From Maritalea mobilis (GTDB lineage: Bacteria; Pseudomonadota; Alphaproteobacteria; Rhodobacterales; Rhodobacteraceae): a DNA stretch of 64,000 bases. The translations under genes were made by a program, and so were the position numbers. Within the stretch, counting starts at the first letter, position 1; each line of letters opens with the position of its first letter. Below the pieces are notes generated by a model that ran no database searches, was not told the origin of the DNA, and was given only the letters and a program-made list of their open reading frames with translations. The stretch lies in assembly GCF_019800885.1 (NCBI RefSeq), contig NZ_JAHVKE010000001.1, positions 620,001 through 684,000 of the forward strand, written 5' to 3'. Of this stretch, positions 1 through 64,000 are shown piece by piece.

Positions 1-40
1 CCGCGAATTCGGCCCAGTGCAGCAGGATGGTGGTGTCCAT
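1..40 (-). CDS. 5' end of a membrane protein gene, possibly PuuD-type urate oxidase (partial)
   Basis: Only the first 13 codons are inside the window; they read MDTTILLHWAEFA. An AAGGGA ribosome-binding site lies just upstream on the minus strand. The short hydrophobic, tryptophan-containing start resembles what I remember of the N-terminus of the integral membrane urate oxidase PuuD. The divergent neighbour is allantoicase, a later step of the same purine-degradation pathway. The family assignment therefore rests mainly on context and is weak. Confidence 0.35.
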   Translation of the reverse strand, partial: MDTTILLHWAEFA

Positions 41-288
41 GACTGTCCCTTCGCCCCGCGCCTCGGGCACGGGTTTGTTCGTTTTGCAGGCATTTCGGAC
101 AAAAGCCGGGCGCTCCGCAAGGCCATGCGCGATGGAAACCGACAGCGCCCCTTGCCCTTTCCATGAAAACGGGCTTATTCGGCGGGCATCTGCTTCAATC
201 GCGGGCACTTGACGCATCGGCGCGCGCCCGGGGCTTTTTCGCTCCGACGACGCGCCTGCGCTTGCCCCTTGCGCCAACCGGACCCGAC

Positions 289-1308
289 ATGACCAGCATC
301 GAGAGCTTGAACCCCGACATCCCGCTTTTCGCCCGCACCGGGATCAACCTGGCCTCGGCGGGCCTTGGCGCACGGGCGATCTGGGCCACGAACCAGTTCT
401 TCGCCCCGCTGGAGCGCATGTTGCAGGACAGCGACCCGGTCTTCATCGACGGCAAGTTCGACGATCACGGCAAGTGGATGGATGGCTGGGAAACGCAGCG
501 CCGCCGTGACGGGGGCCATGACATGGCCATCGTCAAGCTGGCCGGTGCGGGACGGATCATCGGCTTTGACGTGGACACGAGCCATTTCACCGGCAACTAC
601 GCGCCCGCCTGCAAGGTCGAGGCCTGTTCCTTCAAGGGCGAGAGGCCGCCGGAAGACCAGCGTTGGGTGACGATCCTGCCGCACAAGCCGCTCGGCGCGT
701 CGGCGCATCACTATTTCAAATGCGACAGTTTCGAAAGCTGGACCCATCTGCGCGTGCATATCTATCCCGATGGCGGCATCGCGCGGCTGCGGGTCTACGG
801 CGTGCCGGAACTGGATCATGCCAATGCAAAAGGCGAGATCGACCTCGCCGCGGCCCTGAATGGCGGCCGCATCCTCGGGTTTTCCGACGCGCATTACGGC
901 GATTACAACCGCCTGCTGGCGCCGGGGCGTGGCATCAACATGGGCGATGGCTGGGAAACGCGCCGCCGGCGCGAACCGGGTTATGACTGGATGATCATCG
1001 CGCTTGGCGCACGGGGCGAGGTTGAGAAATGCGTCATCGATACCGCGCATTTCAAAGGCAACTACCCCGACAGCGCCTCGATCCAGGCCGCCGATCTGCG
1101 CAATTTCGGTGATGGGCTGACCGACGCGCTGATCACCGACTCGATGTTCTGGAAAGATCTCTTGCCCCAGCAAAAGCTGAGCGCGGATGCCGAGCATGCC
1201 TTCCGGGACGAGTTGATCAAACTGGGCCCCGTAACCCATGTGCGGTTCAACATCTTCCCCGATGGCGGCGTGTCTCGCTTGCGCCTCTTTGGCACCACCG
1301 CCCCCTGA
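289..1308 (+). CDS. alc: allantoicase
   Basis: This 339-residue protein should hydrolyse allantoate to ureidoglycolate and urea in purine catabolism in the cytoplasm. It shows the two-fold repeat expected of allantoicase: a DGWETxRRR motif near residue 63 and again near residue 218. Each copy is followed by an aspartate/histidine segment of the type DVDTSHFTGNYAP or VIDTAHFKGNYPD. A longer reading from 163 is open, but its first 42 codons have no family character, so ATG 289 is preferred. The divergent partial gene at the left edge may be another uric-acid enzyme. The TRAP transporter downstream has its own leader, so a shared operon is not evident. Confidence 0.92.
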   Translation: MTSIESLNPDIPLFARTGINLASAGLGARAIWATNQFFAPLERMLQDSDPVFIDGKFDDHGKWMDGWETQRRRDGGHDMAIVKLAGAGRIIGFDVDTSHFTGNYAPACKVEACSFKGERPPEDQRWVTILPHKPLGASAHHYFKCDSFESWTHLRVHIYPDGGIARLRVYGVPELDHANAKGEIDLAAALNGGRILGFSDAHYGDYNRLLAPGRGINMGDGWETRRRREPGYDWMIIALGARGEVEKCVIDTAHFKGNYPDSASIQAADLRNFGDGLTDALITDSMFWKDLLPQQKLSADAEHAFRDELIKLGPVTHVRFNIFPDGGVSRLRLFGTTAP

Positions 1309-1353
1309 ACGGGCGCAGTTTTCTGCAACCCTAGGGCGACTTATGGCCTGTTC

Positions 1354-1372
1354 CGGTCAGTTTTTCTGACCG
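1354..1372 (+). other. stem-loop between alc and dctP
   Basis: A perfect 7-bp stem CGGTCAG/CTGACCG encloses a TTTTT loop. It sits about 45 bp after the allantoicase stop and 100 bp before dctP. No T-run follows the stem, so it is a poor intrinsic terminator. It could be an operator or part of the dctP leader. Confidence 0.35.
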
Positions 1373-1472
1373 AACCGGCGAATTCACCCTTGGCATCGGC
1401 CAATCGGCTTGTCTAACCTTTCTCCCAAGCGGCCCGCGGGAGTGACGGAGCCGCGTCCTATGGGAGGATATA

Positions 1473-2486
1473 ATGAAACATCTTGCGACAACCGCCATCG
1501 GGGCGGTTCTTTCCGTATCTTTCGTCGGCGAAGCGCTCGCCACTGAATGGAACGTGTCGGTTTGGGGCCAGCGCCGCGCCTTTACCGAGCATATCCATTA
1601 CCTCGCCGATGCCGTGGCCGAGGCCACCGATGGCGAGTTCACCATGAACATCAGCTATGGTGGCCTGTCGAACAACCGCGAGAACCTCGACGGGATCTCG
1701 ATCGGCGCGTTCGAGATGGCCCAGTTCTGCGCCGGTTACCACCCGGACAAGAACCGCGCGATCACCGTGCTTGAGCTGCCCTTCATGGACGTGCGCAACC
1801 TCGACGAAGAAGTCGCGGTCAGCCATGCCGTCTACGCCCACCCCGCCGTGGCCGAGGAAATGGCCCAGTGGAACGCGCGCATGCTGATGACCAGCCCGAT
1901 GCCGCAATACAACCTCGTCGGCACTGGCGAGCCGCGCGACGAGATCGCCGAGATGGACGGCATGCGCGTGCGCGCCACCGGCGGCCTGGGCGAACTGTTC
2001 TCGGCCATGGGCGCGGTGCCGACCTCCGTGACCTCGTCCGAGGCGTACAGCGCGATGGAAGGCGGCACGGTCGACACCGTGGCGTTTGCGCAGCACGCAC
2101 ACCTGTCCTTCCGCACCATCGACATTGCCGATTGGTGGACGGAAAACCTCAACCCCGGCACGGTGAACTGCCCGGTGGTGGTGAACATCGACGCCTACGA
2201 GGCGCTGTCGGACGAGCATCGCGAGATCCTCGACGCCGCCGTGGATGACGCGATCGACTATTACCTCGAAAACTATGGCGAGTTGCTCGCCCGCTGGGAC
2301 GCGGTTCTGGAGGAGCGTGGCGTCGAGCGCATCACCATCGCCGATGAGCAACTGGCACAGATGGCCGAGGCCGCCGCGCCCATCCACGCGGCATGGATCG
2401 AAGAGATGAACGCCGCCGGCCTGCCGGCGCAGGACCTCTACGACCTTGTCGGCGCGACCCTGCAAGAGGTGCGGTCGGGCAACTGA
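1473..2486 (+). CDS. dctP: TRAP transporter substrate-binding protein, DctP family
   Basis: This is the periplasmic solute receptor (337 residues) of a tripartite ATP-independent transporter. It begins with a signal peptide ending near ALA at residue 23, and the mature domain starts at TEWNVSVWG. The central segment containing DGMRVRATGG has the conserved Arg that normally binds a substrate carboxylate in DctP proteins. A GGGAGGA ribosome site precedes ATG 1473. The membrane genes dctQ and dctM follow on the same strand after a 13-bp stem-loop. The substrate is unknown; an organic acid is the family default. Confidence 0.9.
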   Translation: MKHLATTAIGAVLSVSFVGEALATEWNVSVWGQRRAFTEHIHYLADAVAEATDGEFTMNISYGGLSNNRENLDGISIGAFEMAQFCAGYHPDKNRAITVLELPFMDVRNLDEEVAVSHAVYAHPAVAEEMAQWNARMLMTSPMPQYNLVGTGEPRDEIAEMDGMRVRATGGLGELFSAMGAVPTSVTSSEAYSAMEGGTVDTVAFAQHAHLSFRTIDIADWWTENLNPGTVNCPVVVNIDAYEALSDEHREILDAAVDDAIDYYLENYGELLARWDAVLEERGVERITIADEQLAQMAEAAAPIHAAWIEEMNAAGLPAQDLYDLVGATLQEVRSGN

Positions 2487-2509
2487 GCCCTGCCCTTCCC
2501 AGACCAAAC

Positions 2510-2541
2510 CCACGGCCCGGAGCGTTGCCTCCGGGCCGTGG
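2510..2541 (+). other. GC-rich intergenic stem-loop between dctP and dctQ
   Basis: A perfect 13-bp inverted repeat (2510-2522 with 2529-2541) encloses a 6-nt loop and has no T-tract. Such a hairpin after a binding-protein gene usually protects the upstream message or lowers transcription of the membrane genes. This would allow more DctP than DctQM. The structure is seen directly; the role is inferred. Confidence 0.7.
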
Positions 2542-2565
2542 CCCAAATGAACCGGGCGGTCCCCT

Positions 2566-3198
2566 ATGTCTTCTTCGAATGTCCTCAGCGATGACAGCCT
2601 GCTGTCACGGATCGACCGCGCCGTGCTGCGCGTCGAGGCCGCGCTGAACCTGATCGGCGGTGCCACGATCATCATGCTGGTGCTGCTGGCGGTCTGGAAC
2701 GTGGTGGGGCGCAAGCTCTTCAACGCGCCGGTGCCGGGCTATGTCGACTGGATTTCGCAATTCATGATCCTGTTCGCCTTTCTCGGCTTGTCCTATTGCC
2801 AGCGCGAGGGCGGGCATATCCGCATGGATATCGTCGTAATGCGGCTCAAGGGGCGGCCACTGTGGTTCGCCGAATTCCTGTCGGTCCTGTTCATGCTGAT
2901 CCTGACGACCGGCCTGATCTACGGCAGTTGGCACCATTTCCTGCGCAGCTTCGACTGGGACATGGCGCTGTATTCGCGCGACAGTTCGATCGACATCGGC
3001 CTGCCGCTCTGGCCCGCGAAACTGGTGGTTCCGGCGGCCTTTACCCTGCTCTGGGTGCGGCTTGTGCTGCAACTCTGGGGGTATGGACGCGGGCTGGTCC
3101 AGGGCGGCGATGCCCCGGTCGCGGTCCCGCTGCCCGAAGACCCGATGGAACAGGCCCTGCACGAGGCCGAAACCGTCAGCGGACACGACGAAAGGTAA
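2566..3198 (+). CDS. dctQ: TRAP transporter small permease, DctQ family
   Basis: This is the 210-residue small membrane subunit that pairs with DctM. Four hydrophobic segments are visible, starting around residues 28, 62, 103 and 145. The loop YCQREGGHIRMDI after the second one matches the DctQ pattern in which R-E-x-x-H-I follows the segment. The last 40 residues are hydrophilic. It lies 6 bp before dctM and 79 bp after dctP. Confidence 0.9.
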   Translation: MSSSNVLSDDSLLSRIDRAVLRVEAALNLIGGATIIMLVLLAVWNVVGRKLFNAPVPGYVDWISQFMILFAFLGLSYCQREGGHIRMDIVVMRLKGRPLWFAEFLSVLFMLILTTGLIYGSWHHFLRSFDWDMALYSRDSSIDIGLPLWPAKLVVPAAFTLLWVRLVLQLWGYGRGLVQGGDAPVAVPLPEDPMEQALHEAETVSGHDER

Positions 3199-3204
3199 GG
3201 CGTC

Positions 3205-4641
3205 ATGGATGAGTATATCGACATGCGCGCCCTGCTCGAAGGCGTGGACATCTTCGACGTCTCGCTTTGGCTGTGCGGGCTGCTTCTGATCCTCGTGCTG
3301 ATCGGGGTGCGCGTGGCCTTTGCCGCGGCCTTCGTCGGCATCGTCGGGCTTTGCGTCTTCTTCATGCAGCGGCAGGGCTTTGACCGGGGCCTTGTGACCG
3401 CGCTGAAGCTGGCGGGCCAGGTGCCGCACTCGAAATCCTCGGGCTACGCGCTCAGCCTGATCCCGACCTTCATCGTCATCGGCTATCTCGCCTATTACGC
3501 AGGCCTCACGCGGACGCTGTTCGAGGCTGCGAAACGCTGGGTCGGCTGGGTGCCGGGCGGCTTGGGCGTCTCGACGGTCTTTGCCACCGCGGGCTTCGCC
3601 GCGGTCTCGGGCGCGTCGGTCGCCACCTCGGCCGTTTTCGCGCGCATCGCCATCCCCGAGATGCTGCGTCTTAACTACGACAAGGCCTTTGCCGCGGGCG
3701 TGGTCGCGGCGGGCGGTACCCTGGCCAGCCTCATTCCGCCCTCGGCCATCCTCGTGATCTACGCGATCATCGTCGAGGAGTCGGTGGGCAAACTCCTGCT
3801 CGCGGGGTTCCTGCCAGGCTTCGTCTCGGCGCTGATCTACGCCGGATTGGTGATCGGCTTGGCCAAGTGGAAAAAGAACCTTGGTCCGCCCGTCACTGGC
3901 TACACCTGGGGCGAGCGTTTTGCCTCGCTGCCCGGGGCGATGCCGATCATGTTCGTGATCTTCATCATCATCTTCTCGATCTACTATCGCGGCGAGGACG
4001 GGGCATGGGCCACGCCGACCGAGGCGGGCGCGCTTGGGGCCTTCGTGGTGCTGGTCATGGCGCTGTGGAAGGGCATGAAATGGCGCGAGTTGAAAGGTGC
4101 GCTGATGGAGGCCGCCAAGCTGACGGCCATGATCTTCGCGATGATCTGGGGCGTGCTGATCTTCGTGCGCTTCCTTGGCTTTGCACAACTGCCGGATGTC
4201 TTTGCCAACTTCATCGGCGGGCTGGAGTATTCGCCCTACCTGATCCTGCTGGCCATCCTGCTGGTCTACGTGGTGCTGGGGATGTTCATGGACGCGATCG
4301 GGATGCTGATCCTGACGCTGCCCGTGACCTTCCCCGCGATCATTGCCCTTAACGGCGGGCCTGACGTCACGCGGGAGGCCTCCGCCTTCGGCATGACCGC
4401 CGAGGAATGCGCGATCTGGTTCGGGATTATCGTGGTGAAAATGGCCGAGCTCTGCCTGATCACGCCGCCCATTGGCCTGAACTGCTTCGTCGTCGCGGGC
4501 GTCGCCAAGGACAGCAAACTGCCCATCTCGGTGCAGGATGTTTTCAGGGGCGCATCGCCGTTTTTCGTCGCCGACGTGGTGACCGTTGCGGTCCTGATCG
4601 CCTTCCCCGGCATCGTGCTGTGGCTGCCCTCGCTGATCTAG
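3205..4641 (+). CDS. dctM: TRAP transporter large permease, DctM family
   Basis: This 478-residue polytopic protein is the translocation subunit of the TRAP system and is driven by ion symport. Family marks include the GASVATSAVFARIAIPEM segment near residue 138 and GGTLASLIPPSAILVIYA near residue 170. A second, repeat-related stretch near residue 355 reads MFMDAIGMLILTLPVTFP. Length and hydrophobic profile are normal for DctM. It closes the dctPQM operon; a separate Liv-type operon starts 80 bp downstream. Confidence 0.92.
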   Translation: MDEYIDMRALLEGVDIFDVSLWLCGLLLILVLIGVRVAFAAAFVGIVGLCVFFMQRQGFDRGLVTALKLAGQVPHSKSSGYALSLIPTFIVIGYLAYYAGLTRTLFEAAKRWVGWVPGGLGVSTVFATAGFAAVSGASVATSAVFARIAIPEMLRLNYDKAFAAGVVAAGGTLASLIPPSAILVIYAIIVEESVGKLLLAGFLPGFVSALIYAGLVIGLAKWKKNLGPPVTGYTWGERFASLPGAMPIMFVIFIIIFSIYYRGEDGAWATPTEAGALGAFVVLVMALWKGMKWRELKGALMEAAKLTAMIFAMIWGVLIFVRFLGFAQLPDVFANFIGGLEYSPYLILLAILLVYVVLGMFMDAIGMLILTLPVTFPAIIALNGGPDVTREASAFGMTAEECAIWFGIIVVKMAELCLITPPIGLNCFVVAGVAKDSKLPISVQDVFRGASPFFVADVVTVAVLIAFPGIVLWLPSLI

Positions 4642-4720
4642 GCGAATGCCTCTTTTCACCGAAATTGCGCGTGGTAGTGTCCGCGCGCAACGATCCGAAT
4701 GTCCATTAGGGAGACATCAG

Positions 4721-5920
4721 ATGAAAAAGATCCTTCTTGCCTCGGCCGCGACCGTGGCCATGACCGGCGGCGCGTTTGCCGAGGCCCATGGCGGCGGCGA
4801 AGTGCCGCTCGGCATCCTGCTCAGCTTCACCGGCCCGATCGAAAGCCTCGTGCCGCCGATCGCAGGCGGCGCCGAACTGGCCATCGCCGAAGTCAACGAG
4901 TCGGGCGCCTTCATGGACGGGATGACCGTGACCGCCGTGCGCGCCGACACGTTCTGCTCGGATGCCGCAGGCGCCACCGCCAACGCCGAGCGCGTGATTA
5001 CGACCGAGGGCGTCGTCGGCATCATGGGCTCGGACTGCTCGGGCATGTCCTCCGCGATCCTCGCCAACGTGGCCGTGCCGAACGGCGTTCCGATGATCTC
5101 GCCCGCCTCGACCAGCCCCGCGCTGTCGAGCGCCGAGGATAACGGCCTGTTCTTCCGCACCGCCCCGTCCGACGCACGTCAGGGCGAGGTGCTGGCCGGC
5201 CTGCTGATGGAGCGTGGCATCGAATCGATCGCCATCACCTACACCAACAACGACTACGGCCAGGGTTTTGCCGACGCGTTGCAGGCAGCCTACGAAGAGG
5301 CGGGCGGCGAAGTGACGCTGGTGGCCGCTCACGAAGATGGCCGCGCCGACTATTCGGCAGAAGTGGGCGCCCTTGCCTCGGCCGGCGGCGACGTGCTGGT
5401 GGTGCTGGGTTACGTCGACCAGGGCGGCTCGGGTGTCGTGCAGGCGGCGCTTGATACCGGCGCGTTCGACACCTTCGCCTTCGGCGACGGCATGGTCGGC
5501 GACACGCTGGCCGAGATTTTCGGCGGCGACATCGACGGCAGCTTTGGCACCGCGCCCGGCGCACAGGGCGATGGCGTCGCAATGTACCAAGCCGCGGCAG
5601 AAGGCGGGGATTTCGACAGCACCTCGGTGTTTTCGGCCGAAGCCTATGACGCCGCCGCGCTGCTGATGCTGGCCATGCAGGCCGCAGGCTCGACCGTGGG
5701 CACCGAATACGCCGCGTCGATCATGGACGTGGCCAACGCCCCCGGTGAGCCGATCATGCCCGGCGAACTGGGCCGTGCGCTGGAGATCCTCGCCGAGGGC
5801 GGCGAGATCGACTACCAGGGGGCAACCGGTGTCGAGATGATCGGCGCAGGTGAAGCCGCCGGCTCCTACCGCGTCGTCGAGATGCAGGACGGCGTGCTGG
5901 AAACAGTCGAATATCGCTAA
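4721..5920 (+). CDS. branched-chain amino acid type ABC transporter substrate-binding protein
   Basis: This 399-residue periplasmic binding protein (Peripla_BP_6 / LivJ-LivK type) has a signal peptide of about 20 residues ending at GGAFA. The mature part carries the family pattern PLGILLSFTGPI, then a CSD cysteine pair region and the hinge motif YTNNDYGQGFADA near residue 178. AGGGAGA precedes ATG 4721, which rules out the longer reading from 4646. It heads a complete Liv operon (binding protein, two ATPases, two permeases). The ligand is unknown; amino acids, amides, urea and aromatic acids all occur in this family. Confidence 0.9.
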   Translation: MKKILLASAATVAMTGGAFAEAHGGGEVPLGILLSFTGPIESLVPPIAGGAELAIAEVNESGAFMDGMTVTAVRADTFCSDAAGATANAERVITTEGVVGIMGSDCSGMSSAILANVAVPNGVPMISPASTSPALSSAEDNGLFFRTAPSDARQGEVLAGLLMERGIESIAITYTNNDYGQGFADALQAAYEEAGGEVTLVAAHEDGRADYSAEVGALASAGGDVLVVLGYVDQGGSGVVQAALDTGAFDTFAFGDGMVGDTLAEIFGGDIDGSFGTAPGAQGDGVAMYQAAAEGGDFDSTSVFSAEAYDAAALLMLAMQAAGSTVGTEYAASIMDVANAPGEPIMPGELGRALEILAEGGEIDYQGATGVEMIGAGEAAGSYRVVEMQDGVLETVEYR

Positions 5921-5951
5921 GATCCCGGCCCATTGGGCTTGAGGTCAGGTC

Positions 5952-5976
5952 GCAGCCCGGTTAATCGCCGGGCTGC
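5952..5976 (+). other. stem-loop between the Liv binding protein gene and livG
   Basis: A perfect 9-bp stem (5952-5960 with 5968-5976) with a 7-nt loop lies between the binding-protein gene and livG. It is followed only by TTCGTTT, so it is at best a leaky terminator. It mirrors the arrangement after dctP and probably raises the ratio of binding protein to membrane components. Confidence 0.55.
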
Positions 5977-6000
5977 TTCGTTTATGGGGGTGAGCCGCAC

Positions 6001-6789
6001 ATGATCTCGGTCGAAAACCTGCACAAGCACTTCAGCGGCTTCCATGCCGTGGACGGCGCCAGCCTGACCATCGAAACCGGCTCGATCACCGGGTTGATCG
6101 GGCCGAATGGCGCGGGCAAGTCGACCTTGTTCAATGTCATCGCCGGTGTCCTGCCGCCCACCTCGGGGCGCGTCGTGATGGATGGCGAGGATATCACCGG
6201 CCTTCCGCCCCATATGCTGTTTCACAAGGGCCTTTTGCGGACCTTCCAGATCGCGCACGAGTTTTCCTCGATGAGTTGCCGCGAGAACCTGATGATGGTG
6301 CCCGCCGGCCAGTCGGGCGAAAGCCTGTGGAACACGTGGTTCGGCCGCAAACGCATCGCCGACGAGGAACGCGCGCTCAAGGCCAAGGCCGACGAGGTGC
6401 TGGAGTTCCTGACCATCGAACATCTCGCCGATCACCCCGCAGGCATGGTCTCGGGCGGGCAGAAGAAGCTGTTGGAACTGGGCCGCACGATGATGGTGGA
6501 CGCCAAGATCGTCTTCCTGGACGAGGTCGGCGCGGGCGTGAACCGGACCCTTCTGAACACCATCGGCGACGCGATCCTGCGCCTGAATCAGGAACGCGGC
6601 TACACCTTCTGTGTGATCGAGCACGACATGGATTTCATCGGCCGCCTTTGCGACCCGGTCATCTGCATGGCCGAGGGCCGCGTGCTGGCCGAGGGGTCAA
6701 TCGCCGAGATCAAGGCCAACGAACAGGTGATCGAGGCCTACCTGGGCACGGGCCTCAAGAACAAGGACAAGCTGGAGGCGGGGGCATGA
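6001..6789 (+). CDS. livG: Liv-type ABC transporter ATP-binding protein LivG
   Basis: This 262-residue ATPase has a Walker A GPNGAGKST near residue 36, a signature VSGGQKKLLELGR near residue 150, and a switch histidine in CVIEHDMDF. The Walker B region reads KIVFLDEVGAG, with valine where most LivG proteins have proline (LDEP); the catalytic glutamate is present. The C-terminal LivG-type extension after IAEIKANEQVIEAYLG is present. It overlaps livF by ATGA. Confidence 0.92.
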   Translation: MISVENLHKHFSGFHAVDGASLTIETGSITGLIGPNGAGKSTLFNVIAGVLPPTSGRVVMDGEDITGLPPHMLFHKGLLRTFQIAHEFSSMSCRENLMMVPAGQSGESLWNTWFGRKRIADEERALKAKADEVLEFLTIEHLADHPAGMVSGGQKKLLELGRTMMVDAKIVFLDEVGAGVNRTLLNTIGDAILRLNQERGYTFCVIEHDMDFIGRLCDPVICMAEGRVLAEGSIAEIKANEQVIEAYLGTGLKNKDKLEAGA

Positions 6790-7616
6790 GCGGCGGAAGC
6801 GGCTACGAGGATCGCGGCAACAACGACCGTTCCGTCACCGGAACGCCGGTCGATCACATGGGTGACCCGGTCCCTGCGGGCGGCCATGCCGAACGGGTCG
6901 AGGGCGCGGACGCCTTCCTGATCGGCGAGGCGATGACCGGCGGCTATGGCGGCGGCGCCGACATCCTGCATGACTGCACCATCGCGGTGAACCCCGGCGA
7001 GATCGCCGTGATCGTGGGCCCGAACGGTGCCGGCAAATCCACCGCGATGAAGGCGGTCTTCGGCATGCTGAACCTGCGCAAGGGGCGCGTGGTTCTCGAT
7101 GGCGAGGATATCACCCACCTCACCCCGCAGGCGCGCGTGCAGAAAGGCATGGGCTTCGTGCCGCAGACGTCGAACATCTTCACCTCGATGACGGTGCAGG
7201 AAAACCTGGAGATGGGGGCCTTCACGCGCCGCGACGATTTCCGCGAGACGATGGAGCAGGTCTATGACCTGTTTCCCATCCTGCGCGAGAAACGCGACCA
7301 GGCGGCGGGCGAATTGTCGGGCGGTCAGCGCCAGCAGGTCGCCGTGGGGCGCGCGCTGATGACAAAGCCCAAGGTGCTGATGCTGGACGAACCCACCGCG
7401 GGCGTCTCGCCCATCGTGATGGACGAGCTCTTCGACCGGATCATCGAAGTCAGCCGCACCGGCATTCCCATCCTGATGGTGGAGCAGAACGCCCGCCAGG
7501 CGCTTGAGATCGCCGACCGGGGCTATGTGCTGGTGCAGGGCGCGAACGCCCATACCGGCACCGGCAAGGACCTGCTGGCCGATCCCGACGTGCGCCAGAG
7601 CTTCCTCGGGGGCTGA
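6786..7616 (+). CDS. livF: Liv-type ABC transporter ATP-binding protein LivF with N-terminal extension
   Basis: This is the second ATPase of the transporter, 276 residues. Walker A GPNGAGKST (about residue 79), signature LSGGQRQQVAVGRAL and Walker B VLMLDEPTAGVSP are intact. The ABC fold begins near residue 44 (FLIGEAMTGGYG). The first 43 residues form a hydrophilic glycine/aspartate-rich tail not usual for LivF. The ATGA overlap with livG supports the long start, although an internal ATG at 6933 would give a short but incomplete domain. Confidence 0.9.
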   Translation: MSGGSGYEDRGNNDRSVTGTPVDHMGDPVPAGGHAERVEGADAFLIGEAMTGGYGGGADILHDCTIAVNPGEIAVIVGPNGAGKSTAMKAVFGMLNLRKGRVVLDGEDITHLTPQARVQKGMGFVPQTSNIFTSMTVQENLEMGAFTRRDDFRETMEQVYDLFPILREKRDQAAGELSGGQRQQVAVGRALMTKPKVLMLDEPTAGVSPIVMDELFDRIIEVSRTGIPILMVEQNARQALEIADRGYVLVQGANAHTGTGKDLLADPDVRQSFLGG

Positions 7617-7621
7617 CCGGA

Positions 7622-7993
7622 ATGCACGCCCCTGCCCTCGCCCTGTCGATCCTGCTCGCCGCGCCGCCTGCGCTGGCCCAGCCCGTGGCCTGCGCCTTCA
7701 CGCTGGTCTGCGCGCCCGAGATCGACTGCGAGGCGCATGAGGGCATTCCGTTCGACCTGTCCCATACCGATGGCACCTACAGTTTCGAAGCCGACGGCAC
7801 CGTCCTGACGGGGCAACCGTTGGACGGGTTCGATGCGCGCGGCCTCGCCCTTGCGTTCCAAACCGACGCTGAAACGATGCTCTTCACCCTGACACCGGGC
7901 GATGAAGGCGTTCTGACCCGCCACAGGATCGGGCCGGGCGGTCGCCTCAGCGTTGCCAGTTTCATCGGCCCCTGCGTGAGAGGATACTCATGA
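7622..7993 (+). CDS. small secreted four-cysteine protein, copy 1 of 3
   Basis: No recognised family. The 123-residue product has a signal peptide (cleavage expected at ALA-QP, residue 19) and a mature part of about 104 residues. Cysteines at 24, 30, 36 and 118 give the pattern C-x5-C-x5-C with a last cysteine close to the C-terminus. The next two genes share this pattern, so the three are probably paralogues. It begins 5 bp after livF and overlaps the second copy by ATGA. A periplasmic accessory role for the Liv transporter is suggested only by position. Disulfide bonding is likely but inferred. Confidence 0.75.
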   Translation: MHAPALALSILLAAPPALAQPVACAFTLVCAPEIDCEAHEGIPFDLSHTDGTYSFEADGTVLTGQPLDGFDARGLALAFQTDAETMLFTLTPGDEGVLTRHRIGPGGRLSVASFIGPCVRGYS

Positions 7994-8424
7994 CCCGCCT
8001 GTTTCTTGCCGCCGCCCTCTCCGCCCTGTCGGTCGCGTCCGTTTCCGCGCAGGCGCCGGGCCAGGAGATCACCTGCGATCTGTCCGTGATCTGCCTTGGC
8101 GTCGCGCCATGCCAGGATTGGGAACAAACCATCACCGTCGTCGCGCCCGAGGACGAGGCGGGCGATTGGACCGTCGACTGGGCCGGCGAGCGCCGCGCCG
8201 GCTATACGCTGGTGGCGGATATCCCCGCCCCCGAAGGCTCGCTGCGCCCGGCGCGTATCCGAACGCTGGTCCATGCCGCCGACGATACGCAAGCGGTGCA
8301 GATCGTGACCCTCTCCGATATCGGCCATATCGCTGTGACGCTGCACCAGCCGCATCTGACACCGCCCTCCGTCACCGCCGGGGGCGTGTGCCCCGCGCTG
8401 ATCCCCGAGGGGGCCGATCAATGA
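7990..8424 (+). CDS. small secreted four-cysteine protein, copy 2 of 3
   Basis: No recognised family. It is 144 residues with a signal peptide ending near residue 20 (VSA-QAP). Cysteines at 29, 35 and 41 repeat the C-x5-C-x5-C spacing of its neighbours (CDLSVICLGVAPC), and a fourth cysteine lies at 134 in GGVC. The body is predicted mostly beta by its alternating pattern. It overlaps both the first and the third copy by ATGA, so the three are probably translated in a coupled series inside the liv operon. Confidence 0.75.
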   Translation: MTRLFLAAALSALSVASVSAQAPGQEITCDLSVICLGVAPCQDWEQTITVVAPEDEAGDWTVDWAGERRAGYTLVADIPAPEGSLRPARIRTLVHAADDTQAVQIVTLSDIGHIAVTLHQPHLTPPSVTAGGVCPALIPEGADQ

Positions 8425-8786
8425 AACCCGTCGCCCTGCCCTTCGCCCTTGCGCTTTGCGCGGCAACGGCGCAGGCCGAGCCGTGGGACTGCGAGTTGAC
8501 GGTGTCCTGCGGCATCGGCGCGGCCTGTGAAGCGGCGGCGCTGCGCCTTTCGCTTCTGCCCGCCGATCACGCGGGCGATTTGTTCGTCACGGGCCTTGGC
8601 GCGGATATCCCGGTCGCCCGCCTGTCGGCTGGCCCCTCTGCGCCACGCCACTATGCCGGGCATGGCGGGGATATCGCCCTGCTTTTGACAATCGAGGCTG
8701 ACACGCGCACGCGCCTCACCCTGCATGGCGGGGACGAGCGCGGCGCGGCGACCAGCTACTTCGGAACATGCGAGGAGTTGACCTGA
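8421..8786 (+). CDS. small secreted four-cysteine protein, copy 3 of 3
   Basis: No recognised family. It is 121 residues with a signal peptide cleaved near residue 19 (AQA-EP). Mature cysteines are at 24, 30, 36 (CELTVSCGIGAAC) and 117 (FGTC), the same pattern as the two upstream copies. An additional cysteine sits inside the signal peptide. The stop codon abuts the livH start codon directly. The trio therefore splits the ATPase pair from the permease pair of the transporter operon. Confidence 0.75.
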   Translation: MKPVALPFALALCAATAQAEPWDCELTVSCGIGAACEAAALRLSLLPADHAGDLFVTGLGADIPVARLSAGPSAPRHYAGHGGDIALLLTIEADTRTRLTLHGGDERGAATSYFGTCEELT

Positions 8787-9797
8787 ATGGATTTCCTCAA
8801 CGCCCTGGTGGCGCTTGCCAATTTCGTCCTCATCCCCGCCACCGCCTATGGCGCGCAACTGGCGCTTGGGGCGCTTGGGGTGACGCTGATCTACGGCATC
8901 CTGCGATTTTCCAACTTTGCCCATGGCGACACCATGGCCTTCGGCACGATGGTGGTGATCCTCGTGACCTGGTGGTTGCAATCGCTGGGGATCTCGTTGG
9001 GGCCGCTTCCTACCGCGCTGCTGGCCCTGCCTGTCGGGATCGCGGTGACGGGCCTTCTGCTGATCGGCACGGACAAGGTGGTCTACCGCTTCTACCGCCA
9101 GCAAAAGGCCAAGCCGATCATCTACGTCATCGCGTCGCTCGGCGTGATGTTCGTGATGAACGGGATCGTGCGCTTCATCATCGGCGTGGATGACCAACGC
9201 TTTGCCGATGGCGAGCGCTTCATCATCTCGGCCCGCGATTTCCGCGAGATGACTGGCCTGGACGAAGGGCTGGCCTTTCGCACCAGCCAGGGCCTGACCA
9301 TTGTCGTGGCGATCATCGCCGTGGCGCTGCTGTTCTGGTTCCTCAACCGTACGCGGACGGGCAAGTCCATGCGGGCCTTCTCGGACAACGAGGACCTGGC
9401 GCTGCTGTCGGGGATCAACCCCGAACGCGTCGTGCTGATCACCTGGCTGATCGTGGCGGCGCTGGCGACGACGGCGGGGGTTCTCTACGGCCTCGACAAG
9501 AGCTTCAAGCCCTTCACCTATTTCCAGCTGCTGCTGCCGATCTTCGCCTCGGCGATCGTGGGCGGCCTGGGCAACCCGCTTGGCGCGATCCTCGGCGGGT
9601 TCGTCATCGCCTATTCCGAGGTCGCCGTCACCTACGCCTTCCGCAAGGTGGTGGGCTATCTCCTGCCCGAAAGCCTAGAGCCCGAGGGGCTGCTGCAACT
9701 CCTGTCCACCGACTACAAGTTCGCGGTCAGCTTCGGCATCCTGCTGATCGTCCTCTTGTTCAGACCAACCGGCATCATGAAGGGGAAATCGGTATGA
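8787..9797 (+). CDS. livH: Liv-type ABC transporter permease LivH
   Basis: This 336-residue inner-membrane permease belongs to the BPD_transp_2 family. The N-terminal GALGVTLIYGILRFSNFAHG segment (residues about 31-50) is the LivH hallmark, with asparagine and phenylalanine before the cytoplasmic loop. The EAA-like loop around residue 200-215 reads GKSMRAFSDNEDLALLSGIN. The C-terminus ends with FRPTGIMKGK as in most LivH proteins. It overlaps livM by ATGA. Confidence 0.92.
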   Translation: MDFLNALVALANFVLIPATAYGAQLALGALGVTLIYGILRFSNFAHGDTMAFGTMVVILVTWWLQSLGISLGPLPTALLALPVGIAVTGLLLIGTDKVVYRFYRQQKAKPIIYVIASLGVMFVMNGIVRFIIGVDDQRFADGERFIISARDFREMTGLDEGLAFRTSQGLTIVVAIIAVALLFWFLNRTRTGKSMRAFSDNEDLALLSGINPERVVLITWLIVAALATTAGVLYGLDKSFKPFTYFQLLLPIFASAIVGGLGNPLGAILGGFVIAYSEVAVTYAFRKVVGYLLPESLEPEGLLQLLSTDYKFAVSFGILLIVLLFRPTGIMKGKSV

Positions 9798-11104
9798 GCG
9801 GAGCCGTGAACATCCGGGCCGTCGCCCTCTTTGCCCTTGTCGCCATCCTGTTCATCGGGACGGGGATCGTGCAGTCGTGGAATACCTCGCTCACGATCCT
9901 GAACATGGGCCTGATCAGCGCGATCATGGCGCTCGGCGTGAATATCCAGTGGGGATATGCGGGCCTGTTCAACGTGGGCGTCATGGGCTTTCTGGCGCTT
10001 GGGGGGCTGGCCACGGTGCTGGTGTCGATGGACCCGGTGGGCGAGGCCTGGTCCGCAGGTGGCCTGGGTGTGATCCTCGGGCTGACCCTGGGGGCCGCGA
10101 CGATCATCGCGGCGATCCTGACGTATCAGAAGATGCCCGCAGGCCGGATGCGCGGCATCGCCTTGCTGGTGATCCTTGTCGGCGGGTTCTTCCTTTTCCG
10201 GGGTGTTTTCGATGCGGGCGTCGAGGCGGTTGAATCCGTCGATCCCTCGGTCAGCGGCTACCTGGGCGGGCTTGGCCTGCCGGTGCTGGTCGCCTGGCCT
10301 GTCGGCGGCCTGCTGGCGGCTGGGGCGGCCTGGATCATCGGCAAGACGGCGCTTGGCCTGCGGTCCGATTACCTGGCCATCGCGACCCTCGGCATCGCCG
10401 AGATCATCATCGCCGTTCTCAAGAACGAGGACTGGCTGGCGCGGGGCGTGAAGAACGTGATCGGCATTCCGCGTCCTGTTCCTTACGAGGTCGATCTGCA
10501 AGCCTCCGAAAGCTTCCAGAATTTCGCCGCTTCCATGGGCTCGGACCCGGTGGGCGCCTCGACCATCACGGTGAAACTGCTTTATGCCGCGCTGTTCGTG
10601 ACGGTGCTCCTGGTCCTGATCTGGCTGAGCCAGAAGGCGCTGAACTCGCCCTGGGGTCGCATGATGCGCGCCATCCGCGACAACGAGGTCGCCGCCGAGG
10701 CGATGGGCAAGGACGTCACGCGGCGCCACTTGCAGGTCTTCATCCTGGGCTCGGCCGTGATCGGGATCGCGGGCGCCATGATGACCACGCTGGACAGCCA
10801 GCTTGTCCCCTCGTCCTACCAGCCGCTGCGCTTCACCTTCCTGATCTGGGTGATGGTGATAGTGGGCGGGTCCGGCAACAACTGGGGAGCCGTGCTGGGC
10901 GGGTTCCTGATCTGGTGGCTGTGGGTGATGGTCGAACCCATCGGCCTGTGGCTGATGCAGGGGATTACCGCGGGAATGGATGAGGGCTCGGCCCTGCGCG
11001 AGCATCTCCTCGGATCGGCGGCGCATATGCGCCTGATGACGATGGGCATCATCCTGCTGCTGGTTCTGCGGTTCAGCCCCAAGGGCCTGATCCCCGAGCG
11101 CTGA
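9794..11104 (+). CDS. livM: Liv-type ABC transporter permease LivM
   Basis: This is the second permease, 436 residues and on the long side for LivM. It has the GYAGLFNVGVMGFLALGG motif near residue 53. The conserved cytoplasmic loop WGRMMRAIRDNEVAAEAMGKD is near residue 293, and the end reads LRFSPKGLIPER. About 60 extra residues, including two hydrophobic stretches around residues 118-190, lie between the first helices and the ALGLRSDYLAIATLG core. It is the last gene of the operon; an intrinsic terminator follows 22 bp downstream. Confidence 0.92.
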   Translation: MSGAVNIRAVALFALVAILFIGTGIVQSWNTSLTILNMGLISAIMALGVNIQWGYAGLFNVGVMGFLALGGLATVLVSMDPVGEAWSAGGLGVILGLTLGAATIIAAILTYQKMPAGRMRGIALLVILVGGFFLFRGVFDAGVEAVESVDPSVSGYLGGLGLPVLVAWPVGGLLAAGAAWIIGKTALGLRSDYLAIATLGIAEIIIAVLKNEDWLARGVKNVIGIPRPVPYEVDLQASESFQNFAASMGSDPVGASTITVKLLYAALFVTVLLVLIWLSQKALNSPWGRMMRAIRDNEVAAEAMGKDVTRRHLQVFILGSAVIGIAGAMMTTLDSQLVPSSYQPLRFTFLIWVMVIVGGSGNNWGAVLGGFLIWWLWVMVEPIGLWLMQGITAGMDEGSALREHLLGSAAHMRLMTMGIILLLVLRFSPKGLIPER

Positions 11105-11125
11105 GCACGCCACAAAGCCAAACGC

Positions 11126-11155
11126 AAAGGGCCGCCCCGAAAGGCGGCCCTTTTT
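11126..11155 (+). terminator. bidirectional intrinsic terminator between livM and the PaaG-like gene
   Basis: An 11-bp stem AAAGGGCCGCC/GGCGGCCCTTT with a 6-nt loop is followed by TTTTT. Because the stem is flanked by A and T runs it can end transcripts from both sides, which fits the convergent genes livM and the enoyl-CoA hydratase. Confidence 0.9.
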
Positions 11156-11175
11156 CTATCCGGGGCGTTGCTGTT

Positions 11176-11952
11176 TCAGCGCCCCTCGAATTTCGCCTCG
11201 CGCTTGTCGAGGAAGGCCAAGACCCCTTCCTTGAAGTCGCGGGTCTTGCCGCATTGGCCCTGCAATTGCCCTTCCAGCAACAGCTGTTCCTCCAGCGTGT
11301 TTCCGAAACTGGCCTTCATCGCCGCTTTCACGCGCTTGTGCGCCTCGGTCGGGCCATTGGCCAGATGCGCCGCGCGGGCCCGCCAATGCGCTTCGAACGT
11401 CTCGTCCGGCACCGCCTCCCAGATCATGCCCCAGTCGCTGGCCTGCTGCGCGCTGATCTTGTCGGCAAAAAGCGCCGCCCCCATCGCCTTGGCCAAACCC
11501 ACCTGCCGTGGCAAGGCCCAGGTGCCGCCCGCATCGGGGATCAGGCCGATCCGCGTGAAGGCCTGGATGAAGCTGGCGGACTCGGTGGCGATAACCACGT
11601 CGCACACCAGCGCAAGGTTCGCCCCCGCCCCCGCCGCCGTGCCATTGACCGCCGCGATCACAGGCACCGGGCACTCCACGATCGCCATCAGCATGGGGAT
11701 ATATTCGTCGCGCAGGGTCCGCTCGATATTGAGGTTCGCGATATTGGCCCGGTCGCCCAGATCCTGCCCCGAGCAAAAGGCCCGCCCTTCGCCGGTCAGA
11801 ACCACCACCCGCGCCTCCTGCGCGGCATGGCTGACGGCGTGGGTCAGTTCAGCCCGCATCTGCGTGTTGAGCGCGTTCATCACCTCCGGACGGCGGAAGG
11901 TGATGGTCGCGATCCCATCCGCATCCTCGCGCGTGATCGTTTCGTATTGCAT
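11176..11952 (-). CDS. enoyl-CoA hydratase/isomerase, PaaG-like
   Basis: This 258-residue crotonase-fold protein is close to PaaG, the enzyme that isomerises the ring-epoxide of phenylacetyl-CoA to the oxepin. Features are the oxyanion-hole segment FCSGQDLGDR near residue 60 and GTAAGAGANLALVCDVVIA near residue 105. The acidic catalytic loop reads GLIPDAGGTWALPR, where PaaG has its general base aspartate. The length fits PaaG. No other phenylacetate gene is next to it, so a general enoyl-CoA hydratase is also possible. Confidence 0.8.
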   Translation of the reverse strand: MQYETITREDADGIATITFRRPEVMNALNTQMRAELTHAVSHAAQEARVVVLTGEGRAFCSGQDLGDRANIANLNIERTLRDEYIPMLMAIVECPVPVIAAVNGTAAGAGANLALVCDVVIATESASFIQAFTRIGLIPDAGGTWALPRQVGLAKAMGAALFADKISAQQASDWGMIWEAVPDETFEAHWRARAAHLANGPTEAHKRVKAAMKASFGNTLEEQLLLEGQLQGQCGKTRDFKEGVLAFLDKREAKFEGR

Positions 11953-12051
11953 GGGCCGGTGCCTCCCCTGATCCTGTCGGGGCGGAGACTAGACAGGCCG
12001 GGGCGGCTGCGAAAGCTGAAACGCCACGTCACGCATGACGCAGTACAGGTG

Positions 12052-12570
12052 TCAGTCGCCCATGATTTCCTTCAGACGGGCCTCTTCCTCAGCACTGAGC
12101 GCGCTCTCGGTCGGGGCCTCGGCGCGCGACCGGCGGCGTAGATAGCCAATGGCCAAGCCAAGCCCGATCAGCAGGAGGAGCGGCCCGGCCCACCACAGCA
12201 GGATATTCGCCCCGCCAAACGTGGGCCGCAGAAGGACGTATTCGCCGTAGCGATCCACGACATAGGCCATGACCTCTTCGTCCGAGTCGCCCTCGACCAG
12301 GCGTTCGCGCACCAGAAGGCGCAGGTCGCGAGCCACGGTGGCGTTCGACTCGTCGATGGATTCGCCACGGCAGACCACGCAGCGCAGGTTCGCGCTGATG
12401 TCGCGGGCCCGCTCTTCCAGCACCGGGTCATCGAGAACCTCGTCGGCCTGCACGGCCAGCACAGGCGTGGCCGCGACCATCATCAGGACGATCAGGTGCG
12501 GCAAGCCCCGCCGCAAAAACGCGCGGGCGCCATGGACAAGGCGGGCGAGGAAACGCGATAGGCAGATCAT
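12052..12570 (-). CDS. ccmH: cytochrome c maturation protein CcmH
   Basis: This 172-residue membrane-anchored thiol reductase prepares apocytochrome c for haem attachment. It has an N-terminal hydrophobic signal/anchor, then the redox motif RCVVC (LRCxxC) in the periplasmic domain, and one further membrane helix near residues 127-147. ATG 12570 overlaps the ccmF stop codon by ATGA, which fixes the start; a longer reading from 12732 runs entirely inside ccmF. The C-terminal tail EEEARLKEIMGD is typical for alphaproteobacterial CcmH. Confidence 0.92.
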   Translation of the reverse strand: MICLSRFLARLVHGARAFLRRGLPHLIVLMMVAATPVLAVQADEVLDDPVLEERARDISANLRCVVCRGESIDESNATVARDLRLLVRERLVEGDSDEEVMAYVVDRYGEYVLLRPTFGGANILLWWAGPLLLLIGLGLAIGYLRRRSRAEAPTESALSAEEEARLKEIMGD

Positions 12571-14558
12571 TCTGCAGGCACCCCCTCGCTCGGCGTGCGG
12601 CGCTGCTTGGCCGCGCCGGCGGCCACGCGATAGCGACGGTCGCTCAGGCTGAACAGCCCGCCAAGCGCCATGATGATCGTGCCACCCCAAATCCAGTTCG
12701 CGAAGGGTTTGATCCATGTCCGCACGGCCCACCCGCCATTGTCCTGCGGATCGCCGAGCGTGACGTAGACATCGCGGGTGAACCCGTTGTTGATCCCCGC
12801 CTCGGTGGTGGGCATGCCCGCCACGGGGTAGACGCGCCGCTCGGGGTTCAGGACCGAGATCAGCCGCCCGCTATCGGCCTCGCGCACGGCGATGGTGGCC
12901 ATGGTGGATAGGTAGTTCGGGCCGCGCACGTCCTCGTCCACGCCCTGCAACTCGATCTCGTAAGCGCCGACCGTGTAGGGCTCGCCGATCTGCGCGACGC
13001 GGATATCCTCGCGCTCGTAGCCGGTCAGGGTCGCGATCCCGAACAGCGTGATGCCGACACCGGCATGGGCCAGCGTCTTGCCCCAGTCGGCCCGCGGCAA
13101 CCGCGTCAGGCGCGACAGGCGGCTGCCGATCGGGCCACGCCCCGTGCGCGACCACAGGTCCACGAAGGCGCCCGCCACCAGCCAGACGGCCAGCGCCACG
13201 CCGATGGGCGCAAGGATGGAGTGGCCGGTGTAGATCGTGAAGGCCAGCAGGCCCACGGCAATCGCCAGGATCATTGCGGGGAGCAGGGTTTTCACCACGC
13301 GCCCGATCCGCGCCCGTTTCCACGGTAGCATCGCCCCGATGGGCAGCACCGCCGCCAGACCGAAGGCGAAGGGCGTCACCGCTGCATTGAAGAAGGGCGC
13401 GCCCACCGACAGGGTCCGCTCGAAGAACATCTCGGCCAGAAGTGGCCAGATCGTCCCGATGAACACGACGAAGGTCGACACCGCCAACAGCAGGTTGTTC
13501 ACGACAAGCCCGGACTCGCGGCTGACCAGCCCGAAGACCCCCTTGGCCTCCATCGCGCTGGCGCGCAGCGCGAACAACAGTAGCGACCCACCCATGAAGA
13601 AGGCGAGGATCAGCAGGATGAACACCCCGCGTTCCGGGTCATTGGCGAAGGCATGGACCGAGGTGATGATGCCCGAGCGCACGATGAAGGTGCCGATCAG
13701 CGAGAAGCCGAAGGCAAGGATCGCAAGCAGGATCGTCCAACTTTTGAGCGCCTCGCGCTTCTCGACCACGATGGCCGAGTGCAGCAGCGCCGCCGAGATC
13801 AGCCACGGCATGAGAGAGGCGTTCTCGACCGGGTCCCAGAACCAGAAACCGCCCCAGCCCAGTTCGTAATAGGCCCACCAGCTGCCCAGGCCGATGCCGA
13901 TGGTCAGGAAGACCCAGGCCGCCAGCGTCCAAGGGCGCACCCAGCGGCCCCATGCGGCGTCGACGCGCCCCTCGATCAGGGCGGCCACCGCGAAGGAGAA
14001 CGCCATGCTCAGGCCGACATAGCCGAGGTAGAGGAACGGCGGGTGGAACGCCAGGCCCGGATCCTGCAAGAGCGGGTTCAGGTCCTGCCCGTTGAAGGGC
14101 GGCACGGCGAGCCGGATGAACGGGTTCGACGTGAAAAGGATAAAGGCGAAAAAGGCCGCCGAGACCGAGCTTTGCACCGCCAGAACCCGCGCCTTGAGGG
14201 TCGGCGGCAAGTTGGCCCCGAACCATGCCGCGCAGGCTCCGAACAGGGTCAGGATCAGCACCCACAGCAACAGCGAGCCTTCGTGGTTCCCCCAAACGCC
14301 ACTGATCTTGTAGAGAAGCGGCTTCAGTGTGTGCGAGTTCGATACCACAAGGCTGAGCGAGAAATCAGAGGTGACGAAGGCGTATGTCAGCGCCCCGAAA
14401 GAAAAGGCCGTCAGCAGGAATTGCGTCGTGGCTGCCGGTTCGGCGACGGCCATCCAGCCGGGAAGCCCGCGGGCTGCGCCGATCATCGGCACGATCATCT
14501 GGAAGATCGACACCATGAAGGCGAGGATCAGGGCGAAATGTCCGAGTTCTACGATCAT
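12567..14558 (-). CDS. ccmF: haem lyase CcmF
   Basis: This 663-residue polytopic protein of the cytochrome c maturation pathway transfers haem from CcmE to apocytochrome. The WWD-type motif is visible as WGGFWFWDPVENASLMPW near residue 235. It is flanked by histidines in conserved positions, such as GNHEGSLLLW near residue 90 and AFHPPFLYLGYVG near residue 171. It is translationally coupled to ccmH. Its promoter must lie in the 133-bp gap before the divergent 3' neighbour, where a GGTCT-GT-AGACC palindrome occurs at 14572-14583. Confidence 0.95.
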   Translation of the reverse strand: MIVELGHFALILAFMVSIFQMIVPMIGAARGLPGWMAVAEPAATTQFLLTAFSFGALTYAFVTSDFSLSLVVSNSHTLKPLLYKISGVWGNHEGSLLLWVLILTLFGACAAWFGANLPPTLKARVLAVQSSVSAAFFAFILFTSNPFIRLAVPPFNGQDLNPLLQDPGLAFHPPFLYLGYVGLSMAFSFAVAALIEGRVDAAWGRWVRPWTLAAWVFLTIGIGLGSWWAYYELGWGGFWFWDPVENASLMPWLISAALLHSAIVVEKREALKSWTILLAILAFGFSLIGTFIVRSGIITSVHAFANDPERGVFILLILAFFMGGSLLLFALRASAMEAKGVFGLVSRESGLVVNNLLLAVSTFVVFIGTIWPLLAEMFFERTLSVGAPFFNAAVTPFAFGLAAVLPIGAMLPWKRARIGRVVKTLLPAMILAIAVGLLAFTIYTGHSILAPIGVALAVWLVAGAFVDLWSRTGRGPIGSRLSRLTRLPRADWGKTLAHAGVGITLFGIATLTGYEREDIRVAQIGEPYTVGAYEIELQGVDEDVRGPNYLSTMATIAVREADSGRLISVLNPERRVYPVAGMPTTEAGINNGFTRDVYVTLGDPQDNGGWAVRTWIKPFANWIWGGTIIMALGGLFSLSDRRYRVAAGAAKQRRTPSEGVPAE

Positions 14559-14691
14559 GGGGATGCCTTTTGGTCTGTAGACCAGACCATAAGCCGACCC
14601 GCTCCGCAGGCCAAGTGGATGCGTCAGTGCGGCGCATCGGATTTGCCTAAGGAAGCCCCCGCAATCGCGGGTTCGTGATCACACTGCCAGC

Positions 14692-16251
14692 CTAGCGCCC
14701 CCGGAACAGCCCGCCCAGGATCCCGCGGACAACCGCCCGACCGCTTTGGGTGCCCAACTGGCGCGCGAAGCTTTTGGCGAAGGCGGTGCCGACCGAATCC
14801 GACCGGGACGACGGGCTGCGGCTGGAGCTGCTGCGCGAGCTCGACCGCGAGACGCGCGTCCCCGAATAGCGCCGCGCCGACCGATACTCGCGTTCAGCCA
14901 CCTCTGCCTCTTCCTCGGCGCGTTCGGCCTCCTCCGCCTCGGCGGCGGCCTGGGCCGCCCGCGCTTGAAGGATCTCGAAGGCGCTTTCCCGGTCCACGAC
15001 TTGGTCATACTTGCCCGCCACGGGGGAGCCCGCGATCAGCGCCGCGCGCGTGCCTTCGTCGATCGGCCCCAACTGGCTGGAGGGGGGGCGGATCAGGGTG
15101 CGTTCGGCCATGCCGGGGATGCCCTTGCGCTCCAGCATCGAGGTCACGGCCTCGCCCACGCCGACCTCGCGGATCGCATCCTCGATGACGAAGCGCGGAT
15201 TGTCGCGGTAGTTCTCGGCCGCGTGGCGCAGGTCGCGCCTGTCCTTGGCGGTAAAGGCCCGGAGCGCATGCTGCACCCGGTTGCCCAACTGGCCGAGAAT
15301 GTCATCCGGCACATCCGCCGGGTTCTGGGTGATGAAATAGACCCCCACCCCCTTGGAGCGGATCAGGCGCGCCACCTGTTCGACCTTGTCGACCAGTGCT
15401 TTGGGGGCGTCCTCGAACAGCAGATGGGCCTCGTCGAAGAAGAAGACCAGCTTTGGCTTGTCGGGGTCCCCCACCTCGGGCAGTTCCTCGAACAGTTCCG
15501 ACAGCAGCCATAGCAGGAAGGTCGCGTAAAGGCGTGGGCTCTGCATCAGGGTGTCGGCGGCAAGGATGTTGATCCGTCCCAGCCCTGCGTCATCGGTCAG
15601 GAACAGGTCGTCCAGTTCAAGGGCGGGTTCCCCAAACAGCTTGTCGCCGCCCTGCCCCTCCAGCACCAGGAGCCGCCGCTGGATCGCGCCGATCGACGCG
15701 GTCGACACGTTGCCATAGCGCAGCGACAGATCCTTGCGGTTCTCACCCACCCAGACCAGCAGCGCCTGCAAGTCCTTCAGATCCAGAAGCGCCATGCCCT
15801 GTTCGTCGGCCACGCGGAAGGCGATGTTCAGGATCCCTTCCTGCGCCTCGGTCAGTTCCAGAAGCCGCGCCAGCAGCAGTGGCCCCATCTCAGCCACGGT
15901 CGTGCGCACCGGGTGGCCCTTTTGTCCAAAGAGGTCCCAGAAGGTCACCGGAAAGGACCGGTAGGCATAGTCGGATAAGCCGATCCTGCCCGCCCGCTCC
16001 ATGAACGCCTCATGGAGCTTGAACCCCTCGCTCCCGGATTGGCCAAGGCCCGCCAGATCGCCCTTCACATCGGCAAGGATGACGGGGACGCCCCTTGCCG
16101 AGAAGCTTTCGGCCAGGATCTGGAGGGTGACGGTCTTGCCCGTGCCGGTCGCCCCGGCGATCAACCCGTGACGGTTGGCGTAATTCAGCAGCAGATGCTG
16201 CGGCTCGGCATAGTCCGCGCCGCCGCCGCCAATGAAAATACCGTTCTCCAT
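14692..16251 (-). CDS. HerA-like ATPase, DUF853 (YjgR) family
   Basis: This 519-residue cytoplasmic ATPase is related to HerA/FtsK-type helicases; its function is not established. Walker A is [10 protein letters not shown] near residue 33. Walker B is [15 protein letters not shown] near residue 265, followed by a sensor-like [14 protein letters not shown]. The C-terminal 100 residues contain an alanine/glutamate-rich coiled segment and a serine/arginine-rich stretch (about residues 460-485) before a conserved tail. It stands alone, with its promoter in the 522-bp gap at 16252-16773. Confidence 0.88.
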
Positions 16252-16299
16252 CAGGCCCCTGCCCCCGTGTCGATCATTCTTCGCCGATCACAATACAAT

Positions 16300-16400
16300 C
16301 TTAACCAGTCCACGCCAGCATGAACCCAGTCCCACGCGCCTTTCGGTCATTGGGCACGTTCCTCCCTGTCCACTGGCCGCGCCTTCGGGCGCGGTTTTCT
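16300..16400 (+). ncRNA. candidate small RNA ending in an orphan intrinsic terminator
   Basis: A 7-bp stem CCGCGCC/GGCGCGG closed by a TTCG tetraloop and followed by TTTTCT (16377-16400) is a textbook intrinsic terminator. No plus-strand gene precedes it, because the gene to the left runs the other way. A TACAAT box at 16294-16299 could be the -10 of a transcript starting near 16306, though no good -35 is visible. The roughly 95-nt RNA would carry TCCTCCCT (16360-16367), complementary to Shine-Dalgarno sequences. Terminator quality is high; the RNA itself is inferred. Confidence 0.4.
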
Positions 16401-16451
16401 CGGCCTCGCGCCCGGTGAATCCGACGAATCCCAAAGCGTTTAGAAAAGGGC

Positions 16452-16467
16452 TTGCAAACCTTTGCAA
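16452..16467. promoter_or_regulatory. TTGCAAA-CC-TTTGCAA palindrome, operator-like
   Basis: A perfect 7-bp inverted repeat with a 2-bp centre lies 20 bp upstream of a promoter-like hexamer pair. The symmetry and size fit a binding site for a dimeric helix-turn-helix regulator. Which regulator is not known. Confidence 0.35.
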
Positions 16468-16487
16468 CAAAAGCCCGCATTGCCCTG

Positions 16488-16516
16488 TTGACGGCTGGGA
16501 AACTCTGGCATAGCGT
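16488..16516 (+). promoter_or_regulatory. sigma-70-type promoter candidate in the 16.3-16.8 kb gap
   Basis: TTGACG (16488-16493) and TAGCGT (16511-16516) are separated by 17 bp. A transcript would start near 16523 and read through the hairpins at 16561-16611 toward the IalB-like gene. It may serve that gene with a 250-nt leader or a separate small RNA. Confidence 0.4.
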
Positions 16517-16556
16517 CCTGCCCAGAAAGTCGGCCAGTCCGACAGGGAGAGAAAAA

Positions 16557-16694
16557 ATGCAAAGGGTCCGTTCGTCGGACCCTTTCGCTATTGGGGCCCG
16601 TCGACGGGCCCATTCAGCCCCATCTGGATCGCGCCCAAACTCGCTTCACAATCACGATGGCGTCACTCTGCCCGGCCGATCAAAAACGCCCTGA
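16557..16694 (+). CDS. possible 45-residue ORF overlapping strong hairpins
   Basis: An ATG at 16557 with GGGAGAG 7 bp upstream opens a 45-codon frame starting MQRVRSSDPFAIG and ending SKTP. Its first part is forced by two perfect hairpins. Composition is arginine/serine-rich with no signal peptide. It could be a leader peptide for the IalB-like gene or simply non-coding RNA; I cannot tell. Confidence 0.2.
   Translation: MQRVRSSDPFAIGARRRAHSAPSGSRPNSLHNHDGVTLPGRSKTP
16561..16611 (+). other. two adjacent perfect hairpins
   Basis: The first is a 10-bp stem AAAGGGTCCG/CGGACCCTTT with a TTCGT loop (16561-16585). The second is an 18-bp perfect palindrome centred on GTCGAC, 16594-16611 (7-bp arms, 4-nt loop as a hairpin). 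Neither is followed by a T-run. They make the centre of the 522-bp gap highly structured as RNA. Confidence 0.7.
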
Positions 16695-16773
16695 CAGTTG
16701 GCGAACTTCGTGTTAGCGAACAGGCGAAGTTGCCGGACGGCAACGGGCAAACGCCAACAGGAAGGGACATCGC

Positions 16774-17415
16774 ATGATCCAGATCCGCACCATTTCCCGC
16801 TTGATCGCCGCAGCCGGGCTGCTTGCGGTCACCAGCCCCGCCGCGATCGCGCAAGAGCGATCCGAAGTCGAACCCGGAGAAGCCTATATCGCGGCCGAGC
16901 ACAGCGATTGGGATGTCCGCTGCATCCGCTCTGGCGAGGATGCCATCCCGGAACGTTGCGAAATGTTCCAGTTGCTGCGCGATCCCGACGGCAATGCGGT
17001 GGCCGTGTTCCGGGTCAACGCCCCGTTGAACCCGACAGAGGGCCATGTTGCCAGCGCCATGTTCATGACGCCCATCGAAACCTTCCTGCCCCCCGGGCTG
17101 CGTCTGCGGGTGGATGACGGTGAGCCGGGCGCGGTTCCCTTTGCCATGTGTGATGCGTCCGGCTGTATGGCGCGTGTCCAGATGGACCAGGAAACGGTCG
17201 ACATGTTCCAGGCCGGTGGCGATGCGACGATCCAGCTGTTCGCACTGGTGCGGGACGGTTCGGGTGATATCGGCGGGGCCCCGGTCGAGCTGACCGCATC
17301 GCTCCGCGGCTTCACGGCCGCCTATGACGACATGCAAGCCAGCCACGAAATCCTGTTGTCCTTCATCCGGGAGCGGCAGGCAGAAGCGGCCGGTGAAGGC
17401 GAAAGCGACCAGTAA
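16774..17415 (+). CDS. invasion-associated locus B (IalB) family protein
   Basis: This 213-residue exported protein has a signal peptide ending at AIAQ (residue 27). The mature domain has the IalB-family order: SDWDVRCIRSGE, a paired cysteine in ERCEMFQLL near residue 68, and a late CDASGCMARVQMD segment near residue 127. IalB proteins are common periplasmic/outer-membrane proteins in alphaproteobacteria; a role outside Bartonella is not established. It follows a 522-bp structured gap and ends at an intrinsic terminator. Confidence 0.85.
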   Translation: MIQIRTISRLIAAAGLLAVTSPAAIAQERSEVEPGEAYIAAEHSDWDVRCIRSGEDAIPERCEMFQLLRDPDGNAVAVFRVNAPLNPTEGHVASAMFMTPIETFLPPGLRLRVDDGEPGAVPFAMCDASGCMARVQMDQETVDMFQAGGDATIQLFALVRDGSGDIGGAPVELTASLRGFTAAYDDMQASHEILLSFIRERQAEAAGEGESDQ

Positions 17416-17441
17416 CGCCGGTCCCTGGAATTCGAGGAAGT

Positions 17442-17470
17442 GGCCCGCCGGTTCGGCGGGCCTTTTCTTT
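17442..17470 (+). terminator. intrinsic terminator after the IalB-like gene
   Basis: The stem GGCCCGCC/GGCGGGCC with a GGTTC loop is followed by TTTTCTTT. It sits between the convergent IalB-like gene and the ketosynthase gene. Confidence 0.88.
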
Positions 17471-17472
17471 GC

Positions 17473-18684
17473 TCAAGGCGCCTTGCGCAGCGCCAAAACC
17501 GCGTTCAGACCGCCGAAAGCAAAGGCGTTTGACAGCACGGCGGACACCTCTGCCTCGCGTGCCTCGTTCGGCACCACGTCGAGGGCGCATTCCGGGTCGG
17601 GTTCCTCGTAGCCAATGGTGGGCGCGATCACCCCGTCCTTCAGGGCCATGATACAGGCCAGAAGCTCCACCGCGCCGGTGCCGCCGATCAGGTGGCCGTG
17701 CATCGACTTGGTCGAGGAAATCATCAACTCGTCGGCATGGTGGCCGAACGCATCGGCAACAGCGGCGCATTCGACCTTGTCATTGGCCGCCGTGCCGGTG
17801 CCATGCGCGTTGATGTAACCGACTTCTTCGGGGTTCAGCTTTCCGTCGGCCAAGGCCCCGGCAATGGCCCGCGCCGCCCCCTGTTTCGAGGGCATGACGA
17901 TATCGGCCGCATCCGAGGTCATGTTGAAGCCGACCACCTCGGCCAGGATCTCGGCGCCGCGTTTCTTCGCGTGCTCGTATTCCTCGAAGATGAAAACCGC
18001 CGCGCCTTCGCCCTGCACCATGCCGTTGCGGTTGGCGCTGAACGGGCGGCAGGCATCCTTGGACATGACGCGCAACCCTTCCCAGGCCTTCACGCCGCCG
18101 AAACTCAGCATCGCCTCGGAGCCGCCCGTCACCATCACGTCGCAAGCCCCCGAGCGCAGGCATTGAAACGCCAGCCCCATCGCGTGGTTGGACGAGGCAC
18201 AGGCCGTCGCCACCGAGAAACTCGGCCCCTTGAGGTTCCACTCCATCGAGACATGGCTGGCGGCGGCATTGTTCATCAGCTTGGGAACGACAAAGGGATG
18301 AACGCGGTTCTTTCCTTCCTCGTAGACCGAACGGTAATTCTCGTCCCAGGTGTTCACGCCACCCCCGGCGGTTCCGAACACCACGCCAGACCGTGTTGCA
18401 AGATCACCTGTGAAGGTCAGGCCCGAGGAGTCCAAGGCCTGGTGCGCGGCGATCAGCGTGAATTGCGTGAAACGGTCATATAGGGCGATCTGCTGACGGT
18501 TGAACAAGGCCTCGGGGTCGTATCCCTTGACCTGCCCGCCGATCTTGACCGACAGGCGCTCGACATCGCGCAACTCCAGCGGGCCGATCCCGCAGCGACC
18601 TTCGCGCATCGCCTCCAGCGTCGAGGGCACGTCATGCCCAAGTGCGTTGATCGTGCCCTGCCCGGTAATGACGACGCGGCGCAT
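17473..18684 (-). CDS. beta-ketoacyl-ACP synthase (FabF-like)
   Basis: This 403-residue condensing enzyme elongates acyl-ACP with malonyl-ACP. The catalytic triad is intact: Cys in VATACASSNHAMG near residue 160, His in NAHGTGTAAND near residue 293, and His in KSMHGHLIGGTGA near residue 330. It lies 6 bp downstream of a dedicated acyl carrier protein gene and near lpxD. This linkage resembles the acpXL/fabF sets that make very long hydroxy acyl chains for lipid A in rhizobia. That role is inferred from context; a housekeeping fabF cannot be excluded. Confidence 0.88.
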   Translation of the reverse strand: MRRVVITGQGTINALGHDVPSTLEAMREGRCGIGPLELRDVERLSVKIGGQVKGYDPEALFNRQQIALYDRFTQFTLIAAHQALDSSGLTFTGDLATRSGVVFGTAGGGVNTWDENYRSVYEEGKNRVHPFVVPKLMNNAAASHVSMEWNLKGPSFSVATACASSNHAMGLAFQCLRSGACDVMVTGGSEAMLSFGGVKAWEGLRVMSKDACRPFSANRNGMVQGEGAAVFIFEEYEHAKKRGAEILAEVVGFNMTSDAADIVMPSKQGAARAIAGALADGKLNPEEVGYINAHGTGTAANDKVECAAVADAFGHHADELMISSTKSMHGHLIGGTGAVELLACIMALKDGVIAPTIGYEEPDPECALDVVPNEAREAEVSAVLSNAFAFGGLNAVLALRKAP

Positions 18685-18690
18685 GATGGC

Positions 18691-18960
18691 TCAGCCGCCC
18701 TTCTGCTCGGCGACCAACCCTTCGACCGCACCGACGATGGCGGCGACCGAGGAAATATCGAAATCGCTCTGCTCGGGCTCGTTGGCGTTGAACGGCACCT
18801 GGATGTCGAACGCCTCCTCGATAGCGAAGATCGACTCGACCAGCCCGAGGCTGTCGATTCCCAGATCTTCCAGCGAGGCGTCCATCTTGACGTCCTCCAC
18901 CTCCAGAACCGCCTGTTCCGCGATGATTTCGACCACCTTGTCGCGCACGTTTTCGGTCAT
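18691..18960 (-). CDS. acyl carrier protein, specialised type
   Basis: This 89-residue ACP carries a phosphopantetheine attachment serine at residue 37 in DLGIDSLGLVES. It differs from housekeeping ACP in the third-helix region (NEPEQSDFDISSVAAIVGAV), as seen in carrier proteins dedicated to one lipid pathway. The order lpxD - ACP - ketosynthase on one strand suggests lipid A acyl-chain supply. Gaps are 33 bp to lpxD and 6 bp to the ketosynthase. Confidence 0.88.
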   Translation of the reverse strand: MTENVRDKVVEIIAEQAVLEVEDVKMDASLEDLGIDSLGLVESIFAIEEAFDIQVPFNANEPEQSDFDISSVAAIVGAVEGLVAEQKGG

Positions 18961-18993
18961 TGGCCCTTCCTCGATGCCACCCTCGCGCGTCGT

Positions 18994-20091
18994 TTACGGC
19001 GTCCCGCCGGACTTGAAAACGGCTTTCTGCAACTCTGCGACGGTCTTGGCCAGGCGCGGCAATCGGCGCAGGGCTTTGTACATCTCGACATGGGTGTCCA
19101 TCTTGACCGCCGGGCTACCCATCAGCATCCGGCCCGCGGGCACGTTGGAATAGATCTTGGTGGCGCCTGCCGCGACCACGTCCGATCCGATCTCGATATT
19201 GTCGGACACGCCGCATTGCCCGCCCAGGACCACGCGATCCCCCAGCGTTGCAGACCCGGCAAACCCCACTTGCCCGCACAGCAGACAATCGCGCCCGATG
19301 CGGCAGTTATGGCCGATATGGACAAGATTATCGACCTTGGTGCCATCCCCGATCACCGTGTCGGCCACCGTGCCCCGGTCGATGGCGGCATTCGCGCCGA
19401 TCTCGACATCGTCGCCGATCCAAAGGCCGCCGAGCGAATGAATACGGGTCCAGCTCTGCGCCTCGATCTCCTCGGCACTGGCCTTACCGAGGCTTTCGCG
19501 CGTCGCCTCGACCCGGCTTTTCTCGGGCGTGACGAAGGAAAACCCGTCGCCGCCCAGAACCGCGCCCGGCTGCACGATCACCCGATGGCCGATATGCACC
19601 CGCGCCGCGATCCGCACCCCGGCATGGAGCAGCACATCATCGCCGATCACAGTGCCCTCTGCGATGCTGACATGGGAAGCGATGCGCGCGTTGCGCCCGA
19701 TCACCACGCCTGCGCCGATCACCACGAAAGGTCCGATCGCCGCGCCGAGGTCAATGCTGGCCGAGGGATCAACCACAGCGGTCGAATGAATGCCCGGCGC
19801 GATCTGCGGTCCGGGGTCGAGGGCCGAGGTCAGATGCGCCATCGCGTAGCGCGGGCGCGGCGCGACGATGGCGGCCTCAAGTCCGAGCGCCTGCCAATCC
19901 ATGCCCGGTCCGATCACAGCGGCCCGCGCCGCCCCTTCCGCCAAGCCCGCGGCGTATCTCTCGCTCATCGCCAGGGCCAGGTCGCCTGGGCCGGCCTTGG
20001 CCGGTTCCGCCACGCCGGTGATGGAAATGTCAGCGGCGCCCAAGGCCTCCGCCCCGAGCGCCGCCGCGATGTCCTTGATCCTATGGGCCAT
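18994..20091 (-). CDS. lpxD: UDP-3-O-acylglucosamine N-acyltransferase LpxD
   Basis: This 365-residue enzyme performs the third step of lipid A synthesis, adding a hydroxyacyl chain from ACP to the glucosamine nitrogen. An N-terminal uridine-binding domain of about 100 residues is followed by a left-handed beta-helix of hexapeptide repeats. The catalytic histidine is in VHIGHNCRIG near residue 250. The helical C-terminal tail MYKALRRLPRLAKTVAELQ is normal. It heads a minus-strand run with the ACP and ketosynthase genes. It is separate from the usual lpxA-lpxB block. Confidence 0.92.
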   Translation of the reverse strand: MAHRIKDIAAALGAEALGAADISITGVAEPAKAGPGDLALAMSERYAAGLAEGAARAAVIGPGMDWQALGLEAAIVAPRPRYAMAHLTSALDPGPQIAPGIHSTAVVDPSASIDLGAAIGPFVVIGAGVVIGRNARIASHVSIAEGTVIGDDVLLHAGVRIAARVHIGHRVIVQPGAVLGGDGFSFVTPEKSRVEATRESLGKASAEEIEAQSWTRIHSLGGLWIGDDVEIGANAAIDRGTVADTVIGDGTKVDNLVHIGHNCRIGRDCLLCGQVGFAGSATLGDRVVLGGQCGVSDNIEIGSDVVAAGATKIYSNVPAGRMLMGSPAVKMDTHVEMYKALRRLPRLAKTVAELQKAVFKSGGTP

Positions 20092-20129
20092 GCCGGCCGC
20101 TCCCCGCGCCTCGAATTGCGGGGACAGCC

Positions 20130-21752
20130 TTAGCTTGCCGCGTCGGGCATGACCACCCCCAGGCTCCGGATCGCCTGGCTCAGCCGCGCGTTGCGCCCAT
20201 AGACGTCGTCACGGAAGTTGAGCGTGCCGTCATCATCCACCCAGGACGTCCAGTAGACCAGGTGGACGGGGATATGCTCCTCCAGATCGACCTGCGTTTC
20301 CTGGCCCGTGTTCAGGATGCGGTTGAACAGGCCCTCGGGATCGTCCGTCTGGCGCGCCAAAAGGTGATAGGCGAACTCGAACGGATCATCGAGGCGGATA
20401 CAGCCCGACGAGAAGGTGCGCACTTCGCGCTCCATCAGGTATTGCTCGGGCGTGTCATGCAGGTAGATCGCGTGACGGTTCGGGAACATGAACTTCACCC
20501 GGCCAAGCGCGTTGCGCGGCCCCGGCGGCTGGCGCAGGTCGAACGGGAAGCTCGACACCGAGTAGCGGCTCATGTCCACGGCGGCGGGGTTGATGACCCG
20601 ACCATTCGACAGAACCTGCATGTAGGTCGACCCGCCCGCCAGGATGTTCGGGATGTAGCTGCGCATCGCGATCGAGCGCGGCACGTACCAGCTGGGGTTG
20701 ATGACCATATGCTCCATCTCGTCCGAGAACTCGGGCGTCTGGCGGTCACGGGCCCCCACGACCGAGCGCGTGATGAAGGTCGTCTCGCCATCGTCGATCA
20801 CGCGGACGTGGAAATCGGTCAGGTTCACGAAGATCATGCGCTCGGGCACGTCGCCGCCGGTGTTCAGCCAGCGATGGCGTTCCATCCCCAGAACAACCTC
20901 GTTCCAGTGATCCTCGACCGAGCGGTTGACCGCGCGGATCGTGTCGCCCCCGGCCACACCATCGGGGGTGATGCCGTTATCCATCTGGAATTCGACCACC
21001 GCGCTTTGCAACAGCGCGTCGTAGGTCGCTGTGACCGAGCGGTCGAGATAGCCCATGGCCATCAGGCGGTCGCGCAGCGCGATCACGGCTGCGCCCGTAT
21101 CGCCCGGACGCAGTGAACCGGCCTGCACGGTCGGCCCATAGCCACCTTCCCGCGCCAGTTGCTCAAGGCGCAGCTTCACGCGCATCAGGCGGGTATAGCC
21201 CGGATCCTGCGGCGCCAGGTGGGCGATGAACGAATAGGGGTTCGACTCGACCAGTTCGGTCATCAGCTCGTTCGGGTCGGGACGCGGCAGTTCCTGAAAG
21301 ATGTCCGAGATGATGTCGCCGGGTTCGAGGAACCCGGAATGCACGTCGCTGGCGTATTGCAGGAACATGCGCGACGCCATCACGTCGGCCTGCCCGCGCG
21401 CATAAGGATTGTCGGCCGCGCGGAAGGTCTCGATCAGGGCGTCGATGTCATAGCGATCCGTGGGCAGGCCGTGATTGCCGGCCTCTTGCAAGGCCGCGAT
21501 CAGGGCGTTGCGGCGATCTATGGCCTCGGAGCTGGTCCAGACCGGCTGAAAATCGCGTTCCCGGTAAAAGGCTGCCAGCCCCTCGATCTCCGAGGACGCC
21601 TCGGCGATGGCCTGACGCTGCGCCGAAAAGGCCTGCGCCTGGGCAGGTGTGGCCCCGAACGTGACGGCCAGCCCGCCTGCAACAGGCGCGGCCAACGGCA
21701 GGGCCGCTAACGCCAAGGCGAAGAGCGGTCGTGTCGCGAATGTCATTGCCAT
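20130..21752 (-). CDS. L,D-transpeptidase, YcbB/LdtD-like
   Basis: This periplasmic enzyme of about 540 residues forms 3-3 crosslinks in peptidoglycan. The signal peptide (MAMTFATRPLFALALAALPL...) ends near AQA. A peptidoglycan-binding-like domain (GDTGAAVIALRDRLMAMGYL) lies around residue 215. The YkuD domain has its catalytic SSGCIRLDD motif near residue 450, preceded by the conserved HDTP. ATG 21752 or 21746 begins at the signal peptide; a GTG at 21812 would add 20 residues before it and is less likely. It is divergent from a DUF882 peptidase-like gene. Confidence 0.88.
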   Translation of the reverse strand: MAMTFATRPLFALALAALPLAAPVAGGLAVTFGATPAQAQAFSAQRQAIAEASSEIEGLAAFYRERDFQPVWTSSEAIDRRNALIAALQEAGNHGLPTDRYDIDALIETFRAADNPYARGQADVMASRMFLQYASDVHSGFLEPGDIISDIFQELPRPDPNELMTELVESNPYSFIAHLAPQDPGYTRLMRVKLRLEQLAREGGYGPTVQAGSLRPGDTGAAVIALRDRLMAMGYLDRSVTATYDALLQSAVVEFQMDNGITPDGVAGGDTIRAVNRSVEDHWNEVVLGMERHRWLNTGGDVPERMIFVNLTDFHVRVIDDGETTFITRSVVGARDRQTPEFSDEMEHMVINPSWYVPRSIAMRSYIPNILAGGSTYMQVLSNGRVINPAAVDMSRYSVSSFPFDLRQPPGPRNALGRVKFMFPNRHAIYLHDTPEQYLMEREVRTFSSGCIRLDDPFEFAYHLLARQTDDPEGLFNRILNTGQETQVDLEEHIPVHLVYWTSWVDDDGTLNFRDDVYGRNARLSQAIRSLGVVMPDAAS

Positions 21753-22184
21753 AGTGTCAAACCTCAGTCCTGTAAGAATGCGCGCCGTCAATTCTGCATG
21801 GTTCCCCAACACACTACAGAATCATTTTCTTCGCGAGTCGATTCACAATTTAGCAAGTTTTGTCCTGTAGACCGAAGGACACAATGGGGGTTTCCCGCCA
21901 GACCTTGACCAGACCGCCGCACGCGCGACCCTGCCGGACAGCGACAAGATCGACAGGTCGTGAGCGGGCGATCCGCGTCAAACAGCCGGCGATTCCCTGC
22001 CAAATGGGCGAAATCCCGCCTAAATTCGGAATGATCAACAGGAGGCGCCGTTCGGTACTTTAAGAAAGATTTCGATTGTGTCATTCATCCCACACAGCCT
22101 GCGGGGAAGGCACTGACAAGTGACAAGGTCGCGACAACAGCGGCCAGTGCTGATGGAACGGGCAAACAAGGGGCAAACGAACTC
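21753..22184. other. 432-bp divergent intergenic region
   Basis: This gap separates the L,D-transpeptidase gene (left) from the DUF882 gene (right) and should hold promoters for both. I could not pick a convincing -35/-10 pair for either. It contains an inverted repeat TGTCCT-N9-AGGACA at 21861-21881 and an AT-richer stretch near 22040-22080. No ORF in it looks like a gene. Confidence 0.5.
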
Positions 22185-22745
22185 ATGACGGACATGACTT
22201 TTTCGCGACGCGCGATTCTGCGCGCCTTCGCCGCGAGCACTGTTGCCGCGGCACCTGTGATGGCAAACGCGACGGGGTTCTTGCGCGGGGCGGGTGATAT
22301 CCGTCGACTGCGCATGTATAACGGCCGTGCGGGCGAAAGCCTGAACATGATCTACTGGATCGAGGGCGAATACGTCGCCCCGGCCCTGGAAGAGATCAAC
22401 TACTTCATGCGCGACTGGCGCAACGATCAGGTGCACACCATCGACGCGCGCACCATCGACATCCTGGCAGCAGCGCACAACCTGATGGACACGTCCGAGC
22501 CTTACACGCTCCTGTCGGGCTATCGCAGCCCGGAAACCAACGCGATGCTGCGCCGCCGGTCCTCTGGTGTCGCGCGCAACTCGCTCCACATCCAGGGCCA
22601 GGCCGCCGACATCCAGCTGCAATCGCGCTCGGTCGGGCAGATCTACCAGGCCGGTCGTGCCTGCAACGCCGGTGGCGTCGGGCGGTATTCGGGCTCCAAC
22701 TTCGTGCACATGGATTGCGGTCCGGTGCGCAGCTGGGGCTCCTGA
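22185..22745 (+). CDS. DUF882 / YcbK-like (peptidase M15_2) protein with Tat-type signal
   Basis: This 186-residue exported protein opens with MTDMTFSRRAILRAFAAS, a twin-arginine-like signal. The C-terminal half is a zinc D,D-peptidase-like fold: GYRSPETNAML near residue 108, SLHIQGQAADIQL near residue 133 (H-x6-D type zinc ligands) and NFVHMDCGPVRSW near the end. YcbK-type genes often neighbour YcbB-type L,D-transpeptidases, and here the two are divergent. It probably trims peptidoglycan stem peptides. An intrinsic terminator follows. Confidence 0.88.
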   Translation: MTDMTFSRRAILRAFAASTVAAAPVMANATGFLRGAGDIRRLRMYNGRAGESLNMIYWIEGEYVAPALEEINYFMRDWRNDQVHTIDARTIDILAAAHNLMDTSEPYTLLSGYRSPETNAMLRRRSSGVARNSLHIQGQAADIQLQSRSVGQIYQAGRACNAGGVGRYSGSNFVHMDCGPVRSWGS

Positions 22746-22819
22746 ACCTGGCGGACGGGCACTAGTCGGCTGAGGCACCCGTCAGGCCCGCCCATCAAGA
22801 CCCAAGACGTTCCTTTCGA

Positions 22820-22846
22820 GCCTCGGCACCCTGCCGGGGCTTTTTT
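22820..22846 (+). terminator. intrinsic terminator after the DUF882 gene
   Basis: The stem GCCTCGGCA/TGCCGGGGC (one G-U pair) with a CCC loop is followed by six T residues. Confidence 0.85.
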
Positions 22847-22940
22847 CATACCAGTGCGCCGAGACGTGATCGCCGCGCGCTTGGACAATCACCCGCCGTC
22901 CCCCATATTTCGGGGGAACGGAGGAAAGGACGACACGCGC

Positions 22941-23390
22941 ATGTCACGCTACACGAAAGACCCCGACGCCATTGCCGCGCTGGACCCGGAGGAATACCGC
23001 GTCACCCAGCAAAACGGCACCGAACGCCCTGGAACGGGCAAGTATCTCGACAACAAGGAACCCGGCATCTACGTCGACATTGTCTCGGGCGAGCCGCTCT
23101 TCGCGTCGTCGGACAAGTACGAGTCCGGCTGCGGCTGGCCCAGCTTCACCAAGCCCATCGAACCGGCCCATGTCACCGAGTTGCGCGACCTCAGCCACGG
23201 CATGATCCGCACCGAGGTCCGTTCAACCCATGGCGACAGCCACCTGGGCCATGTCTTTCCCGACGGGCCGCGGGATCGGGGCGGGCTGCGGTACTGCATC
23301 AACTCGGCCTCCTTGCGCTTCGTCCATCGCGACGACATGGAGGCGGAAGGATATGGCGACTATCTCGACCAGGTGGAGGACATCGCATGA
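22941..23390 (+). CDS. msrB: peptide methionine (R)-S-oxide reductase MsrB
   Basis: This 149-residue repair enzyme reduces the R form of methionine sulfoxide. Family blocks are [15 protein letters not shown] near residue 57, [17 protein letters not shown] near residue 95, and the catalytic cysteine in [13 protein letters not shown] near residue 122. The zinc-binding CxxC pairs of some MsrB proteins are absent, so this is a zinc-free type with GCGWPS as the probable resolving site. ATG 22941 follows GGAGGAAAGGA at 22919-22930. It overlaps msrA by ATGA. Confidence 0.93.
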
Positions 23391-23902
23391 GCACCCAACT
23401 TGAACGCGCCGTTCTGGCGGGCGGCTGTTTCTGGGGTATGCAGGATCTGATCCGGCGCATGCCCGGCGTTGAAAAGACCCGCGTGGGCTATACCGGCGGC
23501 GATGTGCCCAACGCCACCTACGGCAACCACGGCACCCACGCCGAAGCCATCGAGATCTGGTTCGATCCCGCCAAGACCAGCTACCGCCGTCTCCTGGAGT
23601 TCTTCTTCCAGATCCATGACCCGACCACCAGGAACCGGCAAGGCAACGATGTGGGCATGAGCTATCGCTCGGCGATCTATTACGTCGACGAGGATCAGCG
23701 CCAATGCGCCCTCGACACGATTGCCGATGTCAACGCGTCCGGCCTCTGGCCCGGCAAGGTCGTGACCGAGGTCGAACCGGTAGGCGATTTCTGGGAGGCC
23801 GAGGATTACCACCAGGATTACCTGGAGCGGGTCCCGAACGGCTATACCTGCCACTTCCCCCGGCCCGACTGGGTTCTGCCCAAGCGCGACGCGGCGGAAT
23901 AG
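23387..23902 (+). CDS. msrA: peptide methionine (S)-S-oxide reductase MsrA
   Basis: This 171-residue enzyme reduces the S form of methionine sulfoxide. The catalytic cysteine is in the N-terminal GGCFWGMQ motif, followed by the conserved RVGYTGG and YRSAIYY segments. No C-terminal recycling cysteine pair is present, so it would depend on thioredoxin through one other cysteine or a partner. It is coupled to msrB and ends 6 bp before the convergent kinase gene. Confidence 0.93.
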
Positions 23903-23908
23903 GCCGCG

Positions 23909-24850
23909 TCACACAGGCCGCGCGGCGCAGAGCGGCAGAAGCCGTTCGTAAACCGCGCGGTCGCAAAGCTCTGTCGCCTCGGTGGTCACGGCAGAACTTG
24001 CTGCCGCGACACCGCATTGCAACACCTCCGGCAAGGGCCGCCCCCGCGACAGCGCCAGCACGGCCCCCGCCACGAAACTGTCCCCTGCCCCGGTCAACGA
24101 GGCGACGGGCACATCGGCGGCCGGGGCGAACCAGCGCCCTTCTTTCGAGACCAGGACCGAGCCTTCGGCCCCGCGTGCGAGAATGACGATCTCCGCCGCG
24201 CCGTCCTGCACGAGGCCTTCGGCCATCTTCGCGCTGTCCAGAGGATCCGGCAGGTCCCGCGACAGCAACTCCTCGGCCTCGGCGCTGTCCATGCGCAGCA
24301 TGGCGAGGTTCAACCGTGCCGAGGCCAAGGCGGTCAGCGCCGGACCGGACGTGTCCGCGATCACGCGCACGCCACGCGCGGTCAAGACGCGCGCCAGTTC
24401 GACCAGCACGCCCGCATCGACCCCCGGCGGCAACGATCCCGACAGCACCACGTAATCGCCCGCAAGGGCCAGGCCCGGCAGGGCGACCATCAGCCGATCC
24501 ACGTCGCTTGCCGACCACTCGGGACCGGGGAAGATAAAGCGGAATTGCTGCCCTGTTTCGGTTTCGATCACCGACAGGTTCTGCCGGGTTTCGCCCGGGG
24601 CGGGCAGATGGTGCACCCGGATCCCCTGCGTCTCCAATCGCAGGACCAGCCCCTGGCCGATCGGGCCAGCCACGGCGATTGCCGCATCCGCTTGCCCACC
24701 AAGGATCGCGATCCCGCGCGCCACGTTGATCCCGCCGCCCCCCGGATCACGACGCGGCGCGGCGCAACGCAACTTGCGCCCCGGCACGAGACGCGGGGTT
24801 TCGGTTTCAAGATCCAGCGCGGGGTTGAGCGTGACGGTCAGGATAGTCAT
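23909..24850 (-). CDS. PfkB-family sugar kinase (1-phosphofructokinase-like)
   Basis: This 313-residue kinase has the N-terminal signature TLNPALDLETETP of the phosphofructokinase-2/FruK/LacC branch. The GGGGINVARGIAILGG motif is near residue 37, and the catalytic LTGAGDSFVAGA (Asp base) is near residue 250. The substrate is a phosphorylated hexose in this branch: fructose-6-phosphate, fructose-1-phosphate or tagatose-6-phosphate. There are no sugar-transport neighbours to decide. It ends 6 bp from msrA with opposite polarity. Confidence 0.85.
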   Translation of the reverse strand: MTILTVTLNPALDLETETPRLVPGRKLRCAAPRRDPGGGGINVARGIAILGGQADAAIAVAGPIGQGLVLRLETQGIRVHHLPAPGETRQNLSVIETETGQQFRFIFPGPEWSASDVDRLMVALPGLALAGDYVVLSGSLPPGVDAGVLVELARVLTARGVRVIADTSGPALTALASARLNLAMLRMDSAEAEELLSRDLPDPLDSAKMAEGLVQDGAAEIVILARGAEGSVLVSKEGRWFAPAADVPVASLTGAGDSFVAGAVLALSRGRPLPEVLQCGVAAASSAVTTEATELCDRAVYERLLPLCAARPV

Positions 24851-24942
24851 GCAGCCCTTCTAGGGGGAAATCCGCCCGCGCAAAACCGCCTTTCTTTTCT
24901 GGCTTCAAAGCGATTGCAACGATCGACAGCAGGGTCGCCGGA

Positions 24943-25689
24943 TCAGCCGAGAGTCTTGCGCAGCAAATAGGTATCCATGATCCAGCCATGCCGCGCGCGC
25001 GCCTCGGCCCGTGTGGCGATGATGCGCGGGGCGGCCTCGGCCAGTGGCCCGGAGTCGAGCACCTGTTCGGCCATGCCAAGGAACCCGCCCCACCAGATAT
25101 GCAGCCCCTCGGGCGGCAGGTGCTGGAAACTGCATTCCCCGTCCAGCATCACCACGACCGTCTCGGCCCCTGCGGGCCAGCCATGGTCACGCAGCCGCCG
25201 CCCGGTGGTGACCGTCACCGCCCCGTTGACCGTGTTGAACGGGATCGCATGCGCCGCTGTCAGCGCTTGCAAGGCGGTGATCCCCGGCACGACGCGGAGA
25301 GTGGGACGGGGCGTCAGCCGGTCCGCGATCCGCAGGGTCGAGTCGTACAGCCCCGGATCGCCCCATACCAGCAGCGCGACCGGGCCCTCCGGCCGGTTGG
25401 CGGCGATGGTGTCGGCCCAGATGCGCGCGATCTCTTCGTGCCAGCGCGCGACGCGGTCGGCATAGGGCAGGCTTTCGTCGCGCACCGGCATGTCGAACTC
25501 GGCCACCGGTGCGGTACTGCCGCTCTGGGACAGGATCCGGTGCCGGAGATCCGCGAGATCGGCCTTGCCCGGCCCCTTGCGCGGCACCAGCACCAAGCCC
25601 GCATCCCGCAACGCGGCCCGCCCCTCCAGCGTCACGTGCGCCGGGTTGCCGGTGCCGATCCCGATCAGCCAGAGGTCAATCACGGTCAT
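24943..25689 (-). CDS. cobF: precorrin-6A synthase (deacetylating) CobF
   Basis: This 248-residue SAM-dependent methyltransferase methylates C-1 of precorrin-5 with loss of acetate. It belongs to the oxygen-dependent cobalamin route only, so the pathway here is the aerobic one. The N-terminal glycine motif LIGIGTGNPAHVT and the internal LLVWGDPGLYDS are those of CobF within the tetrapyrrole methylase family. ATG 25689 overlaps the end of cobA by 14 bp. It is the last gene of this minus-strand cob run. Confidence 0.92.
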   Translation of the reverse strand: MTVIDLWLIGIGTGNPAHVTLEGRAALRDAGLVLVPRKGPGKADLADLRHRILSQSGSTAPVAEFDMPVRDESLPYADRVARWHEEIARIWADTIAANRPEGPVALLVWGDPGLYDSTLRIADRLTPRPTLRVVPGITALQALTAAHAIPFNTVNGAVTVTTGRRLRDHGWPAGAETVVVMLDGECSFQHLPPEGLHIWWGGFLGMAEQVLDSGPLAEAAPRIIATRAEARARHGWIMDTYLLRKTLG

Positions 25690-26407
25690 AGCTCTCGGCC
25701 AGCGCACCGTAGAAGATCAGCGCGGGCTTGTCGCTGCGGCCGGAGGCAAGTTGCTTTGCCAGGGCCGCCAGCGTGCTGCGGCTATAGGCGGCGTCGGGCG
25801 TGCCCACGGCCTCGGCCAGCATGGCGGGCGTGTCGGGGGACATGCCATGCGCCATCAGCATGTCGGCCAGCAACGGAAAGGTGCGTTTACCCATGAAGAC
25901 CACGGTGCAGGCCATGGGGTCGGCCAGCGCCGCGAGGTTCAGATCCTTGGGCAAGCCGCCGGAGACATCGTGCCCGGTGATGAACTGCACCCGCCGCGCG
26001 CTCATCCGCCGGGTCAACGGGATCGCGGCGGCGGCGGCGGCCGCGAAGGGAGAGGCCACGCCGGGCACGATCTCGAAGGGGATGTCCGCGGCGCGCAGCG
26101 CGATCAGCTCTTCTTCCAGCCGCCCGAACAGGGCGCTGTCACCGGATTTCAGGCGCACGACCCGCCCCCCGGCAAGCGCATGATCCACCAGCAACTGGCT
26201 GACATGCTCCTGCTTGGGCGATGGCCGCCCGGCCCGCTTGCCGACAGGCACAAGCTCCGCATCCGGCCTTGCATGCGACAGGATCGGACCGGCCGACAGG
26301 TCGTCATACAGGATCGCGTCCGCGCGCTTCAGCCGGTCCAGTGCCTTCAGCGTCAGAAGCTCCGGATCGCCCGGACCGGATCCAACGAAACTGACGAACC
26401 CGGTCAT
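25676..26407 (-). CDS. cobA: uroporphyrinogen-III C-methyltransferase CobA
   Basis: This 243-residue enzyme converts uroporphyrinogen III to precorrin-2 with two methyl transfers. It has the SUMT signatures FVGSGPGDPELLTLKALD at the N-terminus and RLKSGDSALFGRLEEE near residue 83, plus the VPGVASPFAAAAAAAIPLTRR loop. There is no CysG dehydrogenase domain, so it is the cobalamin or general SUMT form. Its start overlaps by ATGA a 37-codon ORF that in turn overlaps cobM. Confidence 0.93.
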   Translation of the reverse strand: MTGFVSFVGSGPGDPELLTLKALDRLKRADAILYDDLSAGPILSHARPDAELVPVGKRAGRPSPKQEHVSQLLVDHALAGGRVVRLKSGDSALFGRLEEELIALRAADIPFEIVPGVASPFAAAAAAAIPLTRRMSARRVQFITGHDVSGGLPKDLNLAALADPMACTVVFMGKRTFPLLADMLMAHGMSPDTPAMLAEAVGTPDAAYSRSTLAALAKQLASGRSDKPALIFYGALAESYDRD

Positions 26408-26517
26408 GCGGTCCCTCCTGCGGTCAGGTGACGTCTGAGCGCCGTGGCCATGGTGCCGGAGCGCAACATACCGGGGGCCAAATCCACCCGGCCTGGACGA
26501 AAGCGACTGTCAGTCAT
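26404..26517 (-). CDS. 37-residue ORF coupled between cobM and cobA
   Basis: I do not recognise this peptide. It starts [20 protein letters not shown] and is basic, without a signal or membrane segment. The ORF starts inside the cobM stop region (8-bp overlap), and its TGA overlaps the cobA ATG. This is exactly how the neighbouring cob genes are spaced. That packing argues it is translated, either as a small protein or as a device that carries ribosomes from cobM to cobA. A start two codons earlier (26523) is possible. Confidence 0.5.
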
Positions 26518-27304
26518 CGCCATCGCTCCATCCTGCCCATGGGCTGTCGGCCGATTGCGGACGGTAGCGGCGGTCGTAATCCGGCGCGTAGAGACGGCTT
26601 TCGGCAAATCCCGTTGCCCCGATCGCCCGCCCTACGAGGATCAGTGCGGTGCGCTCGATCCCGTCGGGCATCGCGTCTTCGATGGTCGAGAGCGTCCCGC
26701 GCACGATCCGCTCGTCCGGCCAGCTTGCGCGCCAGATGACGGCGATGGGACACTCCGCGCCGTAATGCGGGGTCAACTCGGCCACCACGCGGCCCAGGTT
26801 CTGGATCGACAGATGGATGGCCAGCGTCGCACCCGTGGCGCCGAAAGCGGCCAGCGTTTCACCCTCGGGCATCGAGGAGGCGCGGCCTTGCGTGCGGGTC
26901 AGAACCACCGATTGCGCGATCCCCGGCAGCGTCAGTTCCGCGCCAAGGGCGGCTGCGGCGGCCGAGAAGGACGGCACGCCGGGCGTGACGGTATAGGGGA
27001 TCTGCATCGCGTCTAGGCGGCGCAACTGTTCCCCCATCGCGGACCAGACCGACAGGTCGCCGGAATGCAGCCGCGCGATATCCTGCCCCGCGTCATGGGC
27101 GGCCGCGATCTCGGCCATGATCGCGTCGAGGTCCATCGCCGCCGTGTTCACGATCCGCGCCCCCTCGGGGCAATGGGACAGCACGGCCTCGGGCACCAGC
27201 GACCCGGCATAGAGGCAGACCGGGCATTGCGCGATCAGGTCACGACCCCGGAGTGTCAGAAGATCGGCAGCGCCCGGCCCGGCGCCGATGAAATGCACGG
27301 TCAT
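26510..27304 (-). CDS. cobM: precorrin-4 C11-methyltransferase CobM
   Basis: This 264-residue SAM-dependent enzyme methylates C-11 of precorrin-4 to give precorrin-5. The N-terminus [18 protein letters not shown], the [17 protein letters not shown] motif near residue 88 and [16 protein letters not shown] near residue 117 are diagnostic for CobM/CbiF. It overlaps cobE by four bases at its start. Confidence 0.94.
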
Positions 27305-27684
27305 GTCTCGTCCCTTTTCGCCAGAGCGCAGGTCGCAAGGCCATCCTGCGACACCACGCGCGGGGCCAGCAGGCGCGCGCCCGGCCCAGCTGCAGCCAGC
27401 GCCGCCGCTTCGGCCACGCTGCCGGTTCCGCGCGCCGCGCGCGACGGCTTGGATTGCGTGCGCGTCTCCTGCCGCGAGAGGGTGGCCGCGTCAACCGCAT
27501 GAACCGGCAGGCCAAGCCCCGCCGCGAAACTGGTGAAGGCCGCCATTTGCGCCTTGTCCTCGGCGGTTGCGAGGACAGACACACGCGTTGAGCCACCCGC
27601 CCGGCTCAGCGCATCCGCGAGACTGTCGCGAGTGGCAGACGCCCGAAATCCGAACCCCGCGACAATCACAGCACGACCTGCCAT
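27301..27684 (-). CDS. cobE: cobalamin biosynthesis protein CobE (CbiG C-terminal-like)
   Basis: This 127-residue protein matches CobE/CbiG C-terminal domains: [21 protein letters not shown] at the start, [13 protein letters not shown] near residue 40 and a central [18 protein letters not shown]. The biochemical role of CobE is unsettled; it is needed for cobalamin synthesis in Pseudomonas denitrificans. ATG 27684 lies 19 bp inside the 3' end of cobL. Confidence 0.85.
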
Positions 27685-28865
27685 TGCACCACCGGATAGG
27701 CGGATTTCCAGCCGCGCTTCGACCCAAGGGGCGCGGCCTCGGACAGCGCGATGCGCAGGAGCGTTCCGCCCAAACGGCCTGACCACTCCGTCAGCAGCGC
27801 CTCGGACTCCAGCGTGACCGCATGGGCCACAAGGCGCGTGCCCGGCGCTAGCCGGGTGGTCAGGACGGTGAGGAGATCGTTGGACAAACCGCCCCCGATG
27901 AACACCGCATGCGGCAAGGGAAGGCCGTCCAGCGCCATCGGGGCCTCCCCTTCGACGATCTGCAGACGGTCCACGCCCAATCGGTCGGCATTGTTGCGGA
28001 TGCGCGCGGCACGGTCGGAGCGTGCCTCGATGCTGATGGCCTCGGTCGTCGGATGCGACAGCAGCCATTCAATGGCGATGGAGCCCGACCCGCCGCCGAT
28101 ATCCCAAAGCGTTTCGAACGGACGCGGGGCCAGCGCGGACAGGGCCAGCGCGCGGACCGGGCGCTTGGTGATCTGGCCATCGCTGTCGAAGACATCGTCC
28201 GCGAGTCCGGAGGCGCAGGGCAGCGGTGCGCCCTCGCCGGCCACCTCGACCGCAACGGCAACCGGGTGGACGAACCCGGCATCCGTCAAGGTCTCGGCCG
28301 TGGCCTCGGTCAGGCGTTCGCGCGGGCCGCCCAAGGCCTCCATGACCGTCAGGCCGCTTGCCCCGAACCCTTCTTCCGCCAGGTAGCGGGCAAGGTCCAT
28401 TACGCTCTCGCCATCCCGCAGCAGGACAATCGCGCGCACACCCGGCGCGAGATGCGGCTTCAACCGGGACAGGGGCGCAGCATGCAGGCCAAGGCAAAAC
28501 GTGCGCTCCAACGGCCAGCCGAGGCGCGCGGCGGCCAGCGAAAAACTCGAAGCCCCCGGCACGGCGCGCCACTCGTCGCGATCCAGCTTGCGCGCGATGA
28601 CGGCGCCTGCGCCGAACCAGAACGGATCACCCGAGGCCAAAACGACCACGCGCCGCCCTCGCAAGCGCATCAGGATGGGCAGGCCATCGGCAAAGGGCAC
28701 CGGCCACTCGATCGTCTCGGCGGCCAGATCGCCCAGCAGTGCAAGATGCCGCCTTGCGCCCATGACCACCTCTGCCGCATCCAGCGCGCGACGGCTTGCG
28801 GGCGGCAACCCGTCCGGGCCATCTTCGCCCAGACCCACGATGGTAAGCCACGGAGCCTCAGCCAT
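27666..28865 (-). CDS. cobL: precorrin-6Y C5,15-methyltransferase (decarboxylating) CobL
   Basis: This 399-residue fused enzyme methylates C-5 and C-15 of precorrin-6B and decarboxylates the acetate at C-12. Residues 1 to about 200 are the CbiE-type methylase (LTIVGLGEDGPDGLPP; VLASGDPFWFGAG). The C-terminal part is the CbiT-type Rossmann methylase (LWDIGGGSGSIAIEWL near residue 240). The ATG at 28865-28863 shares two bases with the cobK ATG on the other strand, so no non-coding DNA separates the divergent pair. Its message must start inside or beyond cobK. Confidence 0.94.
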   Translation of the reverse strand: MAEAPWLTIVGLGEDGPDGLPPASRRALDAAEVVMGARRHLALLGDLAAETIEWPVPFADGLPILMRLRGRRVVVLASGDPFWFGAGAVIARKLDRDEWRAVPGASSFSLAAARLGWPLERTFCLGLHAAPLSRLKPHLAPGVRAIVLLRDGESVMDLARYLAEEGFGASGLTVMEALGGPRERLTEATAETLTDAGFVHPVAVAVEVAGEGAPLPCASGLADDVFDSDGQITKRPVRALALSALAPRPFETLWDIGGGSGSIAIEWLLSHPTTEAISIEARSDRAARIRNNADRLGVDRLQIVEGEAPMALDGLPLPHAVFIGGGLSNDLLTVLTTRLAPGTRLVAHAVTLESEALLTEWSGRLGGTLLRIALSEAAPLGSKRGWKSAYPVVQWQVVL

Positions 28866-29619
28866 GACGCAGACCCTCCTGATCCTTGCCGGCACGAGCG
28901 AGGCCACCGCGCTCGCCCGCGCCGTGGCGGAGCGTGGCATGGTCGGCACGGTCTCCTTCGCGGGCCGGGTGGAGCGCCCCTTGCGCCAGCCCCTGCCGCA
29001 GCGCGTCGGCGGGTTCGGCGAGGCCGAGGGACTGGCGCGTTACCTTGCCGAGGCGGGGATCACCCATGTCATCGACGCGACCCACCCGTTCGCGGTGCAG
29101 ATGAGCCGCAATGCCGTAGAGGCCTGCGCGATGGCCGATGTTCCGCTTCTGGCGCTGACACGGCCCGAATGGCAGCCCGTGCCCGGCGACCGCTGGCAGC
29201 GCGTACCTGATATCGCGGGCGCGGTGGCGGCGCTCGACCGGCCCCGGATGACCGTCATGCTGGCCGTGGGACGGATGCACCTGGCCGAGTTCGCGCCCAA
29301 CCCGCAGCATCGCTACCTGCTGCGGCTGGTCGATCCGCCCAGCCACCCCCTGCCCTTTCCCGAGGCCGAGGTTATCGTCGATCGCGGCCCGTTCGACGAG
29401 GCAGCGGATCGCGCCCTGATGGAACGCTACGGCGTTGACCTTGTCGTGTCGAAAAACGCGGGGGGAACGGGCGCCTATGCCAAGATCGCCGCAGCCCGTG
29501 CGCTGGACCTGCCCGTCCTGATGATCGACCGGCCGCCCCAGCCGGAGCGGCGCGAGGCCCATGACGTGGCCGAGGTCTTGGGCTGGCTGGCTCATTCCGG
29601 CACCGACCTCGGGGTATAG
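28864..29619 (+). CDS. cobK: precorrin-6A reductase CobK
   Basis: This 251-residue NADPH-dependent enzyme reduces precorrin-6A to precorrin-6B, the step before CobL. It starts with the Rossmann-like LLILAGTSEATALARAVAE and contains THVIDATHPFAVQMSRNA near residue 72 and SKNAGGTGAYAKIAAARAL near residue 197. It is the only plus-strand gene among cobF-cobH. Its start codon overlaps that of cobL (CATG at 28863-28866), and its 3' end overlaps the 3' end of cobJ by 28 bp. Its ribosome site therefore lies inside cobL. Confidence 0.93.
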   Translation: MTQTLLILAGTSEATALARAVAERGMVGTVSFAGRVERPLRQPLPQRVGGFGEAEGLARYLAEAGITHVIDATHPFAVQMSRNAVEACAMADVPLLALTRPEWQPVPGDRWQRVPDIAGAVAALDRPRMTVMLAVGRMHLAEFAPNPQHRYLLRLVDPPSHPLPFPEAEVIVDRGPFDEAADRALMERYGVDLVVSKNAGGTGAYAKIAAARALDLPVLMIDRPPQPERREAHDVAEVLGWLAHSGTDLGV

Positions 29620-30344
29620 ACGAAGGGCGTGCCGTCGCGATCGATGATCCGCGTCGCGGAGGAGCCGATCAGGACCACGGTGCGCATGTCCGCCATCTCC
29701 GGCGCGGCGTCTTTCAGGCGGACGACGCGCAGATGTTCCTCCGGGGTGGAGACGGCCCGGGCGAAAACCAGAACGCGCGACGGCTCGCAAACCTCTCGCA
29801 ACAGGTCGAGCGCGCGGCCCATGCCCTCGGGCCGGGCCTTGGAGCGCGGATTGTAAAGCGCGATGGCGAAATCCGCCTCGACGGCGAGCCGAAGGCGCTT
29901 TTCGATCAGCGCCTGCGGTTTGAGGTTGTCGCTGAGGTTGATGGCGCAGAAATCATGGCCCATCGGCGCCCCGATCCGCGCCGACGCGGCCAGCATCGCG
30001 GTGATGCCGGGCAAGACCCGGATGTCGAGGGCGCGCCAGCGGTCTGGCCCGGTCTCGACCGCCTCGAACACGGCGGAGGCCATTGCGAAAACACCCGGAT
30101 CGCCCGAACTGACGACGACGACGCGCCGGCCGTCCTCGGCCATCTGCAGCGCGTGGCGCGCCCGGTCCAACTCCTCGCGATTGTCGGTCTCGTGACGCGT
30201 CAGGCCGGGGCGGGCCGGCACACGCCGCACGTAGGGAATGTAGCCCACGACATCCGTCGCCTCGGACAGGGCTTGCCTCACCTCCGGGGTCACCAGGTCT
30301 TCGTCGCCCGGCCCCAGACCCGCGATGACGACCCAGCCGCTCAT
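29592..30344 (-). CDS. cobJ: precorrin-3B C17-methyltransferase CobJ
   Basis: This 250-residue ring-contracting methyltransferase converts precorrin-3B to precorrin-4. Motifs are VVIAGLGPGDEDLVTPEVR at the start, VVVVSSGDPGVFAMASAVFE near residue 75, and FCAINLSDNLKPQALIEKRL near residue 132 (the SD-LxPW-type loop). ATG 30344 overlaps the cobI stop by ATGA. Its last 28 bp are also the end of cobK on the other strand. Confidence 0.94.
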   Translation of the reverse strand: MSGWVVIAGLGPGDEDLVTPEVRQALSEATDVVGYIPYVRRVPARPGLTRHETDNREELDRARHALQMAEDGRRVVVVSSGDPGVFAMASAVFEAVETGPDRWRALDIRVLPGITAMLAASARIGAPMGHDFCAINLSDNLKPQALIEKRLRLAVEADFAIALYNPRSKARPEGMGRALDLLREVCEPSRVLVFARAVSTPEEHLRVVRLKDAAPEMADMRTVVLIGSSATRIIDRDGTPFVYTPRSVPE

Positions 30345-31081
30345 GGCCGCCGCCCCTGGCCATGGACAATGACGATGGAGAAATAGGGCGCCGCGCGGTT
30401 GCCCGCCTCGATCAGCGGAACCGCGGTTTCGTGATCCATGCTGGCGCATTCCACCAGCCAGGCGCGGTCTAGCTTCCCGGCGGTTTCCAGCGCGGCGCGC
30501 ACCTTGGGCAGGTTGCGCCCGACCTTCATGACCACGATGGCGTCGGAATCGGCCATGCGCCGCGCAAGCTCTGCCTCGGGCATGGTGCCGAGCAGCACCG
30601 TCAGCACGTCGTCGCCCCAGGTCACGGGAATGCCCGTCGCCGTCCAGGCCGCGGACATGCCGGTGATCGCGGGCACGACCGTGACCGGAACGTCATCCTT
30701 CAGCCGCGTGTAGAGGTGCATGAACGAGCCGTAGAAAAACGGATCGCCTTCGCACAGAACCACCACATCCTCGCCCGCCAGTGCGATGTCGCGCAGCTTG
30801 GCAGAGACCTGTTCGTAGAACTCGGACAGGCAGGCGGCATAGGCCGGATCGTCCAGGGGGATTTCCGTCGTGACCGGGTATTCCATCGCGAATTCGCAGG
30901 CATCGGCGCGCAGCATCCCCTCGACGATGGCGCGGGCGCGCCCCGCCCGTCCCGCCTTGCGGAAGAACGCCACATGGGCGGCCCCGCGCACAAGGCGGTC
31001 GGCGCGGACGCTCATCAACTCCGGATCGCCGGGTCCAAGCCCGACGCCATGGATCGTTCCGATTTTCCGTCCCACGCTCAT
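30341..31081 (-). CDS. cobI: precorrin-2 C20-methyltransferase CobI
   Basis: This 246-residue SAM enzyme methylates C-20 of precorrin-2. Diagnostic segments are [22 protein letters not shown] at the N-terminus, [19 protein letters not shown] near residue 98 and [23 protein letters not shown] near residue 125. ATG 31081 overlaps the cobH stop by ATGA, which sets the start; a longer frame upstream is inside cobH. Confidence 0.94.
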
Positions 31082-31707
31082 TCCGCGCGGCTCGCGATGG
31101 CGTTGATGGCGGCGACGGTGATCGCGCTGCCCCCGAGACGCCCCTCGATGATCAGACAGGGCGCGGGCTGAGCGGCCCAAAGGGCATCCTTCGACTCCGC
31201 CGCCCCGACGAACCCCACCGGGCAGCCGATGATCGCGGCGGGGCGCGGGCACTCGGGGTCCTCCAGCATTTCGAGCAGGTGGAACAGCGCCGTGGGGGCG
31301 TTGCCGATGGCCACGACGCTGCCCGCCAGATGCGGCCGCCACAGCTCCAGCGCCGCCGCAGAGCGGGTGGTGCCAAGGCGCGCGGCCAGATCTGGCACCT
31401 GCGGGTCGTGCAGGGTGCAGATCACCTCGTTCGCGGCTGGCAGGCGTTTGCGCGTGACGCCCTCGCTGACCATGCGCGCATCGCACAGGATCGGTGCGCC
31501 TGCCTCCAGCGCATCTCGGGCCGCTGCGACCATGCCCGGCGAAAACCGGGCGTGCTTTTCCAGCCCCACCATCCCGGCGGCGTGGATCATCCGGACGGCG
31601 ACCTGCTCTTCGTCACTGTCGAAGCGCGCCAGATCGGCCTCGGCACGGATGGTCGCGAAGCTTTCGGCATAGATCGCCGCGCCGTCTGTTTCGTAGCTGT
31701 AGGGCAT
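31078..31707 (-). CDS. cobH: precorrin-8X methylmutase CobH
   Basis: This 209-residue enzyme moves the methyl group from C-11 to C-12 to form hydrogenobyrinate. The catalytic histidine is His42 in [10 protein letters not shown], followed by the [16 protein letters not shown] and [14 protein letters not shown] segments of the family. The expected start [13 protein letters not shown] is at ATG 31707. The frame stays open upstream for a further 67 codons without an ATG near its beginning; that stretch is annotated as a probable cobG remnant. Confidence 0.93.
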
Positions 31708-31908
31708 GGGTCCGCCGCCGATGAGGTCTGTCACGCGCCGCGGGGCGATGCCACGGCGCATGGGGTCATCCCATGGCACGCCGGTCGTGACAAGATCAAA
31801 GCGCCCATCCGGGCCCAACTCTGTCAGGTAAAATGGACAGCCATGCGCAGAACGCGCGGCGCTAGCGCAGAAAACGCAACGCCCATTGTGGAGTCCTGTC
31901 GCATTCTC
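31708..31908 (-). pseudogene. probable 3' remnant of cobG (precorrin-3B synthase), in frame with cobH
   Basis: The 67 codons upstream of cobH, in the same frame, translate into protein-like sequence. A cysteine-containing part ([20 protein letters not shown]) is followed by [18 protein letters not shown] and [16 protein letters not shown]. The second part resembles the end of CobG (pattern DGRFDLVxxGxxxDxPxxxGL) that follows its iron-sulfur cysteines. cobG commonly precedes cobH. No start codon exists in this stretch except a TTG at 31818 and a late ATG. The left part ends at a TAG, and nnrS begins 80 bp farther on the other strand. An N-terminal extension of CobH is the alternative. Confidence 0.5.
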
Positions 31909-31987
31909 CTATGTCCTGCGTCATGACAGCGACCAGGGCGCCCCGCATCGGGCGCTTGTGAGATATCGGAACTCCAGAGGAACCAAG

Positions 31988-33154
31988 GTGGGCAGCGAAC
32001 CGAGAGCATTCGACAGAACCTGGCCGCAGCGCGGGTTTCTTGCGGCGGCGGCCCGGCCAATGTTCCTGCTCGCCGCGCTCTGGGCGGCGGGCGCGGTGGC
32101 GCTTTGGCAATGGGCGCCGTCGGTCATCGCCCGCCTGCCCGATCCACTTTCGTGGCACATTCACGAGATGACTTTCGGGTTCGGCGGCGCGGCGCTTGCG
32201 GGCTACCTGTGCAGCGCCATCAGCAGCTGGACCGCCCGCGCCCCGATCCAGGGCCTGCCCGTGGCCCTGCTCGCCCTGCTCTGGGTCGGCGCGCGCGTCG
32301 CGCTATTGGTCCCGGCCCTGCCCGCATGGGTCGCCGCGCTGTGTTCGGTCGCGTTCTTCTGGAGCGTTGCGGCCCTTCTTGTCATCGAGGCCAGGCGGGC
32401 CGGCAAGGGCTGGCAGCCCATCTTCATCACTGTTGCCATGATTGGCGGCGCGATTTCCGGCACCTGGACCCTGTTCATGGCGACCGGCGCGTTTCATCCC
32501 GCCTTTCCCGCCATCGCCGTCCTCGGCTTTGCCGCCATGCTGATCCATATCGGCGGGCGCATGGTGCCGGCCTTTCTCGACTACGCCGCGAAATGGGAGG
32601 GACGCACGGTGCGCGCCGTTCCCGCCCTGCCGCGCCGCCTTACCCTTGTCGCGGTCGTGGCGGCAGCGGCCTCGCTTTCCTATGGCGCGATTGACGTTGC
32701 CTCCTTCGCCCTCATTGCCGCGGGGCTTTTGATGCTGCTCTACATCGCCACGTGGCCCTTGGCCCCGGCAGGCCGGGACGTGCTCCTCGCGATCCTGACG
32801 ATTGCCTGCGTCTGGGTGCCGGTGGGCCTTGTCCTCTGGGGCCTCTCGCTGCTTGGCATCGGCCTTGCGCCCGCCGAGGCGCAGCATGCCCTCGTCCTCG
32901 GGGCGATGGGGGGGCATTTCATGGGGCTGGGCGCGCGGGTCTTCGCCCACCGCACCGCAGAGGGGCTGAAGGCGCGCGCAGGCGTTGGCATGGCCTATCT
33001 GCTGATCCTTTGCGCCGTTCCGGCCCGCATGGCTGGTCTGCTTGACCTGTCCGCGGCGCTCTGGTGCCTCGGCTGGCTGGGCTTTGCACTGGCCATGGCC
33101 CCGCATCTGACCAGCCCGTTGCCGCGGCCCGTCTTCAGCGGATCGCGCCTCTGA
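31988..33154 (+). CDS. NnrS family haem/copper membrane protein
   Basis: This 388-residue integral membrane protein has about 12 hydrophobic segments. The motif DPLSWHIHEMTFGFGGAALAGYL near residue 55 and MLIHIGGRMVPAF near residue 189 carry the histidines expected to bind metal in NnrS. Members are linked to nitric-oxide stress and denitrification. GTG 31988 follows AGAGGA, and the preceding frame from 31886 has no family content. It lies opposite the cobG remnant and cobH and has no denitrification neighbours here. Confidence 0.85.
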   Translation: MGSEPRAFDRTWPQRGFLAAAARPMFLLAALWAAGAVALWQWAPSVIARLPDPLSWHIHEMTFGFGGAALAGYLCSAISSWTARAPIQGLPVALLALLWVGARVALLVPALPAWVAALCSVAFFWSVAALLVIEARRAGKGWQPIFITVAMIGGAISGTWTLFMATGAFHPAFPAIAVLGFAAMLIHIGGRMVPAFLDYAAKWEGRTVRAVPALPRRLTLVAVVAAAASLSYGAIDVASFALIAAGLLMLLYIATWPLAPAGRDVLLAILTIACVWVPVGLVLWGLSLLGIGLAPAEAQHALVLGAMGGHFMGLGARVFAHRTAEGLKARAGVGMAYLLILCAVPARMAGLLDLSAALWCLGWLGFALAMAPHLTSPLPRPVFSGSRL

Positions 33155-33225
33155 GGGTGATTGCGCGAAGCAAGGGCCGCGCTATGTTCCGCCCGACACG
33201 ACCAGCCATGCCGAAGGAGCCGGGA

Positions 33226-33291
33226 ATGACCGACCGCAGCCGCCACATCGCCACGACGCAGATCCGCGCCCGCGACGGGGCTGCGCAATGA
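33226..33291 (+). CDS. 21-residue upstream ORF coupled to the DUF1289 gene
   Basis: ATG 33226 has GGAG 6-9 bp upstream and opens a 21-codon frame starting MTDRSRHIATTQIRARDG. Its TGA overlaps the ATG of the next gene. It may be a leader peptide, or simply the ribosome entry for the downstream gene. No homologue comes to mind. Confidence 0.3.
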   Translation: MTDRSRHIATTQIRARDGAAQ

Positions 33292-34175
33292 CGCCCGAGG
33301 TCCGGCGCCCACCAACCACCCCCTGTCTCGGGGTATGTGTCTTCGACGCGGCGGTCGGGCGTTGCATCGGCTGCGCCCGCACGCTGGACGAAATCGCGGA
33401 ATGGGGCCGCGCCAGTGACGCCTATCGCGAAAGCGTTTGGGCCGAATTGCCCGGGCGTGCGGCCGAAATGGGGCTGACCGTTCGACGCCTCGACTGGCAG
33501 GGCGAGCGCCTTCTGGACGAGGTGGAGGCCCGGTTTGCTGCCGCCGAGGGCCGCTTCGTGGTCGGCGTCCATGGCGCGGTGGCCGAGGTGCTGCGCGCCC
33601 CGGACGAACCGTTCGAGACGGATCGCGCCGCCTCTGTCCTGACGGTGAAAACGCCGCGCGCGGCCCTGCGCGTGAAGGCCGCGACTTACCTGACCGCGTT
33701 CGAGATCCAGCGCCCCGAGGACGCGCCGGTGATTGCCCTGGCCGTGCCGAAAGGGCGCGCCGGACAGCGCGGCCCGGCGGAACTGACCGACCTGGGGCCG
33801 GACACGGAGAGCCTTCTGTCCCGTGACGCAGGCGGGCGGCGCTTCGATCTGGGCCTCGGGCGGCGTGTCGCCCGGTTCACCCTGCGCTGCTCGGCAGAGC
33901 TGTCCGACGCCATCGCGCCCCAGTGCGGAACGCCCTTGCCGGATTGCCTTGAGCGCATCGCGCCAGCGGTGCTGTCGGCCAGCCCTGTGCGGGTTGTCGA
34001 GGCCCCTTGCCTGCGCGCCGAGGTCGACACGCCCATGTCGCCGCCCGGCACCACCCCGCCCGAAGGGCCGCACACGGGGCTTCTCCCTGCGCAGATCGCG
34101 CAGGGCCGTAGCATGCCGCCAAACCTGTCCTTGCCCGACGACTACGTTCTGTCTGCCCTGTTCTACCCGTCCTGA
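33288..34175 (+). CDS. DUF1289 domain protein with long C-terminal region
   Basis: This 295-residue protein opens with a DUF1289 cysteine motif, TPCLGVCVFDAAVGRCIGCARTLDE in two halves (C-x3-C, then C-x2-C, residues 13-30). It probably binds iron-sulfur or zinc. DUF1289 proteins are usually under 100 residues. Here about 220 residues of unknown type follow, with a segment TESLLSRDAGGRRFDLGLGRRVARFTL split around residue 185 and a proline-rich part near residue 250. It is coupled to a 21-codon ORF. Function unknown; it lies between nnrS and cobP. Confidence 0.75.
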   Translation: MTPEVRRPPTTPCLGVCVFDAAVGRCIGCARTLDEIAEWGRASDAYRESVWAELPGRAAEMGLTVRRLDWQGERLLDEVEARFAAAEGRFVVGVHGAVAEVLRAPDEPFETDRAASVLTVKTPRAALRVKAATYLTAFEIQRPEDAPVIALAVPKGRAGQRGPAELTDLGPDTESLLSRDAGGRRFDLGLGRRVARFTLRCSAELSDAIAPQCGTPLPDCLERIAPAVLSASPVRVVEAPCLRAEVDTPMSPPGTTPPEGPHTGLLPAQIAQGRSMPPNLSLPDDYVLSALFYPS

Positions 34176-34395
34176 CCCGTCCGACCCTTCGCCATGTCGT
34201 CGGCTTGCCCGACCGCGTGATCAGTACCTCTGGTGAGGTCACAAGCAGCGCCCTCCGAGCGTTGTGTGAGGCCGAACAGTAGGCCGGACCGGAGAGCCTT
34301 GGATCTCAGAAAAACATGGCTTGGCGTCGGACGGCAGGAATGGCATCCCCGACACGAACATTACGCAGGGGTCCACCCCGCGGGGAGAGAGCGAT

Positions 34396-34917
34396 TTGAG
34401 CCAGATCATCCTTGTCACCGGCGGCGCGCGCTCGGGCAAAAGCAGCCATGCCGAGGCCCGCACACGGTCGTTTCCGGGCGAGCGCATCTATGTCGCCACT
34501 TCCCGCGTCTATGACGACGAGATGCGCGACCGGATCGATCGCCATATCGCCGATCGCGGCGACGGCTGGACCACGATCGAGGAGCCGGTGAACCTTGCCG
34601 AGGTGCTGGATCAGACCGACGGGCGCGGGCCGAGGCTTGTCGATTGCCTGACGCTCTGGCTGTCGAACCTGATGCTGGACGGGCGGGAGTGGGAACCGGC
34701 AGCCAAGACCCTGATCGAGACCCTGTCGCGCCAGACCAGCCCGGTGATCCTTGTCAGCAACGAGGTGGGCATGGGCATCGTGCCGGAAAACGCGCTGGCC
34801 CGCGCGTTCCGCGATGCGCAGGGCTGGTTGAACCAGCGCGTGGCGGTCGTGGCGGATGAGGTGCAGTTCGTCGTCGCGGGGTTGCCCTTGCAGATCAAAG
34901 GCCCCGCGTCCGAGTGA
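34396..34917 (+). CDS. cobP: adenosylcobinamide kinase/guanylyltransferase CobP (CobU)
   Basis: This 173-residue bifunctional enzyme phosphorylates adenosylcobinamide and transfers GMP for nucleotide-loop assembly. The P-loop GGARSGKSSHAE is at residue 8, IYVATSRVYDDEMRDRI follows near residue 33, and VLVSNEVGMGIVPENALAR-type text is near residue 120. The TTG at 34396 is preceded by GGGGAGAGA and gives the standard length. The upstream ATG 34321 would add 25 residues without family character. The 220-bp gap before it (34176-34395) holds no recognisable riboswitch. Confidence 0.92.
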   Translation: MSQIILVTGGARSGKSSHAEARTRSFPGERIYVATSRVYDDEMRDRIDRHIADRGDGWTTIEEPVNLAEVLDQTDGRGPRLVDCLTLWLSNLMLDGREWEPAAKTLIETLSRQTSPVILVSNEVGMGIVPENALARAFRDAQGWLNQRVAVVADEVQFVVAGLPLQIKGPASE

Positions 34918-34942
34918 CGTCGCCTTGCCAAGGCCTGCCGCG

Positions 34943-36397
34943 CTAGCGCGCAAGGGCCAGCAAGGCGTCGAGGTCCAGATCGGCGGCGATCTCGTCCGCG
35001 AAATCGTCCAGCGCCTGATCGAGCCGCGCGCGATGCCCCGCGCCCGAGGCCTGCCCGCCCATTCGCGTCAGCCAATGCTGTCGGAAGGGGTCCGACGCGA
35101 ACAACCCGTGCAGGTAGCACCCGGACACGAGGCCATCGCCCGACACAGCGCCTTCATCCCGGCCCTCCAGCCTGAGCCATGGCTTGGTCAGGCCCGGCCC
35201 CTCGGTCCGGCCCATATGCATCTCGTAGCCGGTGACGCGCGTGCCGCTGATGCTGTCCTGCGCTTCGACCTCAACCAACCGTTTCTCGGCAGCGATCGTG
35301 GTCTCGATCTCCAGCAGGCCCAGGCCCGTGGTATCGCCCGGCGCGCCCTCGATCCCGTCCGGGTCGCGCACCACCTGGCCCAGCATCTGGTACCCGGCGC
35401 AAAGCCCCGCCACCCGGCCACCACGCCGCAGATGCGCGCGCAGGTCGATGTCCCACCCCTCGGCCCGGAAGGCCTCGAGCGCGGGGCGCGTGGTCTTGGA
35501 CCCCAAGAGCAGGACCACGTCGGCATCGCCGGGGATCGCCTGCCCGGGCTTGACCCAACGCAGATCGACACCCGGCTCGGCGATCAGCGGGTCCAGATCG
35601 TCGAAATTCGCCATCCGCGACAGTTCGGGCACGGCGATGACAAGGCCGCCCCCTGCCCCCGTCTTGCGCCCGTAGCCAAGCGAGTCCTCCTCGGGCAGCG
35701 CGCGGGCGGCTTGCGACCAGCGCAGCAGGCCAAGGACGGGCCAGCCGGTCTCGGCCAGGATGTCCGCCGCCGCCGGAGCAAAGATCGACGGATCGCCGCG
35801 AAACTTGTTCACGATCACACCACAGACGCGCGCGCGGTCCTCGGCGCTCCACAGGCGGTGATGCCCGATGGCCGCTGCCGTGACCCCGCCGCGCGACTCG
35901 TCGCCCAGCAGAACGGCGGGCAGATCGGCGGCTTCGGCCAGCCCCATGTTCGAGATATCCTGCGGGCGCAGGTAGCGTTCGGCGGCGCAGCCCGCCCCCT
36001 CGACCAGCACGAGGTCATGCTGCGCCGACAGCCGGTCGAGGCTGTCGCGGACGGTCGCGCGCAACTCGGGCTTCAACCGCTGGTAGGCGCTGGCGGAGTA
36101 GCGGCCAAGGACGCGGCCCTGCACCACCACCTGCGCATCGACATCCGTCTCGGGTTTCAGAAGGACGGGGTTCATATGCACAGTCAGCGGCACCCCGGCG
36201 GCATGGGCCTGCAAGGCCTGGGCGCGCCCGATCTCTCCACCGTCCGAGGTGACGGCGGCATTGTTCGACATGTTCTGCGCCTTGAACGGGGCCACGCTCA
36301 GCCCTTTGCGAGCATAGGCGCGACAGAGGCCCGCGACCAGTAGGCTCTTGCCCACGTCCGACCCGGTGCCAAGCACCATCAGCCGCCGACCGGTCAT
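34943..36397 (-). CDS. cobQ: cobyric acid synthase CobQ, copy 1
   Basis: This 484-residue glutamine-dependent enzyme amidates four carboxylates of adenosylcobyrinate a,c-diamide. The N-terminal ATPase part has GTGSDVGKSLLVAGLCRAYA and PFKAQNMSNNAA. The C-terminal glutaminase has Cys in GLCAGYQMLG near residue 333 and His in GCYLHGLF near residue 433. Motifs between differ from the usual CobQ: DESRGG where most have DIDRGG, though NKFRGD is kept. It starts inside the stop region of a second cobQ (overlap 36394-36397). It is convergent with cobP. Confidence 0.9.
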   Translation of the reverse strand: MTGRRLMVLGTGSDVGKSLLVAGLCRAYARKGLSVAPFKAQNMSNNAAVTSDGGEIGRAQALQAHAAGVPLTVHMNPVLLKPETDVDAQVVVQGRVLGRYSASAYQRLKPELRATVRDSLDRLSAQHDLVLVEGAGCAAERYLRPQDISNMGLAEAADLPAVLLGDESRGGVTAAAIGHHRLWSAEDRARVCGVIVNKFRGDPSIFAPAAADILAETGWPVLGLLRWSQAARALPEEDSLGYGRKTGAGGGLVIAVPELSRMANFDDLDPLIAEPGVDLRWVKPGQAIPGDADVVLLLGSKTTRPALEAFRAEGWDIDLRAHLRRGGRVAGLCAGYQMLGQVVRDPDGIEGAPGDTTGLGLLEIETTIAAEKRLVEVEAQDSISGTRVTGYEMHMGRTEGPGLTKPWLRLEGRDEGAVSGDGLVSGCYLHGLFASDPFRQHWLTRMGGQASGAGHRARLDQALDDFADEIAADLDLDALLALAR

Positions 36398-37968
36398 CGC
36401 GCGAGCGCCAGCAACGCGTCGAGATCCATGTCTTCTTCGAGTTGATCGGCCAGCGCATCAAGCGTCGCTTCGATCTGCGCCTCGTGATCGAGCCCCGAGG
36501 CTCGCCCACCCATCGCCTCCAGCCAATGGCCGCGATACTCGACCGTCCCGAAGATCCCGTGGATGTAGGCCCCCATGACCCGGCCGTCAGGTGACACCGC
36601 ACCTTCGTCCTGCCCATCAAGGCGCAGCCACGGACGCGACAGGCCCGGCCCGTCCGTCCGGCCCATATGCATCTCGTAGCCCGTGACGCGCGCCCCGCTT
36701 TCGGTGTCGACGGCATCCACTTCGACCAGGCGCTTGTCGTCGGTGATCGTGGTCTCGACATCGAGCAGGCCGAGGCCCGGCGTCTCACCCGGCGCGCCTT
36801 CGATCCCGGCGGGATCGCGCACCACGCGGCCCAGCATCTGGAACCCGGCGCAGATGCCGACCACCCGACCGCCGCGCCGCACGTGGGACAGGATGTCGAT
36901 ATCCCAACCCTGTTTGCGCAACGCCTCGAGCGCCGGGCGCGTCGTCTTGGACCCCGGCAGAAGCACGACATCGGCATCCACGGGGATCGTCTGGCCGGGC
37001 TTCACCCAGACAAGGTCCACGCCTGGCTCGGACGAAAGCGGGTCGAGATCGTCGAAATTCGCCACCCGGTCGATCTGCGGCACCGCGATTTTCAGGGCAC
37101 CCCCGGCAGAACGTGACGGCCGTTCGAGCGCCAGCGCGTCCTCGGCGGGCAAAAGCGCCGCCCCCTCGAACCAGCGCGCCACGCCAAGGAAGGGCCAGCC
37201 AGTCATCTCGGTGATGGTTTGGCAGGCCGGTTCGTAAAGCGAGAAATAGCCCCGGAACTTGTTCACGAGGTAGCCCACGATCCGCGCACGCTCCTCCTCG
37301 GTGTGGAGCATCCAGCTCCCGACCATCGCGGCGAGCGCCCCGCCCCGGTCATTGTCGGTCAGCAGGACGACGGGCAGATCGACGGCCTCGGCAAAGCGCA
37401 TGTTCGCGATGTCGGAGCGTCGCAGGTGCGTTTCCGTGGCCGCCCCGGCGCCTTCGACCAGGACAAGATCAGCCTCGGCCGCGGTGCGGTTGTAGCTGTC
37501 GACCACGGCGGGCATCAGCATTGGCTTGAGATTATGGTAATGCCGCGCGGGCCAGTTGCCGAGGGCGCGGCCCCGCAGCACCACCTGCGAGCCCACCATG
37601 GCCTGCGGCTTCAACAGGATCGGGTTCATGTGGATGGAGGCGGGCCGTCCCGCCGCGCGCGCCTGCAACGCCTGCGCGCGCCCGATCTCGCCGCGCGGCA
37701 CGGTGCCGTCCGGTCCGGGCGGCAGATCGCCGTCGGCCGCGACGGCGGCGTTGTTCGACATGTTCTGTGCCTTGAACGGGGCGACCGTCAGGCCCCGGCG
37801 CGCATAGGCCCGGCAGAGGCCCGCGACCAGCATGCTCTTGCCCACGTCCGAACTGGTGCCCTGGATCATCAGCGCCCGACCCCGTCGCGGCGGCGCGGGG
37901 TCGAGAATGGGCACGTTGATGTCGGGCATCGGCGGCGGTGCGTCGTCGGGCGGCAGGTCGTAAGTCAT
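36394..37968 (-). CDS. cobQ: cobyric acid synthase CobQ, copy 2 (paralogue)
   Basis: This 524-residue paralogue of the next gene shares near-identical stretches such as DVGKSxLVAGLCRAYARxGL and the C-terminal DLDALLALAR. It has a 30-residue N-terminal extension and a short insertion (GDLPPGPDGTVPR) after the NNAA motif. Glutaminase residues are intact (GICAGFQMLG; GAYIHGIF). Its ATPase half keeps DNDRGG but has NKFRGYF where CobQ proteins normally have NKFRGD. It overlaps copy 1 by ATGA, so both should be made together. Whether both are active is unknown. Confidence 0.88.
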   Translation of the reverse strand: MTYDLPPDDAPPPMPDINVPILDPAPPRRGRALMIQGTSSDVGKSMLVAGLCRAYARRGLTVAPFKAQNMSNNAAVAADGDLPPGPDGTVPRGEIGRAQALQARAAGRPASIHMNPILLKPQAMVGSQVVLRGRALGNWPARHYHNLKPMLMPAVVDSYNRTAAEADLVLVEGAGAATETHLRRSDIANMRFAEAVDLPVVLLTDNDRGGALAAMVGSWMLHTEEERARIVGYLVNKFRGYFSLYEPACQTITEMTGWPFLGVARWFEGAALLPAEDALALERPSRSAGGALKIAVPQIDRVANFDDLDPLSSEPGVDLVWVKPGQTIPVDADVVLLPGSKTTRPALEALRKQGWDIDILSHVRRGGRVVGICAGFQMLGRVVRDPAGIEGAPGETPGLGLLDVETTITDDKRLVEVDAVDTESGARVTGYEMHMGRTDGPGLSRPWLRLDGQDEGAVSPDGRVMGAYIHGIFGTVEYRGHWLEAMGGRASGLDHEAQIEATLDALADQLEEDMDLDALLALAR

Positions 37969-38149
37969 GGCACCTCGCGGAACGGTTGGGCACAGGGTGA
38001 TGTGCCTGTGGCGTAGAGCTTGTCAAGCGGCGGCACGGGTGGTCGGCCCGCGCGGCGATGCGGAGCGCCGGGGTTTCCAACGCCGGCCTGTGGTTCTATC
38101 TGTTTCACAACACATTGCCGCGCTTTGACCTCGAAAAGGAAAAACCGAG

Positions 38150-38716
38150 ATGACCACCGAGACCCCATCGACCGCTCCAACCCTCGTGGTCACCCGCACG
38201 GGCGACTCCGGCGAAACGGATATCGGCACGGGCCGCGTGCTGAAATCCGCGCCGCGGATCGAAGCCTACGGCACGGTCGACGAGGCCAATGCCGTGATCG
38301 GCGTTCTGCGCACCGCCGCACGCGATGACAGCGACCTCGACGGGTGGCTGCGCGAAATCCAGACCGATCTGCTGAATATCGGAACCGACCTTCACATGGC
38401 GGGAGAGGCCAACGACGCGCAGCGGTTCAAATCCGCGCCCACCGAGCGGATCGAGGGGTTGCTTGAATCTCTGAACGCGAGCCAGCCGCCGCTGACGAGT
38501 TTCGTTCTGCCGACCGGGGTGAATGCCGCCGGGGCCTACGCGCATCTCGCGCGGACCGTCGTGCGCCGGGCCGAGCGCCGTGTCGTCGCACTCTCGCAGG
38601 TGGAGGCGGTGAACCCGGAGGTTCAGACATACCTCAACCGCCTTGCGGATTTCCTGTTCGTGGTCAGTCGCGCGCTGAACGAGCATGGCACCAAGGACGA
38701 CGTCTGGGCGTCGTAA
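38150..38716 (+). CDS. cob(I)alamin adenosyltransferase, PduO/MMAB type
   Basis: This 188-residue ATP:corrinoid adenosyltransferase forms the cobalt-carbon bond of adenosylcobalamin. PduO-type marks are VVTRTGDSGETDIGTGRVLKS in the first 35 residues, the AYGTVDEANAVIG block near residue 40, and the arginine-rich TVVRRAERRVVAL near residue 140. It ends with NRLADFLFVVSRALN, as in trimeric PduO enzymes. It is divergent from the cobQ pair across 181 bp and ends at a strong terminator. Confidence 0.93.
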   Translation: MTTETPSTAPTLVVTRTGDSGETDIGTGRVLKSAPRIEAYGTVDEANAVIGVLRTAARDDSDLDGWLREIQTDLLNIGTDLHMAGEANDAQRFKSAPTERIEGLLESLNASQPPLTSFVLPTGVNAAGAYAHLARTVVRRAERRVVALSQVEAVNPEVQTYLNRLADFLFVVSRALNEHGTKDDVWAS

Positions 38717-38734
38717 GAGACTTCTGAAAAGGCA

Positions 38735-38770
38735 GGGCGCCCGACACTTGCCGGGCGCCCCCCTTTTTTT
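38735..38770 (+). terminator. intrinsic terminator after the adenosyltransferase gene
   Basis: A 9-bp stem GGGCGCCCG/CGGGCGCCC with an 8-nt loop is followed, after CCC, by a run of seven T. It separates the convergent adenosyltransferase gene and bchE. Confidence 0.88.
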
Positions 38771-38793
38771 CAACGGGTCAGGCGTGCCGCGTC

Positions 38794-40641
38794 TCAGCGC
38801 AGCGCCGCTTCCTGTTCTTCTTCGTCCATTTGCGGGTTGCCGGCCACCTGGCTCGGGTTCGTCGTGGCGGCATGGACCCGCGACAGTGCCGCGTCCATTT
38901 CCGCTTCGGACATCTGCTGATCCCCGCCGCCGCCGCAGGCCGCCGCGGCCAAGGCTTTCTCGCGGGCCCGCAGATCGGCCACCACCTCGGCGCGCTCATC
39001 CTCGGACAGGGGCCGCTTGACCGCGCCATTTGCCGTGGCCTTGGCCGCGCCATTGCTCAGGCCCAGACCTTCCTCGGCGGCCTTCATGCGCGCCTCGGCT
39101 TCTTCTTCCTTCCGCTTGGTGCGCGCCTTCCAGGCGTTCACGTCGCCGAAATCGACCTTTTCATCCAGCTTCTTGGTGCTGTCGAAGTTCCACTTGAGCT
39201 TCTTGATGGTCTGCGGTCCCCAATAGCCGAACTTCCCGAGGTCGTAGAACTTGCGTTCCAGCGCACTCTTGATGAAGGCCTTGAGACAGCCCATCAGGTA
39301 GCGGCGCTTCAGCGGGTCCTTCTGCCACGGGTAGTGGAACAGCGACCGGCGCATGTAGAACCGGCGATAGTTGTTCATCACCGCGTCCAGCAACTCGCCC
39401 CGATCCATGTTCTTGGGCTTCATGATCGGCGTCACGAAGTTGTACTTCTCGAAGTCGAAGACCTCGACCTGGTCCTCCATCTCGCGGTAGAGGTCGGAAT
39501 AGGGCCAGGGCGTGAACATCGACCAGTTGGCCATGTCGGCGCCCCAATCCATCACCATCTCGTAGGTCTCGTTGATGGTTTCCGGCGTCTCGCTGTCGAT
39601 GCCCATGATGAACTGGGCCTCGGTGACGATACCGTTTTCCCGCAGAAGCCGGATCGCCTTCTTGTTCTCGGCGACCGAGGTTTCCTTGTTGAACAGGTCT
39701 AGGTTGAGCTGTGCCGCCGCCTCGGTCCCCAGAGAGATGTGGATCAGGCCGGCCTTGCGATAGAAGGGCAGATCCTCTTCATCGCGCAGGATGTCGGACA
39801 CGCGGGTGTTGATGCCCCAGTGGATGCCCAGGTCGCGGTCGATCAATTCCTGGCAGAAGGCGACGAAGGCCTTCTTGTTGATGGTCGGCTCCTCGTCGGC
39901 GAGGATGAAGAAGCCCACCTCGTGCTCTTTCATCAGGTGCTCGATCTCGTCGACCACCAGCTTGGGATCGCGCACGCGGTAGTCGCGCCAGAATTTCCAC
40001 TGCGAGCAGAAGGAACAGGTGAACGGGCAGCCGCGCGACATGGTCGGCGTGGCCACGCGCACGTTCAGCGGGATGTAGATGTATTTAGGCCAGTCCAGCA
40101 CCGACCAGTCGGCCACGATCGAGTCGACATTCTTGATCGGCGGCTCGGGCTTGGTCGCGATCACCTTCTCGCCTTCGCGATAGGCGATGCCGTTGATCTG
40201 GCCGCGATCGTTGGGCCAGCGGCCGGCATGCACGGATTCGACAAGGTTCAGCATGACCGCTTCGCCCTCGCCGCGCACCACGGCGTCGATCCAGGGGGCT
40301 TCCTTCAGCACCTGGTTGTACATGAAGGTGCCGTGGATGCCGCCCAGGACGCAGACGGCCTCGGGGTGCATTTCCTTGGCGATCTCAAGCGCGCGTTCGG
40401 CCTTGTAGATCGAGGGCGTCATGGCGGTGCAGCCGATGACGTCGATGTGGTCTTCCTTGGCCAGTTCGGCGCGGAGCTGATCTTCGGTCAGGTCATCGGT
40501 CATCGCGTCGATGAACCGGATATCGGTATATCCACCCGACTTCAGGAAGCCGGCGAGATAGGCGACCCAAGCGGGCGACCACTTGCCCGCGATCTCGGCC
40601 CCGCCGGAGTGATAGTTCGGATGAATCAAGACAATGCGCAT
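38794..40641 (-). CDS. bchE: Mg-protoporphyrin IX monomethyl ester anaerobic oxidative cyclase BchE
   Basis: This 615-residue cobalamin-binding radical SAM enzyme forms the fifth ring of bacteriochlorophyll without oxygen. The N-terminus [19 protein letters not shown] and [20 protein letters not shown] match the B12-binding domain of BchE. The iron-sulfur motif [16 protein letters not shown] has cysteines at 205, 209 and 212. GGAGGAA directly before ATG 40641 fixes the start. About 70 extra C-terminal residues, charged and alanine-rich with [11 protein letters not shown], exceed the R. capsulatus length I remember (575). FnrL- and PpsR-like sites lie upstream. It sits among B12 genes, not in a photosynthesis cluster. 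Confidence 0.92.
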
Positions 40642-40697
40642 CGGCGGTTCCTCCACGGCGCGGTCCAGAGGCGCCGGTCAATGTTCACGCAGATAGT

Positions 40698-40715
40698 TGT
40701 CAGGCAAACTTGACA
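40698..40715. promoter_or_regulatory. PpsR/CrtJ-type site upstream of bchE
   Basis: The sequence matches TGT-N12-ACA exactly and the extended symmetric form TGTCA-N8-TGACA. PpsR/CrtJ represses bacteriochlorophyll genes through such sites. It lies 57-74 bp before the bchE ATG, where it would overlap the expected transcription start if the FNR-like box is an activator at -41.5. Confidence 0.6.
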
Positions 40716-40734
40716 GATCGATGCGTCGGAGGAA

Positions 40735-40748
40735 TTGACATGAATCAA
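40735..40748 (-). promoter_or_regulatory. FnrL-type box upstream of bchE
   Basis: On the bchE strand the 14 bases read TTGAT-TCAT-GTCAA, one base from the perfect FNR consensus TTGAT-N4-ATCAA and within variants accepted by FnrL. Its centre is about 100 bp before the ATG, in the gap between the SDR stop codon and bchE. Activation by oxygen limitation is the natural reading for an oxygen-independent cyclase. Confidence 0.6.
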
Positions 40749-40767
40749 GCGCGAACGCGCTGTCGCC

Positions 40768-41475
40768 TCAATTCATCGCCATTCCGCCATCGATATTGAG
40801 GGTTTGGCCGGTGATGTAGCCGGCTTCCCATCCCAGCAGGAACCGAATCGCGGGGGCGACCTCTTCCGGGGCGCCGAACCGACCGAGGGGGATATCGGCG
40901 AGCAGGCGATCCTTGGACTCCGTTACCAGCGGCACCGACATATCCGTCATGATGACGCCCGGCGCGATGGCGTTGACGGTCGCGCGGCGGCGCAGACGGC
41001 GGGCCAGCGCGCGCGTCATCCCGACAAGCCCGGCCTTGGCCGCCGAATAGGCCACATAGTCCTTCGCCCCGCGCCGGTACGCGACAGAGGAGGCGAAGAC
41101 CATCCGCCCCATGCGACCGGGCGGCAGGCGGTCCTCCATCGCGGTGGCGAAGTCATAGGCATTCGCGAGATTGTCGGCCATCGTCCGCTCCCACACGCCG
41201 GGCGTGTCGGCAAGTTCGCGGTCCGGGGTGAATGTGCCCGCAAGGTGCACCAGCCCGTAGATCGGCCCCTCGACGGCGGCGAGGGCGGCGCGGGCGGCCT
41301 CCACCCCGTCCGCCTCGAGCGGAAAGATGGGCGAGTCGAGCGGGCTGGCCATATCCTCAAGCGCCGATCCGGGGCGGTCAATCAACAGCAGGTCATACCC
41401 GGCAGAGCGCAAGGTTTTCGCCGTGACGCGCCCGATCCCGCCAGCCGCCCCCGTGATTGCGATCCGATCCGCCAT
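40768..41475 (-). CDS. short-chain dehydrogenase/reductase (FabG-like)
   Basis: This 235-residue SDR starts with the cofactor motif ITGAAGGIG. The active site is SSVAYRRGAKDYVAYSAAK, giving the catalytic Ser and YxxxK, followed by NAIAPGVIMTD and the C-terminal GYITGQTLNIDGG. The substrate is unknown. AGAAGGAGAT before ATG 41475 is a strong ribosome site. It lies upstream of bchE on the same strand and is divergent from cobB. Confidence 0.87.
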   Translation of the reverse strand: MADRIAITGAAGGIGRVTAKTLRSAGYDLLLIDRPGSALEDMASPLDSPIFPLEADGVEAARAALAAVEGPIYGLVHLAGTFTPDRELADTPGVWERTMADNLANAYDFATAMEDRLPPGRMGRMVFASSVAYRRGAKDYVAYSAAKAGLVGMTRALARRLRRRATVNAIAPGVIMTDMSVPLVTESKDRLLADIPLGRFGAPEEVAPAIRFLLGWEAGYITGQTLNIDGGMAMN

Positions 41476-41617
41476 GCCCGATCTCCTTCTTGCTTGCGTG
41501 ACCGCGCCTTTCTGCACCGCATCCAACCGGGAAGGAACCCCTCTGGCCCCGGCGATGCCCTTGACACCCTTGGCCCGGCCAAACCAAGTGGGCCGGATGC
41601 CAGGCAAGAGGGGCGCA

Positions 41618-42991
41618 ATGACCGAGTCACACAGATCCGGCGAAGGACCAGCGGCGCTGTCGGGACATGACCCGTCCCGGCCCACCCCGCCGCCGGGCCT
41701 CGTGATCGCGGCCCCGGCCTCGGGCATCGGCAAGACCACCGTGACCCTGGGCCTTCTGCGGGCGCTCCGCGACAGCGGGCTGACGGTGCAGGCCTTCAAG
41801 AACGGGCCCGACTATATCGACCCCGGCTTTCACGCGGCGGCCGGGGGGCGACCCTCGTTCAACCTCGACCTCTGGGCGATGGACACGCCCCTGCTGGACG
41901 CAATCCTGGGCATGTCGCAGGGGGCCGACCTGGTCATTTCCGAGGGCGCCATGGGCCTTTATGACGGCAGCGCCGCGCCGGGCGTCAGTGGCCGCGGCTC
42001 CAGCGCCGAGGTGTCGCAGCGGTTCGGCTGGCCCGTCGTCCTTGTCCTCAACGTCGCGGCCCAGGCGCAGACGGCGGCGGCGATTGCCTATGGTCTTTCC
42101 AAGCATCCCAACGCACCGCCGCTGGCGGGCGTGATCCTCAACCACGTCGCGGGCGCCCGCCACGAAATGATGATCCGCGAAGAGATGGCGACGCTCGGCA
42201 TCACGGTCTTCGGCGCCCTGCCCCGCCGCAGCGACCTGGAGCTGCCCTCTCGGCACCTGGGCCTCGTGCAGGCCGAAGAACAGCCCGATATCGAACGCGT
42301 CATCGGGCGGCTCGGGGCCTTCCTGCGCGACCATGTCGATATCGCGAGCCTGACCGCCGCCGCGCGCCCTGGCGCGTCAAAGGACAAGGGCACGTGGCCC
42401 AAGCCGCCCGCGCAACGGATCGCCTTCGCCCGCGATGCGGCCTTCTCCTTCGCCTACCCGCACCTCCTCGAGGCGTGGCGGAATGCTGGCGCCGAGATCC
42501 TGCCCTTCTCGCCCCTGGCCGACGAACCGCCCGATGCCACGGCTGACCTCGCATGGCTCCCCGGAGGATACCCCGAACTGCATGCCGGCCACCTTGCCAC
42601 CTGCGCGGCCTTCCGCGATGGCTTGATCCGCTTTGCCGAAACCAGGCCGGTTCACGGAGAATGCGGCGGCTACATGGTTCTGGGCGAAACGCTGATCGAT
42701 GCGGATGGCGTGGGTCACCCGATGGTCGGCCTGCTGCGCCACACCACGAGCTTCCGCCAGCCCCGCCTGCACCTCGGCTACCGTCGGGCCGAGTTGCACG
42801 CCCCCTTGATGGGCCAAGCCCCCGGGACCGCCCTGGTCGGGCACGAATTTCACTACGCCACCCTGTCCGACCAGCGCGATGCGCCGCTGGCCAAGATCCA
42901 TGACGCCCAGGGCAACCCGATGCCCGAGACGGGCTCTGTCCGCGGCACGGTCACCGGAAGCTTCTTTCACATGATTGCCACCACGGATTGA
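41618..42991 (+). CDS. cobB: hydrogenobyrinic acid a,c-diamide synthase CobB
   Basis: This 457-residue amidotransferase amidates the a and c side chains of hydrogenobyrinate in the aerobic pathway. The ATPase half has LVIAAPASGIGKTTVTLGLL at residue 28, FKNGPDYIDPGFH near residue 60 and SEGAMGLYDG near residue 107. The glutaminase has its cysteine in VHGECGGYMVLG near residue 347. ATG 41618 is used; an in-frame ATG 21 bp earlier is possible. Promoter sequences must lie in the 142-bp gap shared with the divergent SDR. Confidence 0.93.
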   Translation: MTESHRSGEGPAALSGHDPSRPTPPPGLVIAAPASGIGKTTVTLGLLRALRDSGLTVQAFKNGPDYIDPGFHAAAGGRPSFNLDLWAMDTPLLDAILGMSQGADLVISEGAMGLYDGSAAPGVSGRGSSAEVSQRFGWPVVLVLNVAAQAQTAAAIAYGLSKHPNAPPLAGVILNHVAGARHEMMIREEMATLGITVFGALPRRSDLELPSRHLGLVQAEEQPDIERVIGRLGAFLRDHVDIASLTAAARPGASKDKGTWPKPPAQRIAFARDAAFSFAYPHLLEAWRNAGAEILPFSPLADEPPDATADLAWLPGGYPELHAGHLATCAAFRDGLIRFAETRPVHGECGGYMVLGETLIDADGVGHPMVGLLRHTTSFRQPRLHLGYRRAELHAPLMGQAPGTALVGHEFHYATLSDQRDAPLAKIHDAQGNPMPETGSVRGTVTGSFFHMIATTD

Positions 42992-43125
42992 TCTGGCCGC
43001 CGGACCCGTCCGATGCGCGCCGAAGTCATGTCTCGGGGGACAATCCACTCGACGCGGGCGATCGGCAGTTTATCTTTCCGGTAGCCATTCAGGGACGCCA
43101 CTCAGAAGAGCAGAGGGACACGAGC

Positions 43126-43473
43126 ATGCAACCGAAGGACACCACCAACAACGAAGCCTTCAAGGGCTTTACCAATACGTCCTGCCCCTTCCTGCCCTGC
43201 CACAAGGGTGTGCAGCGCGAATTCAACTGCCTGTTCTGCTATTGCCCGCTGATCGCCTATGAATGCCCCGGCCCGTACGAGGTGTTCACCGACAAGAACG
43301 GCGTGAAGCGCAAGGATTGTTCGGCCTGCACCCTGCCCCATGACGGCTATCACCAGTCGTGGAATTTCGTTCAGCGCTGGCTGGAATACCCTGTTCCATG
43401 GTCCGGCAACGAGCAGACCGACCCGCCCACCCGCCGCCCGAAGCCGCCGGGGTCCGACGAGTTCGAGGACTGA
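43126..43473 (+). CDS. cysteine-rich small metal-binding protein (PF04071-like)
   Basis: This 115-residue cytoplasmic protein has eight or more cysteines in the order CPFLPC, CLFCYCPL, ECPG and CSACTLPH, which fits the cysteine-rich small domain family. The pattern suggests a metal or iron-sulfur site. This domain often sits next to cobalamin genes, and here it follows cobB by 134 bp. AGAGGGA precedes ATG 43126, and residues before it in the longer frame are not conserved-looking. Function unknown. Confidence 0.82.
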   Translation: MQPKDTTNNEAFKGFTNTSCPFLPCHKGVQREFNCLFCYCPLIAYECPGPYEVFTDKNGVKRKDCSACTLPHDGYHQSWNFVQRWLEYPVPWSGNEQTDPPTRRPKPPGSDEFED

Positions 43474-43507
43474 CCTTCGGCTTACAGGTCCGCTTGCCCG
43501 GGAATCT

Positions 43508-44065
43508 TCAATCCGGGGCAAGCGGGTTTCGCGCAAGCTCATCTGCAATCGCCTCGTCCAGGGGCGTCTCGAAGCTGTTCAGGATGAACCCGAGGGTCGT
43601 GTAGAAACCGACTGTGGCGATCAGGTCCATCATGCCGTCCGTGCCGACAAGATCGACAAGGTCGCGCTGCATCTCCGCGTCAAGGGCCTTGGCATCGAAG
43701 AGTTGATCAACGGCCCGCGCCAGGATGGCATCCTCCGGCGCCATCCCTTCGGTTGGCCCCTGCATCGCGCGAATGCGCGCATCGGTCAGGCCGCAGTTGC
43801 GCCCGCGCACGACATGCTGCGCCCATTCATAGCGACTGCCCAGCCGATAGCCCGCCCGAAGGATGACGATCTCGCTCCGCTGTGGCCCCAGCGCGGTGTC
43901 GAGGACCACGTGCTGACGCAACCCGGCCCATGCCTCCAGAAGCGCGGGGTGATGCGCCATCACGCGGTAGACATTCAACGAGCCGGCAAAACCGGGCCGC
44001 AGTGACGCGATGCGGTCGGGCCAGTCGGCATCCGGGATCGGCGGGAGGTGTACAGTCTGGGTCAA
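43508..44065 (-). CDS. carboxymuconolactone decarboxylase-like (AhpD-fold) protein
   Basis: This protein of about 185 residues belongs to the CMD/AhpD family. The core is [34 protein letters not shown] in two parts near residues 66-99. The glutamate and histidine of the family site are present (YEWAQH), but the catalytic CxxC of true AhpD is missing. It is therefore probably not an alkylhydroperoxidase. TTG 44065 gives the normal length; a TTG at 44176 would add 37 residues. It lies between the cysteine-rich protein gene and tRNA-Arg. Confidence 0.78.
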
Positions 44066-44260
44066 ACGTGGCGGCCTTTGCTTGTTTCCCGCAAACTCAG
44101 CGATCAGCGTACCAAAGACAATGCACGACGTCGGTGTGTCCGTTGTTTGACCGATCAGCCGAGCCTGGACCAGCAATTCAGAGGGGATGCATCGACAAAC
44201 GAACTGCGGAGCGCTTCGGAAAAACCGAGCGGCGACAGCGCGAAACCGACAGAAGTGAAG

Positions 44261-44337
<77 letters not shown>

Positions 44338-44472
44338 CACGCCAAGGCCGTATAGGCGATTGGAGAAATCGCTGCAATGGGCCTTGAGGCGAAAACCGGC
44401 GGCTTCAAGCCCTCTTGCGCTGGCCCGCGTGGTGGTCTTGGATGCCGCCGCGAACGGGGAGGATCAAACACC

Positions 44473-45969
44473 ATGACACGTGCGACACCGCTTTGGTTGC
44501 TGGTACTGCTTCAGGGCGGCATCTCGGCGGCTTCCCTCGTGGTCGAGATCGTGGCCGGGCGGATGCTGGCGCCGCATGTGGGCATGTCTCTTTACACCTG
44601 GACGTCGGTCATCGCGGTGGTGCTGGCGGGCTTCTCGGCGGGCCATTGGTGGGGCGGGCGCCTGGCCGAAAGGCCCGCGGCCTCGGCGCTGGCCTGGACC
44701 GGCGGGGCGCTGTTGGCCGGGGCGGTGACGACGGCGGGCGCCGTCCTGATCCTGCCGGCGGTGGCGGGGCCGGTCCTGGCGGCGCTGCAAGACCCGGTCA
44801 GCGGGATCACGGCGCTGACCATGGCCGCGTTCTTCCTGCCGTCGTTCTTCGCCGGGGTCCCTGCCCCGGTTCTGGCCCAGATCGCGGTAACGACGGCCAG
44901 CCGCTCGGGCCCGGCACTTGGCGCGATGTTCGCCTCAGGCGCGGTGGGGGCGATCGCGGGCACTCTGCTGGCCGGCTTCTTCTTCATCTCGTGGCTTGGA
45001 TCCGCGGCGACGCTGCTCGTGGTCACGATTGTCTACGTCCTGTCCGGCCTGTTGTTCTTCTGGCTCGCGCGCTCTCGCGGCCTGCCCATCGCGTTGATCG
45101 CCGGGGCCGCCGCCGCCGGGCTTGGCGGCCTCGCGCTGGCCGCACCCGATCCCTGTGACGTGGAAAGCCGCTATTTCTGCATCCGGGTCGATGACCTCTC
45201 GGCCAACCCCGAGCGCCCTGTCCACCTGATGGTGATCGACCATCTCGCCCACGGCATCAGCGCGCGCGACCTGCCAGAGGTGCAATTCACCGAACACGCC
45301 GCCATGCTGGCAGAGCTTTCCGAGCGGCGCGCGCCGCGACCGAATTTCACCAGCTACCATATCGGCGGTGGCACCTATTCCGTCCCCCGCGCCTTCGCCG
45401 CGGGCGAGGCCGGAGAGATCACGGTCGCCGAAATCGATCCCGCCGTGACCGAGTTCGCCGAGCGGGAATTCTGGTTCGACCCAGGCAGCGCCACGATCCT
45501 GCACGAAGATGCCCGCCGCGCGCTGCTGACCCGCCCCGAACGGCATTATGACGTCATCATTGGCGACGCTTTCACCGACGTGGTCGTGCCCGTGCACCTC
45601 GTCACGCAGGAGTTCTTTCAACTCGCCGCCGACCGGCTGAATCCCGGCGGCAGCTACCTGATGAACGTGATCGATTACGAGGATCGCCTTTATGCGCTCT
45701 CCTCGATCGTGGCGACGATGCAGACCGTCTTTCCGGTGGTCGAGGTCTGGACGCATCTGACCCAGCCCGCACCGGGCGCCCGTATGGTCTTTGTCGTTGT
45801 GGGCGGCGACAGCCCGACCGCCGTGGGGGATTTCTCGGTGCCCGCCCCCGACCTGATGCGCTTCGGGGCGCTGGCCGATGGCATGGTCGCCCAACTGGCC
45901 GAGGCGCGCGGGCAGGTCCTGACCGACGATTACGCCCCCATCGACCGCCTGATCGGGCGGCCTGACTAG
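44473..45969 (+). CDS. membrane-anchored spermidine synthase-like protein
   Basis: This 498-residue protein has an N-terminal membrane part of about seven helices (residues 8-225) and a C-terminal spermidine-synthase-like Rossmann domain. The latter shows YHIGGGTYSVPRAF near residue 298, VAEIDPAVTEFA near residue 320 and DVIIGDAFTDVVVPVHL near residue 362. Fused proteins of this type are widespread, and their true substrates are unknown. Loss of typical polyamine-site residues cannot be judged by eye. It is convergent with the O-methyltransferase gene. Confidence 0.85.
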   Translation: MTRATPLWLLVLLQGGISAASLVVEIVAGRMLAPHVGMSLYTWTSVIAVVLAGFSAGHWWGGRLAERPAASALAWTGGALLAGAVTTAGAVLILPAVAGPVLAALQDPVSGITALTMAAFFLPSFFAGVPAPVLAQIAVTTASRSGPALGAMFASGAVGAIAGTLLAGFFFISWLGSAATLLVVTIVYVLSGLLFFWLARSRGLPIALIAGAAAAGLGGLALAAPDPCDVESRYFCIRVDDLSANPERPVHLMVIDHLAHGISARDLPEVQFTEHAAMLAELSERRAPRPNFTSYHIGGGTYSVPRAFAAGEAGEITVAEIDPAVTEFAEREFWFDPGSATILHEDARRALLTRPERHYDVIIGDAFTDVVVPVHLVTQEFFQLAADRLNPGGSYLMNVIDYEDRLYALSSIVATMQTVFPVVEVWTHLTQPAPGARMVFVVVGGDSPTAVGDFSVPAPDLMRFGALADGMVAQLAEARGQVLTDDYAPIDRLIGRPD

Positions 45970-45981
45970 GCAAGTGCCCAG

Positions 45982-46998
45982 TCAGGCGGGCTTGCGCGCC
46001 TCGGCCAGCATGGTCATTTCGGGGATCATCTCGGAGACGCCGACCGCCTCGAAGCCGGCGCGTTCCAGTGACGACAGCAACCAGCCTTCGTCAAGCGACC
46101 GCGCCCTCGGGGTAAAGGCGGTGTGCTGCAACTGCCAGAGCGCAGCCAGTTTCGGCCCCGTCCGGTCGGAATGCACCACGAAGTCATGGACCAGGAACAG
46201 ACCACCGGGGTTCAGGCGCTCCATCGCCGCGCGGATCAGCCCGTGATGCGTGACGCCCGGCACGCCCGAAAACAGGTAGGACATCAGGATCACGTCCTGC
46301 TCGCCGGGCCAGTCGGTTTCCAGCGCGTTGCCCTCGATATAGGTGATGCGGTCCGACAGGCCGGCCTTTTCGACATAGGACCGGCCAAGCGCCGCGACAT
46401 TGGGGAAATCGACGATGGTCGCGGATAGCTCGGGGTTGGCCTTGCACATCGTGATGGCGAACGCCCCCGTGCCGCCGCCCACGTCGAGCAGGTGTTTCGC
46501 GCCCGACAGGTCCAGCCGTTTCACCAGTTGCCGCGCGGGGCCGAGCGACCCCGCATGCTGGCTTTCGGAATAAAGCCGCGCCTCGTCCGCGTCCGCGAAC
46601 CACTCGGCATAGGACGCCGTCGCCTCCTCGGGCAATTTGCCGGTCAGCGCCTCGTCGATCTGGTCCAGAAGGCCGTACATCTGGCGCCCGACCTGAAGGC
46701 GCAGGTAATCGCCGAAATCATATTTCGCGCCTTTCACCAGAAAGGCCTCGGCGGCCGGGGAATTGGCGTAAAGCCCCTGCCCCTGCGGTTCGACCAGCCC
46801 CAACCCCGCCAGCGCCGTCAGCAGGGTTTCCGCCCGGTCCGTGTCAAGCGCGCTGGCCTTTGCCACCGCCCCGGCATCCGCCGACCCGCCCGCAAGCGTC
46901 GTGAAAACCCCATGCTCCAGCGCGGCGAACAGCGCCTTCGATCCCATGAATCCAAAGGCAATCTCGGAAATCTCGTCGGCACTGGTCAAAACGGTCAT
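45982..46998 (-). CDS. SAM-dependent O/S-methyltransferase (methyltransferase_2 family)
   Basis: This 338-residue protein has an N-terminal dimerisation winged helix (ALEHGVFTTLAGG near residue 29) and a C-terminal SAM domain with HLLDVGGGTGAFAITMC near residue 170. LFLVHDFVVHSDR follows near residue 268. The fold is that of plant-type O-methyltransferases, CrtF/BchU-like enzymes and the DMSP-pathway enzyme DsyB. Which of these it is cannot be told from motifs alone. AGGAG precedes ATG 46998, 106 bp after the end of sufS. Confidence 0.85.
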   Translation of the reverse strand: MTVLTSADEISEIAFGFMGSKALFAALEHGVFTTLAGGSADAGAVAKASALDTDRAETLLTALAGLGLVEPQGQGLYANSPAAEAFLVKGAKYDFGDYLRLQVGRQMYGLLDQIDEALTGKLPEEATASYAEWFADADEARLYSESQHAGSLGPARQLVKRLDLSGAKHLLDVGGGTGAFAITMCKANPELSATIVDFPNVAALGRSYVEKAGLSDRITYIEGNALETDWPGEQDVILMSYLFSGVPGVTHHGLIRAAMERLNPGGLFLVHDFVVHSDRTGPKLAALWQLQHTAFTPRARSLDEGWLLSSLERAGFEAVGVSEMIPEMTMLAEARKPA

Positions 46999-47104
46999 AC
47001 CTATCCCTCGCTCCTGCTGATGCAGCGGGGATAGCAGCCGGCGGAGGGATGTTCCACCAGCGACATGGGTCATGTCGTTTTCAGACCGCGCGAATGCTTA
47101 AAAC

Positions 47105-48328
47105 TCAGGCGAAAAGCTCGTGACAGAGCTCCAGCGCATCAACCAACGCATCGACTTCGGCCTCGGTGTTGTACATCCCGAAACTGGCGCGGCAGGTCGC
47201 GTTGACCCCCATATGCTCCATCAAGGGCCCGGCGCAGTGCTGGCCCGCGCGCACCGCGATGCCGCGCTTGTCGAGCACGGTCGAGATGTCATGCGGGTGC
47301 CCGGCCCCGTCTATGGTGAAGGAAAAGATCCCGCCTTTCGACGCCGATTTCCCTTGCACCTGAAGCCAGTTCAACCCATCGAGGCGCTGCCGCGCATATT
47401 GCGTCAGGTGGCGTTCATGGGCGGCGATGTTCTCCATCCCGACGCCCATCATGTAGTCCAGCGCGACGCCAAGGCCGATCTGCTGGACGATACCGGGCGT
47501 CCCCGCCTCGAACTTCATCGGCGGGTCGTTGTAGATCACGGTGTCTTTCGTGACCTCGCGGATCATGTCGCCCCCGCCGAGGAAGGGGCGCATCTCGTCC
47601 ATCACCTCGCGGCGGATGTGGATCGCGCCGGACCCGGACGGCCCGTAAAGCTTGTGGCCCGTGATGGCGTAGAAATCCGCGCCGAGCGCGTCGAGGTTCA
47701 CCGGCATGTGCACTGCGGCCTGCGAGCCGTCGATCAGCACGCGGATACCCCGCGCATGGGCGGCGTCGATCACCGGTTTGACGTCGAACACGGTGCCCAG
47801 AACGTTCGACATATGCGACAGAGCGACCAGCTTGGTGCGCGGCCCCATCGCATCGATCACCGCCTGCGGGTCGAGATCGCCATTGGCGTCCACATCCACC
47901 CATTTCAGCACCACGCCCTGCCGTTCGCGCAGGAAATGCCAGGGCACGATATTGGCATGATGCTCGGCCACGCTCAGGATGATCTCGTCCCCGGCCTGCA
48001 GATGCGGCATGGCCCAGCCATAGGCGACAAGGTTGATCCCCTCGGTCGTGCCCGAGGTGAAGACGATCTGTTCCTCGTCCTTGACCCCGAGGAACCGCGC
48101 GATCGTGCCGCGCACCGCCTCGTATTTCTCGGTCGCGAGGTTCGACAGGTGATGCAGCCCGCGATGAACGTTCGCATATTCCATCGAATAGGCCTGCGTG
48201 ATCGCGTCGATCACCACCTGCGGCTTCTGCGCCGAGGCCCCGTTGTCGAGGTAGACCAGCGGCTTGCCGTTCACCTCGCGGGAAAGGATCGGGAAATCGG
48301 CCCGGATGGCGTCGATATCATAGGTCAT
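47105..48328 (-). CDS. sufS: cysteine desulfurase SufS
   Basis: This 407-residue PLP enzyme supplies sulfur for the SUF iron-sulfur assembly system. The PLP lysine is in ITGHKLYGPSG near residue 228, and the active-site cysteine is in VRAGQHCAGPLMEHMG near residue 363, the group II (SufS/CsdA) pattern. VYLDNGASAQKPQ is near residue 25. ATG 48328 overlaps the preceding YIP1-like gene by ATGA. It is the last suf gene of the cluster. Confidence 0.95.
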   Translation of the reverse strand: MTYDIDAIRADFPILSREVNGKPLVYLDNGASAQKPQVVIDAITQAYSMEYANVHRGLHHLSNLATEKYEAVRGTIARFLGVKDEEQIVFTSGTTEGINLVAYGWAMPHLQAGDEIILSVAEHHANIVPWHFLRERQGVVLKWVDVDANGDLDPQAVIDAMGPRTKLVALSHMSNVLGTVFDVKPVIDAAHARGIRVLIDGSQAAVHMPVNLDALGADFYAITGHKLYGPSGSGAIHIRREVMDEMRPFLGGGDMIREVTKDTVIYNDPPMKFEAGTPGIVQQIGLGVALDYMMGVGMENIAAHERHLTQYARQRLDGLNWLQVQGKSASKGGIFSFTIDGAGHPHDISTVLDKRGIAVRAGQHCAGPLMEHMGVNATCRASFGMYNTEAEVDALVDALELCHELFA

Positions 48329-48936
48329 GTCGGACCTCCTGTCGGCACGGTCGCAAGGCCCAGCATGGTCAGGATCAGGCTGAGCGCGAAAAGAATGGCA
48401 AAGCCCGAAACGACGGTCATCGCAAAGACCAGCCCGAGCGAGGTGAAGCCGTGCAGCACGCTGACGAAATTCACAAGCAGCCAGAAGAACAGCGCAATGG
48501 CGAGGATGGTGATCAGGCCCGCGACGGGCGGAATGATCAACAGCGCGCCGATCTGGACCAATTGCAGCAGGTTGAAGATGAACTGCAGCCAGATGACCAG
48601 CAAAAGCGCCTCTTCGAAACGGCCATTGCCGCCAAAGACGCGCCCGATCCGGTGCATCGCGTGGGCCATGATGAACAGGAACGCCGCCTGGACCAGACCC
48701 AGCGAGATGACCGAGTTCTGCAACGGCCCGGTCAGGGGACCGTTCCCCGGCAGTTCCGCCAGCAGCGCCACCACCTCGCCCAGCAAGAGCGAGATCACGA
48801 CGACAATGGCAAACATCAGCCACAGCACCTGCGTCGTCGGTGCAAAGGACAACACGGTCACGGCCCCCTCGCGCGGGTTCGAGATCGTGTCGCGCGCAAG
48901 GCGCAACAAGCGGCCGAGATTGGCCAGATCGCTCAT
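48325..48936 (-). CDS. YIP1 family membrane protein, second of two
   Basis: This 203-residue inner-membrane protein has about five hydrophobic segments (near residues 34, 80, 118, 138 and 170), in the pattern of bacterial Yip1-domain proteins. Function unknown. It overlaps sufS downstream and the other YIP1-like gene upstream by ATGA. It is therefore embedded in the suf operon rather than adjacent to it by chance. Confidence 0.75.
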   Translation of the reverse strand: MSDLANLGRLLRLARDTISNPREGAVTVLSFAPTTQVLWLMFAIVVVISLLLGEVVALLAELPGNGPLTGPLQNSVISLGLVQAAFLFIMAHAMHRIGRVFGGNGRFEEALLLVIWLQFIFNLLQLVQIGALLIIPPVAGLITILAIALFFWLLVNFVSVLHGFTSLGLVFAMTVVSGFAILFALSLILTMLGLATVPTGGPT

Positions 48937-49436
48937 TGCGGTTGCTCCACCCCGGTGTAGGTTTCGGCCTCGCGCAGGGCGATCGTCCAGAACCCCAGGA
49001 ACACCACGGCCAGGATCGCGCCCGTTGCCGTCTGCGCCGGACCCGGCCCGATGAAGCCCGAGACAAGCCCGTAAAGCAGCCAGGCGGGCGTCGCGCAAAG
49101 CATGCTCCAGAACAGCGCCAGCCGTGCAGAATACCACGAGCCCTTGCCACCGAACGGCATGGCCAGAAGATGGCTGATGGCCGCAAGGATATAGGCGAAG
49201 ATCGGCATCCACAGGATCCACGCGAACAGCGCCCCCCCGATCCGCGCGTCTAGCGGCACGGACGGATCAAGATAGGCCTGCCGTGACAACAGCGGCCATT
49301 GCGACACGAAGATCAATCCGCACGCCAGCATGAGAAAGAACAGCGCGCGGTCTTCGCGCTGTCCCATGTCCAGCAGCTTGCGCATCACCCGCCGTGGACT
49401 GCGCCACGTTGCGGCGATATCGCCTGTCAGGCTCAT
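48933..49436 (-). CDS. YIP1 family membrane protein, first of two
   Basis: This 167-residue membrane protein has four to five helices (near residues 30, 68, 108 and 137) and a short soluble N-terminus with SPRRVMRKLLDMGQRE. The pattern GNPxxGGKGSWYSARLALFW is Yip1-like. It starts 5 bp after sufD and overlaps the second YIP1-like gene. The pair may form one complex; no function is established. Confidence 0.72.
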   Translation of the reverse strand: MSLTGDIAATWRSPRRVMRKLLDMGQREDRALFFLMLACGLIFVSQWPLLSRQAYLDPSVPLDARIGGALFAWILWMPIFAYILAAISHLLAMPFGGKGSWYSARLALFWSMLCATPAWLLYGLVSGFIGPGPAQTATGAILAVVFLGFWTIALREAETYTGVEQPQ

Positions 49437-49440
49437 CGCA

Positions 49441-50745
49441 TCACCCCTGCCGCCGCCGCTCCAGCCAGTTTTCCAACCGGGTGCGGATGTCGTCCTGAAG
49501 GCGTTCGTCCTCGATTTCCTCGATGGCCTCGGCGAGGAAGGCCAGGACCAGCAGGTCGGTCGCCCGGCTTTCCGGCACCCCGCGCGAGCGCAGGTAGAAC
49601 AGCGCCGTGTCGTCGATCGCCCCGGTCGTGGACCCGTGCGAGCACTGCACGTCGTCGGCATAGATCTCCAGCTCGGGCTTGCCCTGGAACGAGCTGTCCT
49701 CGTCCAGCAGCAGCGCCTGGCTGATCTGGTAGCCATCGGTTTTCTGGGCGTCCGGCTTCACCAGGATCTTGCCCTGGAACACCCCCTCGGCCCCGTTGCG
49801 CAGCACCTTCTTGAACACCTGACGGCTTTCGCAGCGCTGCGCATCATGGGTGATGAACACCGTGTCGTCGTGGTGAAAATCACCCGAGGCGCCATCGCCC
49901 ATCGCAGCGCCCGCGACATGGGCCACGGCATCGTCGCCGGTCATCTCGATGACATGCTCGTTGCGCGTCATGACGCCATTGGCGGTCAGGGTGAAGGACT
50001 TGTAGGTCGACTCCTGCCCGAGGCGCGAGAACACATGCGTCGCGGCCCGGCGTTCATGGTCGCGGCCCTGCGTGCGGACATGGTGGAAACGGCCCGTATC
50101 GGCCACTTCGACCTCCATGCACTTGTTGAACCGCGCGGCGGCGGGGCCGCTTTCCAGCACGGTAACCTCGGCCCCCTCTTCGACCTTCACCAGGTGGTGC
50201 AGGATCGCGTCCGAGGTCTCATCCTCGTGCAGGTAGATCAGGTGAATGGGCTTGGCGGCCTTGCCGGTTGCCCGGATCGCAATGCCATCGGTCGCGAAAG
50301 CCGTGTTCAGCGCGGCCAGCGGGCGGGCCACGGGCGTCTGCCCCCGGGTCTCGAGCACGCCATAGAGGTCGCGCACCCAGTGGATGTCCTTGGCCATCGC
50401 GTCGGACAGGCGCGTGATCTCGACACCATCCATCGCCAGATCATCCGACTGCGCGGGATCGAACACCCCATCGACGAACACGATCCTGAGCCGCTCGATC
50501 TGGTCGAAGGCCGGGGCTTCATCCTCGTATTTGAAAATCGCCGCACGCGGCGCGACCGGCTGGGTCAGGCTTTCGGGGTTGGTGAATTTCCAATACTCGT
50601 CACGCCGCCCCGGCAGCCCCATGCCGCGTACGCGCGTCAGGGCGTCGGCGCGCGCCTCGGCGGCCCATCCGGCCTCACCCTCGGGCAAGGTCAGGGCGTC
50701 GAGCCGTGCATCGGTCGTGTTCTGCTTGACTTGCGCCAGCGCCAT
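49441..50745 (-). CDS. sufD: Fe-S cluster assembly protein SufD
   Basis: This 434-residue scaffold subunit pairs with SufB in the SufBCD complex. The right-handed beta-helix core and the C-terminal family block are visible: LLLDEDSSFQGKPELEIYADDVQCSHGSTTGAID, split around residue 350. This is followed by YLRSRGVPESRATDLLVLAF. The N-terminal helix region with GRRDEYWKFTNP near residue 45 is typical. ATG 50745 shares one base with the sufC stop codon. Confidence 0.94.
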   Translation of the reverse strand: MALAQVKQNTTDARLDALTLPEGEAGWAAEARADALTRVRGMGLPGRRDEYWKFTNPESLTQPVAPRAAIFKYEDEAPAFDQIERLRIVFVDGVFDPAQSDDLAMDGVEITRLSDAMAKDIHWVRDLYGVLETRGQTPVARPLAALNTAFATDGIAIRATGKAAKPIHLIYLHEDETSDAILHHLVKVEEGAEVTVLESGPAAARFNKCMEVEVADTGRFHHVRTQGRDHERRAATHVFSRLGQESTYKSFTLTANGVMTRNEHVIEMTGDDAVAHVAGAAMGDGASGDFHHDDTVFITHDAQRCESRQVFKKVLRNGAEGVFQGKILVKPDAQKTDGYQISQALLLDEDSSFQGKPELEIYADDVQCSHGSTTGAIDDTALFYLRSRGVPESRATDLLVLAFLAEAIEEIEDERLQDDIRTRLENWLERRRQG

Positions 50746-51500
50746 CAGGCCACCTCCCCGAGGATATCGGCATAGCCGTTGTTCTCGACTTCGAGAGCCA
50801 ACTCCGGGCCGCCCGTCTTTACAATGCGACCATCGGCCATGATGTGCACCACGTCGGGTTTGATGTGATCCAGCAGGCGCTGGTAGTGGGTGATGACAAG
50901 GAAAGCGCGGCCTTCGTCGCGCAGCGCGTTCACACCCTCGGAGACAAGCTTCATCGCGTCCACGTCGAGCCCCGAGTCGGTCTCGTCGAGAATGCACATG
51001 GACGGCTCCAGCATCGCCATCTGCAGGATTTCGTTGCGCTTTTTCTCACCACCCGAGAAGCCGACATTTACCGGGCGCTTCAGCATGTCCGCGTCGATCT
51101 TCAGCGTCTTGGCCTTTTCCCGCACCAGCTTGAGGAAATCGCCGGCGCTGATCTCGTCTTCGCCGCGCGCCTTGCGCTGCGCGTTCAACGCGGTGCGCAG
51201 GAAGGTCATGTTGCCCACGCCAGGGATCTCGACCGGATATTGGAACGCCAGGAACAGGCCCGCTGCCGCGCGCTCTTCCGGCTCCATCTCCAGGATGTCC
51301 TCGCCGTCGAGCGTCGCTTCGCCCTCGGTGACCTCGTAGCCGTCGCGGCCCGACAGGACGTAGCTGAGGGTCGACTTGCCCGACCCGTTCGGCCCCATGA
51401 TGGCGTGCACCTTGCCCGCCTCGACGGTCAGGTCCACACCCTTGAGGATCTGCTTGTCCTCGTCTTCCAGTTTCACGTGCAGGTTCTTGATCTCGAGCAT
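50745..51500 (-). CDS. sufC: Fe-S cluster assembly ATPase SufC
   Basis: This 251-residue ABC-type ATPase drives the SufBCD scaffold. Walker A is GPNGSGKSTLS near residue 36, the signature is FSGGEKKRNEILQMAML near residue 149, and Walker B is CILDETDSGLDVDAM near residue 172. The SufC-specific ERAAAGLFLAFQYPVEIPG is near residue 77. GAGGAGAAAAAG precedes ATG 51500. It overlaps sufD. Confidence 0.96.
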   Translation of the reverse strand: MLEIKNLHVKLEDEDKQILKGVDLTVEAGKVHAIMGPNGSGKSTLSYVLSGRDGYEVTEGEATLDGEDILEMEPEERAAAGLFLAFQYPVEIPGVGNMTFLRTALNAQRKARGEDEISAGDFLKLVREKAKTLKIDADMLKRPVNVGFSGGEKKRNEILQMAMLEPSMCILDETDSGLDVDAMKLVSEGVNALRDEGRAFLVITHYQRLLDHIKPDVVHIMADGRIVKTGGPELALEVENNGYADILGEVA

Positions 51501-51567
51501 CTTTTTCTCCTCGTCTGCCGCGCCACCCGGCGCGGACTGGACATGATCTTTGACGTTTGACGCGGTC

Positions 51568-51780
51568 TCAGCCGCGCCGGTCGGATGTGTTTGCCGCGCG
51601 ATTGCGCGTTGGGGTGGCGGGATCGCCGCCGCGGGTCATCGGGCTGTTGGCGCGTCGGCCCAGAACCGCGCGCACGCGGCCCGAGTCAAAGCTCAGGTCC
51701 ATGCGCCGGACCAGTTCGCGCACATGATCGGCAATCTGGGGGTCGGACACCCGCGTCTTGCGCAGCGTTTCATTCCTCAT
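51568..51780 (-). CDS. hypothetical 70-residue protein in the suf cluster
   Basis: Unrecognised. It is basic and hydrophilic (starts MRNETLRKTRVSDPQIADHV, ends arginine- and proline-rich) with one predicted helix over residues 13-30. GAGGA precedes ATG 51780. It lies 19 bp after ybjQ and 67 bp before sufC on the same strand, so it is probably cotranscribed. Confidence 0.5.
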   Translation of the reverse strand: MRNETLRKTRVSDPQIADHVRELVRRMDLSFDSGRVRAVLGRRANSPMTRGGDPATPTRNRAANTSDRRG

Positions 51781-51799
51781 GGCAGGATCCTCGGGTTTG

Positions 51800-52111
51800 T
51801 CAGGCCAGAACGACGGCCGTGCCGCTGGCGGACACCATCAGCATGTTGTTGATCACCTCGTAATCGAGGTCGACGCCCACCACGGCGGTGCCGCCGATAT
51901 CGCGGGCGCGATCTTCCATCTCGCGCAGGGCGGTTTCACGCGCGCGACCCAGTTCCTGTTCATACGCGCCGGAACGACCGCCGATGATATCGGTGATCCC
52001 GGCAAAGAGGTCGCGGAACACGTTTGCGCCCAAGATGGCCTCGCCCACGACGATGCCCTTGTATTCGGCGATCTGGTGCCCTTCGACACTATGCGTTGTG
52101 GTGGTGATCAT
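51800..52111 (-). CDS. YbjQ/DUF74 family putative heavy-metal-binding protein
   Basis: This 103-residue protein matches the YbjQ fold: [24 protein letters not shown] at the start, [16 protein letters not shown]-type text in the middle ([16 protein letters not shown]) and [15 protein letters not shown] near residue 73. YbjQ proteins form pentamers; metal binding is proposed but unproven. It lies between the FkbM methyltransferase and a small ORF inside the suf cluster. Confidence 0.88.
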
Positions 52112-52129
52112 ATCGGCAACTCCTCAAAC

Positions 52130-53041
52130 TCAATCGGCCCGCACGTCATCCGGCAGGCGGTCGGCATAGGCCTCGGGGGTGCTTTCGGGCACGCAGCCCC
52201 GTTCGACGAGCCGGTCCAGCAGCGCCAAGGCAAGGCTGTGGCTGTGATAGACCGCGCCGGCTAGCACGCATTGATGCATCAGCGCCTCGTCCGAATACGT
52301 GTCGAGCCGCGTGATATCACGCAGGTAGACGCCATCCCCGTCGATCAGCTGGTCATTCGCCCGCCGCTTGCGCAAGCGGTGCGCCTGCGAGTTGGGGACC
52401 GGGCGGGCCTTGTTGAACAGGAACTTGTGCAGGCCAAACCCCATTTCCATCAGGGCACTGTCCACCCCGCCCAGCATCGGCTCGCCCTCGTAAAGCCGCA
52501 GGTAGCGCAGCTCGGTGATCACCGCGAGCGCCGCGCCCAGAACCTTTTGCGCGCCTTGAAAAACCGCGACCTCGCCGCCCTGAATGTCGATCTTGAGCAG
52601 ATCGACCGGGCCGAGATCCTCGAAATCATCAAGGCGCATGGTCTGCATCGGGATCTCTCGGGCGACCGCGCCCCAGCGTTCCCGCTGCATAAGCTTGCCG
52701 GTCGGCGTGTAGGGCGGATGCACCGAGGAAAACCCGCTGGAGCGATAGAGGCGGAAGGTGCAGTTCTCTCCGTCACCCACGGCATTGGGGTAGTAGATCT
52801 CATGCGCGCTGGCATTGGCCTTCAACTGGGCGAGCGCCTCTTCATTCGGCTCGAACCCGATCACCTCGCAGCCGCCCATGGACAACAGCGCGGCATAGGG
52901 CGCCTCGTTGATGCCATTCGCCCCGACATCGGCGATGCGGGTCAGGCGCGACAACGGCAGCACGTCGAGAAGGAAGGCGGTCAGCGCCGCCTCCCCTGTC
53001 TGCGTTTCACCCGACGGTGCAGATGCCGCCAGCTGGGCCAT
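52130..53041 (-). CDS. FkbM family methyltransferase
   Basis: This 303-residue SAM-dependent methyltransferase of the FkbM type has IADVGANGINEAPYAALL near residue 37, VIGFEPNEEALAQL near residue 60, and LLKIDIQGGEVAVFQGA near residue 149. Substrates in this family are often sugars or polyketides. The ATG shares one base with the sufB stop codon. It is thus tightly coupled to iron-sulfur assembly genes, an unexpected place for this family. Confidence 0.87.
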   Translation of the reverse strand: MAQLAASAPSGETQTGEAALTAFLLDVLPLSRLTRIADVGANGINEAPYAALLSMGGCEVIGFEPNEEALAQLKANASAHEIYYPNAVGDGENCTFRLYRSSGFSSVHPPYTPTGKLMQRERWGAVAREIPMQTMRLDDFEDLGPVDLLKIDIQGGEVAVFQGAQKVLGAALAVITELRYLRLYEGEPMLGGVDSALMEMGFGLHKFLFNKARPVPNSQAHRLRKRRANDQLIDGDGVYLRDITRLDTYSDEALMHQCVLAGAVYHSHSLALALLDRLVERGCVPESTPEAYADRLPDDVRAD

Positions 53042-54561
53042 CAGCCAACGCTGCCTTCCAGCGAGATGGCGACCAGTTGCTGCGCTTCCATCGCGAATTC
53101 CATCGGCAGCGCCTGCAACACTTCGCGGGCGAAGCCGTTGACGATCAGGGCGACGGCCTCTTCCTCGTCCATGCCGCGCTGGCGGCAATAGAACATCTGG
53201 TCGTCATCCACCTTGGAGGTGGTCGCCTCATGCTCCACCCGGCTGGAGTTGTTCTTGACCTCGATATAGGGGACCGTGTGCGCCCCGCATTTATCGCCGA
53301 TCAGAAGACTGTCGCACTGGGTATAGTTGCGGCTGTTCGTGGCCTTGGGGTGCATCGAGACAAGGCCGCGATAGGTGTTCTGCGCCTTGCCCGCGCTAAT
53401 CCCCTTGGAGACGATGCGCGACTTGGTGTTCTTGCCCAGGTGCACCATCTTGGTGCCGGTGTCGGCCTGCTGCATGTTGTTGGCGATGGCGATCGAGTAG
53501 AACTCGCCCTGGCTGTCATCGCCGCGCAGGATGCAGGACGGGTATTTCCACGTCACGGCCGAGCCGGTTTCGACCTGCGTCCACATCACCTTGGAGCGAT
53601 CACCCCGGCAATCGGCACGCTTGGTGACGAAGTTGTAGATGCCGCCCTTGCCGTTCTCGTCGCCCGGATACCAGTTCTGGACGGTCGAATACTTGATCTC
53701 GGCATCTTCCAGCGCGACCAGTTCCACGACCGCCGCGTGCAGCTGGTGGGTGTCGCGCATCGGTGCGGTGCAGCCTTCGAGGTAGCTGACATAGCTGCCC
53801 TTGTCGGCAATGATCAGCGTGCGCTCGAACTGGCCGGTGTTTTCCGCGTTGATGCGGAAATAGGTGCTCAGCTCCATCGGGCAGCGGACGCCCGGCGGCA
53901 CGTAGACGAACGATCCGTCGGAAAACACGGCGCTGTTGAGCGTGGCAAAGAAGTTGTCCGAGATCGGAACAACCGAGCCGAGGTATTTCTTCACAAGCTC
54001 GGGATGGTTCTTGATCGCCTCGGAGATCGAGCAGAAGATCACGCCGGCCTGTTCCAGTTCCTTCTGGAAGGTCGTGCCGACCGACACGCTGTCGAACACC
54101 GCGTCCACGGCGACCTTGCGGCCCTCGGCGGGCGCATCCTCGGCGCCCTCCACCCCGGCCAGGATCATCTGTTCCTTCAGCGGAATGCCCAGCTTTTCAT
54201 AGGTCCGCAGCAGCTCGGGATCGACTTCATCCAGCGATTTCGGCTTTTCCGCGAAGGACTTGGGCGAGGCGTAGTAATACTGGTCCTGGTAGTCGATGGG
54301 CGGGTAGTTGACCATCGCCCAGTCGGGCTCGTCCATCTTCTTCCAGCGCTTGAACGCCTGAAGCCGCCAATCGGTCATCCATTCCGGCTCGCCGTTCTTT
54401 TCCGAGATGAGGCGGACGATGTCCTCGTTCACGCCCTTGGGCGCATAATCCATCTCGATGTCGGTTTCCCAGCCGTACTTGTACTTGCCACCAAGGGCCT
54501 GCACGGCCTCGACGGTTTCGCGCTCGACGCCTTCTTTGACTTCGGTTTCAAGTGCGGTCAT
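53041..54561 (-). CDS. sufB: Fe-S cluster assembly scaffold SufB
   Basis: This 506-residue core scaffold of the SUF system shows [22 protein letters not shown] at the N-terminus, a long beta-helix, and the conserved [22 protein letters not shown] block near residue 425. The C-terminal [21 protein letters not shown] follows. GGAGGTG precedes ATG 54561; an in-frame ATG at 54609 has no such site. It overlaps the FkbM-type gene by one base. Confidence 0.96.
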
Positions 54562-54699
54562 CGCCACCTCCGATGGGCCGGCGGATTGCCGGCCAGACTG
54601 TTCATTCATGCCGGCCCCGGACCGCCTCGTTTCCTCAGGGTGCGCATGATGCGCCCCTGCCCTGATCGGCGGCCCTCGGGCCATTTGCAACGCGGCAAA

Positions 54700-55743
54700 C
54701 TACCTGCCCCGCGCACGGAAACGGTCATACGCCGCCCCCCAGGCCTCGGCGAAGGCCAGGACCTCCGCCTCGGTCGTGTCGGGCCCGAGAGAGACGCGGA
54801 TCGCGCAATCCGCCTCGCCATCGGTCAGTCCCATCGCGCGCAACACGTTGCTCGACCGGACCTTGCCCGAGGAACAGGCCGATCCCGCCGAAATGGCGAA
54901 GCCGGCCAAGTCCATCTGCATAACCTGCGTCTCGCCTTTCCACCCCGGCGTCACGATGCACGAAGTGTTGGGCAGGCGCTGGCTGCCTTTCCCGACAAAA
55001 ATAGTATCTTTTGTCCGAAGGTCCAGAGTACTTTCTAGAATATTTCTAAGTTTGTCCAGCCGCTCGGCAAGCCCGGCTTCCAGATCTTGTTGTGTGGCTT
55101 GGGCCGCCGCCCCAAATCCGGCAATGCCGATCAGGTTTTCGGTGCCGCTTCGGCGGCCCATTTCCTGCCCGCCCCCCCGAATCCGCGCCTCCACATCCAG
55201 CCCGCGCTTGAGGATCAGCGCGCCGATTCCCTTCGGCCCGCCGATCTTGTGGGCCGAGATAAGCGCCATCTCGACACCCGACCAATCGAAGGCCAGGGGG
55301 ATCTTGCCAAAGGCCTGTGTCCAGTCGCTGACGGCCAGCCCCTCGGGCAGTTCCTGCAAGATCCCCGTTTCGGAATTCGCCACCTGAAGCGTACTGCGCG
55401 CCGGGTCCGTGACCGCAACCCGGCCATTGGCATCGACCGGCAGATCCTCCGTGATCCACGACCGCACCGCGTCATGCTCGATCGCCGCGCCGTGCAGGCC
55501 CCGCCCCGCCAGGGCCAGCGCGGCGGCCTCGGTCGCGCCGGAGACGAAAACGATATCGGCGGCCTGCGCGCCTATCGCCTCGGCGATCTGGCCGCGCGCG
55601 CGTTCCATCAGCCCCTTGGCGGCCCGCCCCTCGGCATGGACCGAGCTTGGATTACCGACGAGATCCATCGCCCCGATCATCGCCGCGCGCGCCTCGGGAC
55701 GCAGCGGCATGGTCGCATTATGATCAAGATAGACGCGGGCCAT
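54700..55743 (-). CDS. cysteine desulfurase, IscS/NifS type
   Basis: This 347-residue PLP enzyme is of group I, short for IscS. It has VYLDHNATMPLRPEARAAM at the start, the PLP lysine in ISAHKIGGPKGIGAL near residue 171, and the mobile-loop cysteine in SAGSACSSGKVRSSNVLRAMG near residue 285. Clusters of this family carry both this gene and sufS. AAAGGAG precedes ATG 55743. It follows iscR by 92 bp. Confidence 0.9.
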   Translation of the reverse strand: MARVYLDHNATMPLRPEARAAMIGAMDLVGNPSSVHAEGRAAKGLMERARGQIAEAIGAQAADIVFVSGATEAAALALAGRGLHGAAIEHDAVRSWITEDLPVDANGRVAVTDPARSTLQVANSETGILQELPEGLAVSDWTQAFGKIPLAFDWSGVEMALISAHKIGGPKGIGALILKRGLDVEARIRGGGQEMGRRSGTENLIGIAGFGAAAQATQQDLEAGLAERLDKLRNILESTLDLRTKDTIFVGKGSQRLPNTSCIVTPGWKGETQVMQMDLAGFAISAGSACSSGKVRSSNVLRAMGLTDGEADCAIRVSLGPDTTEAEVLAFAEAWGAAYDRFRARGR

Positions 55744-55835
55744 CGGCGCTCCTTTGCAACGGGCGCCACGGCGCCCCCGACACATCTAGGAAATGTCCCC
55801 GCGCCCTTCCAGCGTGGCCGCGCGGCTTGACCCGC

Positions 55836-56297
55836 TCAATCCTCGTCGACGACCTGGAACAGGTTCGGCACCGCCGGGCAAGGCGTCAGATCGTTGCGCA
55901 CGACGTCGGACAGGCGCGTCTGGTGGAGAAACACGTACACATGCGCGCTCAACCCCTCCCACAGGCGGTTCGTCATGCTTTGCGCCCGCGACCCCGACAC
56001 GCCCCCCGAGGCCCCGGCCCCGGTATGCAGCGCGCTGACCGTTTCATCGACGGCGGCAAAGATATCGACTGCGCGGATTTCGGACGGCGGATGCGCCAGG
56101 CGATACCCCCCGCCCGGGCCGCGCACCGATTGCACGAGCCCCGCCCGGCGCAGCTTGACGAAAAGCTGTTCGAGATAGGGCAGCGAGATATCCTGCCGCT
56201 TAGAGATGTCGGACAGCGGACTGAGTTTCCCTTCCGGCTGAAGCGCAAGGTCGACCATCGCGACCATCGCGTAGCGGCCCTTGGTGGATAGTTTCAT
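55836..56297 (-). CDS. iscR: Rrf2 family regulator IscR, single-cysteine type
   Basis: This 153-residue repressor of iron-sulfur cluster genes has a winged helix over residues 1-75, with the recognition part ISLPYLEQLFVKLRRAGLV and RGPGGGYRLAHP. The three clustered cysteines that bind 2Fe-2S in E. coli IscR are absent; the only cysteine is Cys140 in NDLTPCPAV. IscR of Rhodobacter sphaeroides was described as such a variant. It heads the isc/suf cluster and probably controls it. Confidence 0.92.
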   Translation of the reverse strand: MKLSTKGRYAMVAMVDLALQPEGKLSPLSDISKRQDISLPYLEQLFVKLRRAGLVQSVRGPGGGYRLAHPPSEIRAVDIFAAVDETVSALHTGAGASGGVSGSRAQSMTNRLWEGLSAHVYVFLHQTRLSDVVRNDLTPCPAVPNLFQVVDED

Positions 56298-56353
56298 GTC
56301 CTGCCCCCCGCATGACTGGGGCGCGACAAACGCCCCTGAACTGCCCGCGATGA

Positions 56354-56382
56354 TTGACCTTTCGGCCCGTCACGCTTAACTG
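56354..56382 (+). promoter_or_regulatory. promoter candidate for the alpha/beta hydrolase gene
   Basis: TTGACC and TAACTG are separated by 17 bp within the 203-bp divergent gap between iscR and the hydrolase. A transcript would start near 56390 and have a leader of about 110 nt. No IscR site could be assigned with confidence. Confidence 0.35.
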
Positions 56383-56500
56383 CCATGACACCGGATCGCG
56401 GCGAGGAGTGCCGTATGCCGGAATTGCTGTGGTTTAAGGGAGCGGCAGCGACCCCGTCAAGACGACGGCAGGCCGCGCGCCCCGCACGAGGGAGAACTTG

Positions 56501-57154
56501 ATGCCCGAGGTGATTTTCCCCGGCCCCGAAGGCCGGCTTGAAGGCCGTTATCATCCTCAGAAGGTCAAGGACGCCCCGATCGCCATCATCCTGCACCCGC
56601 ACCCCCAGTTCGGCGGCACGATGAACAACCGGGTCGTCTACAACCTGCATTACGCGTTCCACGAGATCGGCTTCACCGTCCTGCGCTTCAACTTCCGCGG
56701 CGTGGGCCGCAGCCAGGGCGAATACGACCAGGGCGTGGGCGAATTGTCCGATGCCGCCTCGGCGCTGGATTACCTGCAATCGATGAACCCCAATGCCAAG
56801 CATTGCTGGGTCGCGGGCTTCTCGTTCGGCGCGTGGATCGGGATGCAGCTTCTGATGCGGCGCCCCGAGATCACCGGCTTCATCAGCGTGTCGCCCCCGG
56901 CGAACATGTACGATTTCTCGTTCCTCGCGCCGTGCCCCTCCTCGGGCCTGATCATCAACGGCTCGGCCGACCGTTTCGCCAAGCCGCAGGATACCCGCAT
57001 CCTCGTGGACAAGCTGCACGAGCAGAAGGGCATCACCATCACCCATGAAGAGATGGAAGGCGCCGGTCACTTCTTCGAGGATCCCTACATGGACCCGATG
57101 ATCGAGACCGTGCAGACCTACGTGAAGCGCCGCCTGACCGAGACGACGCGCTGA
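56501..57154 (+). CDS. alpha/beta hydrolase
   Basis: This 217-residue cytoplasmic hydrolase has oxyanion-side HPHPQFGGTMNN near residue 33, the nucleophile in VAGFSFGAWIG near residue 105, the acid in INGSADRFAKPQD near residue 152, and the histidine in MEGAGHFFEDPY near residue 186. It belongs to the small dienelactone-hydrolase-like group with no known substrate. The ATG at 56501 directly follows an in-frame TTG. A small protein gene follows after 13 bp. Confidence 0.87.
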   Translation: MPEVIFPGPEGRLEGRYHPQKVKDAPIAIILHPHPQFGGTMNNRVVYNLHYAFHEIGFTVLRFNFRGVGRSQGEYDQGVGELSDAASALDYLQSMNPNAKHCWVAGFSFGAWIGMQLLMRRPEITGFISVSPPANMYDFSFLAPCPSSGLIINGSADRFAKPQDTRILVDKLHEQKGITITHEEMEGAGHFFEDPYMDPMIETVQTYVKRRLTETTR

Positions 57155-57167
57155 AGGACCCAAGCCG

Positions 57168-57413
57168 ATGAGTGTCATCACCGAGAACCTTGCCGACAAG
57201 CTGGCGCAGGACGTCATCAAGGCGAGCGAGGAAACCGGGGATGAGCAGCTGATCGACGAGATTGCGCGCGCGCTCGGCACCTCCTCCCCCACGACCGAGG
57301 AGATGTTCCGCACCTTCGTCCGGGTGCGGCTGGCTGAGCAGCGCGCGCGCCGCCTTCTGGCGCAGAAACTGGCCAGGCATCAGGCCAGCACGGCCCCCGA
57401 ACCGCAAAGCTGA
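57168..57413 (+). CDS. hypothetical 81-residue helical protein
   Basis: Unrecognised. It is acidic in the first half (ITENLADKLAQDVIKASEETGD) and basic in the second (RVRLAEQRARRLLAQKLARHQ), with helix prediction throughout and no signal or membrane segment. It starts 13 bp after the hydrolase gene, so the two are probably cotranscribed. The amphipathic pattern looks like a real protein. Confidence 0.6.
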   Translation: MSVITENLADKLAQDVIKASEETGDEQLIDEIARALGTSSPTTEEMFRTFVRVRLAEQRARRLLAQKLARHQASTAPEPQS

Positions 57414-57467
57414 CGCCCGTTTTTTCGGCGGAGTCCCTCAGACGCGCTTCGCTCAGGGCATAATTGG

Positions 57468-57483
57468 TATGCAACGGCATACA
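57468..57483. promoter_or_regulatory. GTATGC-AACG-GCATAC palindrome upstream of icd
   Basis: Perfect 6-bp arms flank a 4-bp centre, 68 bp before the icd ATG and inside the only non-coding stretch there. It resembles operators of GntR-type regulators in layout. The controlling protein is unknown. Confidence 0.4.
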
Positions 57484-57550
57484 TAGCTTTCCTCCCTCGC
57501 GATCATCGGCTACAGACGGCGCGACTCCCTAGCACCGGACGAGGCACAAG

Positions 57551-58765
57551 ATGACCAAGATCAAGGTCGAAAACCCCATCGTCGAAATGGATGGCGACGA
57601 GATGACCCGCATCATGTGGGCCTTCATCAAGGACAAGCTGATCCTGCCCTACCTGGACGTGGATCTGCTCTACTACGATCTGGGCATGGAATCGCGCGAT
57701 GCGACCGATGACCAGATCACCATCGACGCCGCCGAGAAAACCAAAGAGGTCGGCGTTGCCGTCAAATGCGCGACCATCACCCCCGACGAGGCCCGCGTCG
57801 AGGAATTCGGCCTCAAGAAGATGTGGCGCAGCCCCAACGGCACGATCCGCAACATCCTGGGCGGCGTGGTTTTCCGCGCCCCGATCATCTGCCGCAACGT
57901 GCCCCGTCTCGTGCCCGGCTGGACCAGGCCCATCGTGATCGGCCGCCACGCCTTCGGTGACCAGTACCGCGCGACCGACATGAAATTCCCCGGCCCCGGC
58001 AAGCTGTCGATGAAGTTCGTCGGCGAAGACGGCACCGTGATCGAGGAAGAGGTCTATGACGCCCCATCCTCGGGCGTGTTCATGGGGATGTACAACCTCG
58101 ACGACTCGATCCGCGATTTCGCCCGCGCCTCGATGAATTACGCGCTGAACATGGGCTGGCCGCTCTATCTGTCGACCAAGAACACGATCCTCAAGCAATA
58201 TGACGGGCAGTTCCTGCAACTCTTCCAACAGGTCTTCGAAGAGGAGTTCGAGGACAAGTTCAAGGAAGCGGGCATCTGGTACGAACACCGCCTGATCGAT
58301 GACATGGTCGCCTGCGCGATGAAATGGAACGGCGGCTTCGTCTGGGCCTGCAAGAACTACGATGGCGACGTGCAGTCCGACACCGTGGCCCAGGGCTTCG
58401 GCTCGCTCGGGCTGATGACCAGCCAGCTGATGACCCCCGATGGCAAGATCGTCGAGGCCGAGGCGGCGCATGGCACCGTCACCCGCCACTACCGCCAGCA
58501 CCAGGAGGGCAAGGCGACCTCGACCAATTCCATCGCGTCGATCTACGCCTGGACCGGCGGGCTGAAGCACCGCGCGAAACTGGACGGCAATGCCCAGCTC
58601 AAGACCTTCGCCGAGACGCTGGAACGCGTCGTGGTCGAAACGGTCGAGGCCGGGGACATGACCAAGGACCTCGCCCTTCTGGTCGGCCCCGACCAGAAAT
58701 GGCTGACGACCACCGGTTTCCTCGAAAAGGTCGACGAGAACCTGAACACGGCGCTCGCTGGCTGA
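57551..58765 (+). CDS. icd: NADP-dependent isocitrate dehydrogenase
   Basis: This 404-residue TCA-cycle enzyme is of the homodimeric eukaryote-like (subfamily II) type. It has [14 protein letters not shown] at the start, [15 protein letters not shown] near residue 96, [24 protein letters not shown] near residue 251, and [17 protein letters not shown] near residue 305 carrying the NADP-binding arginine. Length fits the dimeric form found in most alphaproteobacteria. It follows a 137-bp gap that contains a palindrome. Confidence 0.96.
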
Positions 58766-58774
58766 TCGACCGAG

Positions 58775-58803
58775 GGGGCGGGGTTTTCGCCCTGCCCCTT
58801 TGG
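58775..58803 (+). terminator. weak terminator candidate after icd
   Basis: GGGGCGGG can pair with CCC-T-GCCCC (one bulged T) around a short loop, followed by TTT. The T-run is short and the stem imperfect, so efficiency is doubtful. Confidence 0.35.
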
Positions 58804-58977
58804 CGCGGCGCTGACCAGCTGCCGTCCTGGCCCCACACCCCGCCGAATAACCCGTCCCCGGGTTCTTCATGCCCGGCGCGGTCGGCCGTGTATTCACCTC
58901 TTCCTCGGGCGGTCCGGGATAAGCCAGCCCAGCATTTGCCCCTTGCGCTTTCGCTGCATCGCGGAAAAAAGCACCCC

Positions 58978-59589
58978 ATGGCCGAACCGCAGGATTCCCT
59001 GACCCACACGCTGCTGGAGGATGCGCAAGCCTTCCTCCTCGGCACCGCCATGTGCGCGCTCGGGCTGCAGTTTCTTACCCATCTGGGCCTCGTCACCGGC
59101 CAGACCGCGGGCCTTGCCGTGCTGGTCAGCTACCTGACCGACTGGTCCTTCGGCGCGGTTTTCTTCGTGGTGAACCTGCCCTTCTACCTTCTGGCGATCC
59201 TGCGCATGGGCTGGCGCTTCACGCTCAAGACGGTGATCGCCGTGGCCCTCGTCTCCACCCTGTCCGAGATCTTCCCGGCGCTCATCTCCTTCGACCGGCT
59301 CGACCCGGCCCTCGGCGCGATGCTTGCCGGCGGCACGATCGGGCTCGGCCTCATCGTCCTCTTCCGCCACGGGGCGTCCTTGGGCGGGATCGGCATCCTC
59401 GCTCTCTTCCTGCAGGATCGCGTGGGCATCCAGGCCGGATGGGTACAGCTGGGCTTCGACGCGGCCCTGTTCGCGACCGCGGCCTTCGCGATCGACCCCG
59501 TGCTGGTGGGCTGGTCGCTTCTCGGCGCCGTGGTGACGAACCTGATCGTCGCCACCAACCACCGCAAGGACCGCTATATCGGGCGCTGA
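58978..59589 (+). CDS. YitT family (DUF161) membrane protein
   Basis: This 203-residue membrane protein has six hydrophobic segments. It shows the family blocks GLVTGQTAGLAVLVSYLT near residue 41, FFVVNLPFYLLAILRMGWRFT near residue 62 and GASLGGIGILALFLQDR near residue 134. YitT proteins are of unknown function. ATG 58978 lies 212 bp after icd. A longer frame continues upstream through icd but has no family content. Confidence 0.85.
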   Translation: MAEPQDSLTHTLLEDAQAFLLGTAMCALGLQFLTHLGLVTGQTAGLAVLVSYLTDWSFGAVFFVVNLPFYLLAILRMGWRFTLKTVIAVALVSTLSEIFPALISFDRLDPALGAMLAGGTIGLGLIVLFRHGASLGGIGILALFLQDRVGIQAGWVQLGFDAALFATAAFAIDPVLVGWSLLGAVVTNLIVATNHRKDRYIGR

Positions 59590-59699
59590 CCCGCCCCTTC
59601 ATCTTGGCCGAAAAACTCCCGCCGGAGGCATCAGCGCCGAGGGGGGCTCAAGGCCCCCCGAGGCGCTCGCCCGGGCGACGTCGCAGACGGCGCAATGCC

Positions 59700-59990
59700 T
59701 CAGTCAGCGCCTTCCACCAACACCAGGTCCCGCTCGGACGCGCCCTTGGCATGGCTCAGCGCCTCCTGGTAGGTCGCGCTCTCGTAGCAGGCATTGGCCG
59801 CTTCCAGGCTCGGGAACCGCGCGACCACGTTGCGCGGATGGGCGCGGCCTTCCTTCTGGATGGCCTCGCCGCCCCGGGCGAGGAATTCTCCGCCATGCGC
59901 GGCAATCGCTTTCGTCGCCAGCGCAGCGTAGCGGCCATAGGCCTCCTCGTCGGTGACGGTCACATGGGCAATCCAATAGGCACAGGGCAT
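59700..59990 (-). CDS. DUF1330 family protein
   Basis: This 96-residue dimeric ferredoxin-like fold protein carries the DUF1330 pattern: YWIAHVTVTDEEAYGRYAAL, GGEFLARGGEAIQKEG and RNVVARFPSLEAANACYES. Function unknown. Its ATG lies one base after the alaS stop codon, so it is expressed as the last gene of an alaS operon. Confidence 0.87.
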   Translation of the reverse strand: MPCAYWIAHVTVTDEEAYGRYAALATKAIAAHGGEFLARGGEAIQKEGRAHPRNVVARFPSLEAANACYESATYQEALSHAKGASERDLVLVEGAD

Positions 59991-59991
59991 C

Positions 59992-62655
59992 TCAGGCCTC
60001 CTTCAAAACGGTTTCCGCGGCCGCGATGGCCTCGTCCGAGGCGCCGGCATCCTTGCCGCCGCCCTGCGCGAAATCGGGCCGGCCGCCACCGCCCTTGCCG
60101 CCCAGCTTCTCGACGGCCGCGCGCACCAGGTCCACGGCCGAGACGCGCTCGACCAGATCACCCGTCACGCCCGCGGCCACGGCGGCCTTGCCACCGGTAT
60201 CGGCGATCAGCAGGACCGCGCCGGACCCCATCCGGCTCTTGTGCTCGTCGATGATCCCGGCAAGGTCCTTGCCCGTCACCCCCGACAAGACCTGCGCGTG
60301 GAAGGCGATGCCGTTCACCTCGCGGGCCTGCGGCGCTTCGGAGGCGCCGCCACCGGCCATGGCCAGCTGTCGCCGCAGCTGCGCCACCTCGTTTTCCAGC
60401 TTGCGCCGCTCGTCCTTCAGGCTCTGGACCCGGTCCAGCACGTCGCCGGGCTGCACGTTCAACTCGGCGGCCAGCGCGCCCATGCGGCGGTCCTGTTCGC
60501 TCAGGTAGTCAAACGCCGCCTCGCCGGTCAGCGCCTCGATCCGGCGCACCCCGGCGCTGGAGGCCGAGTCGCCAAGCGCCACGAAAACGCCGATATCGCC
60601 GGTCTGGCGCACATGCGTGCCGCCACACAGTTCGATCGAATAGGTCTTGCCATCCGCGCCCTTTCCCGAGCCGTCCAGCGTGCCCATCGACACGACGCGC
60701 ACCTCGTCGCCGTATTTCTCGCCAAAGAGCGCCTGAGCCCCGATCCCGCGGGCATCGTCGGGGGTCATGATGCGCGTCTCGACCGGCGCATTCTGGCGGA
60801 TGAAGGCGTTCACCTCCTCCTCGACCTGTTCGATCTCTTCGGCGCTCAGCGCCTTGCCGTGGCTGAAATCGAAACGCAGCCGGTCCGGCGCGTTGAGCGA
60901 TCCGCGCTGCGCAACGTGATCGCCAAGCGCGCGGCGCAGCGCCTCGTGCAACAGGTGCGTGGCCGAGTGGTTGGCCCGGATCGTCGAGCGGCGGGCGTGT
61001 TCCACCTCCAGCTCGGCGCCCTGCCCCGGCGCGATCTCGCCCTCCGCGACCTCGGCCATGTGCAGGAAGACGCCGGCCACCTTCTTGGTGTCGGTGATCT
61101 TTGCGCGGCCCGTCTCGGTCTTGAGCGTGCCGGTATCGCCGACCTGGCCCCCGGACTCGGCATAGAACGGCGTCTGGTTCACCACGATGGCGATCGTGTC
61201 GCCCTTCGCGGCCCGCTCGGTCTTTTCGCCATCCTTGACAAGCGCCAGAACCACGCCCTCGGCCTTCTCGGTGTCGTAGCCGAGGAATTCCGTCGCGCCG
61301 TGCTCTTCGGCGAGGTCGTACCAGATCGCAGCATCGGCCTGCTCGCCCGAGCCCGACCAGGCCGCGCGGGCCTTGGCCTTCTGCTCGGCCATGGCGGCGT
61401 CGAAGCCCTCGGTGTCGACCGTGCGGCCCTGTTCGCGCAGCGCGTCCTGCGTCAGGTCCAGCGGGAAGCCATAGGTGTCGTACAGCTTGAACGCCGCCTC
61501 GCCCGGCAGGGCCGCGCCCTCGGGCAGGTTTTCCAACTCTTCATCCAGCAGGCGCAAGCCGCGGTCGAGGGTCTGGCGGAAGCGTTCTTCCTCCAGCTTG
61601 AGCGTCTCGGTGATCAGCGCCTGCGCGCGGCCAAGCTCGGGATAGGCCTGCCCCATCTGGCTGACCAGCGCGGGCACAAGGCGATACATCAGCGGGTCCT
61701 GCGCGCCCAGCAGGTGCGCATGGCGCATCGCGCGGCGCATGATCCGGCGCAGCACGTAGCCGCGCCCGTCATTGGAGGGCATCACCCCGTCCGCGATCAG
61801 GAACGAGGTCGAGCGCAAATGGTCCGCGATCACGCGGTGATGCACGTTCTTCGGCCCGTCGGGATCGACGCTGGTGGCGTTTGCGCTCGCCTCGATCAGG
61901 CTGCGCATCAGGTCGGTGTCGTAATTGTCGTGCTTGCCCTGCAAGAGCGCGCCGATCCGTTCCAGCCCCATGCCGGTGTCGATCGACTGCATGTCGAGCG
62001 CGCGCATCGAGCCGTCCTCGAACTGCTCGTTCTGCATGAAAACGATGTTCCAGATCTCGATGAAGCGGTCGCCATCCTCTTCCGGGCTGCCCGGCGGGCC
62101 GCCCCAGATCTTGTCGCCATGGTCGAAGAAAATCTCGGTGCAGGGACCGCAGGGGCCGGTCGGCCCCATCTGCCAGAAATTGTCCGAGGTCGGGATGCGG
62201 ATGATCCGTTCGTCCGGCAGGCCGGCGACCTTTTTCCAGATCTCGGCGGCCTCGTCATCGGTGTGGTAGACCGTGACCAGGAGCTTGTCGGCCGGAATGT
62301 CGAAATCCTTGGTCAGCAATTCCCACGCATAGGGGATCGCCTGCTCCTTGAAGTAATCCCCGAACGAGAAATTCCCTAGCATTTCGAAGAACGTGTGGTG
62401 CCGCGCCGTGTAGCCCACATTGTCGAGGTCATTGTGCTTGCCCCCGGCGCGCACGCATTTCTGGCTGGTGGCCGCGCGCTGGTAGTCGCGGTGTTCGACC
62501 CCGGTAAAGAGGTTCTTGAACTGCACCATCCCCGAGTTGGTGAACATCAAGGTCGGGTCGTTGCGCGGCACAAGCGGAGAGCTGTCGACGATCTCGTGGC
62601 CGTTGCGGCGGAAATAGTCGAGGAATGTGGAGCGGATATCGTTCAGGCTGGCCAT
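59992..62655 (-). CDS. alaS: alanyl-tRNA synthetase
   Basis: This 887-residue enzyme charges tRNA-Ala. The catalytic domain begins [21 protein letters not shown] with motif 1-3 regions including [20 protein letters not shown] near residue 92. The editing domain carries zinc ligands in [19 protein letters not shown] near residue 563 and [13 protein letters not shown] near residue 669. The C-Ala domain, with [18 protein letters not shown] near residue 853, is complete. The promoter lies in the 142-bp gap to recA, after a terminator. Confidence 0.97.
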
Positions 62656-62746
62656 GTCGGGCGGTCACTTCCGGGCAGGTTTCGGCACGTCCGGGCTGAT
62701 GTAACCCCGCCCATGCGTGCTGTCCATGGGGCGGGTGGAGTGAAGC

Positions 62747-62775
62747 GAAAAGGGCGGCCCACCGGACCGCCCCTC
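62747..62775 (-). terminator. intrinsic terminator after recA
   Basis: On the minus strand a 9-bp stem GGGCGGTCC/GGGCCGCCC (one G-U pair) with a 3-nt loop is followed by TTTTCG. It lies 25-50 bp past the recA stop codon and ahead of alaS. Confidence 0.8.
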
Positions 62776-62797
62776 GTTTAGTCGGATCGCGCGGCGG

Positions 62798-63868
62798 TCA
62801 GCCGTCGTCGACCATGTCCGGATCATCCTCGGCCATGTGAAAGTCGAGGCCATGGGCGGCGCGGATCTTGTCTTCGATCGCCAGCGCGACGTCCTTGTTT
62901 TCCTTGAGGAAGGTCTTGGCGTTCTCGCGGCCCTGGCCGATGCGCTCGTCGCCGTAAGAGAACCAGCTGCCCGATTTCTCGACCACGCCGGCCTTGACGC
63001 CAAGGTCCAGCAATTCGCCCATTTTCGAGATGCCTTCGCCATACATGATGTCGAATTCCACCTGCTTGAAGGGCGGTGCGACCTTGTTCTTGACGACCTT
63101 GACGCGGGTGGCGTTGCCCACGACCTCGTCACGGTCCTTGATCGAGCCGATGCGGCGGATGTCGAGGCGCACGGACGAGTAGAACTTGAGCGCGTTGCCG
63201 CCCGTCGTCGTTTCGGGGCTGCCGAACATGACGCCGATCTTCATCCGGATCTGGTTGATGAAGATCACCATGCAGTTCGAGCGCGCGATGGAGCCGGTCA
63301 GTTTGCGCATGGCCTGGCTCATCAGGCGGGCGTGCACGCCGACGCTGCTGTCGCCCATGTCGCCCTCGAGCTCGGATTTCGGGGTCAGGGCCGCGACCGA
63401 ATCGACCACCACGAGGCTGACCGCGCCCGAGCGGACCAGCGTATCGGTAATCTCGAGCGCCTGTTCGCCGGTGTCGGGCTGCGAGATCAGCAACTCGTCC
63501 AGATCGACGCCCAGCTTCTTGGCGTATTGCGGGTCGAGCGCGTGTTCGGCGTCGACAAAGGCGCAAACGCCGCCCTTTTTCTGTTCCTCGGCCACGACAT
63601 GCAGCGTCAGCGTCGTCTTGCCCGAGCTTTCGGGGCCGTAGATCTCGATGATCCGCCCCTTGGGCAGCCCGCCGATGCCGAGCGCGATGTCGAGCCCCAG
63701 CGAGCCGGTCGAGGTCGCCTCGATATCCGGCAAGGCGTTGTCGCCGCCCAGCTTCATGATCGAGCCCTTGCCGAACTGGCGTTCGATCTGGGCCAGCGCA
63801 CTGTCGAGCGCCTTTTGCTTGTCGGCAGATTTGCGGTCGGTCATGTCGAGAAGGTTCGCCGTTGCCAT
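62798..63868 (-). CDS. recA: recombinase RecA
   Basis: This 356-residue ATPase drives homologous recombination and triggers the SOS response. Walker A is [13 protein letters not shown] near residue 76. Family blocks [18 protein letters not shown] near residue 103, [17 protein letters not shown] near residue 155 and [22 protein letters not shown] near residue 213 are intact. The acidic C-terminus ends [10 protein letters not shown]. An SOS box and a promoter lie upstream. Confidence 0.98.
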
Positions 63869-63921
63869 TGGAGTTGACCCCTTATGTCATGCAGCCGCCG
63901 GGGCGGCAATGCGGTGCTCGT

Positions 63922-63936
63922 GTTCACCTCTTGTTC
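63922..63936 (-). promoter_or_regulatory. LexA (SOS) box of recA
   Basis: GTTC-ACCTCTT-GTTC is an exact match to the alphaproteobacterial LexA site GTTC-N7-GTTC. It lies 54-68 bp before the recA ATG and overlaps the expected transcription start of the promoter at 63945-63972, which fits repression by LexA. Confidence 0.85.
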
Positions 63937-63944
63937 CGCAATGC

Positions 63945-63972
63945 AGTATCAAACAAAACGCGAACATTTCAA
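63945..63972 (-). promoter_or_regulatory. recA promoter
   Basis: On the minus strand TTGAAA (63972-63967) and GATACT (63950-63945) are separated by 16 bp, so the transcript should start near 63938, inside the LexA box. Confidence 0.6.
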
Positions 63973-64000
63973 GTTGATTTTTCCTTGTGCCCAAGATGGC

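Follow-up and report, generated by a model that had tools for sequence, protein, structure and literature searches.

Undescribed exported four-cysteine proteins inserted in variable number into the Liv importer operon of Rhodobacteraceae

Three small exported proteins in an importer operon

The small proteins P1, P2 and P3, encoded between livF and livH in a 64,000-nucleotide stretch of Maritalea mobilis DNA (hereafter referred to as the window), belong to an undescribed family, and the operon that carries them is a standard importer operon with undescribed, variable exported proteins added to it. The usual account of an ABC importer is a fixed inventory of parts, namely a binding protein, permeases and ATPases. 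Here, a well-conserved importer of a large and mostly marine bacterial family, the Rhodobacteraceae, carries fast-evolving exported proteins, predicted to be β-barrels, in more than 100 genera.

As shown in Table 1, LivK, LivG, LivF, LivH and LivM are all encoded in the window, which therefore has the full set known from the E. coli LivJ/K-H-M-G-F operons of HAAT importers. LivK, LivH and LivM match Liv profiles, but none of the three reaches the curated cut-off of its E. coli model, and LivK falls far short of it, so that the substrate is not settled; the solved chain nearest to LivK is 4n0q, Leu/Ile/Val-binding protein homolog 3. The operon of the window and its relatives differs from the E. 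coli operon by the insertion of zero to seven small exported proteins, and we know of no description of a Liv operon with such proteins between livF and livH. The liv operon is immediately preceded by an allantoicase gene and the TRAP transporter genes dctPQM. Allantoicase is also found beside the importer in three other genomes (G001, a congener; G002; G015), just the first of which has dctPQM as well, and the proximity of allantoicase may or may not be relevant to the ligand of the importer.

The P1 gene starts 5 bp downstream of the livF stop, the P1/P2 and P2/P3 junctions are both ATGA overlaps, and livH starts immediately after the P3 stop. The reading frames, cysteine positions, overlaps and livF–livH placement given in the initial annotation proved exact when the sequence was re-read. 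Each protein starts with a signal peptide of the Sec type, which ends in an AxA-like site and is followed by a C-x5-C-x5-C motif; a single further cysteine lies near the C-terminus. An extra cysteine of P3, C13, lies within the signal peptide. Since the cleavage sites are of the AxA type and the first cysteine is not at +1, P1–P3 look like soluble exported proteins rather than lipoproteins.

Table 1. Positions of the genes and loci discussed in the text
Feature	Location	Strand	Description	Basis or remark
P1	window 7622..7993	+	123 aa, exported four-Cys protein of the predicted β-barrel family, Cys 24/30/36/118	ORF
P2	window 7990..8424	+	144 aa, exported four-Cys protein of the predicted β-barrel family, Cys 29/35/41/134	ORF
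P3	window 8421..8786	+	121 aa, exported four-Cys protein of the predicted β-barrel family, Cys 24/30/36/117	ORF
Allantoicase	window 163-1308		upstream of the liv operon	
dctPQM	window 1473-4641		TRAP transporter	
livK	window 4718..5920	+	LivK-type periplasmic substrate-binding protein (HAAT class)	PRK15404 profile 1.6e-25, under curated cut-off; nearest solved chain 4n0q
livG	window 6001..6789	+	ATPase	ORF; syntenic in relatives
livF	window 6786..7616	+	ATPase	ORF; start set at its ATGA overlap with livG; orthologue is left border of the slot
livH	window 8787..9797	+	permease	Liv profile match; orthologue is right border of the slot
livM	window 9794..11104	+	permease	Liv profile match; syntenic in relatives
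Split dctP match, G001	L184:2857-3868		match in two frames	
Split livH match, G001	L184:10177-11185		match in two frames	
Seven-member operon, G363	L207:5359-9563		six members after livF, one before livM	
Copies away from liv, G185	L209:6512-7814		three tandem copies	
Copies away from liv, G089	L150:378-5282		dctPQM-P2-P3-echA	
Isolated two-Cys protein, G684	L296:65-487	-	E 5.6e-5	other family of the class
Second slot type	L089:662-1036		motif NRWFW[IV]E	livH-strand coordinates
Second slot type	L294:4223-4609		motif NRWFW[IV]E	livH-strand coordinates
F-x-I-x-x-x-Q-F subgroup	L137:1763-2131			
F-x-I-x-x-x-Q-F subgroup	L231:4600-4998			
F-x-I-x-x-x-Q-F subgroup	L262:4663-4998			
F-x-I-x-x-x-Q-F subgroup	L280:4622-4963			
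F-x-I-x-x-x-Q-F subgroup	L294:4636-4995			

P1, P2 and P3 are paralogues of one undescribed family

The common ancestry of the three proteins, which had been proposed from their cysteine pattern, was assessed with profiles from which the group of the protein in question had been left out. These profiles recovered P1, P2 and P3 with E values of 1.7e-13, 2e-9 and 1.2e-16 at full length and of 2.5e-9, 2.8e-5 and 2.2e-13 with the mature parts, respectively, far better than the reversed-sequence controls for the mature parts (0.55 or worse). Although identity to P3 in the family alignment is just 23% for P1 and 22% for P2, these matches indicate that P1, P2 and P3 are true paralogues of one family. 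In an alignment of 37 homologues, three cysteines never vary (C24, C30 and C117 in P3 numbering), and the conservation of C36 and G115 is at least 90%, despite a mean column identity of just 24%, which argues that the cysteine pattern is not a product of chance.

The initial annotation knew of no family with this arrangement, and our searches agree. P1, P2 and P3 gave no significant match in Pfam or NCBIfam, the 37 homologues gave nothing beyond isolated chance-level matches in Pfam, PADLOC and PHROGs, and the family profile gave nothing significant among the PDB sequences. Close relatives of P2 were not found in the named genomes, nor were plasmid-borne relatives of P3 by single-sequence tblastn. 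No paper on proteins of this type was found in the literature library that was searched.

The family is located almost exclusively in liv operons

We measured the livF–livH junction at the livH orthologues of 89 genomes, with most genera represented by a single genome. It was nearly closed (4–15 bp) in some and, in most of the others, occupied by one to three small exported proteins. Pooling two slightly overlapping collections gave 168 junctions, of which 57 were 15 bp or shorter, 21 were 16–150 bp and 85 exceeded 300 bp. Of the 85 inserts longer than 300 bp, 82 encode a small protein that begins like a signal peptide and has a C-terminal cysteine; on the opposite strand, such a protein was found in 8 of the 85.

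A profile search made with no reference to liv found family members in 120 of 397 genomes of the Rhodobacteraceae (396 genera). Positions relative to livH were compared for 80 of the further genomes, with 101 matches, and 100 of these lie within the orthologous liv operon, 98 of them 0–1.6 kb upstream of livH and on its strand. The remaining three lie between livH and livM (G363), beside a livH gene (G398) and elsewhere in the genome (G185); G398 was rejected as an exception to the liv link, since the contig ends within its livH. Among 80 named species, the profile found members around livH in 40, and all of the matches (about 55) are in the operon and on the liv strand. The livG–livF slot is also occupied in G009, G248 and Shimia abyssi (loci including L208 and L254), and the livH–livM slot in G363; since several slots are used, the association is with the operon as a whole rather than with a particular insertion site. 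Members are coupled by ATGA overlaps or short gaps. Beyond the family, a search of 289 genomes from the class, which included few Rhodobacteraceae, yielded just one weak match. In G684, which belongs to another family of the class, an isolated two-cysteine protein, a weak relative, lies on a contig stretch with no liv genes in view.

Instead of homologues scattered apart from Liv operons, we thus found a near-exclusive liv location, which bears out that part of the proposed coupling to the transporter; the coupling is not obligatory, as two genomes carry copies apart from liv. G185, a 99% complete genome, lacks a livH orthologue at E <= 1e-60 and carries three family members in tandem near genes that we read from their sequences as aroG and a GlxA-type regulator. 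(The third of these copies seems to have an N-terminal membrane anchor that is not cleaved.) In G089, the order dctPQM-P2-P3-echA equals the window neighbourhood minus the liv genes, and the liv operon, with a livF–livH gap of 9 bp, is on a different contig. These two cases show that the family can persist without co-location and, once, without the LivK-G-F-H-M importer.

Strong P2 matches were at first seen only in G000, G001 and G089, all of which have dctPQM. A rule that ties P2 to these TRAP genes was rejected, as the P2 clade includes proteins of G248, G270, G441 and Nioella that, in a comparison covering the liv genes around them, lie inside liv operons.

Conversely, the importer is present without family members in about half of the liv operons, even inside one genus. 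As 78 of the 168 livF–livH junctions are 150 bp or shorter, the family is at most an optional auxiliary of the importer and not a core subunit.

Old paralogues with rapid divergence and variable copy number

Between the window and its congener G001, the dN/dS values of P1, P2 and P3 are 0.31, 0.28 and 0.47, respectively, and those of the tested neighbouring genes 0.05–0.12; P1–P3 diverge three to six times faster than their neighbours. The livH gene was left out of this set, as its G001 match is split. Both this match and that of dctP in G001 are split in two frames, probably by sequencing errors or decay. The values of 0.28–0.47 between two congeners show purifying selection on P1–P3.

The copy number per liv operon ranges from 0 to 7, with 0, 1 or 2 copies in most relatives. 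The maximum is found in G363, with six members after livF, two of them weak matches, and one before livM; the livG–livF interval of this genome is 1.8 kb. On a LivG/F/H/M tree of 77 species, presence of the insert requires at least 18 changes, 13 of which are forced by well-supported branches, and Shimia, Aliiroseovarius and Actibacterium each have carrier and non-carrier species.

The initial annotation had taken the three genes for a triplication. A recent tandem triplication was rejected, as P1, P2 and P3 group in separate clades, each with members of other genera; these paralogues are old and arose before the genus did. G441 has P1-P2-P3 in identical order before livH, the placement of its P1 being the least certain. 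These separate multi-genus clades and the order kept in G441 indicate that the window triplet is an old arrangement, parts of which were lost by relatives in or near the genus: P3 alone is kept in Roseicyclus Amp-Y-6 and Boseongicola H5, and P1 and P3 in Roseibacterium SDUM158016.

A predicted eight-stranded barrel with two putative disulfides

AlphaFold2 models of P3 (pLDDT 88) and P2 (pLDDT 87), whose less confident parts are chiefly the tail and the signal peptide, have eight strands each, in matching order. P2 and P3 are therefore predicted to be the same eight-stranded β-barrel, in a comparison that covers these two proteins and whose input alignments contain common sequences, so that the models are not fully independent. 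By the initial annotation, unrelated predicted folds would have told against a transporter-linked triplication; for this pair, the predicted folds are not unrelated.

In Foldseek searches against the PDB, the likeness to eight-stranded barrels, lipocalin-like ones among them, was weak (best E values 0.014 and 0.016; TM about 0.4), with lipocalins, the NHBA C-terminal domain, Cap15 and DUF4251 among the top matches. These lipocalin-like or up-and-down barrels have eight antiparallel strands in common with the predicted P2 and P3 folds. They differ in that no match reached E <= 0.001, TM is about 0.4, there is no sequence relationship and the four-cysteine pattern is not common to them; the lipocalin G-x-W motif was absent near the first strand of P1, P2 and P3 on reading of the sequences. 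The periplasmic lysozyme inhibitors MliC/PliC are likewise small exported eight-stranded barrels, with a disulfide. They resemble the predicted P2/P3 fold in this respect, but none of the 37 members matched them in Pfam at E <= 1, and they were not among the 50 best fold matches.

Among 118 insert proteins, 82 have three N-terminal cysteines and one C-terminal cysteine, and 14 have one of each. Another eight were scored as two-plus-one; on reading, three of these (L062, L064 and L267) are three-plus-one proteins clipped by the counting window, and five (L087, L129, L228, L244 and L262) are one-plus-one proteins with an additional signal-peptide cysteine. Cysteines 2 and 3 hence disappear jointly, while cysteines 1 and 4 stay, a pattern from which we infer two intramolecular disulfides, C1–C4 and C2–C3. 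The P3 model places C24 in the first strand and C117 in the last, with C30 and C36 on either side of the first turn.

Possible roles of the family

The reading that we prefer, tentatively and at somewhat less than an even chance, is that P1–P3 assist the LivKHMGF importer as soluble auxiliary proteins of the periplasm, where they would probably tune ligand capture or docking. Translational coupling along livF-P1-P2-P3-livH would have them made in step with the importer, and Sec would export them to the periplasm, where they would be soluble eight-stranded β-barrels with the C1–C4 disulfide joining the first and last strands and the C2–C3 disulfide in the β1–β2 turn. They may then engage LivK or LivHM from the periplasmic side, adjusting ligand capture or LivK docking, and their fast divergence and copy-number change would match the importer of each species to its nutrients, while the core importer would work without them. 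This reading draws on the near-exclusive location in several slots of the liv operon, the coupling, the purifying selection, the old P1, P2 and P3 clades and the gene order of G441. Counted against it are G185, G089, the memberless liv operons and the Liv proteins themselves, in which no residue tracked member presence in 736 columns and 13 independent pairs, a comparison of low power. If tuning is true, the array would help explain differences in amino-acid uptake among close relatives. We consider it unlikely that the proteins are interchangeable periplasmic auxiliary subunits, such that zero to seven exchangeable barrels, and not the binding protein alone, set the ligand range of the importer.

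Small proteins that alter the activity, specificity or turnover of transporters include AcrZ, SgrT, MgtS, MgtR, MntS and LucB; they are generally shorter than 50 aa by definition, and the examples are mostly membrane-embedded or cytoplasmic (PMC10710835). P1–P3 and their relatives resemble them as small proteins tied to one transporter, the modulation being hypothetical here, and differ from them as exported disulfide barrels (predicted) of about 100 aa in variable tandem arrays.

The main rival, doubtful in our view although the strongest of the alternatives, is an independent envelope function, such as small-ligand binding or enzyme inhibition, that has nothing to do with amino-acid import, the liv operon providing steady expression and translational coupling. 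G185, where three copies occur with no livH orthologue, speaks for it best, and it would also accommodate the two copies that G089 keeps apart from liv, the memberless half of the liv operons and the failure to find covarying Liv residues. Such a function would, however, predict many loci over more than 100 genera, whereas nearly all members are in one operon, in three slots.

Other ABC permeases of the inner membrane have been reported to serve as a gate for contact-dependent toxins, bacteriocins or phage DNA-entry proteins. P1–P3 and their relatives might screen LivHM or LivK from such agents on the periplasmic side and diversify in an arms race, a shielding role that we regard as improbable. 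Fast divergence beside slow transporter genes, arrays that reach seven tandem members, 13 or more gains or losses among 77 species and the near-exclusive pairing with one transporter would all suit it, but whole-gene dN/dS is below 0.5, matches to defence and phage families were no better than chance, and no toxin or immunity gene was seen alongside. If shielding is true, the presence of the family points to a transporter that toxins or phages target. Pairs of carrier and non-carrier species inside one genus offer a ready-made test of either reading, tuning or shielding.

It is very improbable that the proteins are redox or folding helpers of LivK, acting by disulfide exchange or in a mixed-disulfide complex with the binding protein, a variant put forward in the initial annotation: exported four-cysteine proteins are indeed encoded beside a LivK that itself has cysteines, but they have no CXXC motif, and both the joint loss of cysteines 2 and 3 with 1 and 4 kept and the positions of the cysteines in the P3 model fit two structural intramolecular disulfides.

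Other small exported proteins

A second, seemingly unrelated type of small exported protein was seen in the livF–livH slot at two loci, L089 and L294, with the motif NRWFW[IV]E and two C-terminal cysteines. A further subgroup has F-x-I-x-x-x-Q-F and PAEPILMGDxRGFW-like motifs, with just two cysteines in some of the proteins, and is found at the five loci listed in Table 1; it was present in 1 of 91 nearby genomes.
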